Shown: one piece after another, positions 1-64,000 of the stretch
Position numbering within the stretch: position 1 is the stretch's first letter
Layout: each line of letters starts with the position of its first letter
Source of the DNA: an uncultured Lachnoclostridium sp.
GTDB taxonomy: Bacteria; Bacillota; Clostridia; Lachnospirales; Lachnospiraceae
Direction of reading: 5' to 3'
Assembly (NCBI GenBank): GCA_946499505.1
Contig: CAMMSL010000010.1
Span: forward strand, 25,817 to 89,816
DNA length: 64,000 nucleotides
The notes under the pieces: model-generated
Told to the model about the DNA's origin: nothing
The model's input: the letters and a program-made list of their open reading frames with translations, nothing else
Databases searched by the model: none
Position numbers and translations under genes: made by a program

Positions 1-219
1 ACCGCAAGCCCTGAGACAATCTACGAGCGTGTCAAAGACAGCAATGACAGACCTCTTCTCAAAGGCAACAACAATGTGGAGTTTATTGCGGATCTTATGG
101 AGAAGCGCAGAGAAAAATACGAGGCGGCAGCAGATGTTGTGATACAGACAGACAATAAGACAATCCTCCAGATCTGTGAGGAATTGATCACAAAGCTTAC
201 GGAGTTGGATAAAAAATAA
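1..219 (+). CDS. aroK: Shikimate kinase, C-terminal part (gene starts before the window)
   Basis: The open frame at the left edge reads PETIYERVK...RPLL...R..Y..AADVVI, the C-terminal pattern of shikimate kinase: the lid/shikimate-side segment with RPLL, followed by the REKYEAAAD helix. About 72 residues are present and the P-loop half lies outside the window. The enzyme phosphorylates shikimate with ATP in the cytosolic chorismate pathway. Its TAA stop overlaps the ATG of the next gene by one base, so the two are probably translationally coupled. Family assignment rests on the C-terminal motif only; I am fairly sure of it. Confidence 0.85.
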   Translation, partial: TASPETIYERVKDSNDRPLLKGNNNVEFIADLMEKRREKYEAAADVVIQTDNKTILQICEELITKLTELDKK

Positions 220-728
220 TGTTTGAGAGATTTTTCCCGGATGAATATGTGGAATCCACATATGTCATCCCGTTTGAAAAGCTATATAAACAAGGCTTCA
301 GAGGAGTGATTTTTGATATCGACAATACGCTGGTGCCCCATGGAGCACCGGCGGATGAACGTGCAAAAAAACTGTTTCAGAGACTTGAGGATATCGGGTT
401 TCATTCCTGTCTGATCTCCAATAATCAGGAACCGCGGGTAAAGATGTTCAATCAGGATATCGGAACGGAATATATCTATAATGCACATAAGCCCTCAACT
501 AAAAATTATATCAAGGCAATGGAGATCATGGGAACTGACCGCACGAACACGGTTTTTGTCGGGGATCAGCTTTTTACGGACGTATGGGGTGCTAAAAGAG
601 CCGGAATCCGCAATATTCTTGTGAAACCGATCCATCCGAAAGAGGAGATCCAGATCGTGCTCAAGAGATATCTTGAGAAGATCGTTCTTCATTTCTATAA
701 AAAAGCATTGAAAAAAAAGGAAAATTAG
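219..728 (+). CDS. yqeG: YqeG family HAD-IIIA phosphatase
   Basis: A 169-residue cytosolic HAD-superfamily protein. Motif I is DIDNTL at residues 33-38 (two catalytic aspartates), motif II is the SNN at 67-69, the conserved lysine is in HKPS near 91, and motif III is GDQLFTD at 115-121. Length and motif order match the YqeG family, which is usually annotated as a phosphatase of unknown natural substrate and often sits beside aroK/aroE and efp in Firmicutes, as here. The start codon overlaps the aroK stop (TAATG). The lysine-rich C-terminus is normal for the family. Confidence 0.9.
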   Translation: MFERFFPDEYVESTYVIPFEKLYKQGFRGVIFDIDNTLVPHGAPADERAKKLFQRLEDIGFHSCLISNNQEPRVKMFNQDIGTEYIYNAHKPSTKNYIKAMEIMGTDRTNTVFVGDQLFTDVWGAKRAGIRNILVKPIHPKEEIQIVLKRYLEKIVLHFYKKALKKKEN

Positions 729-784
729 TATAAAATTAATTAATGGAGTGCCGGTATGGCGCGCAAATCGAAGGAGGAAGATAA

Positions 785-1342
785 ATGGTCGCAGCAGGAG
801 ATTTTAAGAATGGCATTACCGTTGAGATTGACGGGAATATTTATCAGATTTTGGAATTCCAGCACGTAAAACCGGGAAAGGGAGCAGCGTTCGTTAGGAC
901 AAAGTTGAAAAATATCATCAGCGGCGGTGTAGTTGAGAAGACATTCCGTCCGACTGAGAAGTTTGAGAATGCTCACATCGACAGAAAAGATATGCAGTAT
1001 CTTTACAAAGATGGAGATCTGTACAATTTCATGGATGTTGAGACATATGATCAGATCGCACTTGACTCTGAGGTGGTTGGAGATGCTCTGAAATTTGTTA
1101 AGGAGAATGAGACAGTTAAGATCTGTTCTCATAAGGGAAATGTATTTTCTGTAGAGCCGCCGCTTTTTGTGGAGCTGGCGATCACAGAGACAGAACCTGG
1201 ATTTAAAGGTGATACAGCACAGGGCGCTACAAAGCCGGCTACCGTTGAGACGGGCGCAGTTGTCAATGTGCCGCTGTTCTGCGAGACAGGCGATGTGCTT
1301 AAGATCGATACCCGTACAGGAGAGTATCTGTCAAGAGTATAG
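785..1342 (+). CDS. efp: Elongation factor P
   Basis: A 185-residue protein with the three beta-barrel domains of EF-P. The loop [10 protein letters not shown] at 27-36 carries the lysine (K32) that is post-translationally modified in many bacteria; the C-terminal domain ends with the TGEYLSRV signature. EF-P enters the ribosomal E site and relieves stalling at polyproline stretches. The start is supported by a strong GGAGG just upstream (AAGGAGGAAGATAA then ATG). A rho-independent terminator follows the gene. The modification enzyme is not in this window. Confidence 0.97.
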
Positions 1343-1377
1343 TCTGCAGGAATTGCAGAGTTGGTTTTAGAGAATCG

Positions 1378-1409
1378 GGATGTACTTATTTAAGGTACAT
1401 CCTTTTTTT
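1378..1409 (+). terminator. Rho-independent terminator after efp
   Basis: GGATGTAC (1378-1385) pairs perfectly with GTACATCC (1395-1402) around a 9-base loop and is followed by seven T. It ends the aroK-yqeG-efp transcription unit. Confidence 0.9.
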
Positions 1410-1468
1410 ACAATTTCCTTTGTGAAATAGGGAGAAATTTCCGTAGACTTTTTGTGAAATATGTCTCA

Positions 1469-1497
1469 TTGATTTTGTTCGGAGACTCGTCTATAAT
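1469..1497 (+). promoter_or_regulatory. Sigma-A type promoter of the DUF5688/pilin operon
   Basis: TTGATT (1469-1474) and TATAAT (1492-1497) with a 17-base spacer. It lies after the efp terminator and about 130 bases before the first gene, leaving a long 5' leader. Confidence 0.8.
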
Positions 1498-1539
1498 CAA
1501 GAACACATAATATTGTTCATATATTTTTTTCATCGAATT

Positions 1540-1576
1540 CATGAGGCAGATGCCTTCATGGGGTACATTTCGTACC
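1540..1576 (+). promoter_or_regulatory. Two small hairpins in the 5' leader of the DUF5688/pilin operon
   Basis: CATGAGGCA (1540-1548) can pair with TGCCTTCATG (1551-1560) with one bulged T, and GGTAC (1562-1566) pairs with GTACC (1572-1576) around ATTTC. Both lie between the promoter and the Shine-Dalgarno sequence. There is no T-run, so they do not look like a terminator. A post-transcriptional role is only a guess. Confidence 0.4.
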
Positions 1577-1625
1577 GGATTTCTCATTTTAATTTACAAT
1601 GCACCGCGTTATGGAAAGGAGAAAA

Positions 1626-2579
1626 ATGGATTACAGGACATTTACGTGCGCGGTAGAGAAACAGATGAATCAGAAGATGACAGGAGGTGTTAAGGCAGGG
1701 CTTTATACAACGACTAAAAATAATGGAAAAGAACGGACCGGTATACTGATCGAGACGCCGGGAGTCAATATTTCGCCTACAATCTATCTGGAAGAGTATT
1801 ATCAGAGTTACAGGAAGGGGGCTGCCCTCGAGAAGATCGTAGATGAGATTATGGAATTCTATGAGGAGATCAAACAGGAAAAGTCATGGGACTACGAAAA
1901 GATCCTGAACTATGAAGGGGTAAGGGACAGGATTGTTTTCAAACTGGTCAATACAGTGAAAAACAGGCAGTTCCTGAGTACAGTTCCTCACGTTCCGTTT
2001 TTGGATCTGTCCGCGGTATTCTATGTGCTGCTTGAAGCGACGTCTGAAGGTACGGCAGCGATGACCGTGAACAAAAACCATATGAAACAGTGGGATGTAG
2101 AGACGGATACTCTCTGGAAGGATGCAGCGCGAAACTCCAGACGGCTTCTTCCAGCAGAATTTTTCACTATGAATTATGCATTGAAGGAAATATTGAGAAA
2201 AAATGTGGGATGCCGTGAAAAAAGTACTGTGGAAAATCTGCTCATCGGAGATACCTGTTCGAGAGACGGGATGTATGTGCTTTCAAATAAGTTTAGAAAT
2301 TATGGCGCTGCATGCATTGCCTATCCTCATGTGCTTGAAATGATCGGAGGAATTCTGAGATCTGATTATTATGTGCTCCCAAGCAGTGTCCACGAAGTTG
2401 TGATCGTGCCATACTGTGACAATATCACTGCGGCGGAACTGGATGAGATGGTGAGGGACATTAATCTTACACAGGTGGCGGAAGAGGAAGTGCTGAGCGA
2501 TCATGCATATCTGTACGATGTAAAAGCCGGTTACCTGAAACGAGGAACAGAGTTTATGACAGGAGGAGTGGCCGGATGA
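1626..2579 (+). CDS. DUF5688 family protein
   Basis: A 317-residue protein recognised by its overall pattern as the DUF5688 family, common in Lachnospiraceae and without known function. Landmarks are the N-terminal IYLEEYY, the central VPHVPFLDLSAVFYV and the C-terminal YYVLPSSVHEVVIVP. No signal peptide or membrane segment is visible, so it is probably cytosolic. I chose the ATG at 1626 because AAGGAG lies 4 bases upstream; the in-frame ATG at 1599 has no ribosome-binding site. Its stop overlaps the start of the surface-protein gene, so the two are translated as a unit. Why this family is coupled to a pilin-like gene is unknown. Confidence 0.75.
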   Translation: MDYRTFTCAVEKQMNQKMTGGVKAGLYTTTKNNGKERTGILIETPGVNISPTIYLEEYYQSYRKGAALEKIVDEIMEFYEEIKQEKSWDYEKILNYEGVRDRIVFKLVNTVKNRQFLSTVPHVPFLDLSAVFYVLLEATSEGTAAMTVNKNHMKQWDVETDTLWKDAARNSRRLLPAEFFTMNYALKEILRKNVGCREKSTVENLLIGDTCSRDGMYVLSNKFRNYGAACIAYPHVLEMIGGILRSDYYVLPSSVHEVVIVPYCDNITAAELDEMVRDINLTQVAEEEVLSDHAYLYDVKAGYLKRGTEFMTGGVAG

Positions 2580-5500
2580 GAAGATGGATAAGGAAAGCGG
2601 CAGCTCTTCTGGGAACGGGCGCATTGCTCGCAGGATTGTGCATGACCGATGTTGCAGCGGCAGAAGAAAATAACTCTTATCATGTGACATTCCGGATCCA
2701 CGGAGAAGGGACAGTGAAGCTGGAAAATGCCGCTCAGGGGGAGAGTGTGCTGGAAGCAGGCGAAAAGACATTGGCTCTTACTCCGGGCACTTTTGTAAAA
2801 GTAACTGCCCGGGCAAGCGATAAAGCAACAGGTCAGGATGGGGAAACAGAAGATAATTCTATGATTTCTATTACAGTATCCACTTCTGATGGGATTGAGC
2901 TGGAGCCGGCGACTATGGAGAAAGCCAATATTTTTACCAGAGAAATCACGGTAACTGAGATTGATAAGGTGGTTGATATTACATTTGGAAGCAATATGAC
3001 GGGCATGGCAAGGGCCGCGAGGCTTTCGGCAGGAGCAAATGAGAAATCCCCGGAGACTGGAGATAAATTTACCGGTACCTGTACAGTGAAATCAGTCATT
3101 GGCGGCAACGGGCATACGGTTTACGGTGTGACTCTTACAGATTTTACGGGAATCTTGTCAGGGGAAGGAAATGCAGAAGTAAACTGCGCGCAGCATTCTG
3201 CAGCAGCCCCCGTGGCCGGAATGAAATATAACTATACATTTACGGTTACATCAGTGGATAAAACGTCTGGAAAAGTGACGGGCAGCCTGTATGTCGTTTC
3301 CCAGACTCAACCGGCAACGGGTGCTGTTGACAGTGAAGGGTATCTCATCGGTTATCAGGCTCTTGCCGGAATCTTTTCAATCCACCGCGAATATAGTGGA
3401 AAACTTCAGTTAAAGAAGGTGTCCGCAAATGCTTCGATGACAATGGATAACGGATGCTATAGTTTGAAAGATGCGAAATATGGTGTATATTCTGATACAG
3501 GATGTACGAAACAGGAGGCGGTCCTGACAGTAAAGGAAGACGGAAGCACAGATACCGTAGAACTTCCGGCTGGCAGGTATTATGTAAAGGAAATGTCTGC
3601 GCCGAAAGGGTACGCTTTGAATGATGAAGTATATACTGTGGATGTGACTTCTGCAAATACAGCTGCTGTGAATGCGGAAGATTATCCGCAGAGCGATGCA
3701 GTGAGCCTGATGCTTGAAAAGGCGGATGCAGAGACGGCCGGCAACATGCCTCAGGGTCGTGCCTCATTTGCGGGCGCGGAATTTACTGTCAAATACTATG
3801 CAGGATATTATGAAGGAGACCCTGCAGCAGGGGGAGTGAAAGCTTCGCGGACCTGGGTGTTGAAGACGGATGCGGAAGGAAAGATTGCTCTGGCAGACGG
3901 GCAGAAAGTATCCGGCGATGCGTTTTATAAGAATTCAAAGGGGGAAAATGTCCTTCCGCTCGGTACAGTTACGATACAGGAGACAAAGGCACCGGAAGGA
4001 TATCTTATCAACGACCAGATGTTTATAAGGCAGATTACATCGTCGGGAACAGGTGAAGAGGTCAATACTTATAATGCTCCCAAGGTACCGGAGAAGGTGA
4101 TAAGAGGAGATTTACAACTTGTTAAGTTTTCGCGTGAACCGGAGGAAGATAAGGATCATAAAACTCCACTTGAGGGGATTTGTTTTGAAATTACTTCCAG
4201 GACAACCGGGCAGACAGTAGAAATCGTAACGGATGAAAACGGTTATGCATCTACAGAACAGCTGGGAGATGAGCGTGGGGGACTGGTGTATGATACCTAT
4301 ATTGTGCACGAAAAAAATACACCGGCCGGATTCGAGCCGGTAGACGATTTTGAGATCACTATATCCGGTGAAGAAGAAACGTTATATTATATTCTCGAGG
4401 ATAAGACGGTTGTTTCGCCTGTGCAGCTTGTAAAGACTGATAGTACAACGGGCAGGACAATCCCTGTATCAGGGTGTGAATTTTTGCTGCTCGATGCGGA
4501 CAAAGAAACGATCACTATGACAACGTATTATCCGGAGAAAAAGGTATATGAAACATTTGAGACAAACGAAAATGGAACATTTCTCTTGCCGGAAAAGCTG
4601 CCGGCAGGTGAATATTATTTTCGGGAATTACGTGCGCCGGAGGGTTATCTTCTTTGTAAAGAAGATATAAAGTTTACGATAACAGAAAGTTATGAATGGG
4701 ACTCCCCGCTTGTGATCACTTTCCCGGATGCGCCGGCTATGGGAAAGATTGAATTGACAAAGACGGATGCTGATACGGATGAGGCGCTTGAGGGAGCTGA
4801 ATTTGAGATTACGGCAGCAGAGGATATCGTTACACCGGATGGGACAGTCCGCGCTCAAGAAGGAGAGCTTGTGGATACAATTGTTACGGGAGAAGATGGT
4901 AAAGCATACTCGGAAGAACTCTTCCTTGGAAAATATACCGTAAAAGAAATAAAACAGCCGGCAGGATATGTGCTTTCAGAAGAGGAGTGGAGTGTGGAAC
5001 TCAGTTACAAAGATCAGGAGACAGAGATTGTTACCGAATGTGTCGGAGCGGAAAATACACCGTCAAAATTTGTCCTTGTAAAGACAAAGGCGGGAACGGA
5101 ACAGCATTTATCAGGAGTGAAGTTTGCATTTTGGAGAAAAGAGGAGCCATTACCCGAAGACGAACCAGAATCATCGGCAGAGGAAGTGCCGGCAGAGGAA
5201 GTGCTGACAGAGGAAGCGCCGGCGGAAGAAATAACGGCAGAAGAGCCGGAGAAAGAGTTGTTGATGACCGGAGAGGACGGCACATTGACAGTGGAAAGGC
5301 TTGTGCCGGGCACCTACTGTATCCAGGAAGTTGAGACAACCCCTGGATATCTTCTGGATGAGACTGTATATGAATTTGCAGTATCTGCGGACGGAAAGAT
5401 TGACGGGGAAGAGATCGGATTTTTGACGGTGGAAAATGCTGCCACAGAAATTGTTCGGACAAAAGCGGTCGATGCGGATACCGGAGGACAGGAGCTGCTG

Positions 5501-6019
5501 CCGCAGGAGTGCAGAGTGATCGATACAGTGAGCATGGTAAATCTGCAGATTGGAACGGAATATATGCTTCGGGGCGTGTTGATGGATCAGCAGACCGGAG
5601 AACCAATACGGGAAAATGATTCTGCTGACGGCGCCATCCTGACAGTGGAGAAAAAGTTTAAGGCAGAAGATATAGAGATGGATGTTGAGATGGAGTTTGT
5701 CTTTGATGCGGCAGCATTTGCAGGCCGGACCATTGTTGTGTTTGAATATCTGTATCAGGAGAATGTGGAGATCAGCCGTCATGCAGATCTGGAAGATCTG
5801 ATGCAGCAACTTTATGTAAAGGAGATCGAACAGCAATCCGGTGAAAAGAAAGGTGATGACACAGTAACTGATATACCGAAGACTGGAGACACAGCCGCCC
5901 CGGCTCCGATAGCTGCAATTGCCGCAGGAGCCGGCGGAGCTATCGTGATTCTGACCGTATGTATACGAAAAAGGTATAACAAGGGTGATGGACACCGGAT
6001 AAAAAAAGTGGTAGAGTAG
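2576..6019 (+). CDS. Large sortase-anchored SpaA/VaFE-type surface protein (pilin-like)
   Basis: A 1147-residue cell-wall protein. A signal peptide covers about residues 1-29 (basic start, then a leucine/alanine core ending in AAA). By eye there are six SpaA-type isopeptide domains, each starting with a strand like LQLKK, LMLEK, LQLVK, VQLVK, IELTK or FVLVK, and several ending in YYVKE/APKGY or YYFRE/APEGY. Then comes one VaFE (TQ ester-type) domain beginning VRTKAVDADTG. The sortase motif IPKTG lies near residue 1100, followed by a hydrophobic helix and a basic tail. A Glu/Pro/Ala-rich insert (EEVPAEE-like) breaks the last SpaA domain. The start overlaps the DUF5688 stop, with AGGAGG-like pairing upstream. 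Likely an adhesin or pilus-type stalk; no sortase gene is in the window. Confidence 0.9.
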   Translation: MRRWIRKAAALLGTGALLAGLCMTDVAAAEENNSYHVTFRIHGEGTVKLENAAQGESVLEAGEKTLALTPGTFVKVTARASDKATGQDGETEDNSMISITVSTSDGIELEPATMEKANIFTREITVTEIDKVVDITFGSNMTGMARAARLSAGANEKSPETGDKFTGTCTVKSVIGGNGHTVYGVTLTDFTGILSGEGNAEVNCAQHSAAAPVAGMKYNYTFTVTSVDKTSGKVTGSLYVVSQTQPATGAVDSEGYLIGYQALAGIFSIHREYSGKLQLKKVSANASMTMDNGCYSLKDAKYGVYSDTGCTKQEAVLTVKEDGSTDTVELPAGRYYVKEMSAPKGYALNDEVYTVDVTSANTAAVNAEDYPQSDAVSLMLEKADAETAGNMPQGRASFAGAEFTVKYYAGYYEGDPAAGGVKASRTWVLKTDAEGKIALADGQKVSGDAFYKNSKGENVLPLGTVTIQETKAPEGYLINDQMFIRQITSSGTGEEVNTYNAPKVPEKVIRGDLQLVKFSREPEEDKDHKTPLEGICFEITSRTTGQTVEIVTDENGYASTEQLGDERGGLVYDTYIVHEKNTPAGFEPVDDFEITISGEEETLYYILEDKTVVSPVQLVKTDSTTGRTIPVSGCEFLLLDADKETITMTTYYPEKKVYETFETNENGTFLLPEKLPAGEYYFRELRAPEGYLLCKEDIKFTITESYEWDSPLVITFPDAPAMGKIELTKTDADTDEALEGAEFEITAAEDIVTPDGTVRAQEGELVDTIVTGEDGKAYSEELFLGKYTVKEIKQPAGYVLSEEEWSVELSYKDQETEIVTECVGAENTPSKFVLVKTKAGTEQHLSGVKFAFWRKEEPLPEDEPESSAEEVPAEEVLTEEAPAEEITAEEPEKELLMTGEDGTLTVERLVPGTYCIQEVETTPGYLLDETVYEFAVSADGKIDGEEIGFLTVENAATEIVRTKAVDADTGGQELLPQECRVIDTVSMVNLQIGTEYMLRGVLMDQQTGEPIRENDSADGAILTVEKKFKAEDIEMDVEMEFVFDAAAFAGRTIVVFEYLYQENVEISRHADLEDLMQQLYVKEIEQQSGEKKGDDTVTDIPKTGDTAAPAPIAAIAAGAGGAIVILTVCIRKRYNKGDGHRIKKVVE

Positions 6020-6055
6020 AGTCACGAAACGGCCCGGAAGCAGCGGAAAGGACGG

Positions 6056-6421
6056 ATGAAAATGACAAATAACGAATTGCTGCTGGCGATGAGCAGCATG
6101 CTGGATGAAAAACTGAAATCAGAGATGCAGCTAATGTGTGAAGAGATGCAGTCAATGGGACAGGAGCTTAGGACAGAGATGCGGTCAATGAAAGAAGAAC
6201 TTCAGTCGGAGATACAATCTGTTCGAGATGAAACTAGGCGAAACAGTCTGATCCTTGAAAATGACGTACTGCCCCGCTTGCAGAATATCGAGAGCTGCTA
6301 CACGGATACCTACAGCCGTTATAGAAGATACGGAGATAAGATGGATGCGGTATTTGCAGATGTTGAACTGCTGAAAAAAGTTGTGCAGGAGCATTCGGAA
6401 AAGCTGCAGAACATTTCCTAG
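6056..6421 (+). CDS. Small coiled-coil protein of unknown function
   Basis: A 121-residue soluble protein, almost all helix. Residues about 10-60 form a charged coiled coil with repeating EMQ/EMRSM/ELQSE units, followed by a break at PRLQNIESCY and a second short helix. There is no signal peptide. GGAAAGGACGG lies just before the ATG. It follows the pilin-like gene by 36 bases and may share its transcript. I do not recognise a named family; similar short coiled-coil proteins are frequent in Lachnospiraceae. Confidence 0.7.
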   Translation: MKMTNNELLLAMSSMLDEKLKSEMQLMCEEMQSMGQELRTEMRSMKEELQSEIQSVRDETRRNSLILENDVLPRLQNIESCYTDTYSRYRRYGDKMDAVFADVELLKKVVQEHSEKLQNIS

Positions 6422-6488
6422 CGAGCTCTGATAAAAAGAAATAGGGCAGCCTGCCATCTCTGATAGCCGAACTGCTGCGATAAAGTAC

Positions 6489-6517
6489 TTTACATTTTGG
6501 GTAAATTATGCTAGGAT
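6489..6517 (+). promoter_or_regulatory. Promoter of tRNA-Arg
   Basis: TTTACA (6489-6494) and TAGGAT (6512-6517) are 17 bases apart, about 50 bases before the tRNA. A hairpin AGGGGA (6532-6537) with TCCCCT (6548-6553) lies between the promoter and the tRNA. Confidence 0.6.
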
Positions 6518-6567
6518 AAATAAGGTTGTGAAGGGGAGCGTTGAAGTTCCCCTTTCATAACTGGAAT

Positions 6568-6639
6568 GCGTCTGTAGCTCAGTGGATAGAGCAATGCCCT
6601 CCGGAGGCATGTGCGGCGGTTCGACTCCGCTCAGACGCT
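6568..6639 (+). tRNA. tRNA-Arg (anticodon CCG)
   Basis: A full cloverleaf can be drawn. The acceptor stem is GCGTCTG (6568-6574) with CAGACGC (6632-6638). The D arm contains AGCTCAGTGGATAGAGC. The anticodon stem is ATGCC/GGCAT with loop CTCCGGA, giving anticodon CCG at 6601-6603. The T arm contains GGTTCGACTCC. CCA is not encoded. It reads the rare arginine codon CGG. Confidence 0.95.
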
Positions 6640-6659
6640 GTATTATTTATAAAAGAGAA

Positions 6660-6701
6660 GATGCTTCATGAGCTTTGATCAGACTCGTGAAGCATCTTTC
6701 T
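6660..6701 (+). terminator. Strong terminator after tRNA-Arg
   Basis: GATGCTTCATGAG (6660-6672) pairs with CTCGTGAAGCATC (6684-6696) with one G-T pair and is followed by TTTCTTTTT. It separates the + strand tRNA from the convergent minus-strand ABC genes and may serve as the shared end. Confidence 0.9.
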
Positions 6702-6703
6702 TT

Positions 6704-7504
6704 TTATAAGAGATTGATCTTCCTTTTCATAATATAATGTGTCGCAATGTACTGCGCGATTGTTATGATCAGCATCAAGACTGTACTGATCGCTATGAGC
6801 TTTAAGAAGTAATCTGTCAAGGCGCTTCCTTGAAGAGTGTAAGTCTCATATCCGGGGAAGCATCTGAACACAACCATGAGTATCACACTGAGAATCTGTA
6901 TGACAGTCGAGGTGATAAAGTATGCTGCGATGGCGCCCAGTACCCGATGGCTTGGGAACAGCTGTCCGATGACAACGGAAAAGTAGATCATGATCACGGA
7001 GCTGATCGCGCTGACCAGACAGGTGATGAACAGGATGAGTGCGAATGTACCGATCGAGAAACCGAGTTCGTTTGTCAGGTCATTGGCAATCATGCTGTAG
7101 GCTGTTGTCACGTTGTCCCCTGTTACAAGAAGCAGGATACCGGCGGCAAGGATGATGATATCGGATGCCATCAGGATATATCCTGAGATGATCTTGGCCC
7201 ACAGATGCTGCGGCCCCGAGACGGGAAGTGTCCATGAAAGATATCCTTCCTTGCTGAACAGACTGCGGTAAAACCGGAAAGCAACCTGCATCCATGTAAA
7301 GATCATCAGTGCAGAGAGCAAAAGCGTCATCAGAGAGAAAAAGAGAACAAGGGAGAGCACAAGGGGTTCAGTCACGTTCTCGAAGTTCAGTCTGTCCATA
7401 TAGAAAAAACGTGCGATAAAGCATATAAGGAGATAAATTGCGTGCAGCAGGATAAATATTTTAGCGAATGATTTTAAATCGTATTTGATCAATTTTCCTA
7501 GCAT
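6704..7504 (-). CDS. ABC transporter permease subunit
   Basis: A 266-residue integral membrane protein with about six hydrophobic helices and almost no other landmark. It is the third gene of a GntR-ATPase-permease operon and overlaps the ATPase gene by 7 bases. In this layout (YtrA-type regulator, BcrA-like ATPase, ABC-2 type permease) such transporters usually respond to cell-envelope stress or antimicrobial peptides; the substrate here is unknown. It starts MLGKLIKYDLKSF, typical of the ABC-2 permease group. Confidence 0.85.
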   Translation of the reverse strand: MLGKLIKYDLKSFAKIFILLHAIYLLICFIARFFYMDRLNFENVTEPLVLSLVLFFSLMTLLLSALMIFTWMQVAFRFYRSLFSKEGYLSWTLPVSGPQHLWAKIISGYILMASDIIILAAGILLLVTGDNVTTAYSMIANDLTNELGFSIGTFALILFITCLVSAISSVIMIYFSVVIGQLFPSHRVLGAIAAYFITSTVIQILSVILMVVFRCFPGYETYTLQGSALTDYFLKLIAISTVLMLIITIAQYIATHYIMKRKINLL

Positions 7505-8196
7505 TTGAACACCTCCCTGAATAAAGTATCCACAGACTTCCCGTATTTGGTGCGTATTTCATCTACAGTCTCGTTGAACACCAACTGTCCGTTCTGAAGG
7601 AAGATTACCCGGTCCAGCACATTTTCAATATCGGAAATCAGATGGGTCGAGAGCAGGACAGTAGCATTTTCGTTGTAATTAGTGAGTATAGTCTGCAAAA
7701 TATAATCTCTTGCCGCCGGGTCAACTCCGCCGATCGGCTCATCGAGTATGTATAAGTCAGCGTCGCGGCTCATGACAAGCACGAGCTGTACTTTCTCTTT
7801 CGTGCCTTTTGAAAGGGCGTTGATCCGTGTGTTCTGGTCGATCTCAAGTGTGTCGAGCATTTTTATTGCGCGCTCTGTACTGAAGTTTTTGTAAAAGTCC
7901 GAATAATAGGAAAGAATCTCCTTCACTTTCATATGCTCGCTGAAAAAACTGCGGTCCGGAAGATAGGATACGATTTTCTTTGTTGCTGTTCCGGGTGCAA
8001 GACCGTTGATCATAATATGTCCGTCTGTGGGGACAAGAAGCCCGTTTGCAAGCTTGATCAGTGTGGTCTTTCCGCTTCCGTTCGGTCCCAGAAGCCCTAC
8101 GATCTGTCCTCGATCGAGTGAAACATTCAGATTGGAAAGGGCGAAAAAGCTGCCGTATTTTTTCGTCAGTCTCTGACATTCAAGAATCGGTCTCAT
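7498..8196 (-). CDS. ABC transporter ATP-binding protein (BcrA/YtrB-like)
   Basis: A 232-residue ATPase. Walker A is GPNGSGKT at 37-44, the signature is LSKGTKEK (LSKG in place of LSGG, as is usual for this group), and Walker B is DLYILDEP followed by the D-loop GGVDPAAR. The H-loop is STHL. It energises the permease encoded downstream. Its ATG overlaps the stop of the GntR gene by 4 bases, so the three genes are tightly coupled. The substrate cannot be read from sequence. Confidence 0.92.
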   Translation of the reverse strand: MRPILECQRLTKKYGSFFALSNLNVSLDRGQIVGLLGPNGSGKTTLIKLANGLLVPTDGHIMINGLAPGTATKKIVSYLPDRSFFSEHMKVKEILSYYSDFYKNFSTERAIKMLDTLEIDQNTRINALSKGTKEKVQLVLVMSRDADLYILDEPIGGVDPAARDYILQTILTNYNENATVLLSTHLISDIENVLDRVIFLQNGQLVFNETVDEIRTKYGKSVDTLFREVFKC

Positions 8197-8567
8197 TGTA
8201 AACCTCCCTTTTTGATTGTGTCCGTTATCATTTCGAGGGTGTCTTCGTCGGAAAAGCCGAGCTTGCGCATCTGTTTGAAAAAATCCCGGATGTGCTCCTG
8301 CGCAAGATCTGTCCGCATCTCTTTGAGCATGGCGGTATCGTCTGTTATAAAGCGGCCGCTTGTGCGCTGGGAGTGTACGAGCCCGCAGCGTTCCAGCTCG
8401 GACAGGGCTTTCTGCATTGTATTTGGATTGACGGCAGCCTCTACGGCAAGATCGCGTACAGAGGGCAGTTTGTCTCCGGGTTGATAGACACCTGAAATGA
8501 TGTCGTGTTGAATCCGCTCCATCAATTGCAGATAGATGGGACGGTCATTATCCAGATTCCATGGCAT
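8193..8567 (-). CDS. GntR family transcriptional regulator, YtrA subfamily
   Basis: A 124-residue regulator. An N-terminal winged helix-turn-helix (PIYLQLMERI...GDKLPSVRDLA...NPNTMQKAL) is followed by a short helical dimerisation tail of about 50 residues, which defines the YtrA subfamily; it has no large effector domain. It is first in the operon with the ABC ATPase and permease and very likely represses them. A perfect inverted repeat overlapping the -10 box (8646-8669) is the likely operator. GAGGTGATC precedes the ATG. Confidence 0.92.
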   Translation of the reverse strand: MPWNLDNDRPIYLQLMERIQHDIISGVYQPGDKLPSVRDLAVEAAVNPNTMQKALSELERCGLVHSQRTSGRFITDDTAMLKEMRTDLAQEHIRDFFKQMRKLGFSDEDTLEMITDTIKKGGLQ

Positions 8568-8590
8568 TTGATCACCTCGTATTCTTTTTT

Positions 8591-8645
8591 CAGGGAACTG
8601 CCTTTGGCAGTTCCCTGCAGAACGAGGGATATCCCTCGTTCTGCA
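8591..8645. repeat. Two back-to-back perfect palindromes in the leader of the GntR-ABC operon
   Basis: CAGGGAACTGCC (8591-8602) and GGCAGTTCCCTG (8606-8617) make a 12-bp stem with a TTT loop. It abuts a 30-bp perfect palindrome at 8616-8645 (half site TGCAGAACGAGGGAT, no loop). Both lie between the promoter and the start codon on the minus strand. Neither is followed by a T-run in the direction of transcription, so they are not ordinary terminators. Confidence 0.85.
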
Positions 8646-8696
8646 ATTGTATTATTGATATAATACAATAATATATTCGCTATGGGAAAATGTCAA
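8646..8696 (-). promoter_or_regulatory. Promoter and likely GntR operator of the ABC operon
   Basis: Read on the minus strand, TTGACA (8691-8696) and TATTAT (8668-8673) are 17 bases apart. The inverted repeat ATTGTATTAT-TGAT-ATAATACAAT (8646-8669) covers the end of the -10 box and the start site. Its position and size fit the operator of a YtrA-type repressor, implying autoregulation. Confidence 0.8.
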
Positions 8697-8713
8697 GAGC
8701 GTTTTCAGAATTA

Positions 8714-9625
8714 TCAGAGAGTGTTTTCGTTTGCATTAATAATAATGTCTTTCATAGCCGGGTCAAATATGCCCTTTCTCAGCATTTCAATTTCATATTT
8801 ATATGGAGCGTAGGATTTCTTCGGTGCAGTAGGAGAAGGAATATATGGCGTCTCCAGTATTTTCGGGATTTTTTCGAAATCAGGGTGGTGAACGATATAA
8901 TTGAGTGCCTCGAACCCGATTTCACCAAAGCCGATATTTTCGTGTCGGTCTTTTGCAGCTCCCGGTTTATTCTTGCTGTCATTGATATGAAATACAGCAA
9001 TCTGCTCTTTGCCGATCACATGATCGAAGTCATTCATAACATCATCAAAATGATGGATGATGTCGTAACCGCTGTCGCTTGTGTGGCATGTGTCAAAACA
9101 TACCCTGAGCTTATCATTATGTGTTACACCATCATAAATCCGCGCCAGTTCCTCAAAAGAACGGCCAATCTCGGAACCTTTTCCAGCCATGGTCTCAAGG
9201 GCAATGAAACAGTCTGTGTCCGGAGTAAGCACCTCATTGAGCCCTTTGATGATCTGGGCTGTACCTGTTTCGACCCCGGCTCCCACGTGCGCGCCGGGGT
9301 GGAGGATAAGTGTGTGGCTCCTGCAGCTTATGGTGCGTTCGATTTCTTTAGCGAGAAATTCGACCGCGAGGGAGAAAGTCTCCGGTTTTACGGAGTTGCC
9401 CAGGTTGATAATGTACGGTGCGTGGACAATGATCTCGTGGATCCCGTGTTCCTTCATATATTCCCATGCGGGCTCGATATTTAATTCGCTGATCTCTTTT
9501 CTTCTTGTATTTTGCGGCGCTCCGGTATAGAACATAAATGTATCGGCTCCATAGGAAACAGCTTCCTTTGCAGAACCGAGGAGCATTTCTTTGCCGCTCA
9601 TGCCTACGTGTGAACCTAGTATCAT
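8714..9625 (-). CDS. nfo: Deoxyribonuclease IV (AP endonuclease)
   Basis: A 303-residue TIM-barrel enzyme of AP endonuclease family 2. Family signatures are GSHVGMSGK at the start, [33 protein letters not shown] and HINDSKN with the following DRHENIG; these hold the histidine, glutamate and aspartate ligands of the three-zinc site. It nicks DNA at abasic sites in base-excision repair. It is transcribed from its own promoter (9685-9713). The GntR-ABC operon lies downstream on the same strand with a separate promoter. Confidence 0.95.
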
Positions 9626-9654
9626 AATGATCTCCTTTTCATAGATAAAATGAT

Positions 9655-9676
9655 GTTGGGGGCGAAAGCCCCCAAC
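9655..9676. other. Perfect hairpin in the nfo 5' leader
   Basis: GTTGGGGGC (9655-9663) pairs with GCCCCCAAC (9668-9676) around GAAA. It lies between the nfo promoter and its ribosome-binding site. No T-run follows on either strand. Confidence 0.7.
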
Positions 9677-9684
9677 TACGATTC

Positions 9685-9713
9685 ATTATAAAATAAATCA
9701 CGCGTTTTCTCAA
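9685..9713 (-). promoter_or_regulatory. Promoter of nfo
   Basis: On the minus strand TTGAGA (9708-9713) and TATAAT (9685-9690) are separated by 17 bases. Confidence 0.8.
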
Positions 9714-9766
9714 GATAGCAGATTTATGTCTGGCGGAGTGACTTCTGTGAATTTCCCAACGAAAAC

Positions 9767-9795
9767 TTGCCGTTAACCTTTATACATGGTAGAAT
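9767..9795 (+). promoter_or_regulatory. Promoter of the argS operon
   Basis: TTGCCG (9767-9772) and TAGAAT (9790-9795), spacer 17 bases. The -10 box overlaps the upstream in-frame ATG at 9786, which argues against that ATG as the true start of argS. It diverges from the nfo promoter. Confidence 0.7.
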
Positions 9796-9830
9796 ATCTT
9801 TCATACGGACGAAGAGGAGTGTGGAAGATA

Positions 9831-11597
9831 GTGAAGACTTTACTGGAACTTATCACAATAGAGATGGAGGAGGCTTTTGAAAAGGCAGGTTATGACAGGG
9901 AACTTGCAAAAGTGACTCTCTCCAACCGCCCGGACCTGTGTGAATATCAGTGCAACGGAGCGATGGCGGGAGCAAAGAAATATAAGAAAGCGCCGTTTAT
10001 GATCGCGGAAGAAGTGGCTCCATATTTGAAAGACAGCCAATATTTTGAGTCGGTGGATGTGGTCAAACCGGGATTTATTAACCTGAAACTATCCAAAGAG
10101 AGCACGGCATCCTACCTGAATGATATGGCTGCGGAAGAAAAGCTGGGGGTTGAGGATGAGAAAGCTCCGAAGACGATCATGATCGATTACGGCGGCCCCA
10201 ATGTTGCAAAACCTTTGCATGTGGGTCATCTGCGTTCTGCTATCATTGGTGAGAGTGTAAAGAGAATCCTGCGTTATAAGGGAAATCAGGTGACCGGGGA
10301 TATTCATCTCGGTGACTGGGGATATCAGATGGGGCTGATCATTACGGAACTTAAGAAGCGTCAGCCGGATCTTCCGTATTTTGACGAGTCTTACGAAGGC
10401 GAGTATCCGGAGGAAGCTCCGTTTACTATCGGGGAGCTGGAGGAAATCTATCCGACTGCAAGCGCATATGCGAAAGAACACGAGGATTACAGAGAAGAAG
10501 CATTGCATGCTACCTATCTTCTCCAGAATGGATACAGAGGATACCGCGCTATCTGGAATCATATTATGAATGTGTCGGTTACTGATCTGAAGAAGAACTA
10601 TGAAAAACTGAATGTAGACTTTGATCTGTGGAAAGGTGAAGCGGATGCTCAGAAATATATCCCGGATATGGTACAGATGTTAAAGGATAAGGGATATGCA
10701 CGTTATGATGAAGGCGCTCTTGTCGTTGATGTACAGGAAGAGTCGGATAAGAAAGAAGTTCCTCCGTGTATGATCCTGAAATCTGACGGAGCAGCTCTGT
10801 ATGATACGACGGATCTTGCGACTCTTGTGGAACGTGAGGAAGATTATAAGCCGGATGAGGTGATCTATGTAGTAGACAAGCGTCAGGAGCTTCATTTTAC
10901 GCAGGTGTTCCGGTGCGCGAAGAAGACAGGCATCGTGCGTCCCGAGACAGAACTTAAATTCCTCGGTTTCGGCACAATGAACGGCAAGGACGGCAAGCCT
11001 TTCAAGACACGTGAGGGCGGCGTCATGCGTCTGGAGAATCTGATCCGTGAGATCGATGAGGAGATGTACCGCAAGATCATGGATAACCGCACGGTAGAAG
11101 AGGAAGAGGCGGAGCGTACCTCCCAGATCGTCGGTCTCGCCGCGATCAAGTACGGCGATCTTTCCAATCAGGCATCAAAGGATTATGTGTTTGATGTAGA
11201 CAGATTTACTTCATTTGAGGGAAATACCGGACCGTATATTCTTTATACGATCGTGCGTATTAAGTCTATCCTGAATAAATATCAGGAAAACGGCGGCAGT
11301 CTTGAAGGACTGGAAATACGTCCTGCGGAAAATGAGTATGAGAAGGCGCTTATGCTGCAGGTACTCAAGTTTAATGACATATTTGGTACGGTTTATGAGG
11401 AAACAGCGCCTCATAAACTCTGCGCATATATTTACGAACTTGCTAATGAGTTCAACAAGTTCTACCATGAGACAAAGATCCTGTCTGAAGAAAATGAAGA
11501 GATAAAGTCAGGGTATATTGCACTTTTGGTTCTGGCAAGACGTGTGCTGGAAACATGTATTGATCTGCTCGGATTTGAAGCGCCGGAAAGGATGTAA
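9831..11597 (+). CDS. argS: Arginyl-tRNA synthetase
   Basis: A class I aminoacyl-tRNA synthetase, 588 residues from the chosen start. The N-terminal Add1 domain covers about residues 1-110. The ATP-binding HIGH-type motif is HVGH at 130-133 within YGGPNVAKPLHVGH. The KMSKS region is replaced by the usual ArgRS variant GKDGKPFKTREGG, and the alpha-helical anticodon-binding domain forms the C-terminus. I chose GTG 9831 because the protein then starts MKTLLELI like its homologues, and GAGGAG/GGAAG lie upstream; the ATG at 9786 falls in the promoter. No T-box leader is present. It is followed by an AlaX-type editing protein and a CPBP protease in one unit. Confidence 0.96.
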   Translation: MKTLLELITIEMEEAFEKAGYDRELAKVTLSNRPDLCEYQCNGAMAGAKKYKKAPFMIAEEVAPYLKDSQYFESVDVVKPGFINLKLSKESTASYLNDMAAEEKLGVEDEKAPKTIMIDYGGPNVAKPLHVGHLRSAIIGESVKRILRYKGNQVTGDIHLGDWGYQMGLIITELKKRQPDLPYFDESYEGEYPEEAPFTIGELEEIYPTASAYAKEHEDYREEALHATYLLQNGYRGYRAIWNHIMNVSVTDLKKNYEKLNVDFDLWKGEADAQKYIPDMVQMLKDKGYARYDEGALVVDVQEESDKKEVPPCMILKSDGAALYDTTDLATLVEREEDYKPDEVIYVVDKRQELHFTQVFRCAKKTGIVRPETELKFLGFGTMNGKDGKPFKTREGGVMRLENLIREIDEEMYRKIMDNRTVEEEEAERTSQIVGLAAIKYGDLSNQASKDYVFDVDRFTSFEGNTGPYILYTIVRIKSILNKYQENGGSLEGLEIRPAENEYEKALMLQVLKFNDIFGTVYEETAPHKLCAYIYELANEFNKFYHETKILSEENEEIKSGYIALLVLARRVLETCIDLLGFEAPERM

Positions 11598-11604
11598 TCA
11601 CACA

Positions 11605-12792
11605 ATGACAGAAAAACTTTTTTATCAGGACAGCCATCTTGCGGAGTTTGAAGCAAAAGTCCTGTCCTGCGAGCCTGTAACCCCGGATATCCTGCCAGGA
11701 CACAGCAGTGGTTATGCAGCAGAACTTGACCGTACAGCGTTCTTCCCGGAGGGCGGCGGCCAGTATGCGGATACCGGTGTGCTGAGCGGTGTCAGAGTTA
11801 CGGATGTGCAGGAAAAAGACGGGCGGATCCTGCATCTGCTGGAAAGTCCTCTGGAGCCGGGATCCTGTGTGAAAGGCTGTATTGACTGGGAAGAACGGTT
11901 CATGAAGATGCAGCAGCACAGTGGCGAGCATATTGTATCAGGACTTGTGCATTCCACATTTGGATATAATAATGTGGGGTTCCATCTGGGTACTGAGGAT
12001 TGTACGATGGACTTCGACGGGGAACTGACAAAAGAGCAGCTGGTACAGATTGAACAGGAGGCAAACCGGGCCGTGTGGAAGAATCTGGAGATACAGACGC
12101 TCTATCCCTCGAAGGAAGAACTTGCCGGTATGGAATATCGGAGCAAGATCGAGATTGAGGGACAGGTAAGGATCATTGTGGTCCCGGGATATGACGTATG
12201 TGCATGCTGTGCTCCCCATGTATCCCAAACCGGTGAGATCGGTCTGATCAAACTGACCCATGTGCAGCGGTATAAGGGCGGCGCCCGCGTGACGATGCTC
12301 TGTGGCGTAAGGGCGCTTCAAGACTATGAGACAAAACAGGAACAGGCCGGAGAGATTTCTGCCCTGTTGTGCGCAAAGGAAAATGAGATTGCAGAGTCAG
12401 TACGGCATTTAAGAGATGAGGCAGACAATCTGAAGTATGAGCTGGGAGAGAAAGAGAAAAAGCTGATCGCTGTCAAAGCGGAAATGATCCCGAGAGACGG
12501 CGGCCCGGTGTGTATATTTACGGAGGACATTGAGGGAGATTCTATGCGTCTTCTTATGAATCTGGTGCTGGAGGCCGGACATAGTGTGTGCGCAGTATTC
12601 CATGGAAATGACAGTGACGGTTATCGCTATGTGATCGGCAGCCGGACGCAGAATATGCGTGAACTTGTAAAACAATTCAACGAAGCATTTGCCGGGCGCG
12701 GCGGTGGAAAGCCGGAGATGGTACAGGGAACTGCCCGGGGCTGTGAAAGTGAGATGAAGACGTGGATCCTGGAGAAAGTGGGTGATGCGTAA
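11605..12792 (+). CDS. AlaX-type alanyl-tRNA editing protein with DHHA1 domain
   Basis: A 395-residue trans-editing protein. The N-terminal part has a translation-factor-like barrel (FFPEGGGQ), then the editing core with zinc motif HSGEH at 105-109 and the partner motif CCAPH near 200, which together bind zinc and hydrolyse Ser- or Gly-tRNA(Ala). After a coiled-coil segment (about residues 250-290) the C-terminus ends in a DHHA1 domain containing GRGGGKPEMVQG. It is the long AlaX-L architecture. I chose the ATG at 11605, 5 bases after argS; the open frame before it overlaps argS. Confidence 0.9.
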   Translation: MTEKLFYQDSHLAEFEAKVLSCEPVTPDILPGHSSGYAAELDRTAFFPEGGGQYADTGVLSGVRVTDVQEKDGRILHLLESPLEPGSCVKGCIDWEERFMKMQQHSGEHIVSGLVHSTFGYNNVGFHLGTEDCTMDFDGELTKEQLVQIEQEANRAVWKNLEIQTLYPSKEELAGMEYRSKIEIEGQVRIIVVPGYDVCACCAPHVSQTGEIGLIKLTHVQRYKGGARVTMLCGVRALQDYETKQEQAGEISALLCAKENEIAESVRHLRDEADNLKYELGEKEKKLIAVKAEMIPRDGGPVCIFTEDIEGDSMRLLMNLVLEAGHSVCAVFHGNDSDGYRYVIGSRTQNMRELVKQFNEAFAGRGGGKPEMVQGTARGCESEMKTWILEKVGDA

Positions 12793-13731
12793 ATGAATCA
12801 GATCTACCGGAAAAGCCCTTTCTGGAGCCTTACAGGCCCATTGCTCGGATATCTCGCGATTCAGTTTGCGGTCCAGTTTGCTGCTCAGTTTGTGATAGAG
12901 ATGCCTCATGTTATGCGGGCATATGCTGAGGTACTGCGTGGCAGCAGCGATGCAGTTCCTTCTATGCAGGAATTGCTGAATTCCTATATGCAGGCGCTTG
13001 AGCCGGCCTTTGAAGCGATCGCGCGATATCAGGTAGAGATCATGACGCTCTCGGCGCTGGGCACGATCGTGCTGACGGGCATACTGTTTGCGCGTGACAG
13101 GAAGCTGGAACAAAAGGCGGGAGTCGTACTTCCGGAGAGGGCGTCGTTGTCAAAATACTGGACGGTTGTCATTTTCGGAATTTCCGGATGTATTGCAGCC
13201 ACCTGTCTGATGGCAATGGTTCAGCTGGCGTTTTACGACGAGCAGTATCAGCAGGCGGCACAGATTACGTATTCGGCAGGTTTCCTTGTACAGATCATCG
13301 GACTGGGGATCGTTATTCCGATAGCGGAAGAACTGATGTTCCGGGGAATCTTGTATAAGAGATTTCGCGAACGGCAGGGATTTTGGTATTCGGCTCTATG
13401 GTCAGCGCTTCTTTTTTCTTTTATACATTCGAATACAACACAGATGATCTATGCGTTCCTGCTGGGTGTGCTGTTGTCGTATCTGTATGAAAAATTTGGA
13501 TCTTTCAGGGCGCCCGTAGTTCTTCATATCCTGCTCAATACAGGCTCGGTAGTTTTTACGGAGCTGGGTGTATTCCGCTGGATTGCAGGCAGTCCTGTGC
13601 GGATGGCGGGGGCGGTCATTGCAGGAGCGTTTCTTTGTTCAGTAATGTTTGTGGTGATCCAGAGAATGCCGGTGAGGATAGAAACGCATCAGAATACAGA
13701 TGATACGGACAGGAATGATATGTTCTCGTAA
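12793..13731 (+). CDS. CPBP family intramembrane metalloprotease
   Basis: A 312-residue polytopic membrane protein with about seven to eight hydrophobic helices. The CPBP (Abi) motifs are EELMFRG with E179, E180 and R184, and FSFIHSN with H212; a last conserved segment LGVLLSYLYEKFGS is also present. The family includes prenyl-CAAX processing enzymes and bacteriocin self-immunity proteins; the substrate here is unknown. The ATG follows the AlaX stop directly, so it is the last gene of the argS unit. A terminator follows. Confidence 0.9.
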   Translation: MNQIYRKSPFWSLTGPLLGYLAIQFAVQFAAQFVIEMPHVMRAYAEVLRGSSDAVPSMQELLNSYMQALEPAFEAIARYQVEIMTLSALGTIVLTGILFARDRKLEQKAGVVLPERASLSKYWTVVIFGISGCIAATCLMAMVQLAFYDEQYQQAAQITYSAGFLVQIIGLGIVIPIAEELMFRGILYKRFRERQGFWYSALWSALLFSFIHSNTTQMIYAFLLGVLLSYLYEKFGSFRAPVVLHILLNTGSVVFTELGVFRWIAGSPVRMAGAVIAGAFLCSVMFVVIQRMPVRIETHQNTDDTDRNDMFS

Positions 13732-13781
13732 ATGTAAGGTCAAAGCGATTTGTTTTGGCAAAAAAACAATTCGAAATTGTG

Positions 13782-13813
13782 TACGGCAGAAGATTTCTTC
13801 TGCCGTATTTTTT
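13782..13813 (+). terminator. Terminator after the argS operon
   Basis: TACGGCAGAAG (13782-13792) pairs with CTTCTGCCGTA (13797-13807) around ATTT and is followed by six T. Confidence 0.92.
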
Positions 13814-13962
13814 GGCTTAAAATAGACAAATTATCCGTAAATAAAGTCAAAAATACAAATAATAGAAATAGTTCCTGATAAATGCAAAGATTAAAATTAT
13901 CAGATAATAAAATATAAAAATAGAAATATTCAAATAATCAGACAATTTCAAATAATTTCTTG

Positions 13963-13991
13963 TTTACAAACGGAAAAAAATCGTGTATAGT
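13963..13991 (+). promoter_or_regulatory. Promoter of gltBD
   Basis: TTTACA (13963-13968) and TATAGT (13986-13991), spacer 17 bases, 35 bases before the gltB ATG. The 130 bases upstream are extremely A/T-rich with several CAAATAAT repeats; they could act as an UP element or bind a regulator, but no clear operator is visible. Confidence 0.75.
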
Positions 13992-14026
13992 CTTTTTCAT
14001 AAAATGCAAAGGAGAGGACAGCGATC

Positions 14027-17000
14027 ATGAGAAGAGCAAATGAAACCCTTCAAAATGAAGGACAGCAGATGGAAACAGCGCAGCATGAAACCGCGAAGAG
14101 TGATATCCCGCAGGGACTTTACCGTAAGAGTTTTGAACACGATAACTGCGGTATCGGTGCGATCGTAAATATCAAAGGCGTGAAGAGCCACAGTACAGTT
14201 GCCGGAGCGCTTAAGATCGTAGAGCACTTGGAGCACAGAGCAGGAAAGGACGCAGAAGGAAAGACCGGAGACGGTGTCGGTATTCTTCTGCAGGTATCCC
14301 ATAAGTTCTTTCAGAAAGTCTGTAAGCCGCTGGGGATTGACCTGAAAGGCGAGAGAGATTACGGCGTCGGGATGTTCTTCCTGCCGCAGGATGAGCTGAA
14401 ACGCAATCAGGCTAAAAATATCTTTGAAGTTATTGTAAAGAAAGAAGGCCTGAATTTCCTCGGCTGGAGAGAAGTTCCGGTACATCCGGAAGTGCTCGGC
14501 AAGACCGCTGTTGATTGTATGCCCTGTATCATGCAGGCATTTATCGAGCGCCCGAAGCAGATCAATAAGGGAATCGACTTCGACCGTCGTCTCTATGTGG
14601 TCAGACGAGTGTTTGAGCAGAGCAGCGATGATACATATGTAGTATCACTTTCCAGCCGTACGATCGTATACAAGGGAATGTTCCTTGTAGGTCAGCTCCG
14701 TCAGTTTTTCGGAGATCTTCAGGACGAGGATTATGAGTCGGCTATTGCTATGGTACATTCCCGTTTCAGTACGAATACAACACCGAGCTGGCAGAGAGCT
14801 CATCCGAACCGTTTTATCGTGCACAACGGTGAGATTAATACGATCCGCGGTAATGCGGACAAGATGCGTGCCCGCGAGGAGACGATGGAGGCAGGAAAGC
14901 TTAAAGGCGAACTGCACAAGGTGCTTCCGGCGATCAATACGTCCGGTTCAGATTCGGCTATGCTCGACAACGCCCTTGAATTTATGGTAATGAGCGGCAT
15001 GGATCTTCCGCTTGCAGTGATGATCTGTATCCCGGAGCCTTGGGTAAACAACCGGAGCATGTCCCAGAACAAGAAGGATTTCTATCAGTATTATGCGACT
15101 ATGATGGAGCCGTGGGACGGTCCGGCTTCTATCCTGTTCTCTGACGGTGATGTGATGGGAGCAGTGCTTGACCGCAACGGTCTTCGCCCGTCGAGATACT
15201 ATATTACGGATGATGATAACCTGATCCTATCTTCGGAAGTAGGAGTGCTGGACATTGATCCGTCCAAGATCCTTGTGAAGGAACGCCTGCATCCGGGTAA
15301 GATGCTTCTTGTTGACACGGTTGCGGGAAGAGTTATTGACGATGAGGAACTGAAAGAGAAATACGCGAACGAGGAACCTTACGGAGAGTGGCTGGACAGC
15401 AATCTGATCCAGCTGAAGGATCTTCCAATCCCGAACAAGGACATTCCGAAGTATACGAAAGAGGAATGCACCCGTCTCCAGAAAGCGTTCGGTTATGCTT
15501 ATGAGGATGTAAAGACTTCTATCCTTACAATGGCGAAGAACGGAGGAGAGGGAATCGCTGCCATGGGTATCGATGCTCCGCTCTCGGTTCTTTCTAAGAA
15601 GAGACAGTCTCTTTTCGGTTATTTTAAACAGCTGTTCGCGCAGGTTACTAACCCGCCGATCGATGCAATCCGCGAGGAGATCGTCACCTCAACTACGATT
15701 TATGTCGGAAAAGACGGAAACCTGCTTGAAAAGAAAGAAGAGAACTGTAAGATGCTCAGGGTTAACAACCCGATCCTGACAAATACAGACCTCCTGAAGA
15801 TTAAAAATATGAAGGTAGACGGATTCAAGGTGGCTGAGATCCCGATTACCTACTATAAGAATACAAGTCTTGAGAAAGCTATCGAGTATCTCTTTATAGA
15901 AGTAGACAGAGTGATCCGCGGCGGCGCCAATATTCTGATCCTGACAGACCGTGATGTAGATGAATATCACGTGGCTATCCCGTCACTGCTGGCTGTGTCC
16001 GGTCTGCAGCAGCATCTGGTCCGCACGAAGAAGAGAACTTCCGTGGCAATGATCCTTGAGAGCGGCGAACCGAGAGAGGTACATCATTTTGCAACGCTGC
16101 TGGGCTACGGCGCATGTGCGATCAATCCGTATCTGGCTCACGAGTCTATCCGTCAGCTGATCGAATCAAGACTGCTCCACAAGGATTACTATGCAGCAGT
16201 AGACGACTATAACAGCGCAGTGATCCACGGAATTGTCAAGATTGCGTCCAAGATGGGTATTTCCACGATCCAGTCCTACCAGGGAGCAAAGATCTTTGAG
16301 GCGATCGGACTTAAGAAAGAGTTTATCGACAGATATTTTACAGATACTGTAAGCCGTGTCGGCGGTATCGGCATCGAAGAGATTGCAGAAGATTATACGG
16401 CGTTCCATACACAGGCGTTTGATCCGCTGGGGCTTGACGGCGATATGACTCTTGACAGCGTGGGACGTCACAAATATAAGAGCGGCGGAGAGGAACATCT
16501 GTACAATCCGCAGACGATCCATATGCTCCAGCAGTCCACAAGACGCGGCGACTATGATATGTTCAAGCAGTATACAAAGATGGTGGACGCAGAAGGAGAA
16601 AAGGTCAACTTAAGAGGACAGCTCGACTTCAATTATCCGAAGAAAGGTGTTCCGATCGAGGAAGTGGAGAGCGTGGACTCCATTGTAACAAGATTTAAGA
16701 CGGGAGCTATGTCTTACGGTTCTATCTCTAAGGAAGCCCATGAGACTCTTGCCATCGCCATGAACCGTCTCCACGGAAAATCCAATTCCGGTGAAGGCGG
16801 AGAGGAGATCGAAAGACTGGATACGGACCGCTGCTCTGCGATCAAGCAGGTAGCGTCAGGACGTTTCGGTGTTACATCCAGATATCTGGTAAGCGCACAG
16901 GAGATCCAGATCAAGATGGCACAGGGCGCGAAGCCGGGCGAAGGCGGACATCTGCCGGGCGGAAAGGTCTATCCGTGGATCGCGAAGACCCGTCATTCAA

Positions 17001-18619
17001 CGCCGGGCGTGAGCCTGATCTCACCGCCGCCGCACCACGATATCTATTCTATCGAGGACTTGGCGCAGCTGATCTATGACCTGAAAAATGCGAATAAAAA
17101 AGCAAGAATTTCAGTAAAACTTGTATCCGAAGCAGGCGTCGGAACCGTAGCCGCTGGTGTGGCGAAGGCAGGCGCAGGCGTTATCCTGATCTCCGGTTAT
17201 GACGGAGGAACAGGAGCGGCACCGAGAAGTTCTATTCAGAATGCAGGACTTCCGTGGGAACTGGGACTTGCAGAGACGCACCAGACTCTGATCCAGAACG
17301 GACTGCGCGAGCGTGTCCGCATCGAGACAGACGGAAAGCTCATGAGCGGAAGAGATGTTGCCATCGCGGCATTGCTCGGAGCAGAGGAATTCGGATTTGC
17401 AACAGCACCGCTTGTAACCATGGGATGTGTCATGATGCGTGTCTGCAATCTGGATACCTGTCCGGTAGGTGTGGCAACACAGAATCCGGAACTGAGAAAG
17501 CGCTTTACAGGTAAACCGGAATATGTAATGAACTTCATGCGTTTCATTGCAGAAGAGTTGAGAGAATATATGGCGAAACTGGGTGTGCGCACAGTGGATG
17601 AACTGGTAGGACGTACAGATCTTCTGAAAGTGAAAGATGAGCCTACATCCAGCCGTGCCGCAACACTTGACCTCTCCGGTGTACTTTATAATCCGTATGC
17701 AAAGCAGAAGAAAGGCATGATCTTCAATCCGAAGAAAGTGTTTGACTTCGAGCTTGAGAAAACACTGGATGAAAAAGTTCTCGTTAAACAGCTTCTCCCT
17801 GCGCTGGAGAAAGGACAGAAGAGAAGTCTTGAGATCGATGTCACCAATACCGACCGTACATTTGGTACGATCTTCGGATCTGAGATCACGAGAAGATATC
17901 CGGAAGGTCTGGAAGATGACAGTTTCGTAATTAAGTGTAAAGGCGCAGGCGGACAGAGCTTCGGCGCGTTTATCCCGAAAGGACTGACTCTGGAGCTGGT
18001 GGGAGACAGTAACGATTATTTCGGAAAAGGTCTCTCCGGCGGTAAGCTTGTCGTATGCCCGCCTAACGGAACAAAGTTTAAATCTGACGAGAATATTATA
18101 ATAGGAAACGTTGCATTCTACGGCGCGACAAGCGGAAAGGCATTTGTAAACGGCGTGGCAGGAGAACGTTTCTGCGTGAGAAACTCCGGTGTGCGCGCGG
18201 TCGTAGAGGGCGTGGGCGACCATGGCTGTGAATATATGACCGGCGGATGCGTTGTCGTGCTCGGAAAAGTCGGCAAGAACTTTGCGGCCGGCATGAGCGG
18301 CGGTATCGCGTATGTCCTTGATATGGACAGCACACTTTATACAAGAGTCAATAAAGCGATGGTTAAGATCCAGCGTGTAACTGACAAATATGACGTGCAG
18401 GAGTTAAAGAGCATGATTCAGGAACACGTCTCATATACAAACTCAGAAGTGGGCAAACGGATTCTGGATCACTTCGAAGATTATCTTCCGAAATTCAAAA
18501 AGATCATCCCGGAAGATTACGAGAAGATGATGGCAGCAATCTTCCAGATGGAAGAAAAGGGATTAAGCAGAGAAAAAGCACAGATCGAAGCATTCAATAA
18601 GATCAAAAACGGAAGATAG
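14027..18619 (+). CDS. gltB: Glutamate synthase, large subunit
   Basis: A 1530-residue enzyme of normal family length. After a short propeptide (residues 1-40) comes Cys41 (DNCGIGA), the N-terminal nucleophile of the class II glutaminase domain. The central domain and the FMN-binding synthase domain follow, with the 3Fe-4S cysteines in VCNLDTCPVG. The C-terminal beta-helix contains GGQSFGAFIPKG and GGCVVVLGKVG. It makes two glutamates from glutamine and 2-oxoglutarate with reducing power from GltD. AAAGGAGAGG precedes the ATG. The gene is followed by gltD after 12 bases. Confidence 0.97.
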   Translation: MRRANETLQNEGQQMETAQHETAKSDIPQGLYRKSFEHDNCGIGAIVNIKGVKSHSTVAGALKIVEHLEHRAGKDAEGKTGDGVGILLQVSHKFFQKVCKPLGIDLKGERDYGVGMFFLPQDELKRNQAKNIFEVIVKKEGLNFLGWREVPVHPEVLGKTAVDCMPCIMQAFIERPKQINKGIDFDRRLYVVRRVFEQSSDDTYVVSLSSRTIVYKGMFLVGQLRQFFGDLQDEDYESAIAMVHSRFSTNTTPSWQRAHPNRFIVHNGEINTIRGNADKMRAREETMEAGKLKGELHKVLPAINTSGSDSAMLDNALEFMVMSGMDLPLAVMICIPEPWVNNRSMSQNKKDFYQYYATMMEPWDGPASILFSDGDVMGAVLDRNGLRPSRYYITDDDNLILSSEVGVLDIDPSKILVKERLHPGKMLLVDTVAGRVIDDEELKEKYANEEPYGEWLDSNLIQLKDLPIPNKDIPKYTKEECTRLQKAFGYAYEDVKTSILTMAKNGGEGIAAMGIDAPLSVLSKKRQSLFGYFKQLFAQVTNPPIDAIREEIVTSTTIYVGKDGNLLEKKEENCKMLRVNNPILTNTDLLKIKNMKVDGFKVAEIPITYYKNTSLEKAIEYLFIEVDRVIRGGANILILTDRDVDEYHVAIPSLLAVSGLQQHLVRTKKRTSVAMILESGEPREVHHFATLLGYGACAINPYLAHESIRQLIESRLLHKDYYAAVDDYNSAVIHGIVKIASKMGISTIQSYQGAKIFEAIGLKKEFIDRYFTDTVSRVGGIGIEEIAEDYTAFHTQAFDPLGLDGDMTLDSVGRHKYKSGGEEHLYNPQTIHMLQQSTRRGDYDMFKQYTKMVDAEGEKVNLRGQLDFNYPKKGVPIEEVESVDSIVTRFKTGAMSYGSISKEAHETLAIAMNRLHGKSNSGEGGEEIERLDTDRCSAIKQVASGRFGVTSRYLVSAQEIQIKMAQGAKPGEGGHLPGGKVYPWIAKTRHSTPGVSLISPPPHHDIYSIEDLAQLIYDLKNANKKARISVKLVSEAGVGTVAAGVAKAGAGVILISGYDGGTGAAPRSSIQNAGLPWELGLAETHQTLIQNGLRERVRIETDGKLMSGRDVAIAALLGAEEFGFATAPLVTMGCVMMRVCNLDTCPVGVATQNPELRKRFTGKPEYVMNFMRFIAEELREYMAKLGVRTVDELVGRTDLLKVKDEPTSSRAATLDLSGVLYNPYAKQKKGMIFNPKKVFDFELEKTLDEKVLVKQLLPALEKGQKRSLEIDVTNTDRTFGTIFGSEITRRYPEGLEDDSFVIKCKGAGGQSFGAFIPKGLTLELVGDSNDYFGKGLSGGKLVVCPPNGTKFKSDENIIIGNVAFYGATSGKAFVNGVAGERFCVRNSGVRAVVEGVGDHGCEYMTGGCVVVLGKVGKNFAAGMSGGIAYVLDMDSTLYTRVNKAMVKIQRVTDKYDVQELKSMIQEHVSYTNSEVGKRILDHFEDYLPKFKKIIPEDYEKMMAAIFQMEEKGLSREKAQIEAFNKIKNGR

Positions 18620-18631
18620 GAGGCGCGAAAA

Positions 18632-20131
18632 GTGGGAAAACCGACAGGATTTATGGATTATGCAAGAAAAGACAAGACAGCGGAACAGCCGCTTGAGAGA
18701 ATCAAGCATTTTAATGAGTTCTATACGCCTCTTACGAAAGAGGAACAGGAACTGCAGGGGGCGCGGTGCATGGCGTGCGGCGTGCCGTTCTGCCAGTCAG
18801 GCTTAAATCTGATGGGGATGGCCAGCGGATGCCCGCTGCATAACCTTGTGCCGGAGTGGAATGATCTGATCTATAACGGCAACTGGGAAGAGGCATATTA
18901 CCGTCTGGCAAAGACAAATAACTTCCCGGAGTTTACTTCCAGAGTATGTCCGGCTCTCTGTGAGAATGCATGTACGTGCGGCCTGAACCAGGATCCGGTG
19001 GCGTCAAAGAGCAATGAATACGCCATCATTGAAAATGCGTATGACAAGGGCTATGCAAAAGCACGTCCGCCGAAAGTGCGTACGGGCAAAAAAGTAGCTG
19101 TCATCGGTTCCGGCCCGTCCGGACTGGCGGCAGCGGATCTTCTCAACAGAAGAGGACATCAGGTCACTGTGTTCGAGCGCGAGGACAAACCGGGCGGACT
19201 GCTCCGTTACGGTATTCCGAATATGAAACTGGAGAAGCAGTATATTGACAGAAAGCTTAAGATCATGGAGGAAGAAGGCGTTGAGTTCCGCGTGAACTGC
19301 AATGTAGGAAAGGATGTAAAACCGGCGCAGCTCTTAAAAGAGTACGACCGCATCGTCCTTGCCTGCGGAGCGTCCCATCCCCGCGATATCAAAGCCCCGG
19401 GACGTGACGCGGAGGGAATCTATTTTGCGGTGGATTTCCTGAAGTCTACGACGAAAGCTCTCTGGTCTCATAATATGCAGCTTAAGGACGGAACATATAT
19501 TTCCGCAAAAGGGAAAAATGTGATCGTCATCGGCGGCGGAGATACAGGAAATGACTGTGTCGGTACTTCCATCCGCCACGGCGCCAAGTCTGTGCTCCAG
19601 CTGGAGATGATGCCGAAAGCTCCGGATCAGAGAACCGAGACAAACCCGTGGCCGGAGTGGCCGAGAATCTGCAAGACAGATTACGGCCAGCAGGAAGCTA
19701 TTGCCGTGTTCGGACATGATCCTCGTGTCTACCAGACAACGGTGAAAGAGTTTGTAAAAGACAAGAAAGGCAGACTCTGCAAAGCCGTGCTCGTCAAGCT
19801 GGAGAGCAAGAAAGATGAAAAGACCGGCAGAATGTATATGGCTGAGATCCCGGGCAGCGAGTACACGGTAGACGCAGATCTTGTACTGATCGCGGCAGGA
19901 TTCCTCGGAAGCGAAGAGTATGTCACGAAAGCGTTCGGTGTGGAAGTCAATGAACGGACGAATGTAAAGACAGAGCCGGGTAAATATGCGACAAATATCA
20001 AACATGTATTTACAGCCGGTGATATGCACAGAGGACAGTCGCTTGTCGTATGGGCGATCCGCGAGGGACGTGAGGCTGCAAGAGATGTCGATGAGAGCCT
20101 GATGGGCTATACAAATCTGAATATACAGTAG
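18632..20131 (+). CDS. gltD: Glutamate synthase, small subunit (NADPH-dependent)
   Basis: A 499-residue flavoprotein that feeds electrons to GltB. N-terminal cysteines (RCMACGVPFCQ, CPALCENACTCG) bind two 4Fe-4S clusters. The FAD-binding motif is GSGPSGLAAA, and the NAD(P)H-binding motif is GGGDTGNDC. The C-terminal FAD motif is FTAGDMHRGQSLV. It starts at GTG 18632, with AGGAGG at 18618-18623 overlapping the gltB stop, so the two subunits are translated together. Confidence 0.96.
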   Translation: MGKPTGFMDYARKDKTAEQPLERIKHFNEFYTPLTKEEQELQGARCMACGVPFCQSGLNLMGMASGCPLHNLVPEWNDLIYNGNWEEAYYRLAKTNNFPEFTSRVCPALCENACTCGLNQDPVASKSNEYAIIENAYDKGYAKARPPKVRTGKKVAVIGSGPSGLAAADLLNRRGHQVTVFEREDKPGGLLRYGIPNMKLEKQYIDRKLKIMEEEGVEFRVNCNVGKDVKPAQLLKEYDRIVLACGASHPRDIKAPGRDAEGIYFAVDFLKSTTKALWSHNMQLKDGTYISAKGKNVIVIGGGDTGNDCVGTSIRHGAKSVLQLEMMPKAPDQRTETNPWPEWPRICKTDYGQQEAIAVFGHDPRVYQTTVKEFVKDKKGRLCKAVLVKLESKKDEKTGRMYMAEIPGSEYTVDADLVLIAAGFLGSEEYVTKAFGVEVNERTNVKTEPGKYATNIKHVFTAGDMHRGQSLVVWAIREGREAARDVDESLMGYTNLNIQ

Positions 20132-20161
20132 AAACAATAGGGATGTGTATTGTTGGAAAAA

Positions 20162-20198
20162 AGCGTCGTCATGTATCCGCGTGAACGATGCTTTTTTT
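20162..20198 (+). terminator. Terminator after gltBD
   Basis: AGCGTCGT (20162-20169) pairs with ACGATGCT (20185-20192) with one G-T pair, followed by a run of seven T. Confidence 0.85.
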
Positions 20199-20262
20199 CT
20201 GCGATTGATATGTCAAATTTAGAGGAAAATAGGTGCATTGTGTGAATTGTTTTTGAAATTTG

Positions 20263-20291
20263 TTGAAAAACCCGCATTTCTGCTGTATCAT
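20263..20291 (+). promoter_or_regulatory. Promoter of the first NlpC/P60 hydrolase
   Basis: TTGAAA (20263-20268) and TATCAT (20286-20291), spacer 17. The motif TTTCTG-pyrimidine-TG sits directly before the -10 box, as in the promoter of the paralogue at 21761. Confidence 0.7.
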
Positions 20292-20337
20292 AAAAAAAGA
20301 ATGAAACTTGAGGCGGTTATGCGAAAAAGGTGACAAG

Positions 20338-21537
20338 ATGAGATATAGAAAAGTTTATAATGCACTTCTTGCAACGGCTCTTACATGTGCAATGACGGTA
20401 ACTCCGGTTTTTGCGGAGCCGTCAGATACACTGGACAGCCTTCAGGAAGAGCAGGACAGTCTGGAGGGACAGAAATCAGAGGCGCAGAGCGAACTCAACA
20501 GTCTGCAGGCAGAGCTGGAGACGCTGCTGTCGAAAACAGCAGAACTGGAAGACAAGCTGATCGATACAGGACAGCAGATCAGTAAGGCTAAGGACGATCT
20601 GGCTGCGGCAGAGGAAAAGCGGCAGACCCAGTATGATGCAATGAAACTCCGGATCAAGTATATTTATGAGTCGGGCGGAGATGTCACTACCCTGGAGAAA
20701 ATCCTTACCTCCGGAGATATTACGAGTATGCTGACACAGGCTGAGTATTCACAGAAGGTACATGAATATGACCGGCAGCAGCTTCAGGCATATGCGGAAA
20801 CCGTGCAGGAGATTGAAAATCTTCAGGATACACTTGAGACAGAGATGACGAATCTGGAGAGTCTTGAGGCAGAATATCAGACTCAGCAGGAAGAACTGAA
20901 TACGACGATCTCGTCAAAGAGGGACGAAATATCCGATCTGGACGGAATGCTCCAGGAAGCAGCAAGGAAAGTCCTTGCGGAACAGGAACGCCAGGCACAG
21001 GAAGCGGCCCGGGCTGCGGAGGAAGCTTCTGATACAGCCGGAACTTCGGATAATGCAGGAGGGAATGCCGGAACTGATTCAGGCGGAGAATCAACGACAA
21101 ATAATACTCCGGATAATAGCAACACCGGAAATAGCAACACTGGGAATAACAACAGCGGAAATAACAATTCAGATAATTCTGGCAATAATGGTTCGCCAAG
21201 TGCTCCGGATTATGATTCGTCAACGGGAAACAGCATTGTCTCTCGTGCAATGAGTAAGTTGAACAGTCCGTATGAGTGGGGGGCGGCTGGCCCGGACACA
21301 TTTGACTGCTCAGGACTTGTCAGTTATGCGCTGACGGGAAGTTATTCACATACGTGGTCTACATATGATTTTATGACGTGGACAAGGGTGAGCGATCCCC
21401 AGCCGGGCGATATTTGTACAAGCTGGACCCATTGTGGTATCTACATAGGAAACGGGCAGATGATACATGCACCTCAGACGGGGGATGTTGTCAAGATCAG
21501 CTCGGTCCACAGTGGCATGATTTATGTGCGATATTAA
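20338..21537 (+). CDS. Secreted coiled-coil NlpC/P60 peptidoglycan hydrolase (paralogue 1)
   Basis: A 399-residue exported protein. The signal peptide spans about residues 1-26 (ending PVFA). A long PcsB-like coiled coil follows to about residue 225, then an Asn/Ser/Gly-rich linker (about 235-295). The C-terminal NlpC/P60 domain has Cys324 (DCSGL), His365 (HCGIYIG) and His377 (MIHA) as the likely catalytic triad; it cleaves stem peptides in cell-wall turnover or daughter-cell separation. I chose ATG 20338 because AAAAGGTG precedes it and the signal peptide starts there; an upstream TTG in frame has no ribosome-binding site. It is a tandem duplicate of the next gene. Confidence 0.92.
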   Translation: MRYRKVYNALLATALTCAMTVTPVFAEPSDTLDSLQEEQDSLEGQKSEAQSELNSLQAELETLLSKTAELEDKLIDTGQQISKAKDDLAAAEEKRQTQYDAMKLRIKYIYESGGDVTTLEKILTSGDITSMLTQAEYSQKVHEYDRQQLQAYAETVQEIENLQDTLETEMTNLESLEAEYQTQQEELNTTISSKRDEISDLDGMLQEAARKVLAEQERQAQEAARAAEEASDTAGTSDNAGGNAGTDSGGESTTNNTPDNSNTGNSNTGNNNSGNNNSDNSGNNGSPSAPDYDSSTGNSIVSRAMSKLNSPYEWGAAGPDTFDCSGLVSYALTGSYSHTWSTYDFMTWTRVSDPQPGDICTSWTHCGIYIGNGQMIHAPQTGDVVKISSVHSGMIYVRY

Positions 21538-21549
21538 ATACGGAGAAAG

Positions 21550-21585
21550 AAGAATTCTGCGGTATATGCTGCAGAATTCTTTTTT
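21550..21585 (+). terminator. Terminator after NlpC/P60 paralogue 1
   Basis: AAGAATTCTGC (21550-21560) pairs perfectly with GCAGAATTCTT (21571-21581) and runs into six T (21580-21585). Confidence 0.92.
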
Positions 21586-21665
21586 CTATGCTCAATGATA
21601 TCGATGAGTGCAGGCTTAATAGAGTGAAATGAACACGGAAATATTACGAAAATGTTAAAAAACTA

Positions 21666-21694
21666 TTGAATTTTTTGTTAAGATTTATTATAAT
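21666..21694 (+). promoter_or_regulatory. Upstream promoter of NlpC/P60 paralogue 2
   Basis: TTGAAT (21666-21671) and TATAAT (21689-21694), spacer 17. It lies about 95 bases before the second promoter. Confidence 0.6.
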
Positions 21695-21760
21695 CTATTA
21701 CAGACTAAAATTTCAAAAGAATGAATTATCCCGTGAATATGTAATTTTTCAGAAATACTG

Positions 21761-21789
21761 TTGAAAAACAATTGTTTCTGTTGTATTAT
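21761..21789 (+). promoter_or_regulatory. Proximal promoter of NlpC/P60 paralogue 2
   Basis: TTGAAA (21761-21766) and TATTAT (21784-21789), spacer 17. It matches the promoter of paralogue 1 at most positions, including TTGAAAAAC at the -35 and TTTCTG before the -10. Confidence 0.75.
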
Positions 21790-21835
21790 GCATATATGTG
21801 GGGATATAGATAATATAATAGGGAAAGGTGAAGAG

Positions 21836-22981
21836 ATGAGATTAAGAAAAAGAGTACATAGTGCGTTCATCGCTACAGTTCTTACCTGTTCATTGGCGGT
21901 CACTCCGGTATTTGCCGCACCTGATACACTTGAAAGTCTTCAGCAGGAACAGGAGAATCTTCAGAATCAGAAAGAAGCTGCGCAGAGCGAGTTGAACAGT
22001 CTCCAGTCAGATCTGGATACGATCGTCACAAAACTGGCGGACTTGGAAGATCAGCTGATCGCCAAGGGCGAGGAGATCATTAAGATCAAAGCAGATCTTG
22101 AGGCGGCTGAAGAGAAGCGTCAGGAGCAGTACGATGCCATGAAGCTTCGTATTAAATATATGTATGAAGCGGGCACCGGGACAGCAACGATGGAGAAGGT
22201 CATGACTTCAGGCGACATTTCCAGTATGCTGACACAGGCTGAATATTCACAGCAGGTACATGAATATGACCGGGAACAGCTTCAGGAATATGCAAATACT
22301 GTACAGGAGATTGCGGATCTGCAGGCAAAGAGTGAACAGGAACTGGCAGATCTGGAAGATCTTGAAGGCGAATACCAGCAGCAAGAGGAAGATCTGAATT
22401 CGATGATTTCTTCTAAGGCGGATGAGGTTTCCGATCTGGACGGAATGATCCAGGAAGCTGCGAGAAAAGTTCAGGAAGAGAAGGATCGTCAGGAGGCTGA
22501 GGCCGAGAGACAGCGTCAGCTGGAAGAACAGCAGAGACAGCAGGCTGCTGCAGCTGCTCAGCAGAGCAACAATAATAGCGGCGGAGGTACAAGCACCGGT
22601 GGCGGCGGAAGTACCGGTGGCGGCAGTACTTCATCAGGCGGCTCAGATAATTCATACAACGCTGTGACAGGAAATGCAATTGTTGATCGTGCATACAGTA
22701 AGATCGGCTGTTGGTATGAATGGGGGGCAGTCGGACCGAATACATTTGACTGTTCCGGACTTGTGAGTTATGCTCTGACAGGAAGCTATTCCAGACTTGG
22801 TACGACTTATACATTCTTGGGATGGACAAGGGTAAGCAACCCGCAGCCGGGTGATGTTTGTACAAGTTCTACACATTGCGGTATCTACATAGGAAACGGA
22901 CAGATGATACACGCCCCGCATACAGGAGCTCAGGTGACGATTGGATCTGTTCCAAGCAATATGATTTATGTCCGTTACTAA
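21836..22981 (+). CDS. Secreted coiled-coil NlpC/P60 peptidoglycan hydrolase (paralogue 2)
   Basis: A 381-residue protein with the same plan as paralogue 1: signal peptide ending TPVFA near residue 25, a long PcsB-like coiled coil, a low-complexity linker, and a C-terminal NlpC/P60 domain with Cys306, His347 and His359. The coiled coil and catalytic domain are closely similar to paralogue 1, but the linker is different: here Gln/Ala-rich, then Gly/Ser/Thr-rich. ATG 21836 has AAAGGTGAAGAG before it. The longer in-frame reading starts inside the -35 box and is not real. Confidence 0.92.
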   Translation: MRLRKRVHSAFIATVLTCSLAVTPVFAAPDTLESLQQEQENLQNQKEAAQSELNSLQSDLDTIVTKLADLEDQLIAKGEEIIKIKADLEAAEEKRQEQYDAMKLRIKYMYEAGTGTATMEKVMTSGDISSMLTQAEYSQQVHEYDREQLQEYANTVQEIADLQAKSEQELADLEDLEGEYQQQEEDLNSMISSKADEVSDLDGMIQEAARKVQEEKDRQEAEAERQRQLEEQQRQQAAAAAQQSNNNSGGGTSTGGGGSTGGGSTSSGGSDNSYNAVTGNAIVDRAYSKIGCWYEWGAVGPNTFDCSGLVSYALTGSYSRLGTTYTFLGWTRVSNPQPGDVCTSSTHCGIYIGNGQMIHAPHTGAQVTIGSVPSNMIYVRY

Positions 22982-23003
22982 ATTACATAATTAAGCGAAA
23001 TTA

Positions 23004-23033
23004 CCCTGCGGCAGAGACCGCAGGGTTTTCTTT
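23004..23033 (+). terminator. Terminator after NlpC/P60 paralogue 2
   Basis: CCCTGCGG (23004-23011) pairs with CCGCAGGG (23018-23025) around CAGAGA, followed by TTTTCTTT. Confidence 0.9.
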
Positions 23034-23075
23034 ATCCATAAATGTATTTGTTATGCAGAGCCTTGTCGTGACGTC

Positions 23076-23105
23076 TTGTCAGACGAACCTGATCTGTGCT
23101 AGAAT
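23076..23105 (+). promoter_or_regulatory. Promoter of the corrinoid adenosyltransferase gene
   Basis: TTGTCA (23076-23081) and TAGAAT (23100-23105), spacer 18, about 30 bases before the ATG. No cobalamin riboswitch lies before this gene; the riboswitch is after it. Confidence 0.65.
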
Positions 23106-23135
23106 AGAAAGGATCTTACAGAGAGGAAGAAAATA

Positions 23136-23663
23136 ATGGATCAGGGGCTCATTCATATTTATTGCGGAGACGGAAAAGGAAAGACATCGGCTGCTATAGG
23201 ACTGGCTGTTCGTGCGGCGGGATGCGGAAAGAAGATACTTTTTGCGCGTTTCCTCAAAAATGAAGAGTCAGGAGAATTAAATGTCCTGGATACAGTTCCT
23301 GAGATCTCCGTTATTCATCTGGACAGATCTTACGGTTTTTTCAACACTCTTTCCGATAGCGAGAAAAAGGCTGTACGGCAGATGTATGGAGAATTGTGGC
23401 GCAGTATACTGAAAATGATAAGGGACGGCGTATACGACATCCTCGTCATGGATGAGTTCATGGCGGCATACAGGTACGGTCTGATTCCGTGGGAAGAAGC
23501 ACTCGCATTTCTGAGAGAGAAACCGGAATGTCTGGAGGTCGTCCTGACAGGGCGTGATCCGGACGAAAAGCTTGTGGAGCTGGCAGATTATGTGTCGGAG
23601 ATCCGCAAGGTGAAACATCCCTTTGACCGGGGCATCCGGGCGAGGAGAGGGATTGAATTTTAG
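23136..23663 (+). CDS. cobO: Cob(I)yrinic acid a,c-diamide adenosyltransferase
   Basis: A 175-residue P-loop enzyme of the CobA/CobO/BtuR type. The ATP-binding loop is GDGKGKTSAA at 11-20; the conserved DILVMDEF and LTGRDPDEKLVELADYVSEI segments follow, and the C-terminus ends with HPFDRGIRARRGIEF. It attaches the 5'-deoxyadenosyl group to the cobalt of corrinoids. GAGAGGAAGAAAATA precedes the ATG. It is read from its own promoter and sits just before the riboswitch-controlled B12 operon, so it may also serve corrinoid salvage. Confidence 0.93.
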   Translation: MDQGLIHIYCGDGKGKTSAAIGLAVRAAGCGKKILFARFLKNEESGELNVLDTVPEISVIHLDRSYGFFNTLSDSEKKAVRQMYGELWRSILKMIRDGVYDILVMDEFMAAYRYGLIPWEEALAFLREKPECLEVVLTGRDPDEKLVELADYVSEIRKVKHPFDRGIRARRGIEF

Positions 23664-23707
23664 TACAGTGTTTTATTTCGTATGAACATTGTGCTGAACC
23701 AGATCCG

Positions 23708-23862
23708 GCATACATTTAAAAGATATAGAGGAAGTCAGGTGAGAATCCTGCACAATACCCGTTGCTGTATTGGAGGAGCGGTGTTTCGAACGGGCCACTG
23801 GGATACAAGTTCCTGGGAAGGCAGAGACACCTGCGATGATACCTAAGTCAGAATATTCGCTT
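23708..23862 (+). ncRNA. Cobalamin (adenosylcobalamin-type) riboswitch
   Basis: The conserved blocks of the B12 riboswitch occur in order: GGAAGTCAGGTGAGAATCC (about 23730-23748, the equivalent of GGTGCAAATCC), GGCCACTGGGA (about 23793-23803), CTGGGAAGGC, GCGATGATACC and the B12 box AAGTCAGAATA (about 23845-23855). It lies directly before cbiM, so cobalamin binding should turn off cobalt uptake and ring synthesis. No separate terminator hairpin with a T-run is obvious, which suggests control of translation start; this is an inference. Boundaries are approximate. Confidence 0.92.
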
Positions 23863-23910
23863 TTAAATGGATCTGGGGATTACGGGAATATGATCAAAAG
23901 GAGAAAAACA

Positions 23911-24786
23911 ATGCCAAAAAAGAAGAAAATCTTACTGAGGGCATACATCGCATTTGCTGCGTTGTTTGTCATCGCACCTGCATCTAATGCAATGCACATC
24001 ATGGAGGGCTACCTGCCTGCAGGCTACTGTGTGGCGTGGGGAGTCATCTGCCTGCCGTTTCTGATCGCAGGATTTATTTCATTGAAGAAAAAAGTAAAAG
24101 AGAACAGAAGGAATCTTACCTTGATCGCCATGTCAGGGGCCTTTATCTTCGTGATCTCATCGCTGAAGATTCCGTCCGTGACAGGAAGCTGCTCCCATAT
24201 GACGGGGACAGGGCTGGGTGCAATTCTCTTCGGCCCTGCAGCAGTCAGTGTGCTGGGGATTATTGTTTTGATCTTCCAGGCTGTACTGCTGGCTCATGGA
24301 GGCCTGACAACGCTGGGGGCTAATACATTTTCCATGGCGATCGCAGGTCCGCTCGTTTCCTTTGGTATTTATAAACTGTGCCGGGCCGCGAAAGTCAATC
24401 GCCGTGTGGGCGTTTTCCTGGCGGCTTTTTTAGGAGATATTTTTACATACTGTGTGACAAGTATACAGCTGGCCCTGGCATACCCGTCCGAGGCGGGCGG
24501 TGTGGCGGCATCGGCAGTGAAGTTTTTGGGCGTGTTCGCTCCAACGCAGCTTCCCCTTGCTGTTATTGAGGGGATTCTCACAGTCGTTATTGTGATCGGC
24601 CTTGAGACTTATGCAAAACCGGAACTTAAGAGTATCGGTTTCTTGCGCGATACGCCCGGCAAGCAGCCGCCATGCTTGCATGAGCGGATATTTGCCGGGC
24701 AACGGACAGCGAACGACTCATGTCGTGAGCTGAGCGAAGTATCGCGTGATCGGATAGGGGAGGCGAAGCATCCCCTATCCGATTGA
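23911..24786 (+). CDS. cbiM: Cobalt ECF transporter substrate-binding subunit CbiM with repeat-derived tail
   Basis: The S-component of the CbiMNQO cobalt importer. MHIMEGYLP near residue 28 supplies the histidine that helps bind cobalt, and six or seven membrane helices follow ([18 protein letters not shown] is characteristic). The family core ends about residue 245 at [12 protein letters not shown]. The last 46 residues (from about 246) are charged, unlike the family, and are encoded by a palindromic DNA element. I chose ATG 23911 because AAAAGGAG is 6-8 bases upstream; earlier in-frame starts would run through the riboswitch. First gene of the B12 operon. Confidence 0.92.
24646..24783. repeat. 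Structured palindromic element forming the 3' end of cbiM
   Basis: CGCGATAC (24646-24653) pairs with GTATCGCG (24739-24746) and encloses two arms. Arm A is GCCCGGCAA (24654-24662) with TTGCCGGGC (24692-24700), tipped by CATGCTTGCATG (24671-24682). Arm B is a small hairpin ACGAC-TCAT-GTCGT with CAGC/GCTG outside. A second hairpin, ATCGGATAGGGG (24749-24760) with CCCCTATCCGAT (24772-24783), follows. The arm-A tip and overall plan recur at 45184-45369. Confidence 0.75.
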
Positions 24787-24807
24787 CAGGAAGGAGGCCT
24801 GAGTACT

Positions 24808-25137
24808 ATGACGAAAAACACAAAGACAGTTATTATCCTGCTCATTATTGCCATTCTGATCGCCGTGATCCCGGTGGCTGCTTTAAGGGGCGCTGAGTTT
24901 GGCGGTTCTGATGATGCAGGGAGTGTAATGGTAGAAGAAATCCATGGAGAGTATGAGCCATGGTTTACGCCCGTCCTTGAGACAGCGCTGGGAGGTGAAC
25001 TCCCGGGAGAACTGGAAAGTCTGCTCTTCTGTGTGCAGACTGGTATCGGTGTGGGAGTGATCGCATTCTTTATGGGACGTTTTGTGGAGCGGAGAAAATG
25101 GATGAAGAAGACAGGAGAAGAAGATGCTCCTAATTGA
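24808..25137 (+). CDS. cbiN: Cobalt transport protein CbiN
   Basis: A 109-residue small subunit of the cobalt ECF importer, with one N-terminal and one C-terminal transmembrane helix and an extracellular loop containing GGSDDAG and YEPWFTPVLE, typical of CbiN. It helps load Co2+ into CbiM. AAGGAGGCC lies upstream of the ATG. Its end overlaps the start of cbiQ by 14 bases. Confidence 0.92.
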   Translation: MTKNTKTVIILLIIAILIAVIPVAALRGAEFGGSDDAGSVMVEEIHGEYEPWFTPVLETALGGELPGELESLLFCVQTGIGVGVIAFFMGRFVERRKWMKKTGEEDAPN

Positions 25138-25903
25138 TAAGCTGAGTTACCAGTCAAAATTAAGATATGTAAATGCATCAGAGAAGCTTATGTATGCCGT
25201 GCTGACTCTTGTATTGTGCATCTTAAGCCGCTCGGTCCGGGTGGCCGTACTGGTATTTGCCGTCAATGGAATTTTGACGGTCGGAAAAGGGGGAATCCCC
25301 CTTTTTCGTTATATAAAACTGCTTATGATCCCGTTTGCCTTCCTGATCGTCGGCACCGCGGCGATCATGGTAAATATATCGGAAACACCTTTGGATGCTT
25401 TTGCAATTACTATAGGAAAATGGTATATCACGGGAAGCCGGGCAGGAGTCTATCAGGGGCTCAGGCTTTGTTCCACCGCATTTGCCGCAGTATCCTGTCT
25501 GTATTTTCTGTCGCTTAATACTGTAATGACCGATATACTCGGAACCTGCAGGAAACTGCATCTTCCCCCTCTCCTGATCGAACTGATGCTGCTGATCTAT
25601 CGTTTTATCTTTGTGTTATCCAAGACAGCTCATGCGATCACGGTGTCGCAGCAGTCGCGTCTCGGAAACAGAAATTTCAGGACGCAGATACGGGCGTTTG
25701 GGGCACTGGGATCTGCGCTGTTTGTACTGGCATTGAAACGGTCAAATGCGCTCTATGATGCTATGGAGTCCAGATGTTATGACGGGAGTATCCGGGTGCT
25801 GTCCCGAGAGCAGCCGGCAAGTAAGAAGGAGATTGCCGGGATTATAATGTTTGAAGTCATTCTTATCCTGATATGGTTTTGCAACTGGCCCGTCTGTGGA
25901 TGA
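25124..25903 (+). CDS. cbiQ: Cobalt ECF transporter transmembrane subunit CbiQ
   Basis: A 259-residue T-component with about five to six membrane helices. It has the two short coupling motifs of ECF T-subunits: the LAxRG-type segment here reads MESRCYDG near residue 216, and the related QQSRLGNRN segment lies near 178. It links the CbiO ATPase to CbiMN. GGAGAAGAAG precedes the ATG, inside the end of cbiN. Confidence 0.92.
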   Translation: MLLIDKLSYQSKLRYVNASEKLMYAVLTLVLCILSRSVRVAVLVFAVNGILTVGKGGIPLFRYIKLLMIPFAFLIVGTAAIMVNISETPLDAFAITIGKWYITGSRAGVYQGLRLCSTAFAAVSCLYFLSLNTVMTDILGTCRKLHLPPLLIELMLLIYRFIFVLSKTAHAITVSQQSRLGNRNFRTQIRAFGALGSALFVLALKRSNALYDAMESRCYDGSIRVLSREQPASKKEIAGIIMFEVILILIWFCNWPVCG

Positions 25904-25928
25904 ATGTAAGAAAATGGAGTATAATGAG

Positions 25929-26768
25929 ATGATACGAGACAAGGAATGGGTAATAGAGGTATATGATGTCTCGTATACCTATGATGGAAATGAGGAAAAA
26001 GCACTTGACGGATTGAATCTGAAGATACGGAGAGGAGCAAAAGTGGCTTTTATGGGTGGAAATGGATCAGGGAAATCCACTTTTTTCCTCTGCCTGAATG
26101 GAATACGGAAACCTGATGCGGGAGAAATCTGCATTGATGGAAATCCCATTAATTATACGCGGAAAGGGCTGCTCGATGTGAGAAAAAAAGTGGGAATTGT
26201 ATTTCAGGAGCCGGATGATCAGCTTTTTTCCGCCAGCGTGTATGAAGAGATTTCTTTTGGAATACTGAACCTGGGAATCGATGAGAAGACTGCGCAAAAA
26301 GAAGTGGAGGATGTGATAGAGGAGCTGGAGATCACTCCGTTCCAGGACCGGCCTGCCCATGCATTGAGCGGCGGGCAGAAGAAGCAGGTTGCTATCGCGG
26401 ATATCCTGGTCATGCATCCGGAAGTGATGATACTTGACGAGCCTGCGGCAGCGCTGGATCCCAGGCATACAAGGAAAGTGCAGGAAATCGTGGAGCGCCT
26501 GACAGAGAAGGGCATTACAGTACTGATGGCAACGCATGACATTGATTATGCGTATGCCTGGGCGGACGAGATCGTACTGATGCACGAAGGGAAAGTAATC
26601 CGTCAGGGAACACCTTTGGAAGTCTGTTCTGACCGGTCTGCGCTGGAGACGGCGAATCTGGAAATGCCTGCGGTGCTCAAACTGCATGAGAGACTGAAAG
26701 AAAAGGGAATGATACCAGAAGAGACGGTCCCGCCGAGGACTGTCGATGAACTTGTGGAAATTCTGTGA
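25929..26768 (+). CDS. cbiO: Cobalt ECF transporter ATP-binding subunit CbiO
   Basis: A 279-residue ATPase. Walker A is GGNGSGKST, the Q-loop EPDDQLFS is characteristic of ECF ATPases, the signature is LSGGQKKQ, Walker B is VMILDEP, and the H-loop is ATHD. The C-terminal helix-rich tail is usual for EcfA/CbiO. Of three possible in-frame starts (GTG 25896, ATG 25914, ATG 25929) I prefer 25929, because GGAG lies 9 bases before it and the protein then starts as homologues do. Confidence 0.93.
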   Translation: MIRDKEWVIEVYDVSYTYDGNEEKALDGLNLKIRRGAKVAFMGGNGSGKSTFFLCLNGIRKPDAGEICIDGNPINYTRKGLLDVRKKVGIVFQEPDDQLFSASVYEEISFGILNLGIDEKTAQKEVEDVIEELEITPFQDRPAHALSGGQKKQVAIADILVMHPEVMILDEPAAALDPRHTRKVQEIVERLTEKGITVLMATHDIDYAYAWADEIVLMHEGKVIRQGTPLEVCSDRSALETANLEMPAVLKLHERLKEKGMIPEETVPPRTVDELVEIL

Positions 26769-26827
26769 CCGGACAGGAGAATAGAAATTATATAAATCAG
26801 AAAAACAGAAAGAAAGGAACGTGGAAG

Positions 26828-27598
26828 ATGCAGAAAGGAATCCTTGTTGTGAGTTTCGGGACGAGCCATCTCGATACAATGGAAAAGACGATCGACGTTA
26901 TCGAGAGAGAAATCGCGGAGAAATTTCCGGACTGCCGTGTGTACCGTGCTTTTACGAGCAGGATGATCATCCGCAAACTGAAACGCACGGGAGTTATGGA
27001 AATCGATACTGTGGAAGAGGCGGTAAAACGCATGGCCGCCGACGGAATTGAAGATGTGATCGTACAGCCGACCCACATTATAAACGGAATTGAAAATGAC
27101 AGGATGATGGAAGACCTGATGGAGAACATGTCGCTGTTTCAGCGGATCCGTATAGGAAAACCACTTCTGAGCAGTGTGGATGACTATAAGAAATCCATCC
27201 ACGCGATCATGTCCGAGACCGAGCTTGATGAAGATGAAATGCTCGTATTTATGGGACATGGTACAGATCATCATGCCAACTCGGCATATCCGACGCTGGA
27301 ATATACATTTCACGCGCTGGGATATAATCAGGTCTTAGTGGGAACAGTGGAGAGCTTTCCAGAGCTGAAAAACGTGATGGCAAAGCTGGAGATCGCAGAT
27401 AAGAAAAAGATTGCGCTTATGCCTTTCATGCTTGTGGCCGGAGACCATGCAAAAAATGATATGGCGGGAGAAGAAGATTCCTGGAAGAGCGAGCTTGAGG
27501 CAGAAGGGTATGAAGTGCGTGTGATCATGAAAGGGCTTGGAGAATTCGAAGGAATACGAAAAATCTTTCTGGAACATATCGAAGATACAATGGAGTAA
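26828..27598 (+). CDS. cbiK: Sirohydrochlorin cobaltochelatase
   Basis: A 256-residue anaerobic-type chelatase that inserts Co2+ into sirohydrochlorin, the entry to the oxygen-independent B12 pathway. The metal-handling histidines align by position with the characterised CbiK: H144 in MGHGTDHH and H207 in VAGDHAKND. There is no signal peptide, so it is cytosolic. I chose ATG 26828 (MQKGILVVSFGTSH) with AAAGGAACG upstream. It lies directly after the cobalt importer, which would supply its metal. Confidence 0.94.
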   Translation: MQKGILVVSFGTSHLDTMEKTIDVIEREIAEKFPDCRVYRAFTSRMIIRKLKRTGVMEIDTVEEAVKRMAADGIEDVIVQPTHIINGIENDRMMEDLMENMSLFQRIRIGKPLLSSVDDYKKSIHAIMSETELDEDEMLVFMGHGTDHHANSAYPTLEYTFHALGYNQVLVGTVESFPELKNVMAKLEIADKKKIALMPFMLVAGDHAKNDMAGEEDSWKSELEAEGYEVRVIMKGLGEFEGIRKIFLEHIEDTME

Positions 27599-27631
27599 GA
27601 CGGGACACAATACCCGGGAAAGGAGAAAGAC

Positions 27632-28084
27632 ATGTTAGAAGCAGGAACAAAGGCACCGGCATTTGAACTGCCGGATCAGAATGGAACAATGCACACATTG
27701 GAGGAGTACAGAGGAAAGAAGGTGGTCCTCTATTTCTATCCGAAGGATAATACGCCGGGATGCACAAAGCAGGCGTGCGGCTTTGGAGAGCTGTATACTC
27801 AGTTTACAGAGAAAGGAGCTGTCGTGCTCGGAGTGAGCAAAGACAGCGTGGCTTCCCACAAGAAATTTGAGGAGAAATACGGACTTCCGTTTACACTGCT
27901 TTCCGATACGGAGCTTACATGCATCCAGGCTTATGATGTGTGGAAAGAGAAGAATATGTATGGCAGGAAAACAATGGGCGTCGTGCGGACAACTTATCTG
28001 ATCGATGAAGAGGGCGTGATCGTCAAAGCCTTCGGAAAGGTGAAAGCAGCGGACAATCCGGCACAGATGCTGGAAGAAGTCTGA
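27632..28084 (+). CDS. bcp: Peroxiredoxin, Bcp/thiol peroxidase type
   Basis: A 150-residue AhpC/TSA-family protein with YFYPKDNTPGCTKQACGF; Cys44 is the peroxidatic cysteine and Cys49 the likely resolving one, the arrangement of Bcp-type enzymes. It reduces hydroperoxides in the cytosol with thioredoxin. GGAAAGGAG precedes the ATG. It sits inside the B12 operon between cbiK and cbiD, where peroxiredoxins are not a standard member; protection of the oxygen-sensitive cobalt(I) intermediates is a possible but unproven reason. Confidence 0.93.
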   Translation: MLEAGTKAPAFELPDQNGTMHTLEEYRGKKVVLYFYPKDNTPGCTKQACGFGELYTQFTEKGAVVLGVSKDSVASHKKFEEKYGLPFTLLSDTELTCIQAYDVWKEKNMYGRKTMGVVRTTYLIDEEGVIVKAFGKVKAADNPAQMLEEV

Positions 28085-28123
28085 TGTCAGAACAGATATA
28101 GAAGATGAGGAGATATCTCAGGC

Positions 28124-29356
28124 ATGGGTAAGGAAATCGACAGGAAGGAAATCGGAAGGACACGTTCCGGGCTGCGTTATGGATGGACGACGGGAAGCTG
28201 TGCGGCTGCAGCAGCAAAGGCGGCTGCGCAGATGCTTTTTTCCGGAGAGGAGATCCGGCAGGTCAGGCTCATGACGCCAAAGGGCATTTTGCTTTATCTG
28301 GATGTAGAATCCATTACGCGGATGCCGGAATATGCAGAGTGTGCAGTAAGAAAATACAGCGGAGATGATCCTGACGTGACAGACGGACTGTTGATTTTCG
28401 CCAAAGTGGAACGGTGTGATTCCGGTCAGACTGAACGGGATGATGAAATGGTGTTCCAGACGGTCATTGAGGATCAGGATTGTGGCCGGACACAGCTTCG
28501 GATCATACTGGACGGCGGAAGCGGAGTCGGACGCGTGACAAAACCCGGACTGGAACAGAAGGTCGGGCAGGCGGCGATTAATAAAGTGCCCAGGAAGATG
28601 ATCACACAAGAAGTTGAATGTGTGTGCAGAGAATACGGTTACTGTGGGGATGTGAAAGTAGTCGTTTCCATCCCGGAGGGAGAGGAGACGGCAAAGCGGA
28701 CCTTTAATCCGAGACTTGGGATCGCAGGAGGTCTGTCTGTACTCGGCACATCCGGGATCGTGGAGCCCATGAGCGAGAAAGCACTGACGGATACGATTTA
28801 TCTGGAAATGAAGATGCTCAGAGAGAGCGGATATTCATACTGTTATGCTGTTCCGGGAAATTATGGGATTGATTTTCTGACGGACAGCCTGGGGATCCAT
28901 CCGGATCTTGCTGTGAAATGCAGCAACTATGTTGGAGAGACCATCGATGATGCAAAGTTTCTGGGGATGAAAGGTCTTTTGCTGATCGGGCATATCGGGA
29001 AATTTATCAAGCTTGCGGCCGGTGTGATGAATACTCATTCCCGACAGGCAGACTGCCGGATGGAGGTTTTTGCATCTCATGCGGCCATGGCGGGAGCAGA
29101 TACAGATACGGTGAAAGAGATCATGGTGTGTCTGAATACAACAGAAGCTGTGGAGATATTAAAAGAAAAGGGACTGCTGCGAAATGTCATGCAGTCGGTA
29201 ATGGAGCGTATTACATTTTATCTGCGGCAGAGAGCAGGTGAAGAGTTAGAGATAGGTGCGGTTGTGTTTTCCAATGAGGAGGGAATCCTCGGGCAGACAG
29301 AAAATGCCGAAAGCCTGCTGCAGCTGACAGAAAAACAGCGGAAAGAACAGGAATAG
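28124..29356 (+). CDS. cbiD: Cobalt-precorrin-5B C1-methyltransferase CbiD
   Basis: A 410-residue protein with the CbiD landmarks: RYGWTTGSCAAAAAKAA at the start, the LDGGSGVGRVTKPGL and NPRLGIAGGLSVLGTSGIVEPMS segments, and GHIGKFIKLAAGVMNTHS. It methylates C1 of cobalt-precorrin-5B with S-adenosylmethionine in the anaerobic pathway. It is of normal length apart from a slightly long tail. First of the ring-modifying block. Confidence 0.95.
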   Translation: MGKEIDRKEIGRTRSGLRYGWTTGSCAAAAAKAAAQMLFSGEEIRQVRLMTPKGILLYLDVESITRMPEYAECAVRKYSGDDPDVTDGLLIFAKVERCDSGQTERDDEMVFQTVIEDQDCGRTQLRIILDGGSGVGRVTKPGLEQKVGQAAINKVPRKMITQEVECVCREYGYCGDVKVVVSIPEGEETAKRTFNPRLGIAGGLSVLGTSGIVEPMSEKALTDTIYLEMKMLRESGYSYCYAVPGNYGIDFLTDSLGIHPDLAVKCSNYVGETIDDAKFLGMKGLLLIGHIGKFIKLAAGVMNTHSRQADCRMEVFASHAAMAGADTDTVKEIMVCLNTTEAVEILKEKGLLRNVMQSVMERITFYLRQRAGEELEIGAVVFSNEEGILGQTENAESLLQLTEKQRKEQE

Positions 29357-29374
29357 CAAAGGGAGAGACATCAT

Positions 29375-30142
29375 ATGAGAGGAATATTTACCGGTGTGGG
29401 AGTAGGTCCGGGGGATCCGGAGCTTATGACTCTGAAGGCGGTCCGTGCCGTAGAAGCGTGCAGCGTGATCGCCATACCTGTGTCGGACAGTACTTTGGAG
29501 AAACCGGTGTATGAGAAAGCAGAAAAAAACGATACCGGAAATGCGGCATATCTTGAGCGGTGTGTGGCATATCAGATTGCAGCCGGTGCAGTGCCCGAAA
29601 TCGGGGGGAAAAACCGGATCTATCTGCCGATGCCAATGATAAAGGAGAAAGATAAGCTGAAAGCGATCCATGAAAATGATGCAGCGGCAGTAGCAGAACT
29701 GCTTGACAAGGGGGAGCATGTAGTTTTCCTGACTCTTGGAGATCCTACAGTATATTCTACCTGTATGTATGTACACAAACGGTTAAAGCGAAACGGCTAT
29801 ACAACACAGATCATACCGGGAATCCCGTCATTCTGTGCGGCAGCGGCCCGGCTGGATATCCCTCTTGTGGAAAACCGCCAGGAGCTGCATGTACTTCCTG
29901 CGTCTTACCATATCGAAGAGAGCCTGGATCTTCCGGGAACGAAAGTTCTCATGAAGGCAGGACGTAAGATGGCGGAAGTGAAACGTCTGCTGACAGAGAA
30001 AGAGCTGGACGCTGTGATGGTGGAAAACTGCGGGATGGAGAATGAAAAAATGTATTTCGGTGCGCAGGAGATACCGGAGCAGGCAGGCTATTACTCTTTG
30101 CTCATTGTAAAGGGAAAAAAGACAGGAGGAAGAGAAAGATGA
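29375..30142 (+). CDS. cbiL: Cobalt-factor II C20-methyltransferase CbiL
   Basis: A 255-residue tetrapyrrole methylase. The SAM-binding start GVGVGPGDPELMTLKAVRA is the family hallmark and suggests C20 specificity; VVFLTLGDPTVYSTCMY and IPGIPSFCAAAARL follow. The gene is preceded by AAAGGGAGAG and overlaps cbiF by 4 bases (ATGA). It acts directly after CbiK. Confidence 0.93.
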   Translation: MRGIFTGVGVGPGDPELMTLKAVRAVEACSVIAIPVSDSTLEKPVYEKAEKNDTGNAAYLERCVAYQIAAGAVPEIGGKNRIYLPMPMIKEKDKLKAIHENDAAAVAELLDKGEHVVFLTLGDPTVYSTCMYVHKRLKRNGYTTQIIPGIPSFCAAAARLDIPLVENRQELHVLPASYHIEESLDLPGTKVLMKAGRKMAEVKRLLTEKELDAVMVENCGMENEKMYFGAQEIPEQAGYYSLLIVKGKKTGGRER

Positions 30143-30918
30143 TCACATTTGTAGGAGCGGGCCCGGGGGCAGTGGATCTCATTACAGTCCGGGGGCAGAA
30201 TCTGTTACAAGAGGCTGATATCGTAGTCTATGCCGGATCTCTTGTCAATCCGGGACTTCTGTCTCTGTGCAGAGAGGACTGTGAGATCTACAACAGCGCA
30301 AAGATGACGCTGGAGGAAGTGATGGAGGTCATGACTGCAGGAGAACGGGCTGGGAAGAAAGTTGTCCGTCTCCACACCGGAGATCCCTGTCTGTACGGAG
30401 CAATCCGGGAGCAGATGGACGAGCTGGAAAAACTGGATATCCCGTATGAGGTATGCCCGGGCGTAAGCTCATTCTGCGGGGCGGCGGCAGCTCTGAATGC
30501 AGAATATACACTGCCCGGAGTTTCCCAGTCTGTGGTGATCACGAGGATGGCAGGACGCACGCCTGTACCGGAGCGGGAATCGATCCGAAGCTTTGCAGCG
30601 CATCAGGCCACCATGGTGATCTTCTTAAGTACCGGAATGCTGAAGGAACTCTCTGCCGAACTGATCCGCGGCGGTTACCCGGCGGATACACCGGCAGCTA
30701 TTGTCTATAAAGCTACATGGCCGGAGGAAAAAGTACTTTATTGTACGGTAAAAGACCTGGCAGAGACTGCCGCAAAGGAGAATATAACAAAGACGGCGCT
30801 CATCGTAGTGGGCAGGGTGCTGGGCAGTGAATACGACCGCTCGAAACTCTATGATCCGTCGTTTACGACAGAATTCCGTGACGCATCCGTGACAATGCAG
30901 AAAGATAAAGAGCAGTGA
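30139..30918 (+). CDS. cbiF: Cobalt-precorrin-4 C11-methyltransferase CbiF
   Basis: A 259-residue tetrapyrrole methylase. VGAGPGAVDLITVRG at the start, YAGSLVNPGLL, HTGDPCLYGAI and the C-terminal KTALIVVGRVLG distinguish CbiF/CobM from the other methylases. It adds a methyl group at C11. Translation is coupled to cbiL through an ATGA overlap; AGGAGGAAGAG lies before the start. Confidence 0.94.
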   Translation: MITFVGAGPGAVDLITVRGQNLLQEADIVVYAGSLVNPGLLSLCREDCEIYNSAKMTLEEVMEVMTAGERAGKKVVRLHTGDPCLYGAIREQMDELEKLDIPYEVCPGVSSFCGAAAALNAEYTLPGVSQSVVITRMAGRTPVPERESIRSFAAHQATMVIFLSTGMLKELSAELIRGGYPADTPAAIVYKATWPEEKVLYCTVKDLAETAAKENITKTALIVVGRVLGSEYDRSKLYDPSFTTEFRDASVTMQKDKEQ

Positions 30919-30952
30919 ATATCAATATACAGAGAAATGGAGCATAAGGACA

Positions 30953-31684
30953 ATGAGTAAGATCTATGTGACAGGGCTGGGACCGGGAGCGGCCGACCAG
31001 ATGACCATACGGGCGAAGAAAGTGCTGGAAAACTGCCCGGTGATCATCGGATATACAGTGTACATTGATCTTATCCGGGAGGAATTTCCGGATAAGACAT
31101 TTTTGAGCACACCGATGCGCAAAGAGGCTGACCGCTGCAGGATGGCATTTGCAGAGGCGCAGAAAGGCCGGGACGTGGCAATGGTGTGCAGCGGAGACTC
31201 GGGAATCTACGGTATGGCAGGACTGATCTGCGAGATCGGGAAAGACTATCCGGATGTGGGAATCGAGATCGTACCGGGGATTACGGCGGCATCCGGCGGA
31301 GCAGCAGTCCTTGGGGCGCCACTGATGCATGATTTTGCAGTGATCAGTCTGAGCGATCTGCTTACGCCGTGGGACAAGATCGAGAAGCGCATCCGGGCGG
31401 CGGCAGAAGCTGATTTTGTGCTATGTATCTACAATCCGTCCAGTAAAAAACGTGCAGATTATCTAAGGAAAGCCTGCGGGATGATACTGGAATATCGGAA
31501 CCCGGAGACCGTATGCGGTATCGTCAGAAATATCGGAAGAGACGGAGAAACATATGAAATTCTGTCGCTGGAACGGCTGAAAGACACACAGGTGGATATG
31601 TTTACGACAGTATTTATCGGAAACTCAAATACAATGGAACTAAATGGCAGGATGGTAACGCCGAGAGGGTATAAGGATGTGTAA
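30953..31684 (+). CDS. cbiH: Precorrin-3B C17-methyltransferase CbiH
   Basis: A 243-residue tetrapyrrole methylase with GLGPGAADQMTIRAKKVL, the GYTVYIDLI segment, CSGDSGIYGMAG and the LCIYNPSSKKR segment that marks CbiH/CobJ. It methylates C17 and takes part in ring contraction, in the anaerobic route together with CbiG. No cbiG is present here and CbiH is not fused to it. Its end overlaps cbiET by 8 bases. Confidence 0.94.
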   Translation: MSKIYVTGLGPGAADQMTIRAKKVLENCPVIIGYTVYIDLIREEFPDKTFLSTPMRKEADRCRMAFAEAQKGRDVAMVCSGDSGIYGMAGLICEIGKDYPDVGIEIVPGITAASGGAAVLGAPLMHDFAVISLSDLLTPWDKIEKRIRAAAEADFVLCIYNPSSKKRADYLRKACGMILEYRNPETVCGIVRNIGRDGETYEILSLERLKDTQVDMFTTVFIGNSNTMELNGRMVTPRGYKDV

Positions 31685-32966
31685 AAAGCAGAAGATTTTT
31701 CTGATCGGAATCGGTATGGGCAGCAGGGAATCCATGACTGTGGAGGCGGCAGAGGCGATCCGTGCCTGCGACTGTATGATCGGTGCACAGCGGATGCTCG
31801 ATTCTGCGCGGAATGTGCGGTATGGAACTGACAGACAGGAGGCCCATGTGCCGGAGGTGTGTGAATACAATGCAGACAAGATATTTGCATATTCAGAATC
31901 GCATCCTGAATGCGCCTGCATCGCGGTGCTGCTCTCCGGAGATACCGGATTCTACAGCGGGGCAAAGAAGCTCTCGGAGATGTTTGCATCATATCCTGAC
32001 CGTTTTGAGGTGAAAATGATCCCGGGGATTTCCTCTGTCGTCTGCCTTGCTGCACGGCTGAAAACAACATGGGAAGACGGAACTGTGATCAGCCTTCACG
32101 GACAGGAAGAAAATTTTATACAGACAGTGAATAAAAGCAGGAAGACATTTCTCCTCCTGGGTGGTAAAGATGCCGGGACGAAGATGATCACACAGCTTAA
32201 GGAATACAGGATGAATGATGTGACTGTACATATCGGCAGCAGGCTGTCTTATCCGGATGAGCGAATCGTATCCGGAAATCCCAGTGATTTTTCGGGAGAT
32301 GAGGCAGATGGTTTATGTGTGGCTATGATCCTGAATCCGCACCTGGATGAGAGAACAGGACCGCACATCCGGGATGAAGAATTTATCCGTGGAAATGTGC
32401 CGATGACGAAAGCAGAAGTACGTTCTGTCAGCCTGGCACAGATGGAGCTTACGACGAATGCGGTAGTGTACGATGTGGGAGCTGGAACCGGTTCGGTGTC
32501 TGTCGAAGCAGCCCTTTCCGGTGACCGGATCCGGGTGTATGCCGTTGAGAAAAAGCCGGAGGCGGTAAAGCTCCTGGAACAAAACAGGAGGAAATTCCGG
32601 GCAGATGGAATACGTATCATAGAGGGGGAGGCGCCGGCGGCTCTTCGAGAGCTGGAACCTCCGACTCATGTGTTTATCGGAGGAAGTTCTGGAAATCTCA
32701 GGGATATCCTGTGCACTGTACTTAATAAGAATCCGGCAGTGAGGATCGTGATCAATGCCATATCACTTGAGACAGTCGGCGAAGCTATGGATGCAATAGA
32801 AGAAGGACTGTTAAGAGATGCTCAGATCACACAGATCATGGCTTCGCGTGCCCGTGTACTCGGAAGATACCACATGATGACAGGACAGAATCCTGTGTAC
32901 ATCATTTCCGCAGGCGGAGAGATACAGAAAAATGAGGATGAGACGGAAGGAAGTGCGGGCAGATGA
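31677..32966 (+). CDS. cbiET: Bifunctional cobalt-precorrin methyltransferase/decarboxylase CbiE-CbiT
   Basis: A 429-residue fusion equivalent to CobL. Residues about 1-205 are CbiE, a tetrapyrrole methylase starting GIGMGSRESMT with the LLSGDTGFYSGAKKL and IPGISSV motifs; this half methylates C5. Residues about 235-429 are CbiT with VPMTKAEVRSVSL and the SAM motif VGAGTGSVSVEAAL near 265-278, followed by VFIGGSSGNL; this half methylates C15 and removes the C12 acetate carboxyl. It overlaps its neighbours on both sides. Confidence 0.94.
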   Translation: MCKKQKIFLIGIGMGSRESMTVEAAEAIRACDCMIGAQRMLDSARNVRYGTDRQEAHVPEVCEYNADKIFAYSESHPECACIAVLLSGDTGFYSGAKKLSEMFASYPDRFEVKMIPGISSVVCLAARLKTTWEDGTVISLHGQEENFIQTVNKSRKTFLLLGGKDAGTKMITQLKEYRMNDVTVHIGSRLSYPDERIVSGNPSDFSGDEADGLCVAMILNPHLDERTGPHIRDEEFIRGNVPMTKAEVRSVSLAQMELTTNAVVYDVGAGTGSVSVEAALSGDRIRVYAVEKKPEAVKLLEQNRRKFRADGIRIIEGEAPAALRELEPPTHVFIGGSSGNLRDILCTVLNKNPAVRIVINAISLETVGEAMDAIEEGLLRDAQITQIMASRARVLGRYHMMTGQNPVYIISAGGEIQKNEDETEGSAGR

Positions 32967-34444
32967 AGATTCCCAGAATATTGATCGCCGCTCCGGCGAG
33001 CGGCAGCGGGAAGACAGCCATCTCCTGTGGTCTGATGTGCGCATTCAGGGAGAGAGGTATGGGAGTGCGGGCCTGCAAATGCGGACCGGACTATATCGAT
33101 CCTATGTTCCACAGAGAAGTGCTGGGCGTGGATTCAAGAAATCTGGATTTGTTCTTTTCTGAGAAAGACGAGATGACCGATGGGTTTATCCGGCATACTG
33201 CCGGTGCGGATATCACCGTAACAGAAGGCGTCATGGGATATTATGACGGCCGCGGGACGGATACGGATGCGGGAAGCTCCTACGATGTGGCAAGGACACT
33301 TCAGATTCCGGTTATACTTGTAGTTCCCTGCAGGGGAGCGGCGCTTTCTCTTGCAGCGCTTGTAAGAGGAATCGTCGAATTTCGGGAAGACAGCAATATC
33401 CGTGGAATACTGCTCAACCGAGTGTCAAAGATGCTTTATCCCAGACTGAAAGACATGCTTGAGCAGGAACTGAAAAAGTCCGGATACAACATTCCCGTGG
33501 TGGGATATATCCCCGAAGACGAATCCTTTCGTCTGGAGAGCCGTCATCTTGGGCTTGTAACTCCGCAGGAATTGGAGAATCTGAAAGAACAGACAGAACG
33601 AGCCGGCAGGATACTGAATGAGAGTGTGAATCTGGATCAGATACTCTCTATCGCGCAGGCGGCGCCGGAACTGGAACCAGAAGAAAAGCGGTCAGTACAT
33701 CCGGCGGACGGATATGGACTGACGGAAAATGGACTGACGGAAAATAGCCTGATGGGAGACGGATGCTCTGTCAGAGATGGAAAAGACAGGAAAGAGGGGC
33801 AGAAGCGGCTCAGGATCGGGATTGCCCGGGATGAGGCGTTCTGCTTTTATTACAAGGCGAACCTGGAACTGCTGGAAGAAATGGGATGTGACCTGGTGTC
33901 TTTTAGTCCGCTCAGAGATAAGAAACTGCCGGAAAATATCAGCGGTCTGATCCTGGGCGGCGGATATCCGGAGCTTTACGGTAAAAGGCTCTCCGAAAAC
34001 AGAGGGCTGCTGGCTGGGATCAGAAAATCTCTGGACGCAGGGATTCCCTGTCTCGCAGAGTGCGGCGGGTTCATGTATCTCCATGAGCAGATGGAAGACA
34101 GGGATGGGAATGTATATCCTATGGCGGGGGCGATAAAGGGGAAGACCTACCCCACGGGAAAACTGGTACGCTTCGGGTATGTCAATATAACAGCCGATAA
34201 AGAAGGTGAGTGGTTCCTTCCCGGGGAAACTATAAGAGGACATGAATTCCATTACTGGGACAGCACCGATGCGGGGACAGACTGTATGGCGGTAAAACCG
34301 GACGGGAAGAGAAAGTGGAACTGTATTCATATGAGGAAAAATCTGTTTGCCGGTTATCCTCATCTGTATCTTCCGTCTATGCCCGAATTCGCCCGCCGGT
34401 TCGCAGGGCGCTGTTATGAGTGGGAACAGACTCTGGTGCGGTAA
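32963..34444 (+). CDS. cbiA: Cobyrinic acid a,c-diamide synthase CbiA
   Basis: A 493-residue ATP- and glutamine-dependent amidase. The N-terminal P-loop is APASGSGKT at 10-18, followed by CGPDYIDPMFH. The C-terminal class I glutamine amidotransferase domain has its nucleophile in LAECGGFMYL, with GGGYPELY before it and GHEFHYWD after it. Between the two domains is an expanded linker (about residues 240-280) holding a degenerate 15-bp tandem repeat at 33716-33760. It amidates the a and c side chains of cobyrinate. Start overlaps the cbiET stop (ATGA). Confidence 0.94.
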   Translation: MKIPRILIAAPASGSGKTAISCGLMCAFRERGMGVRACKCGPDYIDPMFHREVLGVDSRNLDLFFSEKDEMTDGFIRHTAGADITVTEGVMGYYDGRGTDTDAGSSYDVARTLQIPVILVVPCRGAALSLAALVRGIVEFREDSNIRGILLNRVSKMLYPRLKDMLEQELKKSGYNIPVVGYIPEDESFRLESRHLGLVTPQELENLKEQTERAGRILNESVNLDQILSIAQAAPELEPEEKRSVHPADGYGLTENGLTENSLMGDGCSVRDGKDRKEGQKRLRIGIARDEAFCFYYKANLELLEEMGCDLVSFSPLRDKKLPENISGLILGGGYPELYGKRLSENRGLLAGIRKSLDAGIPCLAECGGFMYLHEQMEDRDGNVYPMAGAIKGKTYPTGKLVRFGYVNITADKEGEWFLPGETIRGHEFHYWDSTDAGTDCMAVKPDGKRKWNCIHMRKNLFAGYPHLYLPSMPEFARRFAGRCYEWEQTLVR

Positions 34445-34507
34445 CCAACACAGTACGACGGAATGCATTAATGAATATTATACAGAAAAGAGCGGAGGAA
34501 AGTGAAA

Positions 34508-35584
34508 ATGTCTGAGGAGTATGAGGAAAAGTTACAACAGAAAATGGAAGAAATACGTCCTGCTGACCAGAACAGTATGGAGGCGGCAAAAGCACACTGG
34601 AAGACAGTCGGAAAGCCGCTGAACAGTCTGGGAAAACTGGAAGAGGCGGTGGTGCGCATGGCCGGGATCAGAGGAAAAGCGGACTATACGATCAGGAAAA
34701 AAGGCCTCGTTATTATGTGCGCGGACAATGGAGTGGTTGCCGAGGGTGTGACTCAGACCGGACAGGAAGTGACTGCCATTGTGGCTGAGAACTTTACCCG
34801 GCGCGCAACAAGTGTATGTCTGATGGCGGAGATCGCGGGCGTGGAACTTTTCCCGGTGGATATCGGAATGGCGGTGGATGTGCCAGCAGTGACAAAGCCG
34901 GAGTACAAGGTGATAAGCGGGACAAAAGATATGCTTCTTGAACCTGCAATGACGAGGGAACAGGCGGCGCAGGCAGTACTCACGGGAATACATATGGTTG
35001 AAAAACTGGCCGGACAGGGGTACGATCTGCTTGCTACGGGAGAAATGGGTATCGGAAATACCACGACGAGCAGCGCTGTAGCAGCTGTACTCCTTGAGCG
35101 GGATGCCGCGGAAGTGACAGGTCGCGGCGCAGGTTTAAGTTCTGAGGGACTGAACCGGAAGATTGACGTGATCCGCCGCTCGATCGAACTGCATCAGCCG
35201 GACAATGAGGATGTTCTTGATGTGCTTTCCAAAGTGGGAGGTCTGGACATTGCCGGTCTGGCAGGCGTGTTCCTCGGAGGAGCGCTGTACCACGTCCCCG
35301 TGATCATTGACGGTTTTATCTCTTCAGTGGCAGCTCTCTGCGCGGCAAAACTGTGTCCTGCGGCAGCAGACTACATGATGCCTTCCCATAAGTCGGGAGA
35401 GCCGGCAGGAGGTATGGTGCTTGAGGCACTGAAGCTTTCTCCTTATATCGAATGTAACATGTCGCTTGGCGAGGGAAGCGGAGCAGTGGCAGCAATTCCG
35501 CTGCTTGAGATGGGGCTCGCTGTCTACCGCGAGATGGGTACATTTGATGAGATCCATATAGAGCAGTATGAGGAGTTTGAGTAG
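34508..35584 (+). CDS. cobT: Nicotinate-nucleotide-dimethylbenzimidazole phosphoribosyltransferase
   Basis: A 358-residue enzyme with the CobT landmarks NSLGKLEE near the start, MCADNGVVAEGVTQTG, ATGEMGIGNTTTSSAV, the GRGAGLS and GLDIAGLAGVFLGG segments, and the C-terminal EGSGAV. It makes alpha-ribazole phosphate for the lower nucleotide loop. ATG 34508 is preferred because GGAGGA lies 8 bases upstream; an in-frame GTG six bases earlier is too close to it. Confidence 0.94.
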   Translation: MSEEYEEKLQQKMEEIRPADQNSMEAAKAHWKTVGKPLNSLGKLEEAVVRMAGIRGKADYTIRKKGLVIMCADNGVVAEGVTQTGQEVTAIVAENFTRRATSVCLMAEIAGVELFPVDIGMAVDVPAVTKPEYKVISGTKDMLLEPAMTREQAAQAVLTGIHMVEKLAGQGYDLLATGEMGIGNTTTSSAVAAVLLERDAAEVTGRGAGLSSEGLNRKIDVIRRSIELHQPDNEDVLDVLSKVGGLDIAGLAGVFLGGALYHVPVIIDGFISSVAALCAAKLCPAAADYMMPSHKSGEPAGGMVLEALKLSPYIECNMSLGEGSGAVAAIPLLEMGLAVYREMGTFDEIHIEQYEEFE

Positions 35585-35614
35585 CAGCATTGTGAGGAAA
35601 GGGAGAAATATGAA

Positions 35615-36400
35615 ATGCGTCTGTTAAATTCACTGGCCATAGCTATATCTATGTATTCCAAAATCCCCGTTCCGACCGTGGACTGGAATGAAAAAAATAT
35701 GAAGTATGCGATGTGTTTTTTCCCTGTTGTCGGCGTGATAACAGGGATACTCCAGTTTGGCATCGGATACGCTCTCTTAGAGTATACATCCTGCGGAAAG
35801 TTCTTCTTCGCCGCGGTGATGTCTCTGATTCCTGTTCTGGTCACGGGCGGCATCCATCTGGACGGGTATGCGGATACGATCGATGCGATCAGTTCTTATG
35901 GCGACAGAGAAAAGAAACTGCAGATACTCAAAGATCCGCATACGGGAGCATTTGCGGTGATCGGGTTGTGTGTCTATTTTACAGCGGTACTGGCGCTGTG
36001 GAGTGAGGCAGAGTCTTACATGCTGCCGATAGCTGCCTGTATGTATCCTCTTTCAAGAGCTTTGAGCGGGATCTCTGTCGTGTCCTTTCATCCGGCTAAA
36101 AACAGCGGGCTGCTTCGGACATTTCAGGACGGAGCACAGAAAAAGAGAGTGCGCATCGTGCTTATCATATGGGCATGTATCTGTGCGGGGATAATGCTGT
36201 ATCTCGGGTGGCAGCAGGGCGGCGCTTTTGTGATCGGAGCAGCGGCAGTGATCGCGGCGGCTCTTCTGATGTTTGCCTATTATTACTGGATGAGCAGGAA
36301 GAAGTTCGGCGGAACGACGGGGGATCTGGCGGGATACTTCCTGCAGATGTGTGAACTGGCGATGCTGGCAGTGATCGTATTGGTCGGGAAGATAATATAG
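35615..36400 (+). CDS. cobS: Adenosylcobinamide-GDP ribazoletransferase (cobalamin synthase)
   Basis: A 261-residue integral membrane enzyme with about six to seven helices. The active-site segment GGIHLDGYADTIDAI, with the conserved aspartates, and the DPHTGAFAV segment are diagnostic for CobS. It joins adenosylcobinamide-GDP to alpha-ribazole (phosphate) at the membrane. AAAGGGAG precedes the ATG. CobU, which makes its GDP-activated substrate, is not in the window. Confidence 0.94.
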   Translation: MRLLNSLAIAISMYSKIPVPTVDWNEKNMKYAMCFFPVVGVITGILQFGIGYALLEYTSCGKFFFAAVMSLIPVLVTGGIHLDGYADTIDAISSYGDREKKLQILKDPHTGAFAVIGLCVYFTAVLALWSEAESYMLPIAACMYPLSRALSGISVVSFHPAKNSGLLRTFQDGAQKKRVRIVLIIWACICAGIMLYLGWQQGGAFVIGAAAVIAAALLMFAYYYWMSRKKFGGTTGDLAGYFLQMCELAMLAVIVLVGKII

Positions 36401-36414
36401 GAGATGAGAGAATC

Positions 36415-36942
36415 TTGAAATTGAATCAGAGCACACTTGTTGACATTATAGACGAGCAGACAAGACGGGCATTGTGGGAAGTAAAAAACGTGATTGATTG
36501 TGTTCCGGATGATCTGTGGGACAGGCTTTATTGTGATATGCCATGTTGGAAACATATATATCATATGCTTCATTCACTTGATGTGTGGTATATCAATCCA
36601 AGAGATAACGGATTTCAGGAGCCTTTTATTCATGAGATAGATTTGAATAATCTCGATGTTGTTACTGACAAAAAACTTTCCAGAGAGGAAATAAACCACT
36701 ATTTTCATGATATCGAAAAGAAAATACTGGGCTACATTTCCGAACTGGATGATGGGAAACTGTTAGAATATCCTGCAGGATGTGAGTACAGCAGGTTTAC
36801 TCTGATTCTGGCCCAGTTCAGGCATCTGCATACACATATGGGGATGGTCATGGGATTTATTATTGATGATAAAAAACTGTGGCCGAGAGTACTTGGTCTT
36901 GAAATGTCGTTCCCAGAAGAAGGATATAGTAAATATTTGTAA
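36415..36942 (+). CDS. DinB-like four-helix-bundle protein
   Basis: A 175-residue soluble protein with a DinB/YfiT-like pattern: histidines at 47, 50 and 53 (WKHIYHMLH) and at 137, 139 and 141 (RHLHTHMG), which in this fold form a metal site. The natural substrate is unknown; relatives include thiol-dependent transferases. It starts at TTG with GGAG 11 bases upstream. It follows cobS by 14 bases without a terminator, so it should be co-transcribed with the B12 genes, although a role there is not known. Confidence 0.75.
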   Translation: MKLNQSTLVDIIDEQTRRALWEVKNVIDCVPDDLWDRLYCDMPCWKHIYHMLHSLDVWYINPRDNGFQEPFIHEIDLNNLDVVTDKKLSREEINHYFHDIEKKILGYISELDDGKLLEYPAGCEYSRFTLILAQFRHLHTHMGMVMGFIIDDKKLWPRVLGLEMSFPEEGYSKYL

Positions 36943-36955
36943 AAGGGATTTGATT

Positions 36956-37306
36956 ATGTATAATCGTTATGAACAGAATAAAGAATTTACCGAAAGTGAC
37001 TGGAAATTATTCAGAAAGAAAATCCCGGAATGGCAGGAAGGTTATATGGAGACTTTGAATGAGGAATATATGGCTATTTTATCTTCAGATAAAAGACCTT
37101 CTGAGAAATTCTGGGAAATAGAGGGCAGGATAAAGAGAGACAGAAGACATCCGGGTGTTATAATCGATATGAGACGGTCAACTATGGTATCTAACATACT
37201 ACGACTGCTTGCAGATAAAGTGATTGATATGGATGATCTGGAAGATTTCAGTGATCTGTTGAAAGAAAGCATAAAGATTTATGTTAAAATATCGACGATA
37301 GATTAA
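36956..37306 (+). CDS. Hypothetical protein, 116 residues
   Basis: A small, mostly helical cytosolic protein without signal peptide or membrane segment. It is rich in charged residues; a segment WEIEGRIKRDRRHPG and a C-terminal LEDFSDLLKE are its clearest marks. I do not recognise a named domain, though similar proteins are common in Lachnospiraceae. ATG 36956 follows AAAAGGGATTTG; the longer reading upstream overlaps the DinB gene and is rejected. It lies between cobS and the phosphatase gene in the same transcript. Confidence 0.7.
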   Translation: MYNRYEQNKEFTESDWKLFRKKIPEWQEGYMETLNEEYMAILSSDKRPSEKFWEIEGRIKRDRRHPGVIIDMRRSTMVSNILRLLADKVIDMDDLEDFSDLLKESIKIYVKISTID

Positions 37307-37332
37307 GAATGGTCTGTCGAATGAGGACAATC

Positions 37333-37953
37333 ATGAAAATTGTATTTATCCGGCATTTGAAGACGCCGGGCAATGAGAAAAGACAATATATCGGCCGGAC
37401 AGATGAAGATTTGTCCAAACAGGAAGTGGAAGAGTTCCGGCAGCGTCAGGAAAAGAGTACCGGCGGGCTGTATCCGCCTGTACAGCATGTCATTGCAAGT
37501 CCTCTGAAACGGTGCATCCAGACAGCAGAACTCATTTATCCCAGACTGGAGATTGTCACAGAACCGATGCTCCGGGAGTGCGATTTCGGAGAGTATGAGA
37601 GGAAGACATACGAGGAGCTTAAAAATGAGCCTGAGTATATCCGATGGATGGAGTCCGGAGGAATGACTGCATTCCCGGGCGGGGAAGAGCAGACATCCTT
37701 TCGCAGAAGATGCGTGGACGGAGTGAAAAGATGGATCGCCAGACTTCTCGAGGATGGCGCGGACAGTGCGGCTTTCGTCGTACATGGAGGTACGATCATG
37801 GCGGTGCTTTCCGAGCTGGCTGAGGATAAGCACGAGTTCTACCACTGGCAGGTGGAAAATGGCGGCGGATATGTGGCTGAGGTGACGGTGGAAGATTGGG
37901 AAAACAGCCGGAAAGTAGTGAGAAAAGTAAAGAGATTGCAAGGCAATTCTTAA
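37333..37953 (+). CDS. cobC: Histidine phosphatase family protein, likely alpha-ribazole phosphatase
   Basis: A 206-residue enzyme of the phosphoglycerate-mutase-like family. Arg7-His8 (RHLKTPGN; the usual RHG is RHL here) carries the phosphorylated histidine; Arg60, Glu82 and His151 (VVHGGTIM) complete the pocket. Its place at the end of the B12 operon suggests it removes the 5'-phosphate of alpha-ribazole phosphate or cobalamin phosphate. The family has many substrates, so the name is tentative. ATG 37333 has GAGGACAATC before it. The final codons and the terminator beyond are copied again at 39151-39263. Confidence 0.8.
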   Translation: MKIVFIRHLKTPGNEKRQYIGRTDEDLSKQEVEEFRQRQEKSTGGLYPPVQHVIASPLKRCIQTAELIYPRLEIVTEPMLRECDFGEYERKTYEELKNEPEYIRWMESGGMTAFPGGEEQTSFRRRCVDGVKRWIARLLEDGADSAAFVVHGGTIMAVLSELAEDKHEFYHWQVENGGGYVAEVTVEDWENSRKVVRKVKRLQGNS

Positions 37954-38013
37954 GATTTTATGTTATGACAGGGAGCATAGAAGAAAATATACTTTTGTGC
38001 TCTCTTTTATATT
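37901..38013 (+). repeat. Direct repeat, copy 1 (113 bp)
   Basis: Covers the last codons of the cobC-like gene and its terminator. It matches 39151-39263 without gaps at 105 of 113 positions by my count. The two copies flank the Rpn-like nuclease gene. Confidence 0.9.
37971..38010 (+). terminator. Terminator of the B12 operon
   Basis: GGGAGCATA (37971-37979) pairs with TGTGCTCTC (37996-38004), allowing two G-T pairs, followed by TTTTAT. It is the first clear terminator after the riboswitch, about 14 kb downstream. Confidence 0.75.
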
Positions 38014-38286
38014 GCAACAGCCACAAAAAATATTTTTAGGGTTCCCTTTTAATGGACGCTGTGTTATTCTATTTCTATCTGATGCGGAATGCGTTCAGCA
38101 GGATTCATCCGCATGTTAGTTCATTATTAATCTCAGGCCCGTATGTTCAGGGCGAATTTCATGTAATCACAAAGAAAGACTGAGGTGATGCCATTGTTGG
38201 AATAAACAACGATAACAAAACGTGAAGCAAATCGAAATATAAAGTTGCACCAGAGAAACAAGATGTATTATACTGAAGGAGAAAAT
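38014..38286 (+). other. Long leader before the Rpn-like nuclease gene
   Basis: 273 bases without a convincing gene. ATGCGGA (38090s) and TCCGCAT (about 38107-38113) can form a stem. A possible five-codon reading frame (MPLLE) with GAGGTG before it starts near 38189. TTGCAC and TATACT at 38245-38274 resemble a promoter but leave no room for the ribosome-binding site, so I do not call it. The true promoter was not identified. Confidence 0.3.
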
Positions 38287-39129
38287 ATGAAAAAAGCAAA
38301 ACTGCAATGGCATCCCGCTTTCGGCGCCGCCCTGCGTATCACCCTGCAGGACGAACTGCAGTACTTGGAAATGCAGGAGGAATATCTGCTGAGCAAGAAA
38401 CCGCTGCAGATGGATATTCTCGTTATTAAAAAACTGAAAGACGTTCCAATCAGAAAGACGGTCGGGCGGATATTCAGAAAACACAATATCATTGAATACA
38501 AATCGCCCGGCGACAGCCTGAGCATTAATGACTTTTATAAGGTGTACGGCTATGCCTGTATCTATCAATCCAATACGAACAGAGTAAAGGAGATCGATCC
38601 ACAGGAGCTGACTCTTACATTTGTGTGCAGCCGTTATCCGCGGAATCTGCTTCATCATTTGAAAAGAGCACGCGGGATAAGTACGGAATATCAGGGAGGA
38701 GGGATCTACTACCTAAAAGGCGACCCGATCCCTATGCAGCTTTTGATTGTTCCTGAACTGACGGACATGGAAAACTACTGGCTGCAGAGCATGCGTACCG
38801 ATTTGCAGGCAGGTAAAGAAATACAGAAGCTGATGCGCGAATATGAAAAACACAGGAAGTCAAAAGATTATAGCGCCGTGATGGATCTCATCACTCGTGC
38901 GAACTGGGAACAGATGGAGGTGGAAAAGAAGATGTGTGATGCATTGAAAGAATTATTTGCGGAAGAGTTGAAAGAAGCAGACAGTAACGGAAGAACAGAG
39001 GGTATACAACAAGGCAAACGTGAAATGATTCTTGCTTTCCTGAAAGCAGGAGCAGAAAATAAAATAATCAAAGCGGCAAGCGGCTTAAGCGAGGAACAGA
39101 TTGAAGAAATACGACGGGAAATAAAGTGA
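38287..39129 (+). CDS. Rpn-like PD-(D/E)XK nuclease family protein
   Basis: A 280-residue protein. Residues about 5-110 have the PD-(D/E)XK fold pattern: Asp43 (QMDILVI) and Glu70-Tyr-Lys72 (IIEYKSPGD) mark the likely active site, followed by the YKVYGYACIY helix. The C-terminal half is charged and helical and ends with GIQQGKREMILAFLKAG, the tail seen in Rpn/transposase_31-type proteins of Firmicutes. Such proteins are linked to DNA cleavage and recombination. ATG 38287 has AAGGAG 5 bases upstream. The gene lies between two copies of a 113-bp direct repeat. Confidence 0.75.
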   Translation: MKKAKLQWHPAFGAALRITLQDELQYLEMQEEYLLSKKPLQMDILVIKKLKDVPIRKTVGRIFRKHNIIEYKSPGDSLSINDFYKVYGYACIYQSNTNRVKEIDPQELTLTFVCSRYPRNLLHHLKRARGISTEYQGGGIYYLKGDPIPMQLLIVPELTDMENYWLQSMRTDLQAGKEIQKLMREYEKHRKSKDYSAVMDLITRANWEQMEVEKKMCDALKELFAEELKEADSNGRTEGIQQGKREMILAFLKAGAENKIIKAASGLSEEQIEEIRREIK

Positions 39130-39150
39130 TTTAAAGACTGCAGATGATTC

Positions 39151-39263
39151 AAAACAGCCGGAAAGTAGTGAGAAAAGTAAAGAGATTGTAAGACAATTCT
39201 TAATATTTTATATTATGGCAGAGAGCATAGAAGAAAGTATACTTTTATGCTCTCTTTTATATT
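39151..39263 (+). repeat. Direct repeat, copy 2 (113 bp)
   Basis: A second copy of the cobC-like gene end and terminator, 1250 bp downstream of the first. The coding part is a fragment without a start codon. The eight differences are all transitions or isolated substitutions; those in the hairpin stem keep pairing. Confidence 0.9.
39221..39260 (+). terminator. Terminator in the second repeat copy, after the nuclease gene
   Basis: GAGAGCATA (39221-39229) pairs perfectly with TATGCTCTC (39246-39254), followed by TTTTAT. It now serves as the end of the nuclease transcript. Confidence 0.75.
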
Positions 39264-39301
39264 ATAATGAACACAGAAACATCCGAGAGGAGATACGGAC
39301 T

Positions 39302-39784
39302 ATGAAGAGAATGTGGAAAATAATAACAGCGGCAGGAGTATCGGTTCTGTTGCTCCCGGGATGTGTGATGAATACCGGGGCAAGGGTATACGACAATGAG
39401 AGAGCACTTTCCGGGGAAGCCAACAGTTATAATCTGACAAATTACAGTGGTGCACAGTCAGATCATACGGTGAGCGGTTCCGCAGAAAAACTGGAAGGAA
39501 TGGATACGATATGGGAGTTTGATGCAGATGAGGCAGAAGAAGTAAATATTTCCTACAGTCTGACAGTTACATCAGGAAAGGCAAAACTTGTCTATGTCAG
39601 CCCGGACGGAATAGTATCCACTCTGGCAGAATGTATTGCCGGAGAGGAAAGTGAGAAGTCGGCATCAGATTCAATTGAAGTGAAAGCAGGAGAAAACCGT
39701 ATCAGGCTTGTCGGAGCAGAAGGAACATCATTGGAATATGAATTCACGGCAGACGCAGGAGAAGTCGAGCCATTTGGAGATTAA
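39302..39784 (+). CDS. Small lipoprotein of unknown function
   Basis: A 160-residue exported protein with a lipoprotein signal peptide: basic start, hydrophobic core and lipobox LLPGC, with the lipid-modified cysteine near residue 21. The mature part is acidic and beta-rich (ISYSLTVTSGKAKLVYVSPDG), probably a small beta-sandwich. I do not recognise a named domain. ATG 39302 has AGAGGAGAT before it. It lies 5 bases before a flavodoxin-like gene and is probably co-transcribed. Confidence 0.8.
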   Translation: MKRMWKIITAAGVSVLLLPGCVMNTGARVYDNERALSGEANSYNLTNYSGAQSDHTVSGSAEKLEGMDTIWEFDADEAEEVNISYSLTVTSGKAKLVYVSPDGIVSTLAECIAGEESEKSASDSIEVKAGENRIRLVGAEGTSLEYEFTADAGEVEPFGD

Positions 39785-39789
39785 AAAAT

Positions 39790-40317
39790 ATGAGTAAGGG
39801 GATTATTATCTATCAGTCAAAATACGGAAGTACGAAAAAATATGTTCAGTGGCTGCAGGAAGCAACCGGATTTGATGCGATTGAAGTAAAGAAAGCGAAA
39901 TCAGATATGATGAATGACTATAATACGGTCGTTCTATGCGGTGCAGTTTATGCCTCTGGAATTGCGGGAATATCCTATCTCAGAAAGAATAAAAATGCAC
40001 TTGCAGGCAAAAGAACGGCGGTGTTCTGTGTGGGAGCTTCACCGTATGATGAAAAGGCACTGAAAGAAGTTAAGGAACATAATCTGAAAGACGATTTACA
40101 CGATATTCCTATGTTCTACGGACGGGGAGCGTGGGATGAAGAGGCAATGACATTCACAGACCGCACCATGTGCAGGATGCTGCAAAAGGCAGTCGGGAAA
40201 AAAGACCCGTCCTCATATGAGCCGTGGATGAAAGCACTGATGTGTGCGGTCGGACAGAAATGCGACTGGACGGATAAGAAGTATCTGGAACCGCTGATTG
40301 AGTATATAAAACATTAG
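39790..40317 (+). CDS. Flavodoxin-domain protein (HemG-like)
   Basis: A 175-residue protein with a flavodoxin fold. The FMN phosphate loop is YQSKYGSTKKY near residue 8-18, followed by VVLCGAVYASGIAG and AVFCVGASPYDE, the second and third flavin-contacting loops. Such proteins are close to the protoporphyrinogen-oxidase-type flavodoxins, but a heme role in this organism is doubtful. It shares its fold with the gene at 41699 but the two are only distantly alike. Confidence 0.85.
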   Translation: MSKGIIIYQSKYGSTKKYVQWLQEATGFDAIEVKKAKSDMMNDYNTVVLCGAVYASGIAGISYLRKNKNALAGKRTAVFCVGASPYDEKALKEVKEHNLKDDLHDIPMFYGRGAWDEEAMTFTDRTMCRMLQKAVGKKDPSSYEPWMKALMCAVGQKCDWTDKKYLEPLIEYIKH

Positions 40318-40327
40318 GAAAAAGAAA

Positions 40328-40714
40328 ATGAAAGAACGAAAAAAACGGATAGTTTTTATTGGTGTAGTATTGCTGGTGATCGTCATTTTAGTGGCAGTCC
40401 CAATAATATTACCGCGAATGCGCCCTATGGAAGCAGTCTATTTAAAAAATGAAAATGGTAATAGCATTTTTGTCAATATGGAAGATGGTTTCCCTTTTAG
40501 AGGTCCTATACCGCAGGAAAGACTATATGATGAAAATGGGAAAAAGATTTCGGAGAAAGATTTGAATAACGGGGATGTACTGAATATTTATGGGGATAGG
40601 GCCATGGATGATTCTTCTCCCGGTAAGTATGACGGAATCACAAAAATAAAAAGAACGGAAAACGCAAATCAGAATTATATAGAAGAATACGAGCATTTTC
40701 TCGGAGAATATTAA
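40328..40714 (+). CDS. Membrane-anchored small protein, short member of a tandem pair
   Basis: A 128-residue protein with one N-terminal hydrophobic helix (about 8-29) acting as anchor and an extracellular domain of about 95 residues. The domain contains AVYLKNENGNSIFVNMED and LNNGDVLNIYGD, matching the first half of the next protein closely. It lacks that protein's C-terminal part. Function unknown; no named domain recognised. GGAAAAAGAAA is a weak ribosome-binding site. Confidence 0.75.
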   Translation: MKERKKRIVFIGVVLLVIVILVAVPIILPRMRPMEAVYLKNENGNSIFVNMEDGFPFRGPIPQERLYDENGKKISEKDLNNGDVLNIYGDRAMDDSSPGKYDGITKIKRTENANQNYIEEYEHFLGEY

Positions 40715-40771
40715 TTGGCGGCACAATATTGTATTTAAGAATTCATTCGAATTTTATTTATGGGAGATATT

Positions 40772-41635
40772 ATGAGTAAAAATACAAAACTTATATTCGG
40801 AATCGGCGTGGTTTTGCTGGTAGTGATTATATTAGCAGCAGGAATACGAAATCATTTTATGCGGGATGAATCGTCGGATAAGACATGGTCGGATAGTGGC
40901 AATACCATGCAGGCAGTTTATTTAAAAAAAGAGAATGGGAATAGTCTTTTTGTAAATCTGGAAGCGGAGTATCCGTTTACAGGGACAATACCCGAAGGAG
41001 AACTCTATGATGAAAAGGGCGAGAAGATTAAAGAACAGGATCTGAAGAACGGAGATGTGGTAAACATCTATGGAAACGGAATTATGGCACAATCGTATCC
41101 TGCCCAGTATCACGGAATTACTAAGATTGAAAGAACGAAACAGGCAAGTCAGAAGTATACACAGAAATACGGGCATTATCTGGATGAGCTTTTTCCGGAA
41201 AAAGATCCCGCCCAGCTCCCTTACCTGAATGTATGCTATACGGATGAACTGGCGTCTGTGGCGGTAATGATCCCGGAGGCTTTAAGCTACACGTGGACTT
41301 ACGAGGAAAATGGAGAAAGAACCACCATTACTACAGATGCACCCCATATTCTGCAGACTGAGCCAACAGAGGTGACAAAACTGTCAGAACCAATGTCTAT
41401 TGAACTGGAGTTTGATGAAAAACCTGAAAGTATTCAGATACTTTCATGGGATGATTCTTTGCTGGGACAGTATCAGGACAGCACGGCTGAGATACAGGAG
41501 GGTACTTCTGTAGAAGTACAGGAAAATGAGAAAGGAAATCCCGAATTTACCGCACAGCCGGGATGTGTATATCTGGTGCAGGGACAGTGGGAGAACGGAA
41601 TCGTAGATTACAGTTTCCGGATGCCTGCCAAGTGA
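40772..41635 (+). CDS. Membrane-anchored extracellular protein, long member of a tandem pair
   Basis: A 287-residue protein. One N-terminal transmembrane helix (about 8-25) is followed by a domain similar to the preceding small protein (VYLKKENGNSLFVN, LKNGDVVNIYG, HGITKIERT). Residues about 145-287 form a second domain: LPYLNVCYTDELASVAVMIPEALSYTWTYE and a C-terminal GQWENGIVDYSF, a pattern seen in small Firmicute lipoproteins. ATG 40772 is preferred, with GGGAG 6-7 bases upstream, over ATG 40760. Confidence 0.8.
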   Translation: MSKNTKLIFGIGVVLLVVIILAAGIRNHFMRDESSDKTWSDSGNTMQAVYLKKENGNSLFVNLEAEYPFTGTIPEGELYDEKGEKIKEQDLKNGDVVNIYGNGIMAQSYPAQYHGITKIERTKQASQKYTQKYGHYLDELFPEKDPAQLPYLNVCYTDELASVAVMIPEALSYTWTYEENGERTTITTDAPHILQTEPTEVTKLSEPMSIELEFDEKPESIQILSWDDSLLGQYQDSTAEIQEGTSVEVQENEKGNPEFTAQPGCVYLVQGQWENGIVDYSFRMPAK

Positions 41636-41698
41636 TTACGCGCTGTATGATAGAGGGATTACAGAAAATTGACGCAATATAAAATTAAGGGAAAACAT

Positions 41699-42232
41699 AT
41701 GGAAACAGTAATTGTATATGGAAGCTGCTATGGAACAGCAAAAATATATGCAGAAACATTGGCAGAACAAATGAAATGTAAAGTATTACCGTACGATAAA
41801 GTAAAAGAGACAGACGGATATGAAACGATCATCTATGTGGGTGGGCTTTATGCCGGCGGTGTCAGGGGCATGGCAAAGACAGTAAAGAAGATTTCGACAG
41901 TTAAGTGTAAAAGATTTGTTGTGATCACAGTAGGACTTGCCGATCCAGACGATGAAAAAAATGTAAAGAATATCAGGAAAGCTGTGCTCAGACAGATACC
42001 GAAGCCCCTTGCTGACAGGACGGAATTTTATCATCTGAGAGGCGGGATTGATTATGAGAAGCTGAGTTTCAAACACAGAATGATGATGAAAATGCTCTAT
42101 GAACAGGTAAAGAAACAACCTGTTGAGGAGCAGGATGCAGATACCCGGGCGATGATTGAGACATACGGACAGAAAGTCAGCTTTGTAGATCTGGCATGTT
42201 TGGATAACATAGTGAAGAAACTGGAAGGTTAA
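41699..42232 (+). CDS. Flavodoxin-domain protein
   Basis: A 177-residue flavodoxin-fold protein with the phosphate loop YGSCYGTAKIYAE at about 6-18, YVGGLYAGGVRG and VVITVGLADPDDE as the other flavin-contacting loops. It resembles the gene at 39790 in plan. ATG 41699 has AAGGG upstream; a TTG 30 bases earlier in frame is less likely. It is the second flavodoxin of the cluster. Confidence 0.85.
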   Translation: METVIVYGSCYGTAKIYAETLAEQMKCKVLPYDKVKETDGYETIIYVGGLYAGGVRGMAKTVKKISTVKCKRFVVITVGLADPDDEKNVKNIRKAVLRQIPKPLADRTEFYHLRGGIDYEKLSFKHRMMMKMLYEQVKKQPVEEQDADTRAMIETYGQKVSFVDLACLDNIVKKLEG

Positions 42233-42269
42233 GACTTAGTAATATCAAAGCAGACCCAGGGGAGGATAT

Positions 42270-43757
42270 ATGAACAGTTTTGCTTATATAGCGAAAAACT
42301 TAGAAGATAAATTAGAATGTCATTCAATTGATGAAATTCAATACAAAGTTGAACATACCCCGATGCTGAGTACAGATCCTTTTAACTTACCGAAAACAGT
42401 TCAGTGGATTATCGCAATAGCAGAAAGAGAACTGAAATATGCAGGGTGCTATCTGGCATGTAAAAACAGAAATATGGAATATATATATCAGGGGTTATTT
42501 CAGGGAAATCGTCTGTATATAGCGGAGATGGCAGCGTTGGGAAGCGGAGCGGATCACGGAAGTTTCTTTGTACAGGCAGTTCTGGCATTTGCATGTAATG
42601 ATTATGAGCTTATAAAAAAGATACTGCCGCTGTCCGCCGGGTTATCAAAAAACAGTTACTGGAAAATTATGGCTAATCTGCTGATGGCTGTTTTTTATCA
42701 AGATGATGATATCAAAGCTGAGGCAGTCGCCGGGGCGATGGAATATCTGAAGACAAAAAGAAAATTATATGAGCGCTTAATTTGTGAATATTTGATTGCC
42801 ATCTTAAACAAAGATGTTGAGACTGCCGGTGAATGTCTGGAAAAACTGTGCAGAAATATTACAAAAGCAGTCATGATTCAGGAAGAATGTGTCAGTGACG
42901 TGACAGACGTTGAACTGTCGAAAGCAATCTGTCTATTTGGACACGGATTATGCGGAGCTGCCGATTACTATTTGCCGGAAGAAATCTATGGCAGGATGCG
43001 CCTGCCCGATGTGAATACATTTCTTACAGAATATGAAATTTACCGGAGACGGCACAAAGGAAACAAGCACCAGGTATTAGTCAGATTTTACGGTCAATAT
43101 GATTTCTTAAATGATGTGATCTGTCTGCTTCCGGATATCTCCCTTAAAAAAGGAGAACCATATACAGATGCGGATTCATTTAAAAGTAAGCTGTTCGATA
43201 GATTATACGACAGAAAGCTGCTCAGAATGGTTCAAGAAGCAGAGCGGGCAGAGTGGATCGCAAAATGGGGCTCATTTGAACGCTTTTTAAATTTCTTCAA
43301 TCCGGGAGATGAACACAAGATTTACCATGACAGAGGCCTTGTATACTATGCGTTATCTAATCCGGATCCGGGTGAAAGATATATGATCAGTCGTTTCCTG
43401 TTAGAGAGGCATTGTGATGTATCTCCGGTCAGAAACGGCTTTGACGGCCCTTTCCACTACTTATTCAGACAGAAAAAATATGATATGACTCAGACAATAG
43501 AATTGTGCAGAATGCTGCTTGAAAATGGTGCAGATCCGAATCAGGCAGGAGAGAGAAATTATCTGCCGGTATCCTGCCTGATTATGATGGATGTTCCGGA
43601 GCAGGAACTGATCTTATTATTGAAGTTTTGGCTCGGTCAGCAGAAGCTGAATATGACTTTAAGAACTTTCGAGGGATTGACTCCTCTCGACATAGCGATA
43701 AAATATGGGAAAAAGAGGTGTGGAGATGAAATTAAAAAATATATTGATCGTCGTTGA
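42270..43757 (+). CDS. Protein with C-terminal ankyrin-like repeats
   Basis: A 495-residue cytosolic, largely helical protein. The first 380 residues show no known domain. The C-terminus has ankyrin-like units: CRMLLENGADPNQAGERNYLP and then LTPLDIAIKYGKKR. It may act as a binding scaffold; function unknown. AGGGGAGG stands before the ATG. Its last 32 bases overlap the start of the VOC-DUF3781 gene in another frame. Confidence 0.8.
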   Translation: MNSFAYIAKNLEDKLECHSIDEIQYKVEHTPMLSTDPFNLPKTVQWIIAIAERELKYAGCYLACKNRNMEYIYQGLFQGNRLYIAEMAALGSGADHGSFFVQAVLAFACNDYELIKKILPLSAGLSKNSYWKIMANLLMAVFYQDDDIKAEAVAGAMEYLKTKRKLYERLICEYLIAILNKDVETAGECLEKLCRNITKAVMIQEECVSDVTDVELSKAICLFGHGLCGAADYYLPEEIYGRMRLPDVNTFLTEYEIYRRRHKGNKHQVLVRFYGQYDFLNDVICLLPDISLKKGEPYTDADSFKSKLFDRLYDRKLLRMVQEAERAEWIAKWGSFERFLNFFNPGDEHKIYHDRGLVYYALSNPDPGERYMISRFLLERHCDVSPVRNGFDGPFHYLFRQKKYDMTQTIELCRMLLENGADPNQAGERNYLPVSCLIMMDVPEQELILLLKFWLGQQKLNMTLRTFEGLTPLDIAIKYGKKRCGDEIKKYIDRR

Positions 43758-44361
43758 TGATATTGAAAGATCAAAGCAGTTTTACCACGATCTGTTCGGC
43801 CTTGATATGGTACTTGACAATGGTGGAAATATGATTTTGACCGAAGGTCTGGTGCTTCAGGACAAAAAGATCTGGGGGAAATTTCTGGAAAAAGATATTA
43901 TTCCGGAAAGCAATGCCTGTGAACTGTATTTTGAAGAGCGCGATATAGAAGCATTCGCTCAAAAACTTGAGAAATTGTATCCTTCGACCAAATATGTCAA
44001 CAGACTTATGATTCACAGCTGGGGACAGAAAGTAATTCGATTTTATGATCCGGACGGGAATCTGATTGAAGTGGGAACTCCGATGGAGAAATCTGAAGAA
44101 CCAGATGATTGGAAGGCAGGTGGGAGGTTGCTGCTCTCAAATCTGGATAAGCTTCATACAACCCAGATGGGAGGAGAACGGATCAAGAAAAATCTGCGGC
44201 TGGAAAGAGCAGATGTTGTGGAATATTGCAGAGATAAGATACTGGCTTCAGACTGTAACATTTATAAAGAGGGTAAGAACTGGTATTGTCAGACAGACAA
44301 TATTAAGATTACAGTCAACGCTTCAAGTTATACGATCATTACAGCCCATCTTGTTAAATAA
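43726..44361 (+). CDS. VOC (glyoxalase-fold) protein fused to a DUF3781 domain
   Basis: A 211-residue fusion. Residues about 1-125 are a VOC domain: start MKLKNILIVVDDIERSKQFY, ELYFEERD, HSWGQKVIRFYDPDGNLIEVG. After a short linker (EEPDDWKAGG), residues about 137-211 match DUF3781: LDKLHTTQMGGERIKKNL, WYCQTDNIKITVNASSYTIITAH. The two domains usually occur in separate proteins. Substrate unknown. ATG 43726 has GTGGAG just before it and lies inside the ankyrin gene's end. Confidence 0.85.
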   Translation: MKLKNILIVVDDIERSKQFYHDLFGLDMVLDNGGNMILTEGLVLQDKKIWGKFLEKDIIPESNACELYFEERDIEAFAQKLEKLYPSTKYVNRLMIHSWGQKVIRFYDPDGNLIEVGTPMEKSEEPDDWKAGGRLLLSNLDKLHTTQMGGERIKKNLRLERADVVEYCRDKILASDCNIYKEGKNWYCQTDNIKITVNASSYTIITAHLVK

Positions 44362-44365
44362 TAAT

Positions 44366-44461
44366 ATGGATGAAATGCTCAATTATTGTACCTCACATCA
44401 ATATGATAAACTGACAGACTATTTATTAGAGGGGATTGTTGATTATATGTTCAAGGAGTAA
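44366..44461 (+). CDS. Tiny reading frame, 31 residues, doubtful
   Basis: An ATG directly after the VOC-DUF3781 gene opens a frame of 31 codons (DYLLEGIVDYMFKE at its end). It has no good ribosome-binding site. It may be a remnant of a larger gene next to the GNAT fragment that follows. No family recognised. Confidence 0.25.
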   Translation: MDEMLNYCTSHQYDKLTDYLLEGIVDYMFKE

Positions 44462-44462
44462 T

Positions 44463-44609
44463 ATGTGTACAATTCAAAAGTACCTTGATACATTGTCATC
44501 GAGCAAGTGTGCGGTCCATTTACATGAAAAGGCAGGATTTGAGCAGACAGAACGATATAATGACAATTATACGGCAGATATATTTATGGTATTAAATCTT
44601 GATAAATGA
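44463..44609 (+). pseudogene. Remnant of a GNAT acetyltransferase (C-terminal part only)
   Basis: The frame reads LDTLSSSKCAVHLHEKAGFEQTERY, the end of a GNAT fold (the region with the AxxLYEKxGF motif) and then DIFMVLNL. The acetyl-CoA-binding core is absent. AAGGAGTAAT before the ATG is probably chance or a leftover coupling site. The 49-codon piece cannot be an active enzyme. Confidence 0.65.
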
Positions 44610-44713
44610 TTATCCGGAGACAAGTTTTCCTGGGATTGAAGAATAAGAAAAAAGTATGAAGGAAATTAGTATGCGTCGTTTTAATGTATCAGGACAGAAA
44701 TCGGAGTATAGAG

Positions 44714-45208
44714 ATGGAGATCAGAAGTTACAGACAGGAAGATATAAAAGTGATTGCCGAACTCTTTTATAATACAGTACATAGTGTAAATGCGGCAGAC
44801 TATACAGATGAACAGCTTGATGCGTGGGCCGATGGAAATATAAATCTGGAGGCGTGGGACAGATCATTTCGGGAGCATATGACTTTGGTGGCAGTAATGG
44901 CTTCAGATGAAGAGGAGGGCAACGGACAGATTGTGGGTTTTGCGGACATGGACAGTACAGGATATCTCGACCGGCTGTATGTACACAAAGATTTTCAGCG
45001 GCATGGGATTGCGGCAGAGCTTTGCCGCAGGCTGGAACAGGCGGTGGATGTAGAAGCGATTACAACACATGCATCGATCACGGCGAGGCCCTTTTTTGAA
45101 AAGAGAGGATATAAGGTCGTGAGGGAGCAGCAGGTGGAGAGAAAAGGAGTACTGTTGACAAATTATGTGATGAAAAAAGGCTGCAGTTCACACCGCGCTC
45201 AGGTATAG
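44714..45208 (+). CDS. GNAT family N-acetyltransferase with repeat-derived C-terminus
   Basis: A 164-residue acetyltransferase of the YafP/ElaA-like type. The acetyl-CoA loop is VHKDFQRHGIAAELCRRLE near residues 93-111, followed by HASITARPFFEKRGYKVV. It transfers acetyl from acetyl-CoA to an unknown amine. The fold ends about residue 155 at LTNYVMKK; the last eight residues are encoded by the palindromic element at 45184-45369. ATG 44714 has GGAG 7 bases upstream. Confidence 0.88.
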   Translation: MEIRSYRQEDIKVIAELFYNTVHSVNAADYTDEQLDAWADGNINLEAWDRSFREHMTLVAVMASDEEEGNGQIVGFADMDSTGYLDRLYVHKDFQRHGIAAELCRRLEQAVDVEAITTHASITARPFFEKRGYKVVREQQVERKGVLLTNYVMKKGCSSHRAQV

Positions 45209-45369
45209 GAGAATGTAGCGTCATGCTTGCATGTAAGAAGCATTCTCCTATACCTGAGGGCGAGTGGAACTCGCACCCCCGCCCACATAAGCAGTCTTAG
45301 CACGTAGTGCGGAACTGAAGCGCGTCAGCGCGACGAGTGCGCATGTGGGCAGGGGGTAGGTGTGAACTG
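45184..45369. repeat. 186-bp structured palindromic element
   Basis: Ends are perfect 11-bp inverted repeats: CAGTTCACACC (45184-45194) and GGTGTGAACTG (45359-45369). Inside, arm A is an 18-bp perfect stem, 45198-45215 with 45241-45258, tipped by CATGCTTGCATG (45222-45233). Next is a hairpin GCGAGT-GGA-ACTCGC (45260-45274), then a branched arm closed by ACCCCC/GGGGGT and GCCCACAT/ATGTGGGC (45275-45357, one bulged A). It starts within the end of the GNAT gene. Confidence 0.85.
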
Positions 45370-45396
45370 TACCTGAAGAAGAGAAAGGAGCAAGTG

Positions 45397-46170
45397 ATGC
45401 CTGTGGAGACAATATTTCAAAGAGCGGATATATCCGCTCCGGCACTGATCAATCCGGCAGATACGACAGAGAAGAGAAAAGATTTCCCAAAGATCTGTGT
45501 GTCTACATTTTCTGACAATATTATCCGTAAATTTGCGTCTCTGGAAAACGTGCATCAGATAGCGGAGTTATATACTGCAAACGGCGCAATGCCAGTCTAT
45601 AAGATCCGCTATAAAGATACTGATATCGCATTTTTCCAGTCAAGAGTAGGAGCTCCTGCCTGTGTCGTCGGCTTCGAGAAAATCGTGGCGATGGGTGCGG
45701 AGCGGTTTGTCCTGTTTGGTTCCTGCGGCGTACTTGATGACGAGAAAGTGCAGGGGAAGATCATCATTCCCGTCTCGGCGGTACGGGACGAGGGAACGAG
45801 CTATCATTACGCGGCGCCATCAGCGGAGATAAAAGCAGATAAACGGTATGTGGATATACTGGAGCGCGTATTAAAAAAATGCGGCTGTCCGTATGTTAAG
45901 GGCAGGACGTGGACGACAGACGGCATTTACAGAGAAACTCTTTCAATGATACAGGAGAGAAAGAAACAGGGATGCCTTGCAGTAGAGATGGAATGCGCGT
46001 CCATGATTGCAGCTTCGCAATACAGGAAGATCCCTTTTATCCAGTTCCTGTATGGCGCGGACAGCGTTGGAACAGACACATGGGAGATCAGAGATCTGCT
46101 GCAGTACGGACTGGATGGTGCGGATAAATATATGGCACTGGCTTTTGAGTGCGGACTTGCACTGATGTGA
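45397..46170 (+). CDS. Nucleoside phosphorylase family protein
   Basis: A 257-residue enzyme of the purine nucleoside/uridine phosphorylase family. The phosphate and ribose pocket segments are present: FFQSRVGAPACVVGFEKIVAMG, RFVLFGSCGVLD, and the nucleoside motif CLAVEMECASM near residue 195, with DGIYRET before it. It likely cleaves a nucleoside with phosphate for salvage; the base is unknown. AAAGGAG (45384-45390) supports ATG 45397; longer readings run into the palindromic element. Confidence 0.88.
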   Translation: MPVETIFQRADISAPALINPADTTEKRKDFPKICVSTFSDNIIRKFASLENVHQIAELYTANGAMPVYKIRYKDTDIAFFQSRVGAPACVVGFEKIVAMGAERFVLFGSCGVLDDEKVQGKIIIPVSAVRDEGTSYHYAAPSAEIKADKRYVDILERVLKKCGCPYVKGRTWTTDGIYRETLSMIQERKKQGCLAVEMECASMIAASQYRKIPFIQFLYGADSVGTDTWEIRDLLQYGLDGADKYMALAFECGLALM

Positions 46171-46201
46171 TTTCGGGAATACGGGTAGAAAGGGCAGTGC
46201 T

Positions 46202-46594
46202 ATGGGATGGGGATTATTATTTGTATCAGGATTATGCCTTGGGTTTTATCTGCTTTATATTAATGGTCTGCTCATTCTCAGTACTAAGGCTGCGGTGATA
46301 TTTGCGGGCTATATAAGAAAAAACGGGGAGGCAGCCCTGCAATTTGCAGGATGTAACGGACAGGTGAAGCGTGTGTTTAGATTTCACAAGACGGGAAATT
46401 ATGAGTTTGTATATCGCTCTGAAATATCAGAGGGAACGGTGACATTACAGATTCTGGATGAGAAGAGACGGGAATTGATATCCTGTATGGGCATGAACTA
46501 TGCGGCAAAATTGGAAGTGGAAGAGAAAAAGAGGTATTATATGGTCTTCCGCTTCATAAATGCAACGGGAAAATGCAGCGTTATGTGGAACTGA
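46202..46594 (+). CDS. Small membrane-anchored protein of unknown function
   Basis: A 130-residue protein. The first 37 residues are hydrophobic (a signal anchor or one to two helices). The rest looks like a small beta-rich extracellular domain (VKRVFRFHKTGNYEFVYRSEISEGTV). No named family recognised. AAAGGGC precedes the ATG. It is followed closely by a very small gene. Confidence 0.7.
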   Translation: MGWGLLFVSGLCLGFYLLYINGLLILSTKAAVIFAGYIRKNGEAALQFAGCNGQVKRVFRFHKTGNYEFVYRSEISEGTVTLQILDEKRRELISCMGMNYAAKLEVEEKKRYYMVFRFINATGKCSVMWN

Positions 46595-46609
46595 TAAAGG
46601 GGATACAAT

Positions 46610-46753
46610 ATGATTTTCAGGAAAGAAGTCTATTTCACAAGAGATATGGAAGATTATAATCGTGCAAAAGCGGCATATGAGTATCATCTGTTTGTTGCAA
46701 GGAAAGATGAAGAAAAGGCAAGGCAGGCGCTTCGCAGCGCAGGAGCGAAATAA
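46610..46753 (+). CDS. Very small protein, 47 residues
   Basis: ATG 46610 follows AAAGGGGATACA. The frame encodes MIFRKEVYFTRDMEDYNRAKAAYEY-type residues, then a charged helix ending RQALRSAGAK. The opening MIF-KEVY and the charged content recall short Lachnospiraceae proteins that start with a domain swap-like strand and helix. It ends 12 bases before the GNAT-kinase gene. Probably real because of its ribosome-binding site and tight spacing. Confidence 0.55.
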   Translation: MIFRKEVYFTRDMEDYNRAKAAYEYHLFVARKDEEKARQALRSAGAK

Positions 46754-46765
46754 GGAGAAAGTTGA

Positions 46766-47830
46766 ATGGACATTAAAATCATACCTGCATATGATCACTC
46801 GCAGGAAATAAGAGAACTGTTTTCGGAATATACGGAAATGCTGATAAGCGGCGATCCTGCGTTTAAAGAGTATTTAGAGATTCAGAATTATGACGATGAA
46901 CTGGAGCATTTAGAAGACAAATATGGTATGCCTGCCGGACGCCTTTATCTGGCATACTGCGACGGAAAAACGGCGGGCTGTATCGGCCTGAAGAAACTGG
47001 ACGAAGATAACTGTGAAATGAAACGTCTGTATGTGCGACCTGAATTCAGGGGCAGGAAGATTGGCGGTCTCCTTATTCAGAAGATTATTGATGATGCGAA
47101 AACAATCGGATATAAACACATGCTGCTGGATACTTTACCATTTCTTGGGAATGCAGTCCATATGTATAAAAAATGGGGATTTTATGAGATCGGCTGCTAT
47201 AATAACAGTCCGATGGAGTCCTCAATTTATATGCGACTGGATCTGGATGATGAAGTATTATCCGTTAATGGAAAAGAGTACAGGATATTGAAACTGTTGG
47301 GAAAGGGCAAAGGCGGATATTCTTATCTGGCAGAGTCTGATCAGGGAAAAGTTGTATTGAAGCAGATCCACCATGAACCCTGTGATTATTATCAGTTCGG
47401 CAATAAGATCGAGGCAGAACTGAACGATTATAAACATCTCAAAAAAATCGGAATCGCTCTGCCGGAGCTGCTAGATGTGGATACAGAAAGTGAGCGTATC
47501 ATTAAGGAATATATAGAGGGAGATACGGTTTATGAAATGATTTTAAAAGACAGACCGTTGGGGGAATGTCTGCGACAGGTAAAAGAGATGTGCCGTTTGT
47601 TGTATGCAGCCGATACAAATATAGATTATTTCCCCACCAATTTTATCATGCAGGACGGCGTGTTGTATTACGTTGACTACGAGTGCAATAAATATATGGA
47701 GGAATGGAATTTTGAAAACTGGGGCATGAAATACTGGTCAAAGACGCCGGAGTTTCTTAAGTATGTCGAAGAACATTCTTCAGTTGTCGCAGAATTTACG
47801 ACAACTGCGCAGACGAAAAAATTTATATGA
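46766..47830 (+). CDS. GNAT acetyltransferase fused to a protein-kinase-fold domain
   Basis: A 354-residue two-domain protein. Residues about 1-155 are GNAT: YVRPEFRGRKIGGLLIQKII is the acetyl-CoA loop, followed by NAVHMYKKWGFYEIG. Residues about 165-340 look like a kinase or aminoglycoside-phosphotransferase fold: glycine-rich LLGKGKGGYSYLA, VVLKQIHH with the ATP-binding lysine, a hinge RIIKEYIEGDTV, a loop NIDYFPTNFI and the metal-binding YYVDYECN. This joins acetyl and phosphoryl transfer in one chain, as in bifunctional aminoglycoside-modifying enzymes, but it is not recognisably one of them. GGAGAAAGTTGA precedes the ATG. Confidence 0.8.
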   Translation: MDIKIIPAYDHSQEIRELFSEYTEMLISGDPAFKEYLEIQNYDDELEHLEDKYGMPAGRLYLAYCDGKTAGCIGLKKLDEDNCEMKRLYVRPEFRGRKIGGLLIQKIIDDAKTIGYKHMLLDTLPFLGNAVHMYKKWGFYEIGCYNNSPMESSIYMRLDLDDEVLSVNGKEYRILKLLGKGKGGYSYLAESDQGKVVLKQIHHEPCDYYQFGNKIEAELNDYKHLKKIGIALPELLDVDTESERIIKEYIEGDTVYEMILKDRPLGECLRQVKEMCRLLYAADTNIDYFPTNFIMQDGVLYYVDYECNKYMEEWNFENWGMKYWSKTPEFLKYVEEHSSVVAEFTTTAQTKKFI

Positions 47831-47876
47831 CAGAGCGTTATAATCTGGACGCTTACTATTAAACAGGAGTATGAAA

Positions 47877-48338
47877 ATGAACGGCTATAAAATCATAAAG
47901 ATCAAAAATCATCCGGAGCTTATCAGCCGGGCTGCAGACTGGTTTCACGAAAAATGGTATGTTCCGGTAGAGGAATACAGGAATAGCATGGAAGCGTCGA
48001 TGCAAAGTGGTGTCTCTGTACCACAGTGGTATCTGGTGGTGGAAGACAGCAGGATCATAGGCGGAGCAGGAGTGATCGAAAATGATTTCCATAAGAGAAA
48101 AGACCTTACGCCGAATCTGTGCGCTCTCTATGTGGAAGAGGACTGCCGCTGCCGTGGGATCGCGGGAGAACTGCTTCGATTTATATGCAATGACATGCGG
48201 GGAACAGGAATCGATACGCTGTATCTTATCACGGATCATACATCGTTTTATGAGAGATATGGCTGGGAATACTTCTGTATGGTCGAGGAAGATGAGGGCG
48301 GTATGATAAGAATGTACATCCACAAAGGAAAGGGATAA
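47877..48338 (+). CDS. GNAT family N-acetyltransferase
   Basis: A 153-residue acetyltransferase. The acetyl-CoA loop is VEEDCRCRGIAGELLRFI, followed by DTLYLITDHTSFYERYGWEY. The N-terminal WFHEKW...Y..S..... pattern is that of small GNATs found in Firmicute accessory regions. Substrate unknown. ATG 47877 is favoured over 47871 because AGGAG is then 7 bases away. Confidence 0.88.
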   Translation: MNGYKIIKIKNHPELISRAADWFHEKWYVPVEEYRNSMEASMQSGVSVPQWYLVVEDSRIIGGAGVIENDFHKRKDLTPNLCALYVEEDCRCRGIAGELLRFICNDMRGTGIDTLYLITDHTSFYERYGWEYFCMVEEDEGGMIRMYIHKGKG

Positions 48339-48342
48339 GAAC

Positions 48343-48873
48343 ATGAGAAAGGTCATCCTATATATTGCAATGAGCCTTGACGGGTATATAGCAGATAAGA
48401 ACGGCGGTGTGGACTGGCTGTCAGGACAGGGCGCAGAGGGAGCAGAAGAGGGGACATATTCAGAGTTCATAAAAGGTATTGATACTGTTGTGATGGGGTG
48501 GAATACCTATGTTCAGGTAAAGACGGAACTCTCACCGGAGATATGGCCCTATGAAGAGCTGACAAGTTATGTTATTACTCACAGAAATGAGAGGTCGACG
48601 GATAATATTAAATTTGTCGGGGAAGCCCCCTGTGAGTTGTCCGCCCGGCTGAAAGAGATGCCGGGAAAAGATATATGGATCTGTGGCGGCAGCAGTATCA
48701 TACAGCCGCTGATCCGTGAAAATCTGATCGATGAATACCGTGTTTCGGTCATACCAACGATACTTGGAGACGGAATCTTATTATTTGGGAAACGGGAAAC
48801 AGAACTGCAGCTCCGTCTGAAAGAGACGAAAATGTATAACGGAATAGCGGAGCTTGTTTACACCAGAAGGTGA
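48343..48873 (+). CDS. Dihydrofolate reductase / RibD C-terminal family protein
   Basis: A 176-residue protein with the DHFR-like fold: start RKVILYIAMSLDGYIADKNG, VVMGWNTYVQV and DIWICGGSSIIQPL (nucleotide-binding), then EYRVSVIPTILGDGILLF. Such YwjB/YyaP-like proteins are NADPH-dependent reductases of unknown substrate; it is not the housekeeping folate enzyme. AAAGGGATAAG precedes the ATG and overlaps the previous stop. Confidence 0.88.
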   Translation: MRKVILYIAMSLDGYIADKNGGVDWLSGQGAEGAEEGTYSEFIKGIDTVVMGWNTYVQVKTELSPEIWPYEELTSYVITHRNERSTDNIKFVGEAPCELSARLKEMPGKDIWICGGSSIIQPLIRENLIDEYRVSVIPTILGDGILLFGKRETELQLRLKETKMYNGIAELVYTRR

Positions 48874-48890
48874 TGAATGGCATGCAGGAC

Positions 48891-48918
48891 TTGAGTTTCA
48901 TGTATCTTGTTGTATAAT
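48891..48918 (+). promoter_or_regulatory. Promoter of the Fic gene
   Basis: TTGAGT (48891-48896) and TATAAT (48913-48918), spacer 16 bases, 50 bases before the ATG. Confidence 0.6.
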
Positions 48919-48967
48919 AGAGGAAGATAATACGTAAGATAATACGCAAGTATATGGAGGTGCTGTT

Positions 48968-49960
48968 ATGGGAGATTATAAACCGCCTTTTACAATTACA
49001 AATGAGATTTTATCTTATGTTTCGTCTATTTCAGAAAAGATTGGACGCATTACAGCTATTGGAAATTTAGAAGCAAGACCACATCTTAGAAAAAACAATC
49101 GAATTAAATCAATTCACTCGTCTTTGAAGATTGAAGCTAATTCACTCTCTTTGGGGGAAGTTAGGGATGTCATCAATGGTAAGACGGTGTTGGGCGAACA
49201 GAAAGAAATCCAGGAAGTTAAAAATGCCTATGCTGCATATGAAAAATTTTCTGAAATAGATCCATACAGTATCAGAGATCTAAAGAGATTCCATAGCATT
49301 ATGACAAAATATGTTGTGGAAGAATCCGGCGACTTTCGCCGTGGGGAGGAAGGTGTCTTTAACGGTGACCAGTGTATCTTTATGGCTCCGCCTGCACGAT
49401 TAGTTCTGCAGTTAATGGATTCCCTTTTTAACTGGATGAAAGAAGCAAATAATAGTGTTCATCCTCTGATTCTCAGTAGTATATTTCATTATGAATTTGT
49501 TTTTATCCATCCGTTCTCTGATGGTAACGGCAGGATGGCAAGATTATGGCATACTGCTATTCTTTCCAAGTGGAAACCGGTATTTGAATATATTCCGATT
49601 GAAAGCCAGATTGAGAAGTTTCAGGATGAATATTATGATGCGATTGCCAAGTGCCATGCAGATGGTGAATCTACGTTATTTATTGAGTTCATTCTCTCGC
49701 AGATAGACAAGATTTTGGATGATATTTCTATTCAGGTCAGCGAGAGTGATGAATATATTTCGGAAGCTATTAAAAAATTGCTTGAAGTCATGGAATACGA
49801 TATGCCGTATACAAGCAAAATACTTATGGAAAAACTGGGATTGAAATCCAAAGAAGGATTCCGCAGAAATTACCTGCGTCCGGCAATAGATATGAATCTT
49901 ATCTGCATGACAATACCAGATAAACCTAATAGCAGAAATCAGAGATATGTTAAAGTTTAG
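48968..49960 (+). CDS. Fic family AMP-transferase
   Basis: A 330-residue protein. The Fic motif is HPFSDGNGRMAR starting at residue 181, with the catalytic histidine and the phosphate-binding GNGR intact. The N-terminal helix reads SLKIEANSLSL (about residues 54-64), the place of the inhibitory (S/T)xxxE(G/N) motif; the glutamate is kept and the next residue is Ala. The C-terminal part (about 250-330) resembles a winged-helix domain. Fic proteins transfer AMP to protein hydroxyls; the target is unknown. It has its own promoter, GGAGGTG before the ATG, and a lower GC content than its neighbours. Confidence 0.93.
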   Translation: MGDYKPPFTITNEILSYVSSISEKIGRITAIGNLEARPHLRKNNRIKSIHSSLKIEANSLSLGEVRDVINGKTVLGEQKEIQEVKNAYAAYEKFSEIDPYSIRDLKRFHSIMTKYVVEESGDFRRGEEGVFNGDQCIFMAPPARLVLQLMDSLFNWMKEANNSVHPLILSSIFHYEFVFIHPFSDGNGRMARLWHTAILSKWKPVFEYIPIESQIEKFQDEYYDAIAKCHADGESTLFIEFILSQIDKILDDISIQVSESDEYISEAIKKLLEVMEYDMPYTSKILMEKLGLKSKEGFRRNYLRPAIDMNLICMTIPDKPNSRNQRYVKV

Positions 49961-50189
49961 GACTTTTCTGATCAGGAAGCGGAAGCCGGGAATCTGTCTT
50001 GCGATCTTCGGCGTCGGCATCATAGGGATGATACCCGACATAGCTGATGGAATTATGACAGGGAGCAGATGGCAGCCGGGCATGATCATTCTGCCTGAAA
50101 ACGGACTGTGGGAAAAGCGGGATGAACGAATGGAAAAGTTTCTCAGAGTAAAGTGTATCAATGTGAAAAGGGGGATAGAACATTTGTGA
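49947..50189 (+). CDS. Small membrane-associated hypothetical protein, 80 residues
   Basis: The frame starts within the last codons of the Fic gene. It has a basic N-terminus, one hydrophobic segment (GICLAIFGVGIIGMIP) and a polar tail with WEKRDERMEKFLR. There is no clear ribosome-binding site; its stop overlaps the GTG start of the HAD gene (GTGA). The amino-acid pattern looks protein-like but no family is recognised. Confidence 0.45.
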   Translation: MLKFRTFLIRKRKPGICLAIFGVGIIGMIPDIADGIMTGSRWQPGMIILPENGLWEKRDERMEKFLRVKCINVKRGIEHL

Positions 50190-50870
50190 TAAAAGCGATT
50201 TTTTTTGACGTAGATGGCACTCTTCTCTCTCATACAACAAAGAGTATCTCTCAGGACACGGTGCAGGCTCTCAGAATTTTACAGGATCAGGGAATCATGA
50301 TTTTTATGGCGACAGGAAGACATTCTACGGAACTGAAAAAGCTTCCAGTTCATGATATAAGATTCGATGGATATATTACTTTAAACGGGCAATTGTGTCT
50401 GGACAATCGGGGAAATGTGATATACGGAGCGCCTTTTAATGAGAGCATAACGGATAAGCTGCTCTCTGCTTTTTGCGAGAGACGATATCCTCTTGCTCTG
50501 GTAGAGGCAGACAGAATTTATATCAATTATGTGAACAATACGGTGCGTAAGGCGCAGCAAAGCATATCGACTCCCGTACCGGAGATCAGTACATATAAAG
50601 GGGGTCAGATATATCAGGCGACCGCTTTTCTGATACGGCAGGAAGAGGCAGAAGCTGAGAAATTTATTCCTTCCGGATGCAGGTTTGCCAGATGGTGTGA
50701 TAATGGCATTTGGAGATGCAGAAAATGATATCGATATGCTTAAGACCGCAGAAATCGGAGTTGCTATGGGAAATGCCGAAGAGTGCGTCAGGAAATGTGC
50801 TGATTATGTGACAAGTGATGTGGATAACGGCGGGATTGTAAAAGCGCTGAGATATTTTCATTTAATATAG
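50186..50870 (+). pseudogene. HAD-superfamily (Cof-type) phosphatase with internal deletion and frameshift
   Basis: The first frame (GTG 50186, GGGGG upstream) has motif I DVDGTLL and a Cof-type cap, and runs to GCRFARW, then changes to unrelated residues and stops at 50728. A second frame from about 50685 carries the end of the family: GVIMAFGDAENDIDMLKTAEIGVAMGNA (motif IV) and stops at 50870. In intact relatives about 30-40 residues containing the conserved lysine lie between these parts. So an internal deletion with a frame change has broken the gene; it should be inactive. Confidence 0.75.
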
Positions 50871-50942
50871 GGGATGTATATGGGGACAAGCTACAGGTCA
50901 ATGCCAATTGTCTGTATCGTAAAGAAAAGGAGGAAAAGTAAT

Positions 50943-51530
50943 ATGAATACACCGCGTCTTGAGACGGAAAGGCTGATATTAAGGAAGTTTACCGAAGACA
51001 ATCTGGAAGCGTTGTATTACATTCACAGTGATGAGGAAGTGAACAGGTTTCTTCCGTGGTTTCCGTTGAGGAATATGGAAGATGCCAGAGTATTTTACGA
51101 AGAACAGCTCGTGAGCAGATACAGGGAAGAAAGGGCGTATAATTATGCCGTCTGCATGAAAGAAAATGATTATCCTGTCGGGTATGTCAATGTCAGTATG
51201 GATGACAGCTATGATTTCGGTTATGGTCTGCGAAGGGAGTTCTGGCACCGGGGAATCATCACGGAAGCCGGGAAAGCAGTTATCGAACAGTTGTTGAGAG
51301 ACGGAATTCCTTATATTACAGCGACTCATGATGTAAATAATCCGAGGAGCGGCAGCGTGATGAAGCGTCTCGGGATGAAATACAGGTATTCGTATCAAGA
51401 ACAGTGGCAGCCTAAAAACATTCAGGTCATATTTCGGATGTATCAGCTCAATCTTGACGGTAATGAAAGCAGGATTTATCAAAGATACTGGAACAAATCG
51501 GAGGTTCATTTTATTGAAAGAGATATATAA
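50943..51530 (+). CDS. GNAT family N-acetyltransferase, RimJ/RimL-like
   Basis: A 195-residue acetyltransferase of the ribosomal-protein type: start TPRLETERLILRKF, then VGYVNVSM, FGYGLRREFWHRGIITEAGKAVIEQ and the C-terminal ATHDVNNPRSGSVMKRLGM. It resembles the RimJ/L group, which acetylates protein N-termini or other amines. ATG 50943 follows AAAGGAGG; a longer upstream reading lacks one. Confidence 0.9.
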   Translation: MNTPRLETERLILRKFTEDNLEALYYIHSDEEVNRFLPWFPLRNMEDARVFYEEQLVSRYREERAYNYAVCMKENDYPVGYVNVSMDDSYDFGYGLRREFWHRGIITEAGKAVIEQLLRDGIPYITATHDVNNPRSGSVMKRLGMKYRYSYQEQWQPKNIQVIFRMYQLNLDGNESRIYQRYWNKSEVHFIERDI

Positions 51531-51566
51531 ATTTCAAAGAATACAGAAGAAGTTAAGGAGGAGCAT

Positions 51567-52169
51567 ATGGATTTCAGTAAGTTTAAATGGACAAGAGAAC
51601 CGGAAAGCTGCACGATAACAGACGAAACAGTGGAAATTGTTACAAAACCTCACACAGATCTGTGGCAGAGGACATATTATCATTTCCGCAATGATAATGC
51701 GCCCGTCTTTCAGATGGAGACAGAAGAAAAATATTTCAGTTTCATAGTAAAGACAGATTTTGCAGAGAGTCATCACAGATTTGACCAGTGCGGCATTGTC
51801 ATGTACCTGGACAGCGAGAACTGGCTGAAAGGATCTATTGAGTATGAGAATGAAGAGTATCAGCATCTCGGAAGTGTAGTGACAAATAACGGATACTCGG
51901 ACTGGGCGACAACGGTCATAGGTGCCAATGTAAAGTCCATGTGGTATCGCTTCAGCCGCAGGGAGGATGATTACTGCATCGAATGCTCTGAGGACGGCGT
52001 TTATTTTCATCAAATGCGCATCTGCCATATGCACAGAGGTGACGGGAAAATACAGTTCGGCATCTATGCCTGTTCTCCGGAAGACTCGTCATTCAAGGCG
52101 GTGTTCTCGCACATGGAGTTGACAGAGTGTCAGTGGAAAGCACATGACGGGCAGCAGCCGGATGAATGA
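51567..52169 (+). CDS. DUF1349 family protein
   Basis: A 200-residue soluble protein with the concanavalin-like DUF1349 pattern: WTREPESCTITDETVEI, TDLWQRTYYHFRNDNAPVF, DQCGIVMYLDSENWLKGSIEYE and FGIYACSPEDSSFKAVFSHMEL. Relatives bind or act on sugars, but the function is not established. AAGGAGGAG lies 5 bases before the ATG. Confidence 0.9.
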   Translation: MDFSKFKWTREPESCTITDETVEIVTKPHTDLWQRTYYHFRNDNAPVFQMETEEKYFSFIVKTDFAESHHRFDQCGIVMYLDSENWLKGSIEYENEEYQHLGSVVTNNGYSDWATTVIGANVKSMWYRFSRREDDYCIECSEDGVYFHQMRICHMHRGDGKIQFGIYACSPEDSSFKAVFSHMELTECQWKAHDGQQPDE

Positions 52170-52186
52170 TCGGGCGGTATGCAGAG

Positions 52187-52789
52187 ATGAAAAATAAAAG
52201 GAAATCGATACATAAGATTTTGATCGTGTTCGCGGCGCTGATCGTTATTTATATCGGAATAAATATTTATGACATCTGGTCTTTTAGTACAGTGGATCAG
52301 AAGTGCAGGGCGGATGTGGCTGTCATCCTTGGCGCAGCTGTATATGATGACGAGCCCTCTCCGGTGTACAGAGAGCGCATTAATCATGGCATTACACTGT
52401 ATAACGAGGGATATGTGGACAGAATTATCGTTACAGGTGGAGCACCTGAGGGTTCGGAAGTATCCGAGGCAGAGGTGGCGAAGTTATATCTTCTGGAGCA
52501 GGGAATCCCGGAAGCGGCAGTTCTCACAGAGAATACATCGACGATTACGCAGGAGAATCTTGAAAACTCAAGAGTGATCATGGATGAAAATAATTATGAG
52601 ACTGCAATCATCGTGAGCGACCCTCTGCACATGAAACGGGCAATGCTTCTGGCGGAGGATGCGGGGATCAAAGCATACAGTTCACCTACACCCTCTACGA
52701 GATACGTCAGCCTGCGTACAAAAATCCCGTTTCTTGCAAGAGAAACATTTTACTATATCGGATATCAGTGGTATCGATTATTTTTCTGA
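52187..52789 (+). CDS. YdcF/SanA-like DUF218 membrane protein
   Basis: About 200 residues. One N-terminal transmembrane helix is followed by the DUF218 domain: VAVILGAAVYDDEPSPVYRERINHG, IIVTGG, SEAEVAKLYLLEQGIP, ENTSTITQENLENS and IIVSDPLHMKRA. Family members such as ElyC and SanA affect envelope and lipid-carrier metabolism. The start is uncertain: ATG 52187 or ATG 52166 (which overlaps the DUF1349 stop); neither has a strong ribosome-binding site. Confidence 0.88.
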   Translation: MKNKRKSIHKILIVFAALIVIYIGINIYDIWSFSTVDQKCRADVAVILGAAVYDDEPSPVYRERINHGITLYNEGYVDRIIVTGGAPEGSEVSEAEVAKLYLLEQGIPEAAVLTENTSTITQENLENSRVIMDENNYETAIIVSDPLHMKRAMLLAEDAGIKAYSSPTPSTRYVSLRTKIPFLARETFYYIGYQWYRLFF

Positions 52790-52864
52790 GAAACCGTATA
52801 GCAGACATTTCTCAGAGGGTGCTATTACTATATAGAAATTAAATGATGAGAAGGAGTGCAGAAG

Positions 52865-53203
52865 ATGATCATAGAGGGAAATCAGAAAGAACTTGACGCA
52901 ATGAAAGAATTTCACAAAGGAAACCGTAAAGAAGGGCTCAGACTTCAGGAAGAATTCGCTGCCCAATTCAGGGAAGAGTATAAGGATAAAGATCACTGTC
53001 CCTGCAAGAAAGCCTGCCGTTATCACGGTAACTGCAAGGAGTGCGTAGCGATACACAGGGCGCATCAGGAGCATGTTCCAAACTGTATGAGGCCGCTGCT
53101 TAATAAAAAGATAAAGCTGCTTTCCGAGCTTACGGAACATACGATTGCAAATGAGATCGAACCGCCAAAGGAAGTGCTGAGAAAGGAATTTCAACAGGAT
53201 TAA
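52865..53203 (+). CDS. Small protein with a cysteine/histidine cluster
   Basis: A 112-residue protein. After a charged helix, the segment CPCKKACRYHGNCKEC followed by HRAHQEH.PNC holds six cysteines and several histidines, probably a zinc or iron-sulfur site. The pattern is like the short CPC-HG-C-EC proteins of Firmicutes whose function is unknown. AAGGAG is 8 bases before ATG 52865. Confidence 0.75.
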   Translation: MIIEGNQKELDAMKEFHKGNRKEGLRLQEEFAAQFREEYKDKDHCPCKKACRYHGNCKECVAIHRAHQEHVPNCMRPLLNKKIKLLSELTEHTIANEIEPPKEVLRKEFQQD

Positions 53204-53250
53204 ACGGTCAGATGAAAGATCTCTGACAGGCACGGAAAGAAGAAAGGCAT

Positions 53251-53790
53251 ATGAGAAAGCCAGTTTCGGCTATGAAAAATAAAACAAAGAGACTCTATCT
53301 GATCGGCGGGCCTATGGGCGTAGGCAAAACGACAGCCGGACAGCTTCTAAAAATAAAACTGGACAACTGTGTGTTTCTTGACGGCGACTGGTGCTGGGAT
53401 ATGAAACCGTTTCAGGTGACACCGGAAACAAAGAAAATGGTTATTGAGAATATATGTTTTCTGCTAAATAACTTTATCCGCTGTCCTGCATATGCAAATA
53501 TTATATTTTGCTGGGTGATGCATGAACAGACGATCATGGATAATATTATATCCCGGTTGAATACGGAGAACTGTAGTATTATAAAGATATCTCTCATCTG
53601 TACAGATAAAATGCTTCGGGAAAGACTGGAAAAGGATGTGGCGGACGGAGTCCGGAAATCAGACGTGATTCCGAGAGGTCTTGCCTATCTTCCTCTATAT
53701 TCAAAAGTAGGGAGTGTGAAAATAGATACATCGGAAAAAACACCAGAAGAGGTAGTGGAAGAGATTATAAACATGTCAGATAATGTTTAA
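53251..53790 (+). CDS. P-loop kinase-like ATPase
   Basis: A 179-residue protein with Walker A GGPMGVGKTT at about 22-31, a downstream FLDGDWCWD (the kinase Asp) and a lid-like RERLEKDVADGVRKSD. The size and order resemble small nucleotide or shikimate-type kinases, but no specific substrate can be named. AAAGGC precedes ATG 53251; a second ATG at residue 8 is also possible. Confidence 0.8.
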   Translation: MRKPVSAMKNKTKRLYLIGGPMGVGKTTAGQLLKIKLDNCVFLDGDWCWDMKPFQVTPETKKMVIENICFLLNNFIRCPAYANIIFCWVMHEQTIMDNIISRLNTENCSIIKISLICTDKMLRERLEKDVADGVRKSDVIPRGLAYLPLYSKVGSVKIDTSEKTPEEVVEEIINMSDNV

Positions 53791-53815
53791 ATTACGACGA
53801 GGAGAATGCAGGATT

Positions 53816-54427
53816 ATGAAGAAATTGATACTTGTATCTATGCTTTATCAGGTTACGGATCTGGTGCGGACAATCACACCGGAACTGGAAGGGAAAACTG
53901 TGACTTACATCCCTACAGCAGGTATTGCAGAAGACGTTGAAGGAATGGTTGAGGAGGAAACGGGTACTCTGGAAAGTCTCGGGCTGACAGTTGATGTACT
54001 TGAGGTTTCCACTGCTTCCCAAGAAGAAATAGTGGACAGTCTGAAGATGAATGACATCATTTTTGTTGGCGGTGGAAATACATTTTTCCTGTTACAGGAG
54101 TTAAGGCGTTCCGGCGCGGATCAGATACTGATCCGGGAAGTGGAAAAAGGAAAATTGTACATAGGAGAGTCGGCCGGATCGATTATAAGCTGCCCGGATA
54201 TCGGGTACTGTGCAGAGATGGACAGTCCGGAGAAAGCTCCTGATCTGATCGATTATGCCGGTTTGAATCTGGTGGATTTCTATATCGTGCCCCATATCGG
54301 AAACGCAGAGATGGGAGAAGCGGCGGAGAAAGCAGTTGAGAAATATAGTTCCGAACTTGAATTAAAAGCAATCACAGATGAACAGGTGATACTGGTGGAA
54401 GAGGGCAGAGTTGAGATTTTAGAGTGA
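53816..54427 (+). CDS. Peptidase S51 (dipeptidase E-like) family protein
   Basis: A 203-residue enzyme with the S51 fold: IIFVGGGNTFFLLQ, the nucleophile elbow GESAGSII near residue 118 and FYIVPHIG with the histidine. Relatives cleave Asp-X dipeptides or act as class I amidotransferase-like hydrolases; the substrate is not known. ATG 53816 lies after GAGGAGAATGCAGG. Confidence 0.88.
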   Translation: MKKLILVSMLYQVTDLVRTITPELEGKTVTYIPTAGIAEDVEGMVEEETGTLESLGLTVDVLEVSTASQEEIVDSLKMNDIIFVGGGNTFFLLQELRRSGADQILIREVEKGKLYIGESAGSIISCPDIGYCAEMDSPEKAPDLIDYAGLNLVDFYIVPHIGNAEMGEAAEKAVEKYSSELELKAITDEQVILVEEGRVEILE

Positions 54428-54478
54428 CCGTCTTGTCTTCGCTATACCAGGAATGTGCAGGAAAGGAGGGATTCTCGT

Positions 54479-55135
54479 ATGGCTACTGTGATTATGGCAT
54501 TGCTTTATGTCCTTGAGGGAACTATCCTGACGGTAACTGCATTTGTTACAGGGATAAAACATTCTGAATTTCCAGATGTCAGGGTCGGGTACCATGTGCG
54601 TGACGCAATGGAAAGTAAAGAAAAATGGAACGATGCGAATGTGATCGCAGGTCTGGTCAGTAGCGCTTTTGCAGTAATATTTTTTGCTGCGGCTATATTA
54701 GTGTATTGGAATAGAATTGACACAGATAGATCAATTGCACTTTTTTTCATCTTATCGGCGATTTCGATAGGTAGTGTGTTACTTATTCCGGCATATTTAT
54801 TAAAAGCGTCAGCTCGGTTAAGAAAGAAAGCTAAAACGGTCATAAGAAATATTCTAATAGTTATATTTGTTATCGCAGCAGCTTGGATTGGATGGCTGTG
54901 TGCATATTACAACACCAAAAATGCGGACAATCTTCCGACGTTAGAGAATTTGCAGACGGAAGATATGGACGATCTTGTCGGGTATCAACGCGGCCAGCTG
55001 ATCAGTGTATGGGATCAGCCGGATGATACGATCAGCATAGACCAGGATGTGTGGCGCCTGGAAGGAGAAGAGTATCTTCTTGTGACATATGGAATGGGCG
55101 GAAAGGTTAAAGAAGCTGAATTTGTAATTCCGTAG
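54479..55135 (+). CDS. SdpI-like membrane protein
   Basis: A 218-residue protein with about four hydrophobic helices. The segment RVGYHVRDAMESKEKWNDAN resembles the loop of SdpI family proteins (GYRT...M...E.W..AN). A soluble C-terminal domain of about 60 residues (DDLVGYQRGQLISVWDQPDDT) is added. SdpI gives immunity to a secreted killing peptide in Bacillus; this member has no toxin gene beside it. GGAAAGGAGGG precedes the ATG. Confidence 0.7.
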   Translation: MATVIMALLYVLEGTILTVTAFVTGIKHSEFPDVRVGYHVRDAMESKEKWNDANVIAGLVSSAFAVIFFAAAILVYWNRIDTDRSIALFFILSAISIGSVLLIPAYLLKASARLRKKAKTVIRNILIVIFVIAAAWIGWLCAYYNTKNADNLPTLENLQTEDMDDLVGYQRGQLISVWDQPDDTISIDQDVWRLEGEEYLLVTYGMGGKVKEAEFVIP

Positions 55136-55164
55136 TTGAAATATGTGGAGGGATAGATTGCGTT

Positions 55165-55671
55165 ATGGATCAGGAAAAGAACGAACAAGTTATAGAAGTG
55201 AAATTGGGTTCCGGGATAAGGAAAATAGATGACCTTCAGACTTTATTGAAAACATGCTTAGATCAGGGCTTCCCACTTGTCGCAATAAGCCGGGCAACGA
55301 AGCTTCCGGAGGCGGAACTGCAGGAATACCTGAGCGGCAGTCTGCCATCGGACTTTTCCAGGATAGAGTATCTTAATATATTTCTGATACTTCTGCTCCA
55401 TGAAAAGCCTGTATCGGATACATATTATCGAGACCTGATGGACGGGCTGACACATGTCTTTGAAATCCCGGAAGACACAATCGCCCGGTATGCCGGTGTG
55501 AGTATGGATGAACTGAACGCATTTGAAAACAGCGATAAGAGAGAGCATATCGAGAGATGTATCGCGCACCTTTTTGTTACGTTTATGAGGGATTCCAGAT
55601 TTACGTGTGAAGACGGACCATGGGTGATCGAAGGGTGCGGGGAAACGGAGCAGAAAGAAGAGAATCAATGA
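55165..55671 (+). CDS. Hypothetical helix-turn-helix-like protein
   Basis: A 168-residue soluble, acidic protein. The segment PLVAISRATKLPEAELQEYLSG looks like a helix-turn-helix, and a second possible one is ARYAGVSMDELNAFE. It may be a DNA-binding regulator, but no named family is recognised. The gene overlaps the next GNAT gene by 4 bases, so they are probably co-expressed. Confidence 0.65.
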   Translation: MDQEKNEQVIEVKLGSGIRKIDDLQTLLKTCLDQGFPLVAISRATKLPEAELQEYLSGSLPSDFSRIEYLNIFLILLLHEKPVSDTYYRDLMDGLTHVFEIPEDTIARYAGVSMDELNAFENSDKREHIERCIAHLFVTFMRDSRFTCEDGPWVIEGCGETEQKEENQ

Positions 55672-56162
55672 GACGAGACTTTATGGGTGAACTGAAAGAG
55701 ATCAGAGAAATCAAAGAGAATAAAAAGCAGTATTTAGATCTGCTCCTTCTGGCAGATGAGCAGGAGAACATGATTGACCGTTATCTTGAAAGGGGAACGA
55801 TGTATGTTCTGGATGACGATGGTATAAAAGCAGAGTGTGTCGTGACCGATGAAGGTGGCGGGATACTGGAGATCAAAAACCTTGCCGTTGCACCCGACAG
55901 TCAGAGATGCGGATATGGAAGAAGGATGATTCGCTTTCTTATAAATGCTTACAGCGGATGTTTTGACACTCTTCAGGTTGGCACGGGTGACAGTCCGTTG
56001 ACGATACCGTTTTATGAGAGCTGCGGATTTAAAAAATCACACGTGGTTAAGGGGTTTTTCACAGAGCACTATGACCATCCGATCTATGAGGGCGGGCATC
56101 AGCTTACAGATATGGTATATCTTAGGATGAGCCTGACCACAGAAAACAATCTGGAGAAATAA
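55668..56162 (+). CDS. GNAT family N-acetyltransferase
   Basis: A 164-residue acetyltransferase. The acetyl-CoA loop is VAPDSQRCGYGRRMIRFL near residue 78-95, followed by VGTGDSPLTIPFYESCGF. It resembles the small YvbK-like GNATs. ATG 55668 overlaps the previous stop (ATGA); an alternative start is ATG 55683. Substrate unknown. Confidence 0.85.
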   Translation: MRRDFMGELKEIREIKENKKQYLDLLLLADEQENMIDRYLERGTMYVLDDDGIKAECVVTDEGGGILEIKNLAVAPDSQRCGYGRRMIRFLINAYSGCFDTLQVGTGDSPLTIPFYESCGFKKSHVVKGFFTEHYDHPIYEGGHQLTDMVYLRMSLTTENNLEK

Positions 56163-56176
56163 GTTGGAGAATAGCC

Positions 56177-56614
56177 ATGAAATTACATTATAAAGGGAAA
56201 TATGACCTGAATCCGGAGTCTTTGCCGCATGGTGAACATAAGCCTGGAGCTGTCAGATTTAAAGAGGCAGAAGACACAAAAGAACTTGCGGTGATCGCAA
56301 ATGTTCTTTGCTTAGTGATCATGATCGTGCTGGCAATTTTGGTATTTGTTCGATGCAGACATTATATCGCGGGGAACATCTGGCAGATGCTTGTTGGAGC
56401 TCTGGCTTCACTGCTGCCGAATATTGTATTTGGATTTATTCCCTTTATTATCGGAATGGTTTATCCCCGCTGGCTGTTTCTGGCAATGCTGGGAGTCTGC
56501 GCGACAGGGATGGGCGCGGGTGATTATTATAATGTATACAATGCTTTGACACAGATGCCGAAAGGTGCAAGGACGTACCTGTATCAGTTTAATTCTTACT
56601 GGTATATGCCTTAA
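56177..56614 (+). CDS. DUF3267 zincin-like membrane protein lacking its HExxH segment
   Basis: A 145-residue membrane protein. The start KLHYKGKYDLNPESLP, the middle NIVFGFIPFIIGM and the end ALTQMPKGARTYL match DUF3267, a family of putative membrane zinc peptidases. In intact relatives a block of about 50 residues with an HExxH motif sits between the first helix pair and LLPNIVFGF. Here GALAS is joined directly to LLPNIVFGF, in frame, and no HExxH is present. The protein may therefore be inactive or have a non-catalytic role. TTGGAG lies before the ATG. Confidence 0.75.
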   Translation: MKLHYKGKYDLNPESLPHGEHKPGAVRFKEAEDTKELAVIANVLCLVIMIVLAILVFVRCRHYIAGNIWQMLVGALASLLPNIVFGFIPFIIGMVYPRWLFLAMLGVCATGMGAGDYYNVYNALTQMPKGARTYLYQFNSYWYMP

Positions 56615-56659
56615 GATAAGAGAAACCCGTCAGGTAAAATACTTCAAAGGAGAACAGTT

Positions 56660-58369
56660 ATGAAAGCGTATCAGTTAAAAGTATCAATCAAAAATGCACA
56701 TCCGCCGATCTGGCGCAGATGTATCGTTCCGGCAGGTATTACATTTTCTCAGCTCGGAGTGCTGTTAAATGAGATTATGGGTTGGAACGGATCGCATCTT
56801 TTTTCTTTTGATTTTCGAGATATTGGTGTGAGGATCGATGAAATGACAGATGATGACTGGGGATTTTGGGGAATGAATGTCGAAGAAGCAGCGGAGACTC
56901 TGATTGATCCATATATTGAGCAGTCGAAATGGTTTACATATATTTACGATTTTGGTGATAACTGGGAGCACAGGGTAGATGTCGAGTCTGTACTGACAAA
57001 CTTTGGAGATATGCATCCGGTTGTGGTAAAAGCAAAAGGCGCCTGTCCATTTGAGGACTGCGGCGGACTTTATGGATATTACCATATTCTTGAAGCACTG
57101 GAAGATCCGGCTCATGAAGAGTATGAGGATATTACAGAATGGGTGGAAAATACAAGTGACGGGGCAGAAAAATTTGATCCGGCATTCTACGATATGGACG
57201 GGATCAACCGTAAACTTGAGCGAATTTTTCCGATTCGATTTGTAAAGAAATTGGACACGTCCTGTGCGGCTGAACTTTATGAAAAATTCTTTATGAAAAG
57301 TGACGGATATTTGGAAGTTATACAGTCCGATGAAAATGAGGGAGATGAAGAGGCGGCCGATGCCGGCGGGAGGATAGAGGCAGGAATTGAAGACTGGCGG
57401 GCGTTGTATGAGGCAGCGACGGCAGTAAAGGAACTGAAACCGTGGGAGACTTTTTTTGACATGGATCTGATCACTCTGGACGGCGGATGGGAAGAGGAGG
57501 TCTATGTCAGCATACTTGGAAAAAATGGCAATTGTTACGGGATTACCATCTATGAAGGTCTGGACGGACTGAATGATTTTATGATGCTTGCATTTTCAGA
57601 GCAGATGAATATTCCCTCTGGTTTTGCGATGTCATGCCAAAATAATCTGACCTGTTACTGGGGAAACCGGGAGGAACTCTCGGCAGAACAGTACCGTATT
57701 GTCAAAGATCTGGGATATAAATTTCGCGGAAAGAATCAATGGCTGTATTTCCTGTCGTTTAAAAAAGGGTATTTCCCCTACAATATGGATCAGGATGAAG
57801 TACGCCGCATGACAGATTATCTTACTCTTCTAAAAGAGGCGATCGGTTATTATCGAGATAAACAGGTGAAAGTAAGATTTGATGAAGAAGAAACTTATTA
57901 CTATACTACGGACGGAAAGAACGTGACTGGCGAGGCGCATCCACTGCCATTTACAGGACATAATTTCCCTGTACTTAATCTGACAGATGAGGAAGTCCTG
58001 GAAGAGATAAGAACGGCGGACAAATGCGCAGTAGTACTCGAAGCAGATATCGTGTCTCTGAATTCATCAGTTCAGGATGAAAAGTATGACCGTCCCGCAA
58101 ATCCATATCTTTGCCTGCTTGCAGAGGCCCGCTCCGGCTTGATGCTTGCGGCAGAGATGTCAGGGCCTGAAGAGGATGAAAAGATTGTTCTTGCGGAAAC
58201 GTTGCTTTCCTTCATAGCGAAGGCGGGTGCACCTGAAGAAGTACGGGTAAGGAACGTGCTCATCGAAGCTGTTCTGGAGCAGATATGCAAAGAGGCCGGA
58301 ATAAAGCTCAGAAGAGTGAAAAGACTGCATAGCGTGGAAGAATTCATGAAGGAAATGAGAAAGTTTTAG
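56660..58369 (+). CDS. pRiA4b ORF-3-like protein with large C-terminal extension
   Basis: A 569-residue cytosolic protein. Residues about 1-185 are the plasmid pRiA4b ORF-3-like domain: YQLKVSIKNAHPPIWRR, FTYIYDFGDNWEHRV and EDCGGLYGYYHILEAL. The remaining 380 residues form two further blocks: one with DWRALYEAATAVKELKPWE and ECGRE-like acidic strands, and one with LPFTGHNFPVLNLTDEEV. The extension occurs in other Firmicute proteins but its role is unknown. AAAGGAGAAC precedes the ATG. Confidence 0.8.
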   Translation: MKAYQLKVSIKNAHPPIWRRCIVPAGITFSQLGVLLNEIMGWNGSHLFSFDFRDIGVRIDEMTDDDWGFWGMNVEEAAETLIDPYIEQSKWFTYIYDFGDNWEHRVDVESVLTNFGDMHPVVVKAKGACPFEDCGGLYGYYHILEALEDPAHEEYEDITEWVENTSDGAEKFDPAFYDMDGINRKLERIFPIRFVKKLDTSCAAELYEKFFMKSDGYLEVIQSDENEGDEEAADAGGRIEAGIEDWRALYEAATAVKELKPWETFFDMDLITLDGGWEEEVYVSILGKNGNCYGITIYEGLDGLNDFMMLAFSEQMNIPSGFAMSCQNNLTCYWGNREELSAEQYRIVKDLGYKFRGKNQWLYFLSFKKGYFPYNMDQDEVRRMTDYLTLLKEAIGYYRDKQVKVRFDEEETYYYTTDGKNVTGEAHPLPFTGHNFPVLNLTDEEVLEEIRTADKCAVVLEADIVSLNSSVQDEKYDRPANPYLCLLAEARSGLMLAAEMSGPEEDEKIVLAETLLSFIAKAGAPEEVRVRNVLIEAVLEQICKEAGIKLRRVKRLHSVEEFMKEMRKF

Positions 58370-58385
58370 GAAAGGGGTAAAATTT

Positions 58386-59087
58386 ATGGACGAATTACGT
58401 AAGGATCAAATGGAAGAACGCACAGGTGAAACAGGGGAAAACATCAGGGAAATGGAATTCCCCGTTGATCAACCGGAACAAATTGTGAAAAAGCCGTCGG
58501 TAAATATCCCGCTGCTCGCAAAATGGATTGGTGTATTGTTCTGGCTTATTATTGCGGCAAATATTGCAAGTTTATTTACCAGTGAAAATGTGACAAATGC
58601 GGTGCCTTCACTTGCGTTTGCCGGACAGATTCTGAATATTGTGACAACCGCTGCCTATGGTGTGATTCTACTGAAGATCGCATCAGAAAGCATATACTAC
58701 CGTAATTCTGCAATCTGCTGTTTTATTACTGCGGTGGTCGCTGTTGCAATGATACCGGTATCGGACGACACAGATTTGGCATTGGCGATTCCTGTTGTTA
58801 TTGTCTCGGTTGTAGTAAGTATGATCGGAGAATACTATGAGTATAAAGGGCACACAGATGTCTTGAACGATGTGTCCCCGGCACTTTCGGAAAAATGGAT
58901 CAGGCTGTGGAAATGGTATATGGGTACATTTTTGGGAATTATCGGAGGAACAGTACTTGCCGTCATGATACCTCTGATCGGGATGATCATAGTTCTGGGG
59001 GCTGCTATCGGAACGATGGTTGTAAGTGTGGTGAAGATTGTGTATATCTATAAAACTGCAAAAGCGTTTCGAAACTATCCGATATAG
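58386..59087 (+). CDS. Multi-pass membrane protein of unknown function
   Basis: A 233-residue protein: a charged soluble N-terminus of about 40 residues, then six hydrophobic helices. No transporter or enzyme motif is visible. GAAAGGGG is 8 bases before the ATG. It lies between the pRiA4b-like gene and the broken AlkD gene, in the same direction. Confidence 0.7.
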   Translation: MDELRKDQMEERTGETGENIREMEFPVDQPEQIVKKPSVNIPLLAKWIGVLFWLIIAANIASLFTSENVTNAVPSLAFAGQILNIVTTAAYGVILLKIASESIYYRNSAICCFITAVVAVAMIPVSDDTDLALAIPVVIVSVVVSMIGEYYEYKGHTDVLNDVSPALSEKWIRLWKWYMGTFLGIIGGTVLAVMIPLIGMIIVLGAAIGTMVVSVVKIVYIYKTAKAFRNYPI

Positions 59088-59102
59088 ATAGAAGGAAATC
59101 AT

Positions 59103-59613
59103 ATGGATAAATATACGGAAATCAGAAAAAGATTTGAAAAAAATGCGGATCAGGAAAATGCTGTAAAGATGGCTAAATACATGAAAAATCACTTCATTTT
59201 CTACGGGATACCGACTCCGAAACGAAAGAAACTGTACGGAGATTTTCTGAAAGGCGAGGGAAAAAATAAAACAATAGACTGGGGATTCCTCGATCAGTGT
59301 TATGAAGATGAGCACAGAGAATTCCAGTATCTCGTAGCAGACTACCTTTCTGCCCTGAATTCTTTGCTTGCTTTTGAGGATATACCGGCGATAAGAAAAT
59401 TTATCGACAGGAAACAGTGATACAGTTCTTCTTGAGAAGATCATCGTCAATAATCTTGGCAGTGATGAATTCTTTATTAACAAAGCAATCGGGTGGAGTC
59501 TGCGGGATTACTCAAAGACAGATCCGGAATGGGTGAGGGATTTTATAGAAAGATACAGAAACCGGATGGATAAGCTGAGCATCCGGGAGGCAGGTAAGTA
59601 TATAAAAAAATGA
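59103..59613 (+). pseudogene. DNA alkylation repair (AlkD-like) gene with internal deletion and frameshift
   Basis: The first frame (59103-59420) encodes the N-terminal half of an AlkD HEAT-repeat glycosylase: GIPTPKRKKLYGDFL and EFQYLVADYL, and stops at IDRKQ. A second frame from 59419 gives the C-terminal end: TVLLEKIIVNNLGSDEFFINKA, IGWSLRDYSKTDPEWVRDFI. The missing middle (about 40 residues) normally contains the SWWDTVD segment with catalytic residues. So the gene has lost its active-site block and its frame. Confidence 0.85.
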
Positions 59614-59628
59614 ACCGGAGACAGTGAC

Positions 59629-60195
59629 ATGGTAAATATAGTGGTAAGAAATGCAACAGTGGAGGATGCGCAGGCTCTTCTCGACATCTATTCATATTAT
59701 GTAAAGAATACAGCAATCTCATTTGAATATGAGGTGCCGTCTTTGGAAGAATTCAAAGACAGGATGCGAAAGACACTGAAAAAGTACCCGTATCTCTGCA
59801 TTGTTAAAGACGGAATAATCAAAGGATATGCTTATGCGGGAGCATTTGTCGGGCGTGCCGCGTATGACTGGTCCGCAGAAATGACAGTGTATATTACGCA
59901 TGATGCGAGAAAGTGCGGACTGGGCAGAAGAATATACGAGGCGCTTGAAACGGCGCTGAAAGAAATGGGAATCCTGAACTTGTATGCATGTATCGGATAT
60001 CCGGAAGTAGAGGACGAATATCTCACGAAGAATAGTGTCCTTTTCCATCAGCATATGGGATACAGAAAAGTAGGCGAGTTCCATAGGTGCGGCTATAAGT
60101 TCGGCCGCTGGTATCATATGGTCTGGATGGAAAAAATCATAGGCGAGCATAGTGAAAATCAGACTGCTGTAAGACCATATACATCCGTTCTATAG
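59629..60195 (+). CDS. GNAT family N-acetyltransferase, phosphinothricin-acetyltransferase-like
   Basis: A 188-residue enzyme of the Pat/YncA type: start VRNATVEDAQALLDIYSYYV, ISFEYEVPSLEEF, YAGAFVGRAAYDWSAEMTVYI, then KCGLGRRIYEALE as the acetyl-CoA loop and HMGYRKVGEF. Family members acetylate phosphinothricin, methionine sulfoximine or related amino-acid analogues. CGGAGACAG precedes the ATG. It overlaps nothing and ends 14 bases before the flavin reductase gene. Confidence 0.9.
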   Translation: MVNIVVRNATVEDAQALLDIYSYYVKNTAISFEYEVPSLEEFKDRMRKTLKKYPYLCIVKDGIIKGYAYAGAFVGRAAYDWSAEMTVYITHDARKCGLGRRIYEALETALKEMGILNLYACIGYPEVEDEYLTKNSVLFHQHMGYRKVGEFHRCGYKFGRWYHMVWMEKIIGEHSENQTAVRPYTSVL

Positions 60196-60209
60196 AATGG
60201 AGGAAAATG

Positions 60210-60857
60210 ATGAAGATTGAGATTGGGAAAGAATTTCCAAGGTATTTTAAACCATTGTATCCGGAAGAATTTAATCTGTTCCATCATTTCGAGACAACAG
60301 CGGGTATCCCGTCCGTGCTGTTTGCCATAACGACATGGAAAGAAAACGGAAAGCCGAATATATGCTTCCATGCATGGAGCTGTTTTCACGGGGACAGGAC
60401 AGCATTTTTTGCCGTGATGGGAAATCTGTATCAGCATACGCATACGTATGCGAATATTAAGAGAGATGAATGTTTCTGTATTAATTTCCTGCCGATCAGC
60501 TATTATGACAGGCTTGTCAGAACGATCGATCAGAATGACTATGAGGCGGATGAATTTCAGATCGGGGATTTCACTCTTTCAGAAGGACATGCAATTCATG
60601 CGCCGGTGATCGAAGAGGCTTTTATCAGTATGGAGTGCAGACTGAAGTCAGTTCAGGACTTAAGCGGTGCGGGAATTACGTCAATGGTCATCGGAGAAGT
60701 TGTGCATGCGTCGGTGGATGAAGACTATGCCGGAGGATATGAGAAAAGATATGGAAAAGACGGTTTTATGATGTTGGTTCCTGCACCACAGGATCTGGTG
60801 ACCGGAGAGCCGGCACAGTCCGCGATTGCGACAGTTGAGATTGAGATGTTGGACTAA
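60210..60857 (+). CDS. Flavin reductase-like protein
   Basis: A 215-residue protein with an FMN-binding split-barrel pattern: FHHFETTAGIPSVLFAITTWKENGKPN at the start, CINFLPISYYD in the middle, VIGEVVHASVDE near the end. It probably binds FMN and takes electrons from NAD(P)H. ATG 60210 is preferred because GGAGG is then 6 bases away; ATG 60207 directly precedes it. Confidence 0.82.
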   Translation: MKIEIGKEFPRYFKPLYPEEFNLFHHFETTAGIPSVLFAITTWKENGKPNICFHAWSCFHGDRTAFFAVMGNLYQHTHTYANIKRDECFCINFLPISYYDRLVRTIDQNDYEADEFQIGDFTLSEGHAIHAPVIEEAFISMECRLKSVQDLSGAGITSMVIGEVVHASVDEDYAGGYEKRYGKDGFMMLVPAPQDLVTGEPAQSAIATVEIEMLD

Positions 60858-60931
60858 AGGCTGAAGGTCGGAAGTGATGGATGTTCTTCATGGAGTTTGA
60901 CTGTGCGCATATTTTAAGGAGTGGAATTACA

Positions 60932-61381
60932 ATGATCAAATTCATGCCAATAAGATACTGGAAAAATATTTCACTTGCTTTATTTATTACAGGGCTGACT
61001 TTTACTCTGGTTGGAACTTTCTGCATTAAAGGAAATCTGGTCGTTCATTGGAGCGATGAAGGTGTACCGAACAATTTCGCCGGGAAATGGGTTTTATGGG
61101 CTTTAGTTTTATTATCAGCGATATCCATGCTTACATATAACAGTTTTACGAAAGAAAAGGCCTATTCAGCAGGATTCGGCGGCCCGGTAAGTCCGGAAAT
61201 GGCAGGAGCATTATCAGCCGGGTTAACCGGCATTTTTTCGTTTGTTGCGGTAACGTTGGTTGTTTACAGCTTCTATTCTGAGATCGTGGTTCCGATTATC
61301 GGAACAGTGCTTATTATTGCAATGCTTATTGTATTTCCATTGATCGCGTATTTTCGGAACAGAGGAAACAGAGATAAATAA
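60932..61381 (+). CDS. DUF1648-type membrane protein
   Basis: A 149-residue protein with four hydrophobic helices. The loop VVHWSDEGVPNNFAGKW after the first helix is the DUF1648 signature; this domain often occurs together with SdpI-type proteins. Function unknown. AAGGAG lies 9 bases before ATG 60932. Together with the SdpI-like gene at 54479 it is the second protein of this superfamily here. Confidence 0.8.
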   Translation: MIKFMPIRYWKNISLALFITGLTFTLVGTFCIKGNLVVHWSDEGVPNNFAGKWVLWALVLLSAISMLTYNSFTKEKAYSAGFGGPVSPEMAGALSAGLTGIFSFVAVTLVVYSFYSEIVVPIIGTVLIIAMLIVFPLIAYFRNRGNRDK

Positions 61382-61404
61382 GATAAAAACAGACAGGAGA
61401 TATG

Positions 61405-61953
61405 ATGAAAGGGTTTACAAGAGAGAATCAGATGTTTTCGCTCTGTGGGCTGAATTGTGGGCTGTGCCCGATGTTTATCGGAAAATACTGCGGCGGATGC
61501 GGAAATGGAAATCAGTCATGTAAGATCGCGCGATGCAGCTTGGAACACGGGGCACCGGAATATTGTTATGAATGTGAATGTTATCCATGTGAGAAATATG
61601 AGCATGTGGATGAATTTGATTCCCTTATCACTCACAGACGCCAGAAAGCGGATTTAGAGAAAGCAAAGCGGACAGGAATTGCTGCATACAATGCGGAGCA
61701 GTCGGAAAAGATACAGATACTGCAAGAACTATTGGATAATTTTAATGACGGACGCAGAAAGAATTTTTTTTGCATAGCGGTTAATCTGTTAGAACTCTCA
61801 GAACTTCGGGAAGCTTTGGCACAGATAGAAACTTATACAAAGCAGACAGAATTGCCAGTCAAGGAGAAAAGTTTATATGCAGCAGGGGTATTGCAAAGAA
61901 TAGCAGACAGAAGACATATAAAGTTGAGACTTTGTCGTAAAAGATCGAGATAA
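61405..61953 (+). CDS. DUF3795 cysteine-rich protein
   Basis: A 182-residue soluble protein. The N-terminal 65 residues have the DUF3795 pattern: CGLNCGLCPMF, YCGGCGNGNQSCKIARC, then YCYECECYPCEKY, a cluster of more than ten cysteines likely to bind metal. A helical C-terminal half follows. The function of the family is unknown. ATG 61405 has AGGAG 5 bases before it; the preceding ATG at 61402 is too close. Confidence 0.88.
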   Translation: MKGFTRENQMFSLCGLNCGLCPMFIGKYCGGCGNGNQSCKIARCSLEHGAPEYCYECECYPCEKYEHVDEFDSLITHRRQKADLEKAKRTGIAAYNAEQSEKIQILQELLDNFNDGRRKNFFCIAVNLLELSELREALAQIETYTKQTELPVKEKSLYAAGVLQRIADRRHIKLRLCRKRSR

Positions 61954-61962
61954 ATACCAGGC

Positions 61963-62010
61963 ATATGAAGACTTTGTATATGATGAAAGAAGACTTCATG
62001 CCATGGCAAC
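61963..62010 (+). other. Inverted repeat between the DUF3795 and regulator genes
   Basis: GGC-AT-ATGAAG near 61960-61972 can pair with CTTCAT-GCC near 61993-62002, with two unpaired bases. There is no T-run. The next 100 bases hold no gene and no confident promoter; CTGT-CAGT-ACAG (about 62071-62082) is a short palindrome before the regulator gene. Confidence 0.3.
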
Positions 62011-62106
62011 CGTTGGTTGACATTTTTCAAGGTGTTGGTGGTGGAGGTGCAACGTGTACTTTTGTTAAACTGTCAGTACAGCATTACAAGAAAGGCGGTA
62101 TCAACT

Positions 62107-62739
62107 ATGACAATAGCTGACAGAATCCAGAATTTAAGAAAGACAAGAGGGATTTCACAGGAAGAACTTGCGGACAGGATAGGTGTATCGAGACAGGCTG
62201 TTTCAAAATGGGAGAGTAAACAAAGCACCCCGGATGTTGAAAAGATCATATTATTGAGTGAATATTTTGGAGTGACAACAGATTATCTTCTGAAAGGAAT
62301 TGAACCGTTAGCTCAGGAAGATGGCAGAAATAACAATGTGCATACGATGAACCTCGTTGCAACAGCTTTGGATCTGCTTGGTATTATGATGTCCTGTCTC
62401 ATATGGCCTGAAACTGTGAATGTCGGACCTATCATTGCCGGATCGGTGTTTTTGGTTTTAGGTGTTATGGTTCATATGATCGGTATTATTCAGATATCTG
62501 GCAATCAAAAAGTTTTAGCAAAATGCAGATTTTGGAAACTAAATATCTGGATGATATTGTTCTTGCCGTTGTCGGTCATCTGGAATACCGTGACAGTACA
62601 GATGCCCGCACCATATCCTCTGGTGTATGAGAATACGTACCATTTATTTGTTGTTTTTTGGATTATTTACTTGTGTGTGTGTGGACTAGTAATGTGGATC
62701 TGTATGAATAAGGAAAAAGAAAACCGTGGGAAAATGTAA
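62107..62739 (+). CDS. XRE family regulator with membrane domain
   Basis: A 210-residue protein. Residues 1-65 are a Cro/C1-type helix-turn-helix (ADRIQNLRKTRGISQEELADRIGVSRQAVSKWE). After a short linker, four hydrophobic helices follow (about 85-200). Such membrane-bound XRE regulators in Firmicutes are thought to sense envelope conditions. AAAGGCGG precedes ATG 62107. No clear target operon; a small palindrome lies just upstream. Confidence 0.88.
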   Translation: MTIADRIQNLRKTRGISQEELADRIGVSRQAVSKWESKQSTPDVEKIILLSEYFGVTTDYLLKGIEPLAQEDGRNNNVHTMNLVATALDLLGIMMSCLIWPETVNVGPIIAGSVFLVLGVMVHMIGIIQISGNQKVLAKCRFWKLNIWMILFLPLSVIWNTVTVQMPAPYPLVYENTYHLFVVFWIIYLCVCGLVMWICMNKEKENRGKM

Positions 62740-62781
62740 TTTGATAAAAGGACTACAATGGTATGAAATTTTGAAAAGGTG

Positions 62782-63030
62782 ATGACGGTGAAGATTGATT
62801 TCGCAGATATTGTGCTTTTGAATGCAGAACTCAAAAAAAGAAATACCCGCTATCATGTGACTTATAAAGATGAAAATACTGCCTGTATAGAGCCGCCGGG
62901 CGAGTGCTGTCTGACGGATGAATTAAAAACACGTGCTATGGAGTGCATCAGAGATTATTACTGGAAGAAGGGAGTTCGGGTTTATTTTTTTGAAGATGAA
63001 CTGTATTTTTCGTGTGAGGAGAGTGTGTGA
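62782..63030 (+). CDS. Small hypothetical protein, 82-83 residues
   Basis: A short soluble protein: KIDFADIVLLNAELKKRNTRYHV, ACIEPPGECCLTDEL, then a helix and FFEDELYFSCEES. Similar short proteins occur widely in Lachnospiraceae without known function. The start is uncertain (GTG 62779, ATG 62782 or GTG 62788); AAAAGG and AGGTG give the best spacing for the last. It is the last gene before the rRNA operon. Confidence 0.65.
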   Translation: MTVKIDFADIVLLNAELKKRNTRYHVTYKDENTACIEPPGECCLTDELKTRAMECIRDYYWKKGVRVYFFEDELYFSCEESV

Positions 63031-63375
63031 GAGGTTTTTGGTTCTTTGTTTTTTGTTCTGTAAAACTCTTCTCAGGCTGGGAGTTTTGGATAGGTGTGGT
63101 GAGTTGTTAGAAGATATATTTAGTACAAAAGTGGTGCTGTTCAGACAGGACGGTGATGAATGATGAAAGGGAAACGGCAGCATACGATAGCAGCCTTGGA
63201 AAGATGGAGAAGAAGTGGATGCCCGGCCAGGAGGCGTTTTATATTATGAGTTATTCATTTGCAGGATAATATTTACGATACATAGATTACAGAAAGCAGA
63301 TTGTATAATAATTGATGATGTCAGACTATATTGAATTGCGTGAATTGTCTGAAATAAATAAAAAACAGAAAAAAC
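63031..63375. other. Gene-poor stretch before the rRNA promoters
   Basis: About 345 bases with no convincing gene. Short frames here give protein-like fragments (such as LEDIFSTKVVLFRQDGDE ending near 63163) without a start or ribosome-binding site; they may be remnants. The region is A/T-rich towards the promoters. Confidence 0.4.
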
Positions 63376-63404
63376 ATTGACAATTCCATCCTGCAGTGAT
63401 AAGA
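63376..63404 (+). promoter_or_regulatory. rRNA operon promoter P1
   Basis: TTGACA (63376-63381) and TAAGAT (63399-63404), spacer 17 bases. Confidence 0.85.
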
Positions 63405-63499
63405 TAGCACCTGTCGCTGATGACGGGGCCTTAAAAGCCGCAGCAAATCAGGTCAGCCGGAGACGCGGAGGCGGAACAGCCGGGGGCATGAAAAAACTG

Positions 63500-63528
63500 T
63501 TGACAACGCCTTGTTGATGTGATAACCT
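63500..63528 (+). promoter_or_regulatory. rRNA operon promoter P2
   Basis: TTGACA (63500-63505) and TAACCT (63523-63528), spacer 17 bases. Its -10 box is weaker than those of P1 and P3. Confidence 0.65.
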
Positions 63529-63597
63529 ATACAGGCTGTCGCTTGAAGCGGACCGAAAGGGAAGCAGATGAGACAGAAAAGAAAAATAAAAAAGTTC

Positions 63598-63626
63598 TTG
63601 ACAAAGCGGAACGGATTTGATAGAAT
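63598..63626 (+). promoter_or_regulatory. rRNA operon promoter P3
   Basis: TTGACA (63598-63603) and TAGAAT (63621-63626), spacer 17 bases. The leader that follows contains a hairpin GGTTC-AAAC-GAACC near 63725-63738. Confidence 0.88.
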
Positions 63627-63793
63627 ATCAAAGCTGTCGCAAGAAAAGAACGACAGGAACCTTGATAACTGAACAATAGACAACAACCCTTGAAAATTTC
63701 TTTGAAGAGAAAATTTCTAAGAACGGTTCAAACGAACCAAACACAGTAAAGGGATAGAATTGCTAGCAGTAATTCTTGAACAGAACAAACACT

Positions 63794-64000
<207 letters not shown>

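Follow-up and report, generated by a model that had tools for sequence, protein, structure and literature searches.

The element and its neighbouring genes

The window, i.e., the whole stretch of 64,000 nucleotides that was analysed, carries a short and strongly folded element between a gene for a GNAT acetyltransferase and a gene of the phosphorylase superfamily. The genes and the parts of the element are the following:

44684–45208, + strand: GNAT acetyltransferase gene (PF13673), with its stop codon within arm 1
45180–45373, + strand: whole element, a 194-bp MITE of the GTWACNRTTCAS/8-bp-duplication type (covariance model R1)
45180–45194, + strand: left terminal inverted repeat, decayed, GCTGCAGTTCACACC versus canonical GTTACAGTTCACACC (alignment of copies)
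45194–45324, + strand: sub-threshold match to Rfam RF01699, Clostridiales-1 RNA (30.7 bits, E 3e-5, cut-off 48)
45198–45258, + strand: arm 1, an 18-bp perfect stem (45198–45215 with 45241–45258) capped by the tip (sequence and fold; the stem covaries between copies)
45222–45233, + strand: tip CATGCTTGCATG, a G(CUUG)C tetraloop hairpin common to several element families
45260–45274, + strand: small hairpin GCGAGTGGAACTCGC
45276–45356, + strand: arm 2, branched, with an ATAAGCA/TGCGCAT internal loop and inner hairpins (45299–45312 and 45320–45331)
45359–45373, + strand: right terminal inverted repeat, decayed, GGTGTGAACTGTACC (alignment of copies)
45397–46170, + strand: phosphorylase-superfamily gene (PF01048), directly downstream, start taken as the ATG at 45397

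A sequence-only reading of this DNA had described perfect 11-bp ends, an 18-bp arm, a small hairpin and a branched arm, all of which were found in the sequence. The closing ends pair perfectly over 11 bp (CAGTTCACACC, 45184–45194, with GGTGTGAACTG, 45359–45369), and the branched part pairs up to 45356, just inside the right closing end at 45359. Of the extent proposed there, 45184–45369, the core stood while the ends had to be moved outwards by a few bases, as the alignment to relatives set the limits at 45180 and 45373. Over their full length the terminal inverted repeats of the window copy (GCTGCAGTTCACACC, GGTGTGAACTGTACC) are imperfect, with the decay located at the outer bases. As had been noticed, the element starts within the last codons of the GNAT gene, which ends inside the left arm; from its other end to the start of the phosphorylase gene there is a gap of 23 bp.

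The RNA fold of the window element reaches −108.2 kcal/mol versus −62.2 kcal/mol (sd 4.3) in 200 dinucleotide shuffles (z −10.8), none of which folds as well. An Rfam search over the window at the gathering threshold gave no match for the element. A role as intrinsic terminator or promoter was considered and rejected, the site counts around the window copy being unsupportive: two promoter-like sites were found in 1 kb versus 1.8 expected, which is chance level, one of them within the element on the + strand, and a single, weak terminator-like site lies at the left end of the element in minus orientation (45196–45183; 0.6 expected).

Copies, distribution and age of the insertion

DNA similarity searches in 21 genomes yielded 24 matches in genome G045 and 13 in genome G011, of which seven and two, respectively, are near full length. 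The aligned copies exhibit the canonical ends GTTACAGTTCACAC and GTGTGAACTGTAAC, with whole elements being about 195 bp long, and include shorter forms consisting of arm 1 alone, of arm 2 alone or of elements with internal deletions. The 3′ half of the small hairpin, GAACTCGTAAC, is at the same time the right end of two shorter relatives with arm 1 only (L071 and L076), beside which duplications were judged by eye. A covariance model, R1, was made from an alignment of 24 copies and its structure; as the window element is one of these 24 sequences, it is recovered with a high score (G000:C10:70996-71189, 180.5 bits, E 6.8e-37). The genome of the window contains two full copies by DNA similarity and R1, the second one at G000:C4:106985-107179. 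The genome-wide covariance search that had been proposed as a check thus revealed further copies, with R1 matching 37 of the 58 genus genomes. Among 250 genomes spread over the family, 46 were matched at E <= 1e-4, with 10 candidates scored per genome. The plasmid DNA similarity search gave only six short matches with E values of 0.8 or worse.

The flanks of the window copy agree at only five of eight bases, and the same insertion is present in three related species, in two of them with internal deletions, which indicates that the window copy is old. The more distant genomes G032 and G021 are without the element, yet a right-end-like stretch is kept there and both may represent deletions; a clean empty site at the window locus was seen in neither of them. 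In sum, the element at 45180–45373 is an old representative of a small mobile DNA element that occurs in many gut Lachnospiraceae.

Evidence for transposition

A tolerant end pattern applied to all loci collected gave 65 end pairs at distances of 80–330 bp, some of which are not real elements. Among the 64 pairs with flanks, 23 had 8-bp flank repeats with at least seven of eight bases identical, versus a mean of 0.47 and a maximum of three in 200 shuffles. For duplication lengths of 4, 5, 6, 7 and 9 bp there were 6, 4, 4, 3 and 1 near-matches, respectively, all inside the shuffle range, and for 10 and 11 bp there were none. In a stricter scan of all loci collected, exact 8-bp repeats adjoined GTWAC ends in 25 cases and in no case at a 3-base offset, the respective elements being 18 to about 200 bp long.

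The properties of a MITE are thus found at the level of the family: the elements are bounded by terminal inverted repeats (GTWACNRTTCAS ends, decayed at the outer bases in the window copy), they are flanked by target-site duplications (reduced to 5/8 at the window copy itself) and they are short, non-coding and multi-copy (194 bp; 37/58 genus genomes). This bears out the earlier suggestion of a small mobile element, as inverted ends and 8-bp target duplications occur together.

The smallest forms, remnants of 18 and 27 bp, consist of two fused ends with exact or near-exact 8-bp duplications and look like scars of palindrome deletion, or they may be the smallest MITEs. Such remnants sit in genome G123 (L372 125-142 and 2721-2738, L369, L370). 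Further MITEs with the same ends, 141–142 bp in length, lack the tip and have quite different hairpins (L360, L371 and L372 2812, in G123), and two of these tip-less 142-bp copies with other hairpins have exact duplications. In two further copies, L059 129-323 (G045:C49) and L104, the tip of arm 1 is inverted (CAAG loop) with the outer stems being intact, which suggests hairpin-mediated inversion. Given the duplications at the two tip-less copies and the two copies with inverted tips, the tip is not needed for mobility.

Search for a mobilising transposase

IS66 genes were found in one of five genomes and IS256 genes in three of five. Nine loci with such genes were scanned for the element ends at up to two mismatches, which gave scattered matches and no flanking pair, and six of the nine, scanned for any inverted repeats, showed none like the element ends. 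IS66 and IS256 were rejected as mobilisers, since the element ends do not flank their genes at these nine loci. A search for long elements (700–7000 bp) with such ends led to eleven candidate pairs, and in the six that were translated no transposase was recognised by eye. Likewise, no autonomous copy was seen in 20 stretches chosen from 119 end matches around unpaired ends in genome G123; these stretches yielded the tip-less MITEs and the remnants. A 3.27-kb segment in L170 (1666-4935) has perfect 14-bp inverted ends (GTTACGGTACCCCG) and three sizeable ORFs; a clear target duplication is not apparent there.

Conserved fold and covariation

Covariation in the stems, which had been named as a point to look for, is present. 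The alignment comprised 24 copies with the end type of the window element and less than 93% identity, taken from 32 hand-listed copies. RNAalifold predicted 35 pairs, 24 of them with double changes. In this alignment 93.0% of the cells were paired versus 76.3% in the shuffled control, and the covariation score was 0.465 versus 0.154. Sliding the partners by 1–3 columns lowered the pairing to 25–46%. As the inverted repeat of the transposon itself forms helix 1, covariation there is uninformative with regard to RNA. This reservation does not apply to the helices of the two arms, though palindrome correction could still act on arm 1.

A hairpin tip shared by unrelated stems

The 12-mer CATGCTTGCATG had been noticed at the tips of two arms in the window, and it is exact at both places. 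Within the window alone this is weak evidence, as eight of 100 shuffles contain at least two matches with up to one mismatch. Within the genus 214 occurrences of the 12-mer were counted, spread over 49 of 58 genomes, versus a single occurrence of a reversed control string, which may be rare for other reasons. The 18-mer tip GTCATGCTTGCATGTAAG is present in at least 120 stretches of genome_contigs, and among the matches listed most titles name Lachnospiraceae, a genus of that family or Eubacteriales. Also among the matches listed are one outside Lachnospiraceae, in Pseudalkalibacillus caeni (L160 7640-7657), where the 18-mer sits on a good long stem, and one labelled Riflebacteria (L127), which has no stem and is probably a chance match. 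A scan of viral_contigs for the 18-mer gave no match.

The left arms of the 113 tips that have flanks form 31 clusters, between which 4.5 of 16 bases are alike, a value near chance. Nevertheless, in 26 of the 31 clusters the representative left arm pairs better with its natural right arm than with 99% of swapped arms, and in five it does not exceed this line. For the 12-mer set of the genus, with 35 tips in 15 clusters, eight clusters beat 99% of the swaps and seven do not. A swap control with same-family partners mixed in placed 57 of 113 tips above the 99% line and is superseded by the per-cluster control. Most loci were retrieved by searching for the tip itself, so that its invariance among them is a given; the search does not dictate that the tip usually sits on a long stem or that these stems are unrelated in sequence. 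The idea of a family with conserved loops and variable stems is borne out, as the tips are conserved and the stems vary and covary. G(CUUG)C is an RNA-stable tetraloop, a further hint at a function as RNA. At two loci tip elements are arranged in tandem (L117 586-971 and L175 4184-4389), with periods of 184 and 188 bp.

The window does not, as had been assumed, hold two copies of one kind. The copy at 24671 represents a second family, whose ends are GCGATA and which has the tip in common with the studied element and little else. Members of this family are characterised by GCGCGATA..TATCGC ends and an adjoining GATCGGATAGGGG hairpin, often just after a T-run, and were found at window positions 24645-24785 as well as in L001 (two copies), L004, L011, L023 and L027. 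The window element at 24671 gave no Rfam match of note and none to RF01699. A further similarity drawn between the two structures, GAGCTGAGCG to GAACTGAAGCG, is too short to carry meaning alone. One of the L001 copies lies, as judged by eye, between a thiamine-riboswitch-like leader and a thiM-like gene, and its tip arm is duplicated in tandem.

Relationship to Clostridiales-1 RNA

The window element stays below the 48 bits set for RF01699; it has an arm with the GCUUGC tip of this family. Its ends and duplication (GTWAC, 8 bp) differ from those of RF01699 (mostly GATGCC/GACATC, 7 bp). Both have a closing stem, a long arm 1 with the GCUUGC tip and a further arm with a AGNNCGUAGNNCGGA-type hairpin, and the RF01699 copies examined contain an ATGAGCA/TGCGAAT pair resembling arm 2 of the window element. 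Arm 1 with the GCTTGC tip and the internal loop of arm 2 (approximately ATRAGCA with TGCGMAT) are thus common to both.

RF01699 matches occur in 42 of the 58 genus genomes, in 26 of them above threshold, and in genome G018 there are at least 40 (40 candidates scored). In 18 tip loci, above-threshold matches cover five of 21 tips (three in L117, one each in L123 and L161). A further two matches are located in L121 away from tips. A set of 18 RF01699 copies was studied for boundaries, 16 from the genus matches and two above-threshold copies from the genome of the window. All are 193–196 bp long, their ends being mostly GATGCC..GACATC, and ten of them have exact 7-bp duplications (shuffled mean 0.91, maximum five in 500). 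In a looser set from other loci, three of 11 had exact 7-bp duplications versus 0.5 expected with swapped flanks (maximum two). By virtue of this uniform length, these ends and these duplications, Clostridiales-1 RNA is itself a MITE in the genomes examined, with ends and duplication unlike those of the window element.

The arm-2 motif, the pattern for which was drawn up after such sequences had been viewed, is located 3′ of the tip in 45 of 131 cases, 5′ in three and antisense in none. Sorted by left end, it accompanies 26 of 45 tips with GTWAC, nine of 11 with GATTACAGTG (Clostridiales-1-like) and ten of 45 unclassified ones, and it is missing from two other tip-bearing classes (0/22 with GAGCMGTGC, 0/8 with GCGATA), so that the tip is more widely shared than arm 2. 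As the window element resembles RF01699, whose copies are MITEs with other ends, one RNA-like architecture is carried on two end types. There seems to be a close link between the RF01699 RNAs and a group of mobile elements.

Clostridiales-1 is classed as "Gene; sRNA" in Rfam, and the table of Weinberg et al. (2010; PMC2864571) gives it as a probable RNA that is not cis-regulatory. In the main text of that article the string "mobile" is absent, and "transpos" occurs once, within the name of another motif.

Possible roles of the folded interior

With simple open reading frames of at least 90 codons taken as genes, 57 of 77 sites located between co-directional genes have the tip on the sense strand. 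After removal of sites sharing a neighbour protein the count is 51 of 69 (p 9e-5). This preference hints at a role in RNA. One such role would be that of a cis-acting mRNA element, i.e., a transcribed hairpin which is cut by RNase III or blocks 3′ exonucleases and thereby tunes both flanking genes. Its position between co-directional genes and its long perfect stem would fit. So would the proximity of stop codons: in 23 of 65 deduplicated sites the sense upstream gene stops no more than 50 nt from the tip, versus two of 38 for an antisense neighbour, whose near end is its start. The asymmetry would, however, also be expected if insertions at gene starts were simply harmful, and the specific tip is left unexplained, as any hairpin would do. 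MITEs that fold in mRNA and draw RNases are known in other bacteria, with CE, ERIC and BIME as precedents in PMC3049150. Taken together, a cis-acting mRNA element of this kind appears possible, if doubtful.

The interior could also be without purpose. In a plain selfish MITE the hairpins would be passive, their stems being corrected by template switching during replication and the tip being kept by descent only. Inverted tips (L059, L104) and the 18- and 27-bp remnants with duplications suggest hairpin-mediated DNA changes, and two tip-less copies were mobile. The ratio of G.U to A.C pairs also bears on this question, since selection of the tip strand as RNA should produce a G.U excess. In arm 1 the ratio was 85 to 40, versus 5 to 6 at the transposon ends; with one arm per stem cluster it was 22 to 14 (p 0.24) and not significant, which is in line with passive hairpins. 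As a sign of RNA selection, the excess may at most be called suggestive. On the other hand, passive hairpins would not lead one to expect the preference for the sense strand, a tip that recurs in elements differing in their ends and in duplication length or an arm-2 motif common to two end types. We regard the plain selfish MITE as rather unlikely.

A stand-alone small RNA gene that was multiplied by recombination instead of transposition would agree with the Rfam class and with the "probable RNA" in the table of PMC2864571, whereas both element types have inverted ends and target duplications, the latter being sufficient to dismiss it as the sole explanation, and the promoter-like sites around the window copy are at chance level, which renders it very improbable. 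Least of all do we expect a REP-like or IS200/IS605-like element processed as single-stranded DNA, which had been among the suggestions on account of strong hairpins with conserved tips, as transposition of the IS200/IS605 and REP types is not known to leave a target duplication while clear duplications of 8 bp and 7 bp are present here. A REP/RAYT assignment is disfavoured for the same reason, and a retron-like anatomy was dropped on account of the target duplications.

A mobile element with an RNA-like interior

The inverted ends, the 8-bp duplications in relatives, the occurrence in many genomes, the covarying hairpins, the shared tip and the preference for the sense strand between co-directional genes are all established by the data. 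Regarding the 194-bp element as a whole, we consider it likely, with good confidence, that it is an old MITE insertion which was moved by a DDE transposase acting in trans at its GTWACNRTTCAS ends and whose interior is an RNA module related to RF01699. The choice between structured RNA and mobile element looks like a false one, the evidence favouring both.

Most likely, a DDE-type transposase would recognise the GTWACNRTTCAS (GTWAC) ends in trans and move the element. The interior would be a structured RNA module related to RF01699, which may be kept since it is useful or tolerated in the transcript, and the G(CUUG)C hairpin may be the part that is read by a factor of the host or the element. 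In the window the element would form the intergenic segment of a GNAT–phosphorylase mRNA, provide the stop codon of the GNAT gene and fold there, where it would, as far as can be predicted from the DNA, most likely act as a roadblock or processing site. A bolder proposal, which we put forward as a speculation and hold to be improbable, is that a fixed G(CUUG)C RNA is a cargo that at least two transposition systems (with 7-bp and 8-bp duplications) have taken up across the Lachnospiraceae, the RNA itself serving the element or the host, for example via a conserved RNA-binding factor.

Comparison with known systems and significance

Both MITEs and Clostridiales-1 as a probable RNA (table in PMC2864571) are already known. 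The prokaryotic MITEs of a review (PMC10969869) share inverted ends, target duplications, the lack of coding capacity and a stable folded transcript with the elements described here; unlike in MITEs in general, the interior is here shared with an Rfam RNA family and carried on two end types. The main text of this review contains no word beginning with Clostrid-, Firmicutes or Lachno-. The BOX elements of Streptococcus pneumoniae are likewise MITE-like, modular, strongly folded and intergenic; compared by description only, they differ in being built of boxA, boxB and boxC modules with boxB in tandem, and a tip common to unrelated families is not described in the accessible part of the source (PMC3049150). 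REP elements and their RAYT transposases (PMC2817692, PMC3733652) are similar in having palindromic repeats with conserved tags, whereas the present elements have target duplications and carry the conserved tag at the tip. Among the papers listed in a survey of the openly accessible literature, none gives an account of Clostridiales-1 as a mobile element or of such MITEs in Lachnospiraceae.

Within the genomes examined, RF01699, an Rfam RNA listed since 2010 without known function, thus proves to be a transposable element, surrounded by a large circle of relatives that have the same hairpin tip on unrelated stems. Its covariation and its status as a "gene" need a different reading. In addition, it becomes a testable question whether the RNA structures of bacterial MITEs are purposeful or mere by-products of palindromes, and the natural insertions, solo arms, tip-less copies and remnants offer a test set for it. 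If the proposal of an RNA cargo were true, these elements would represent a class of transposable elements with an RNA, and not a gene, as their passenger.
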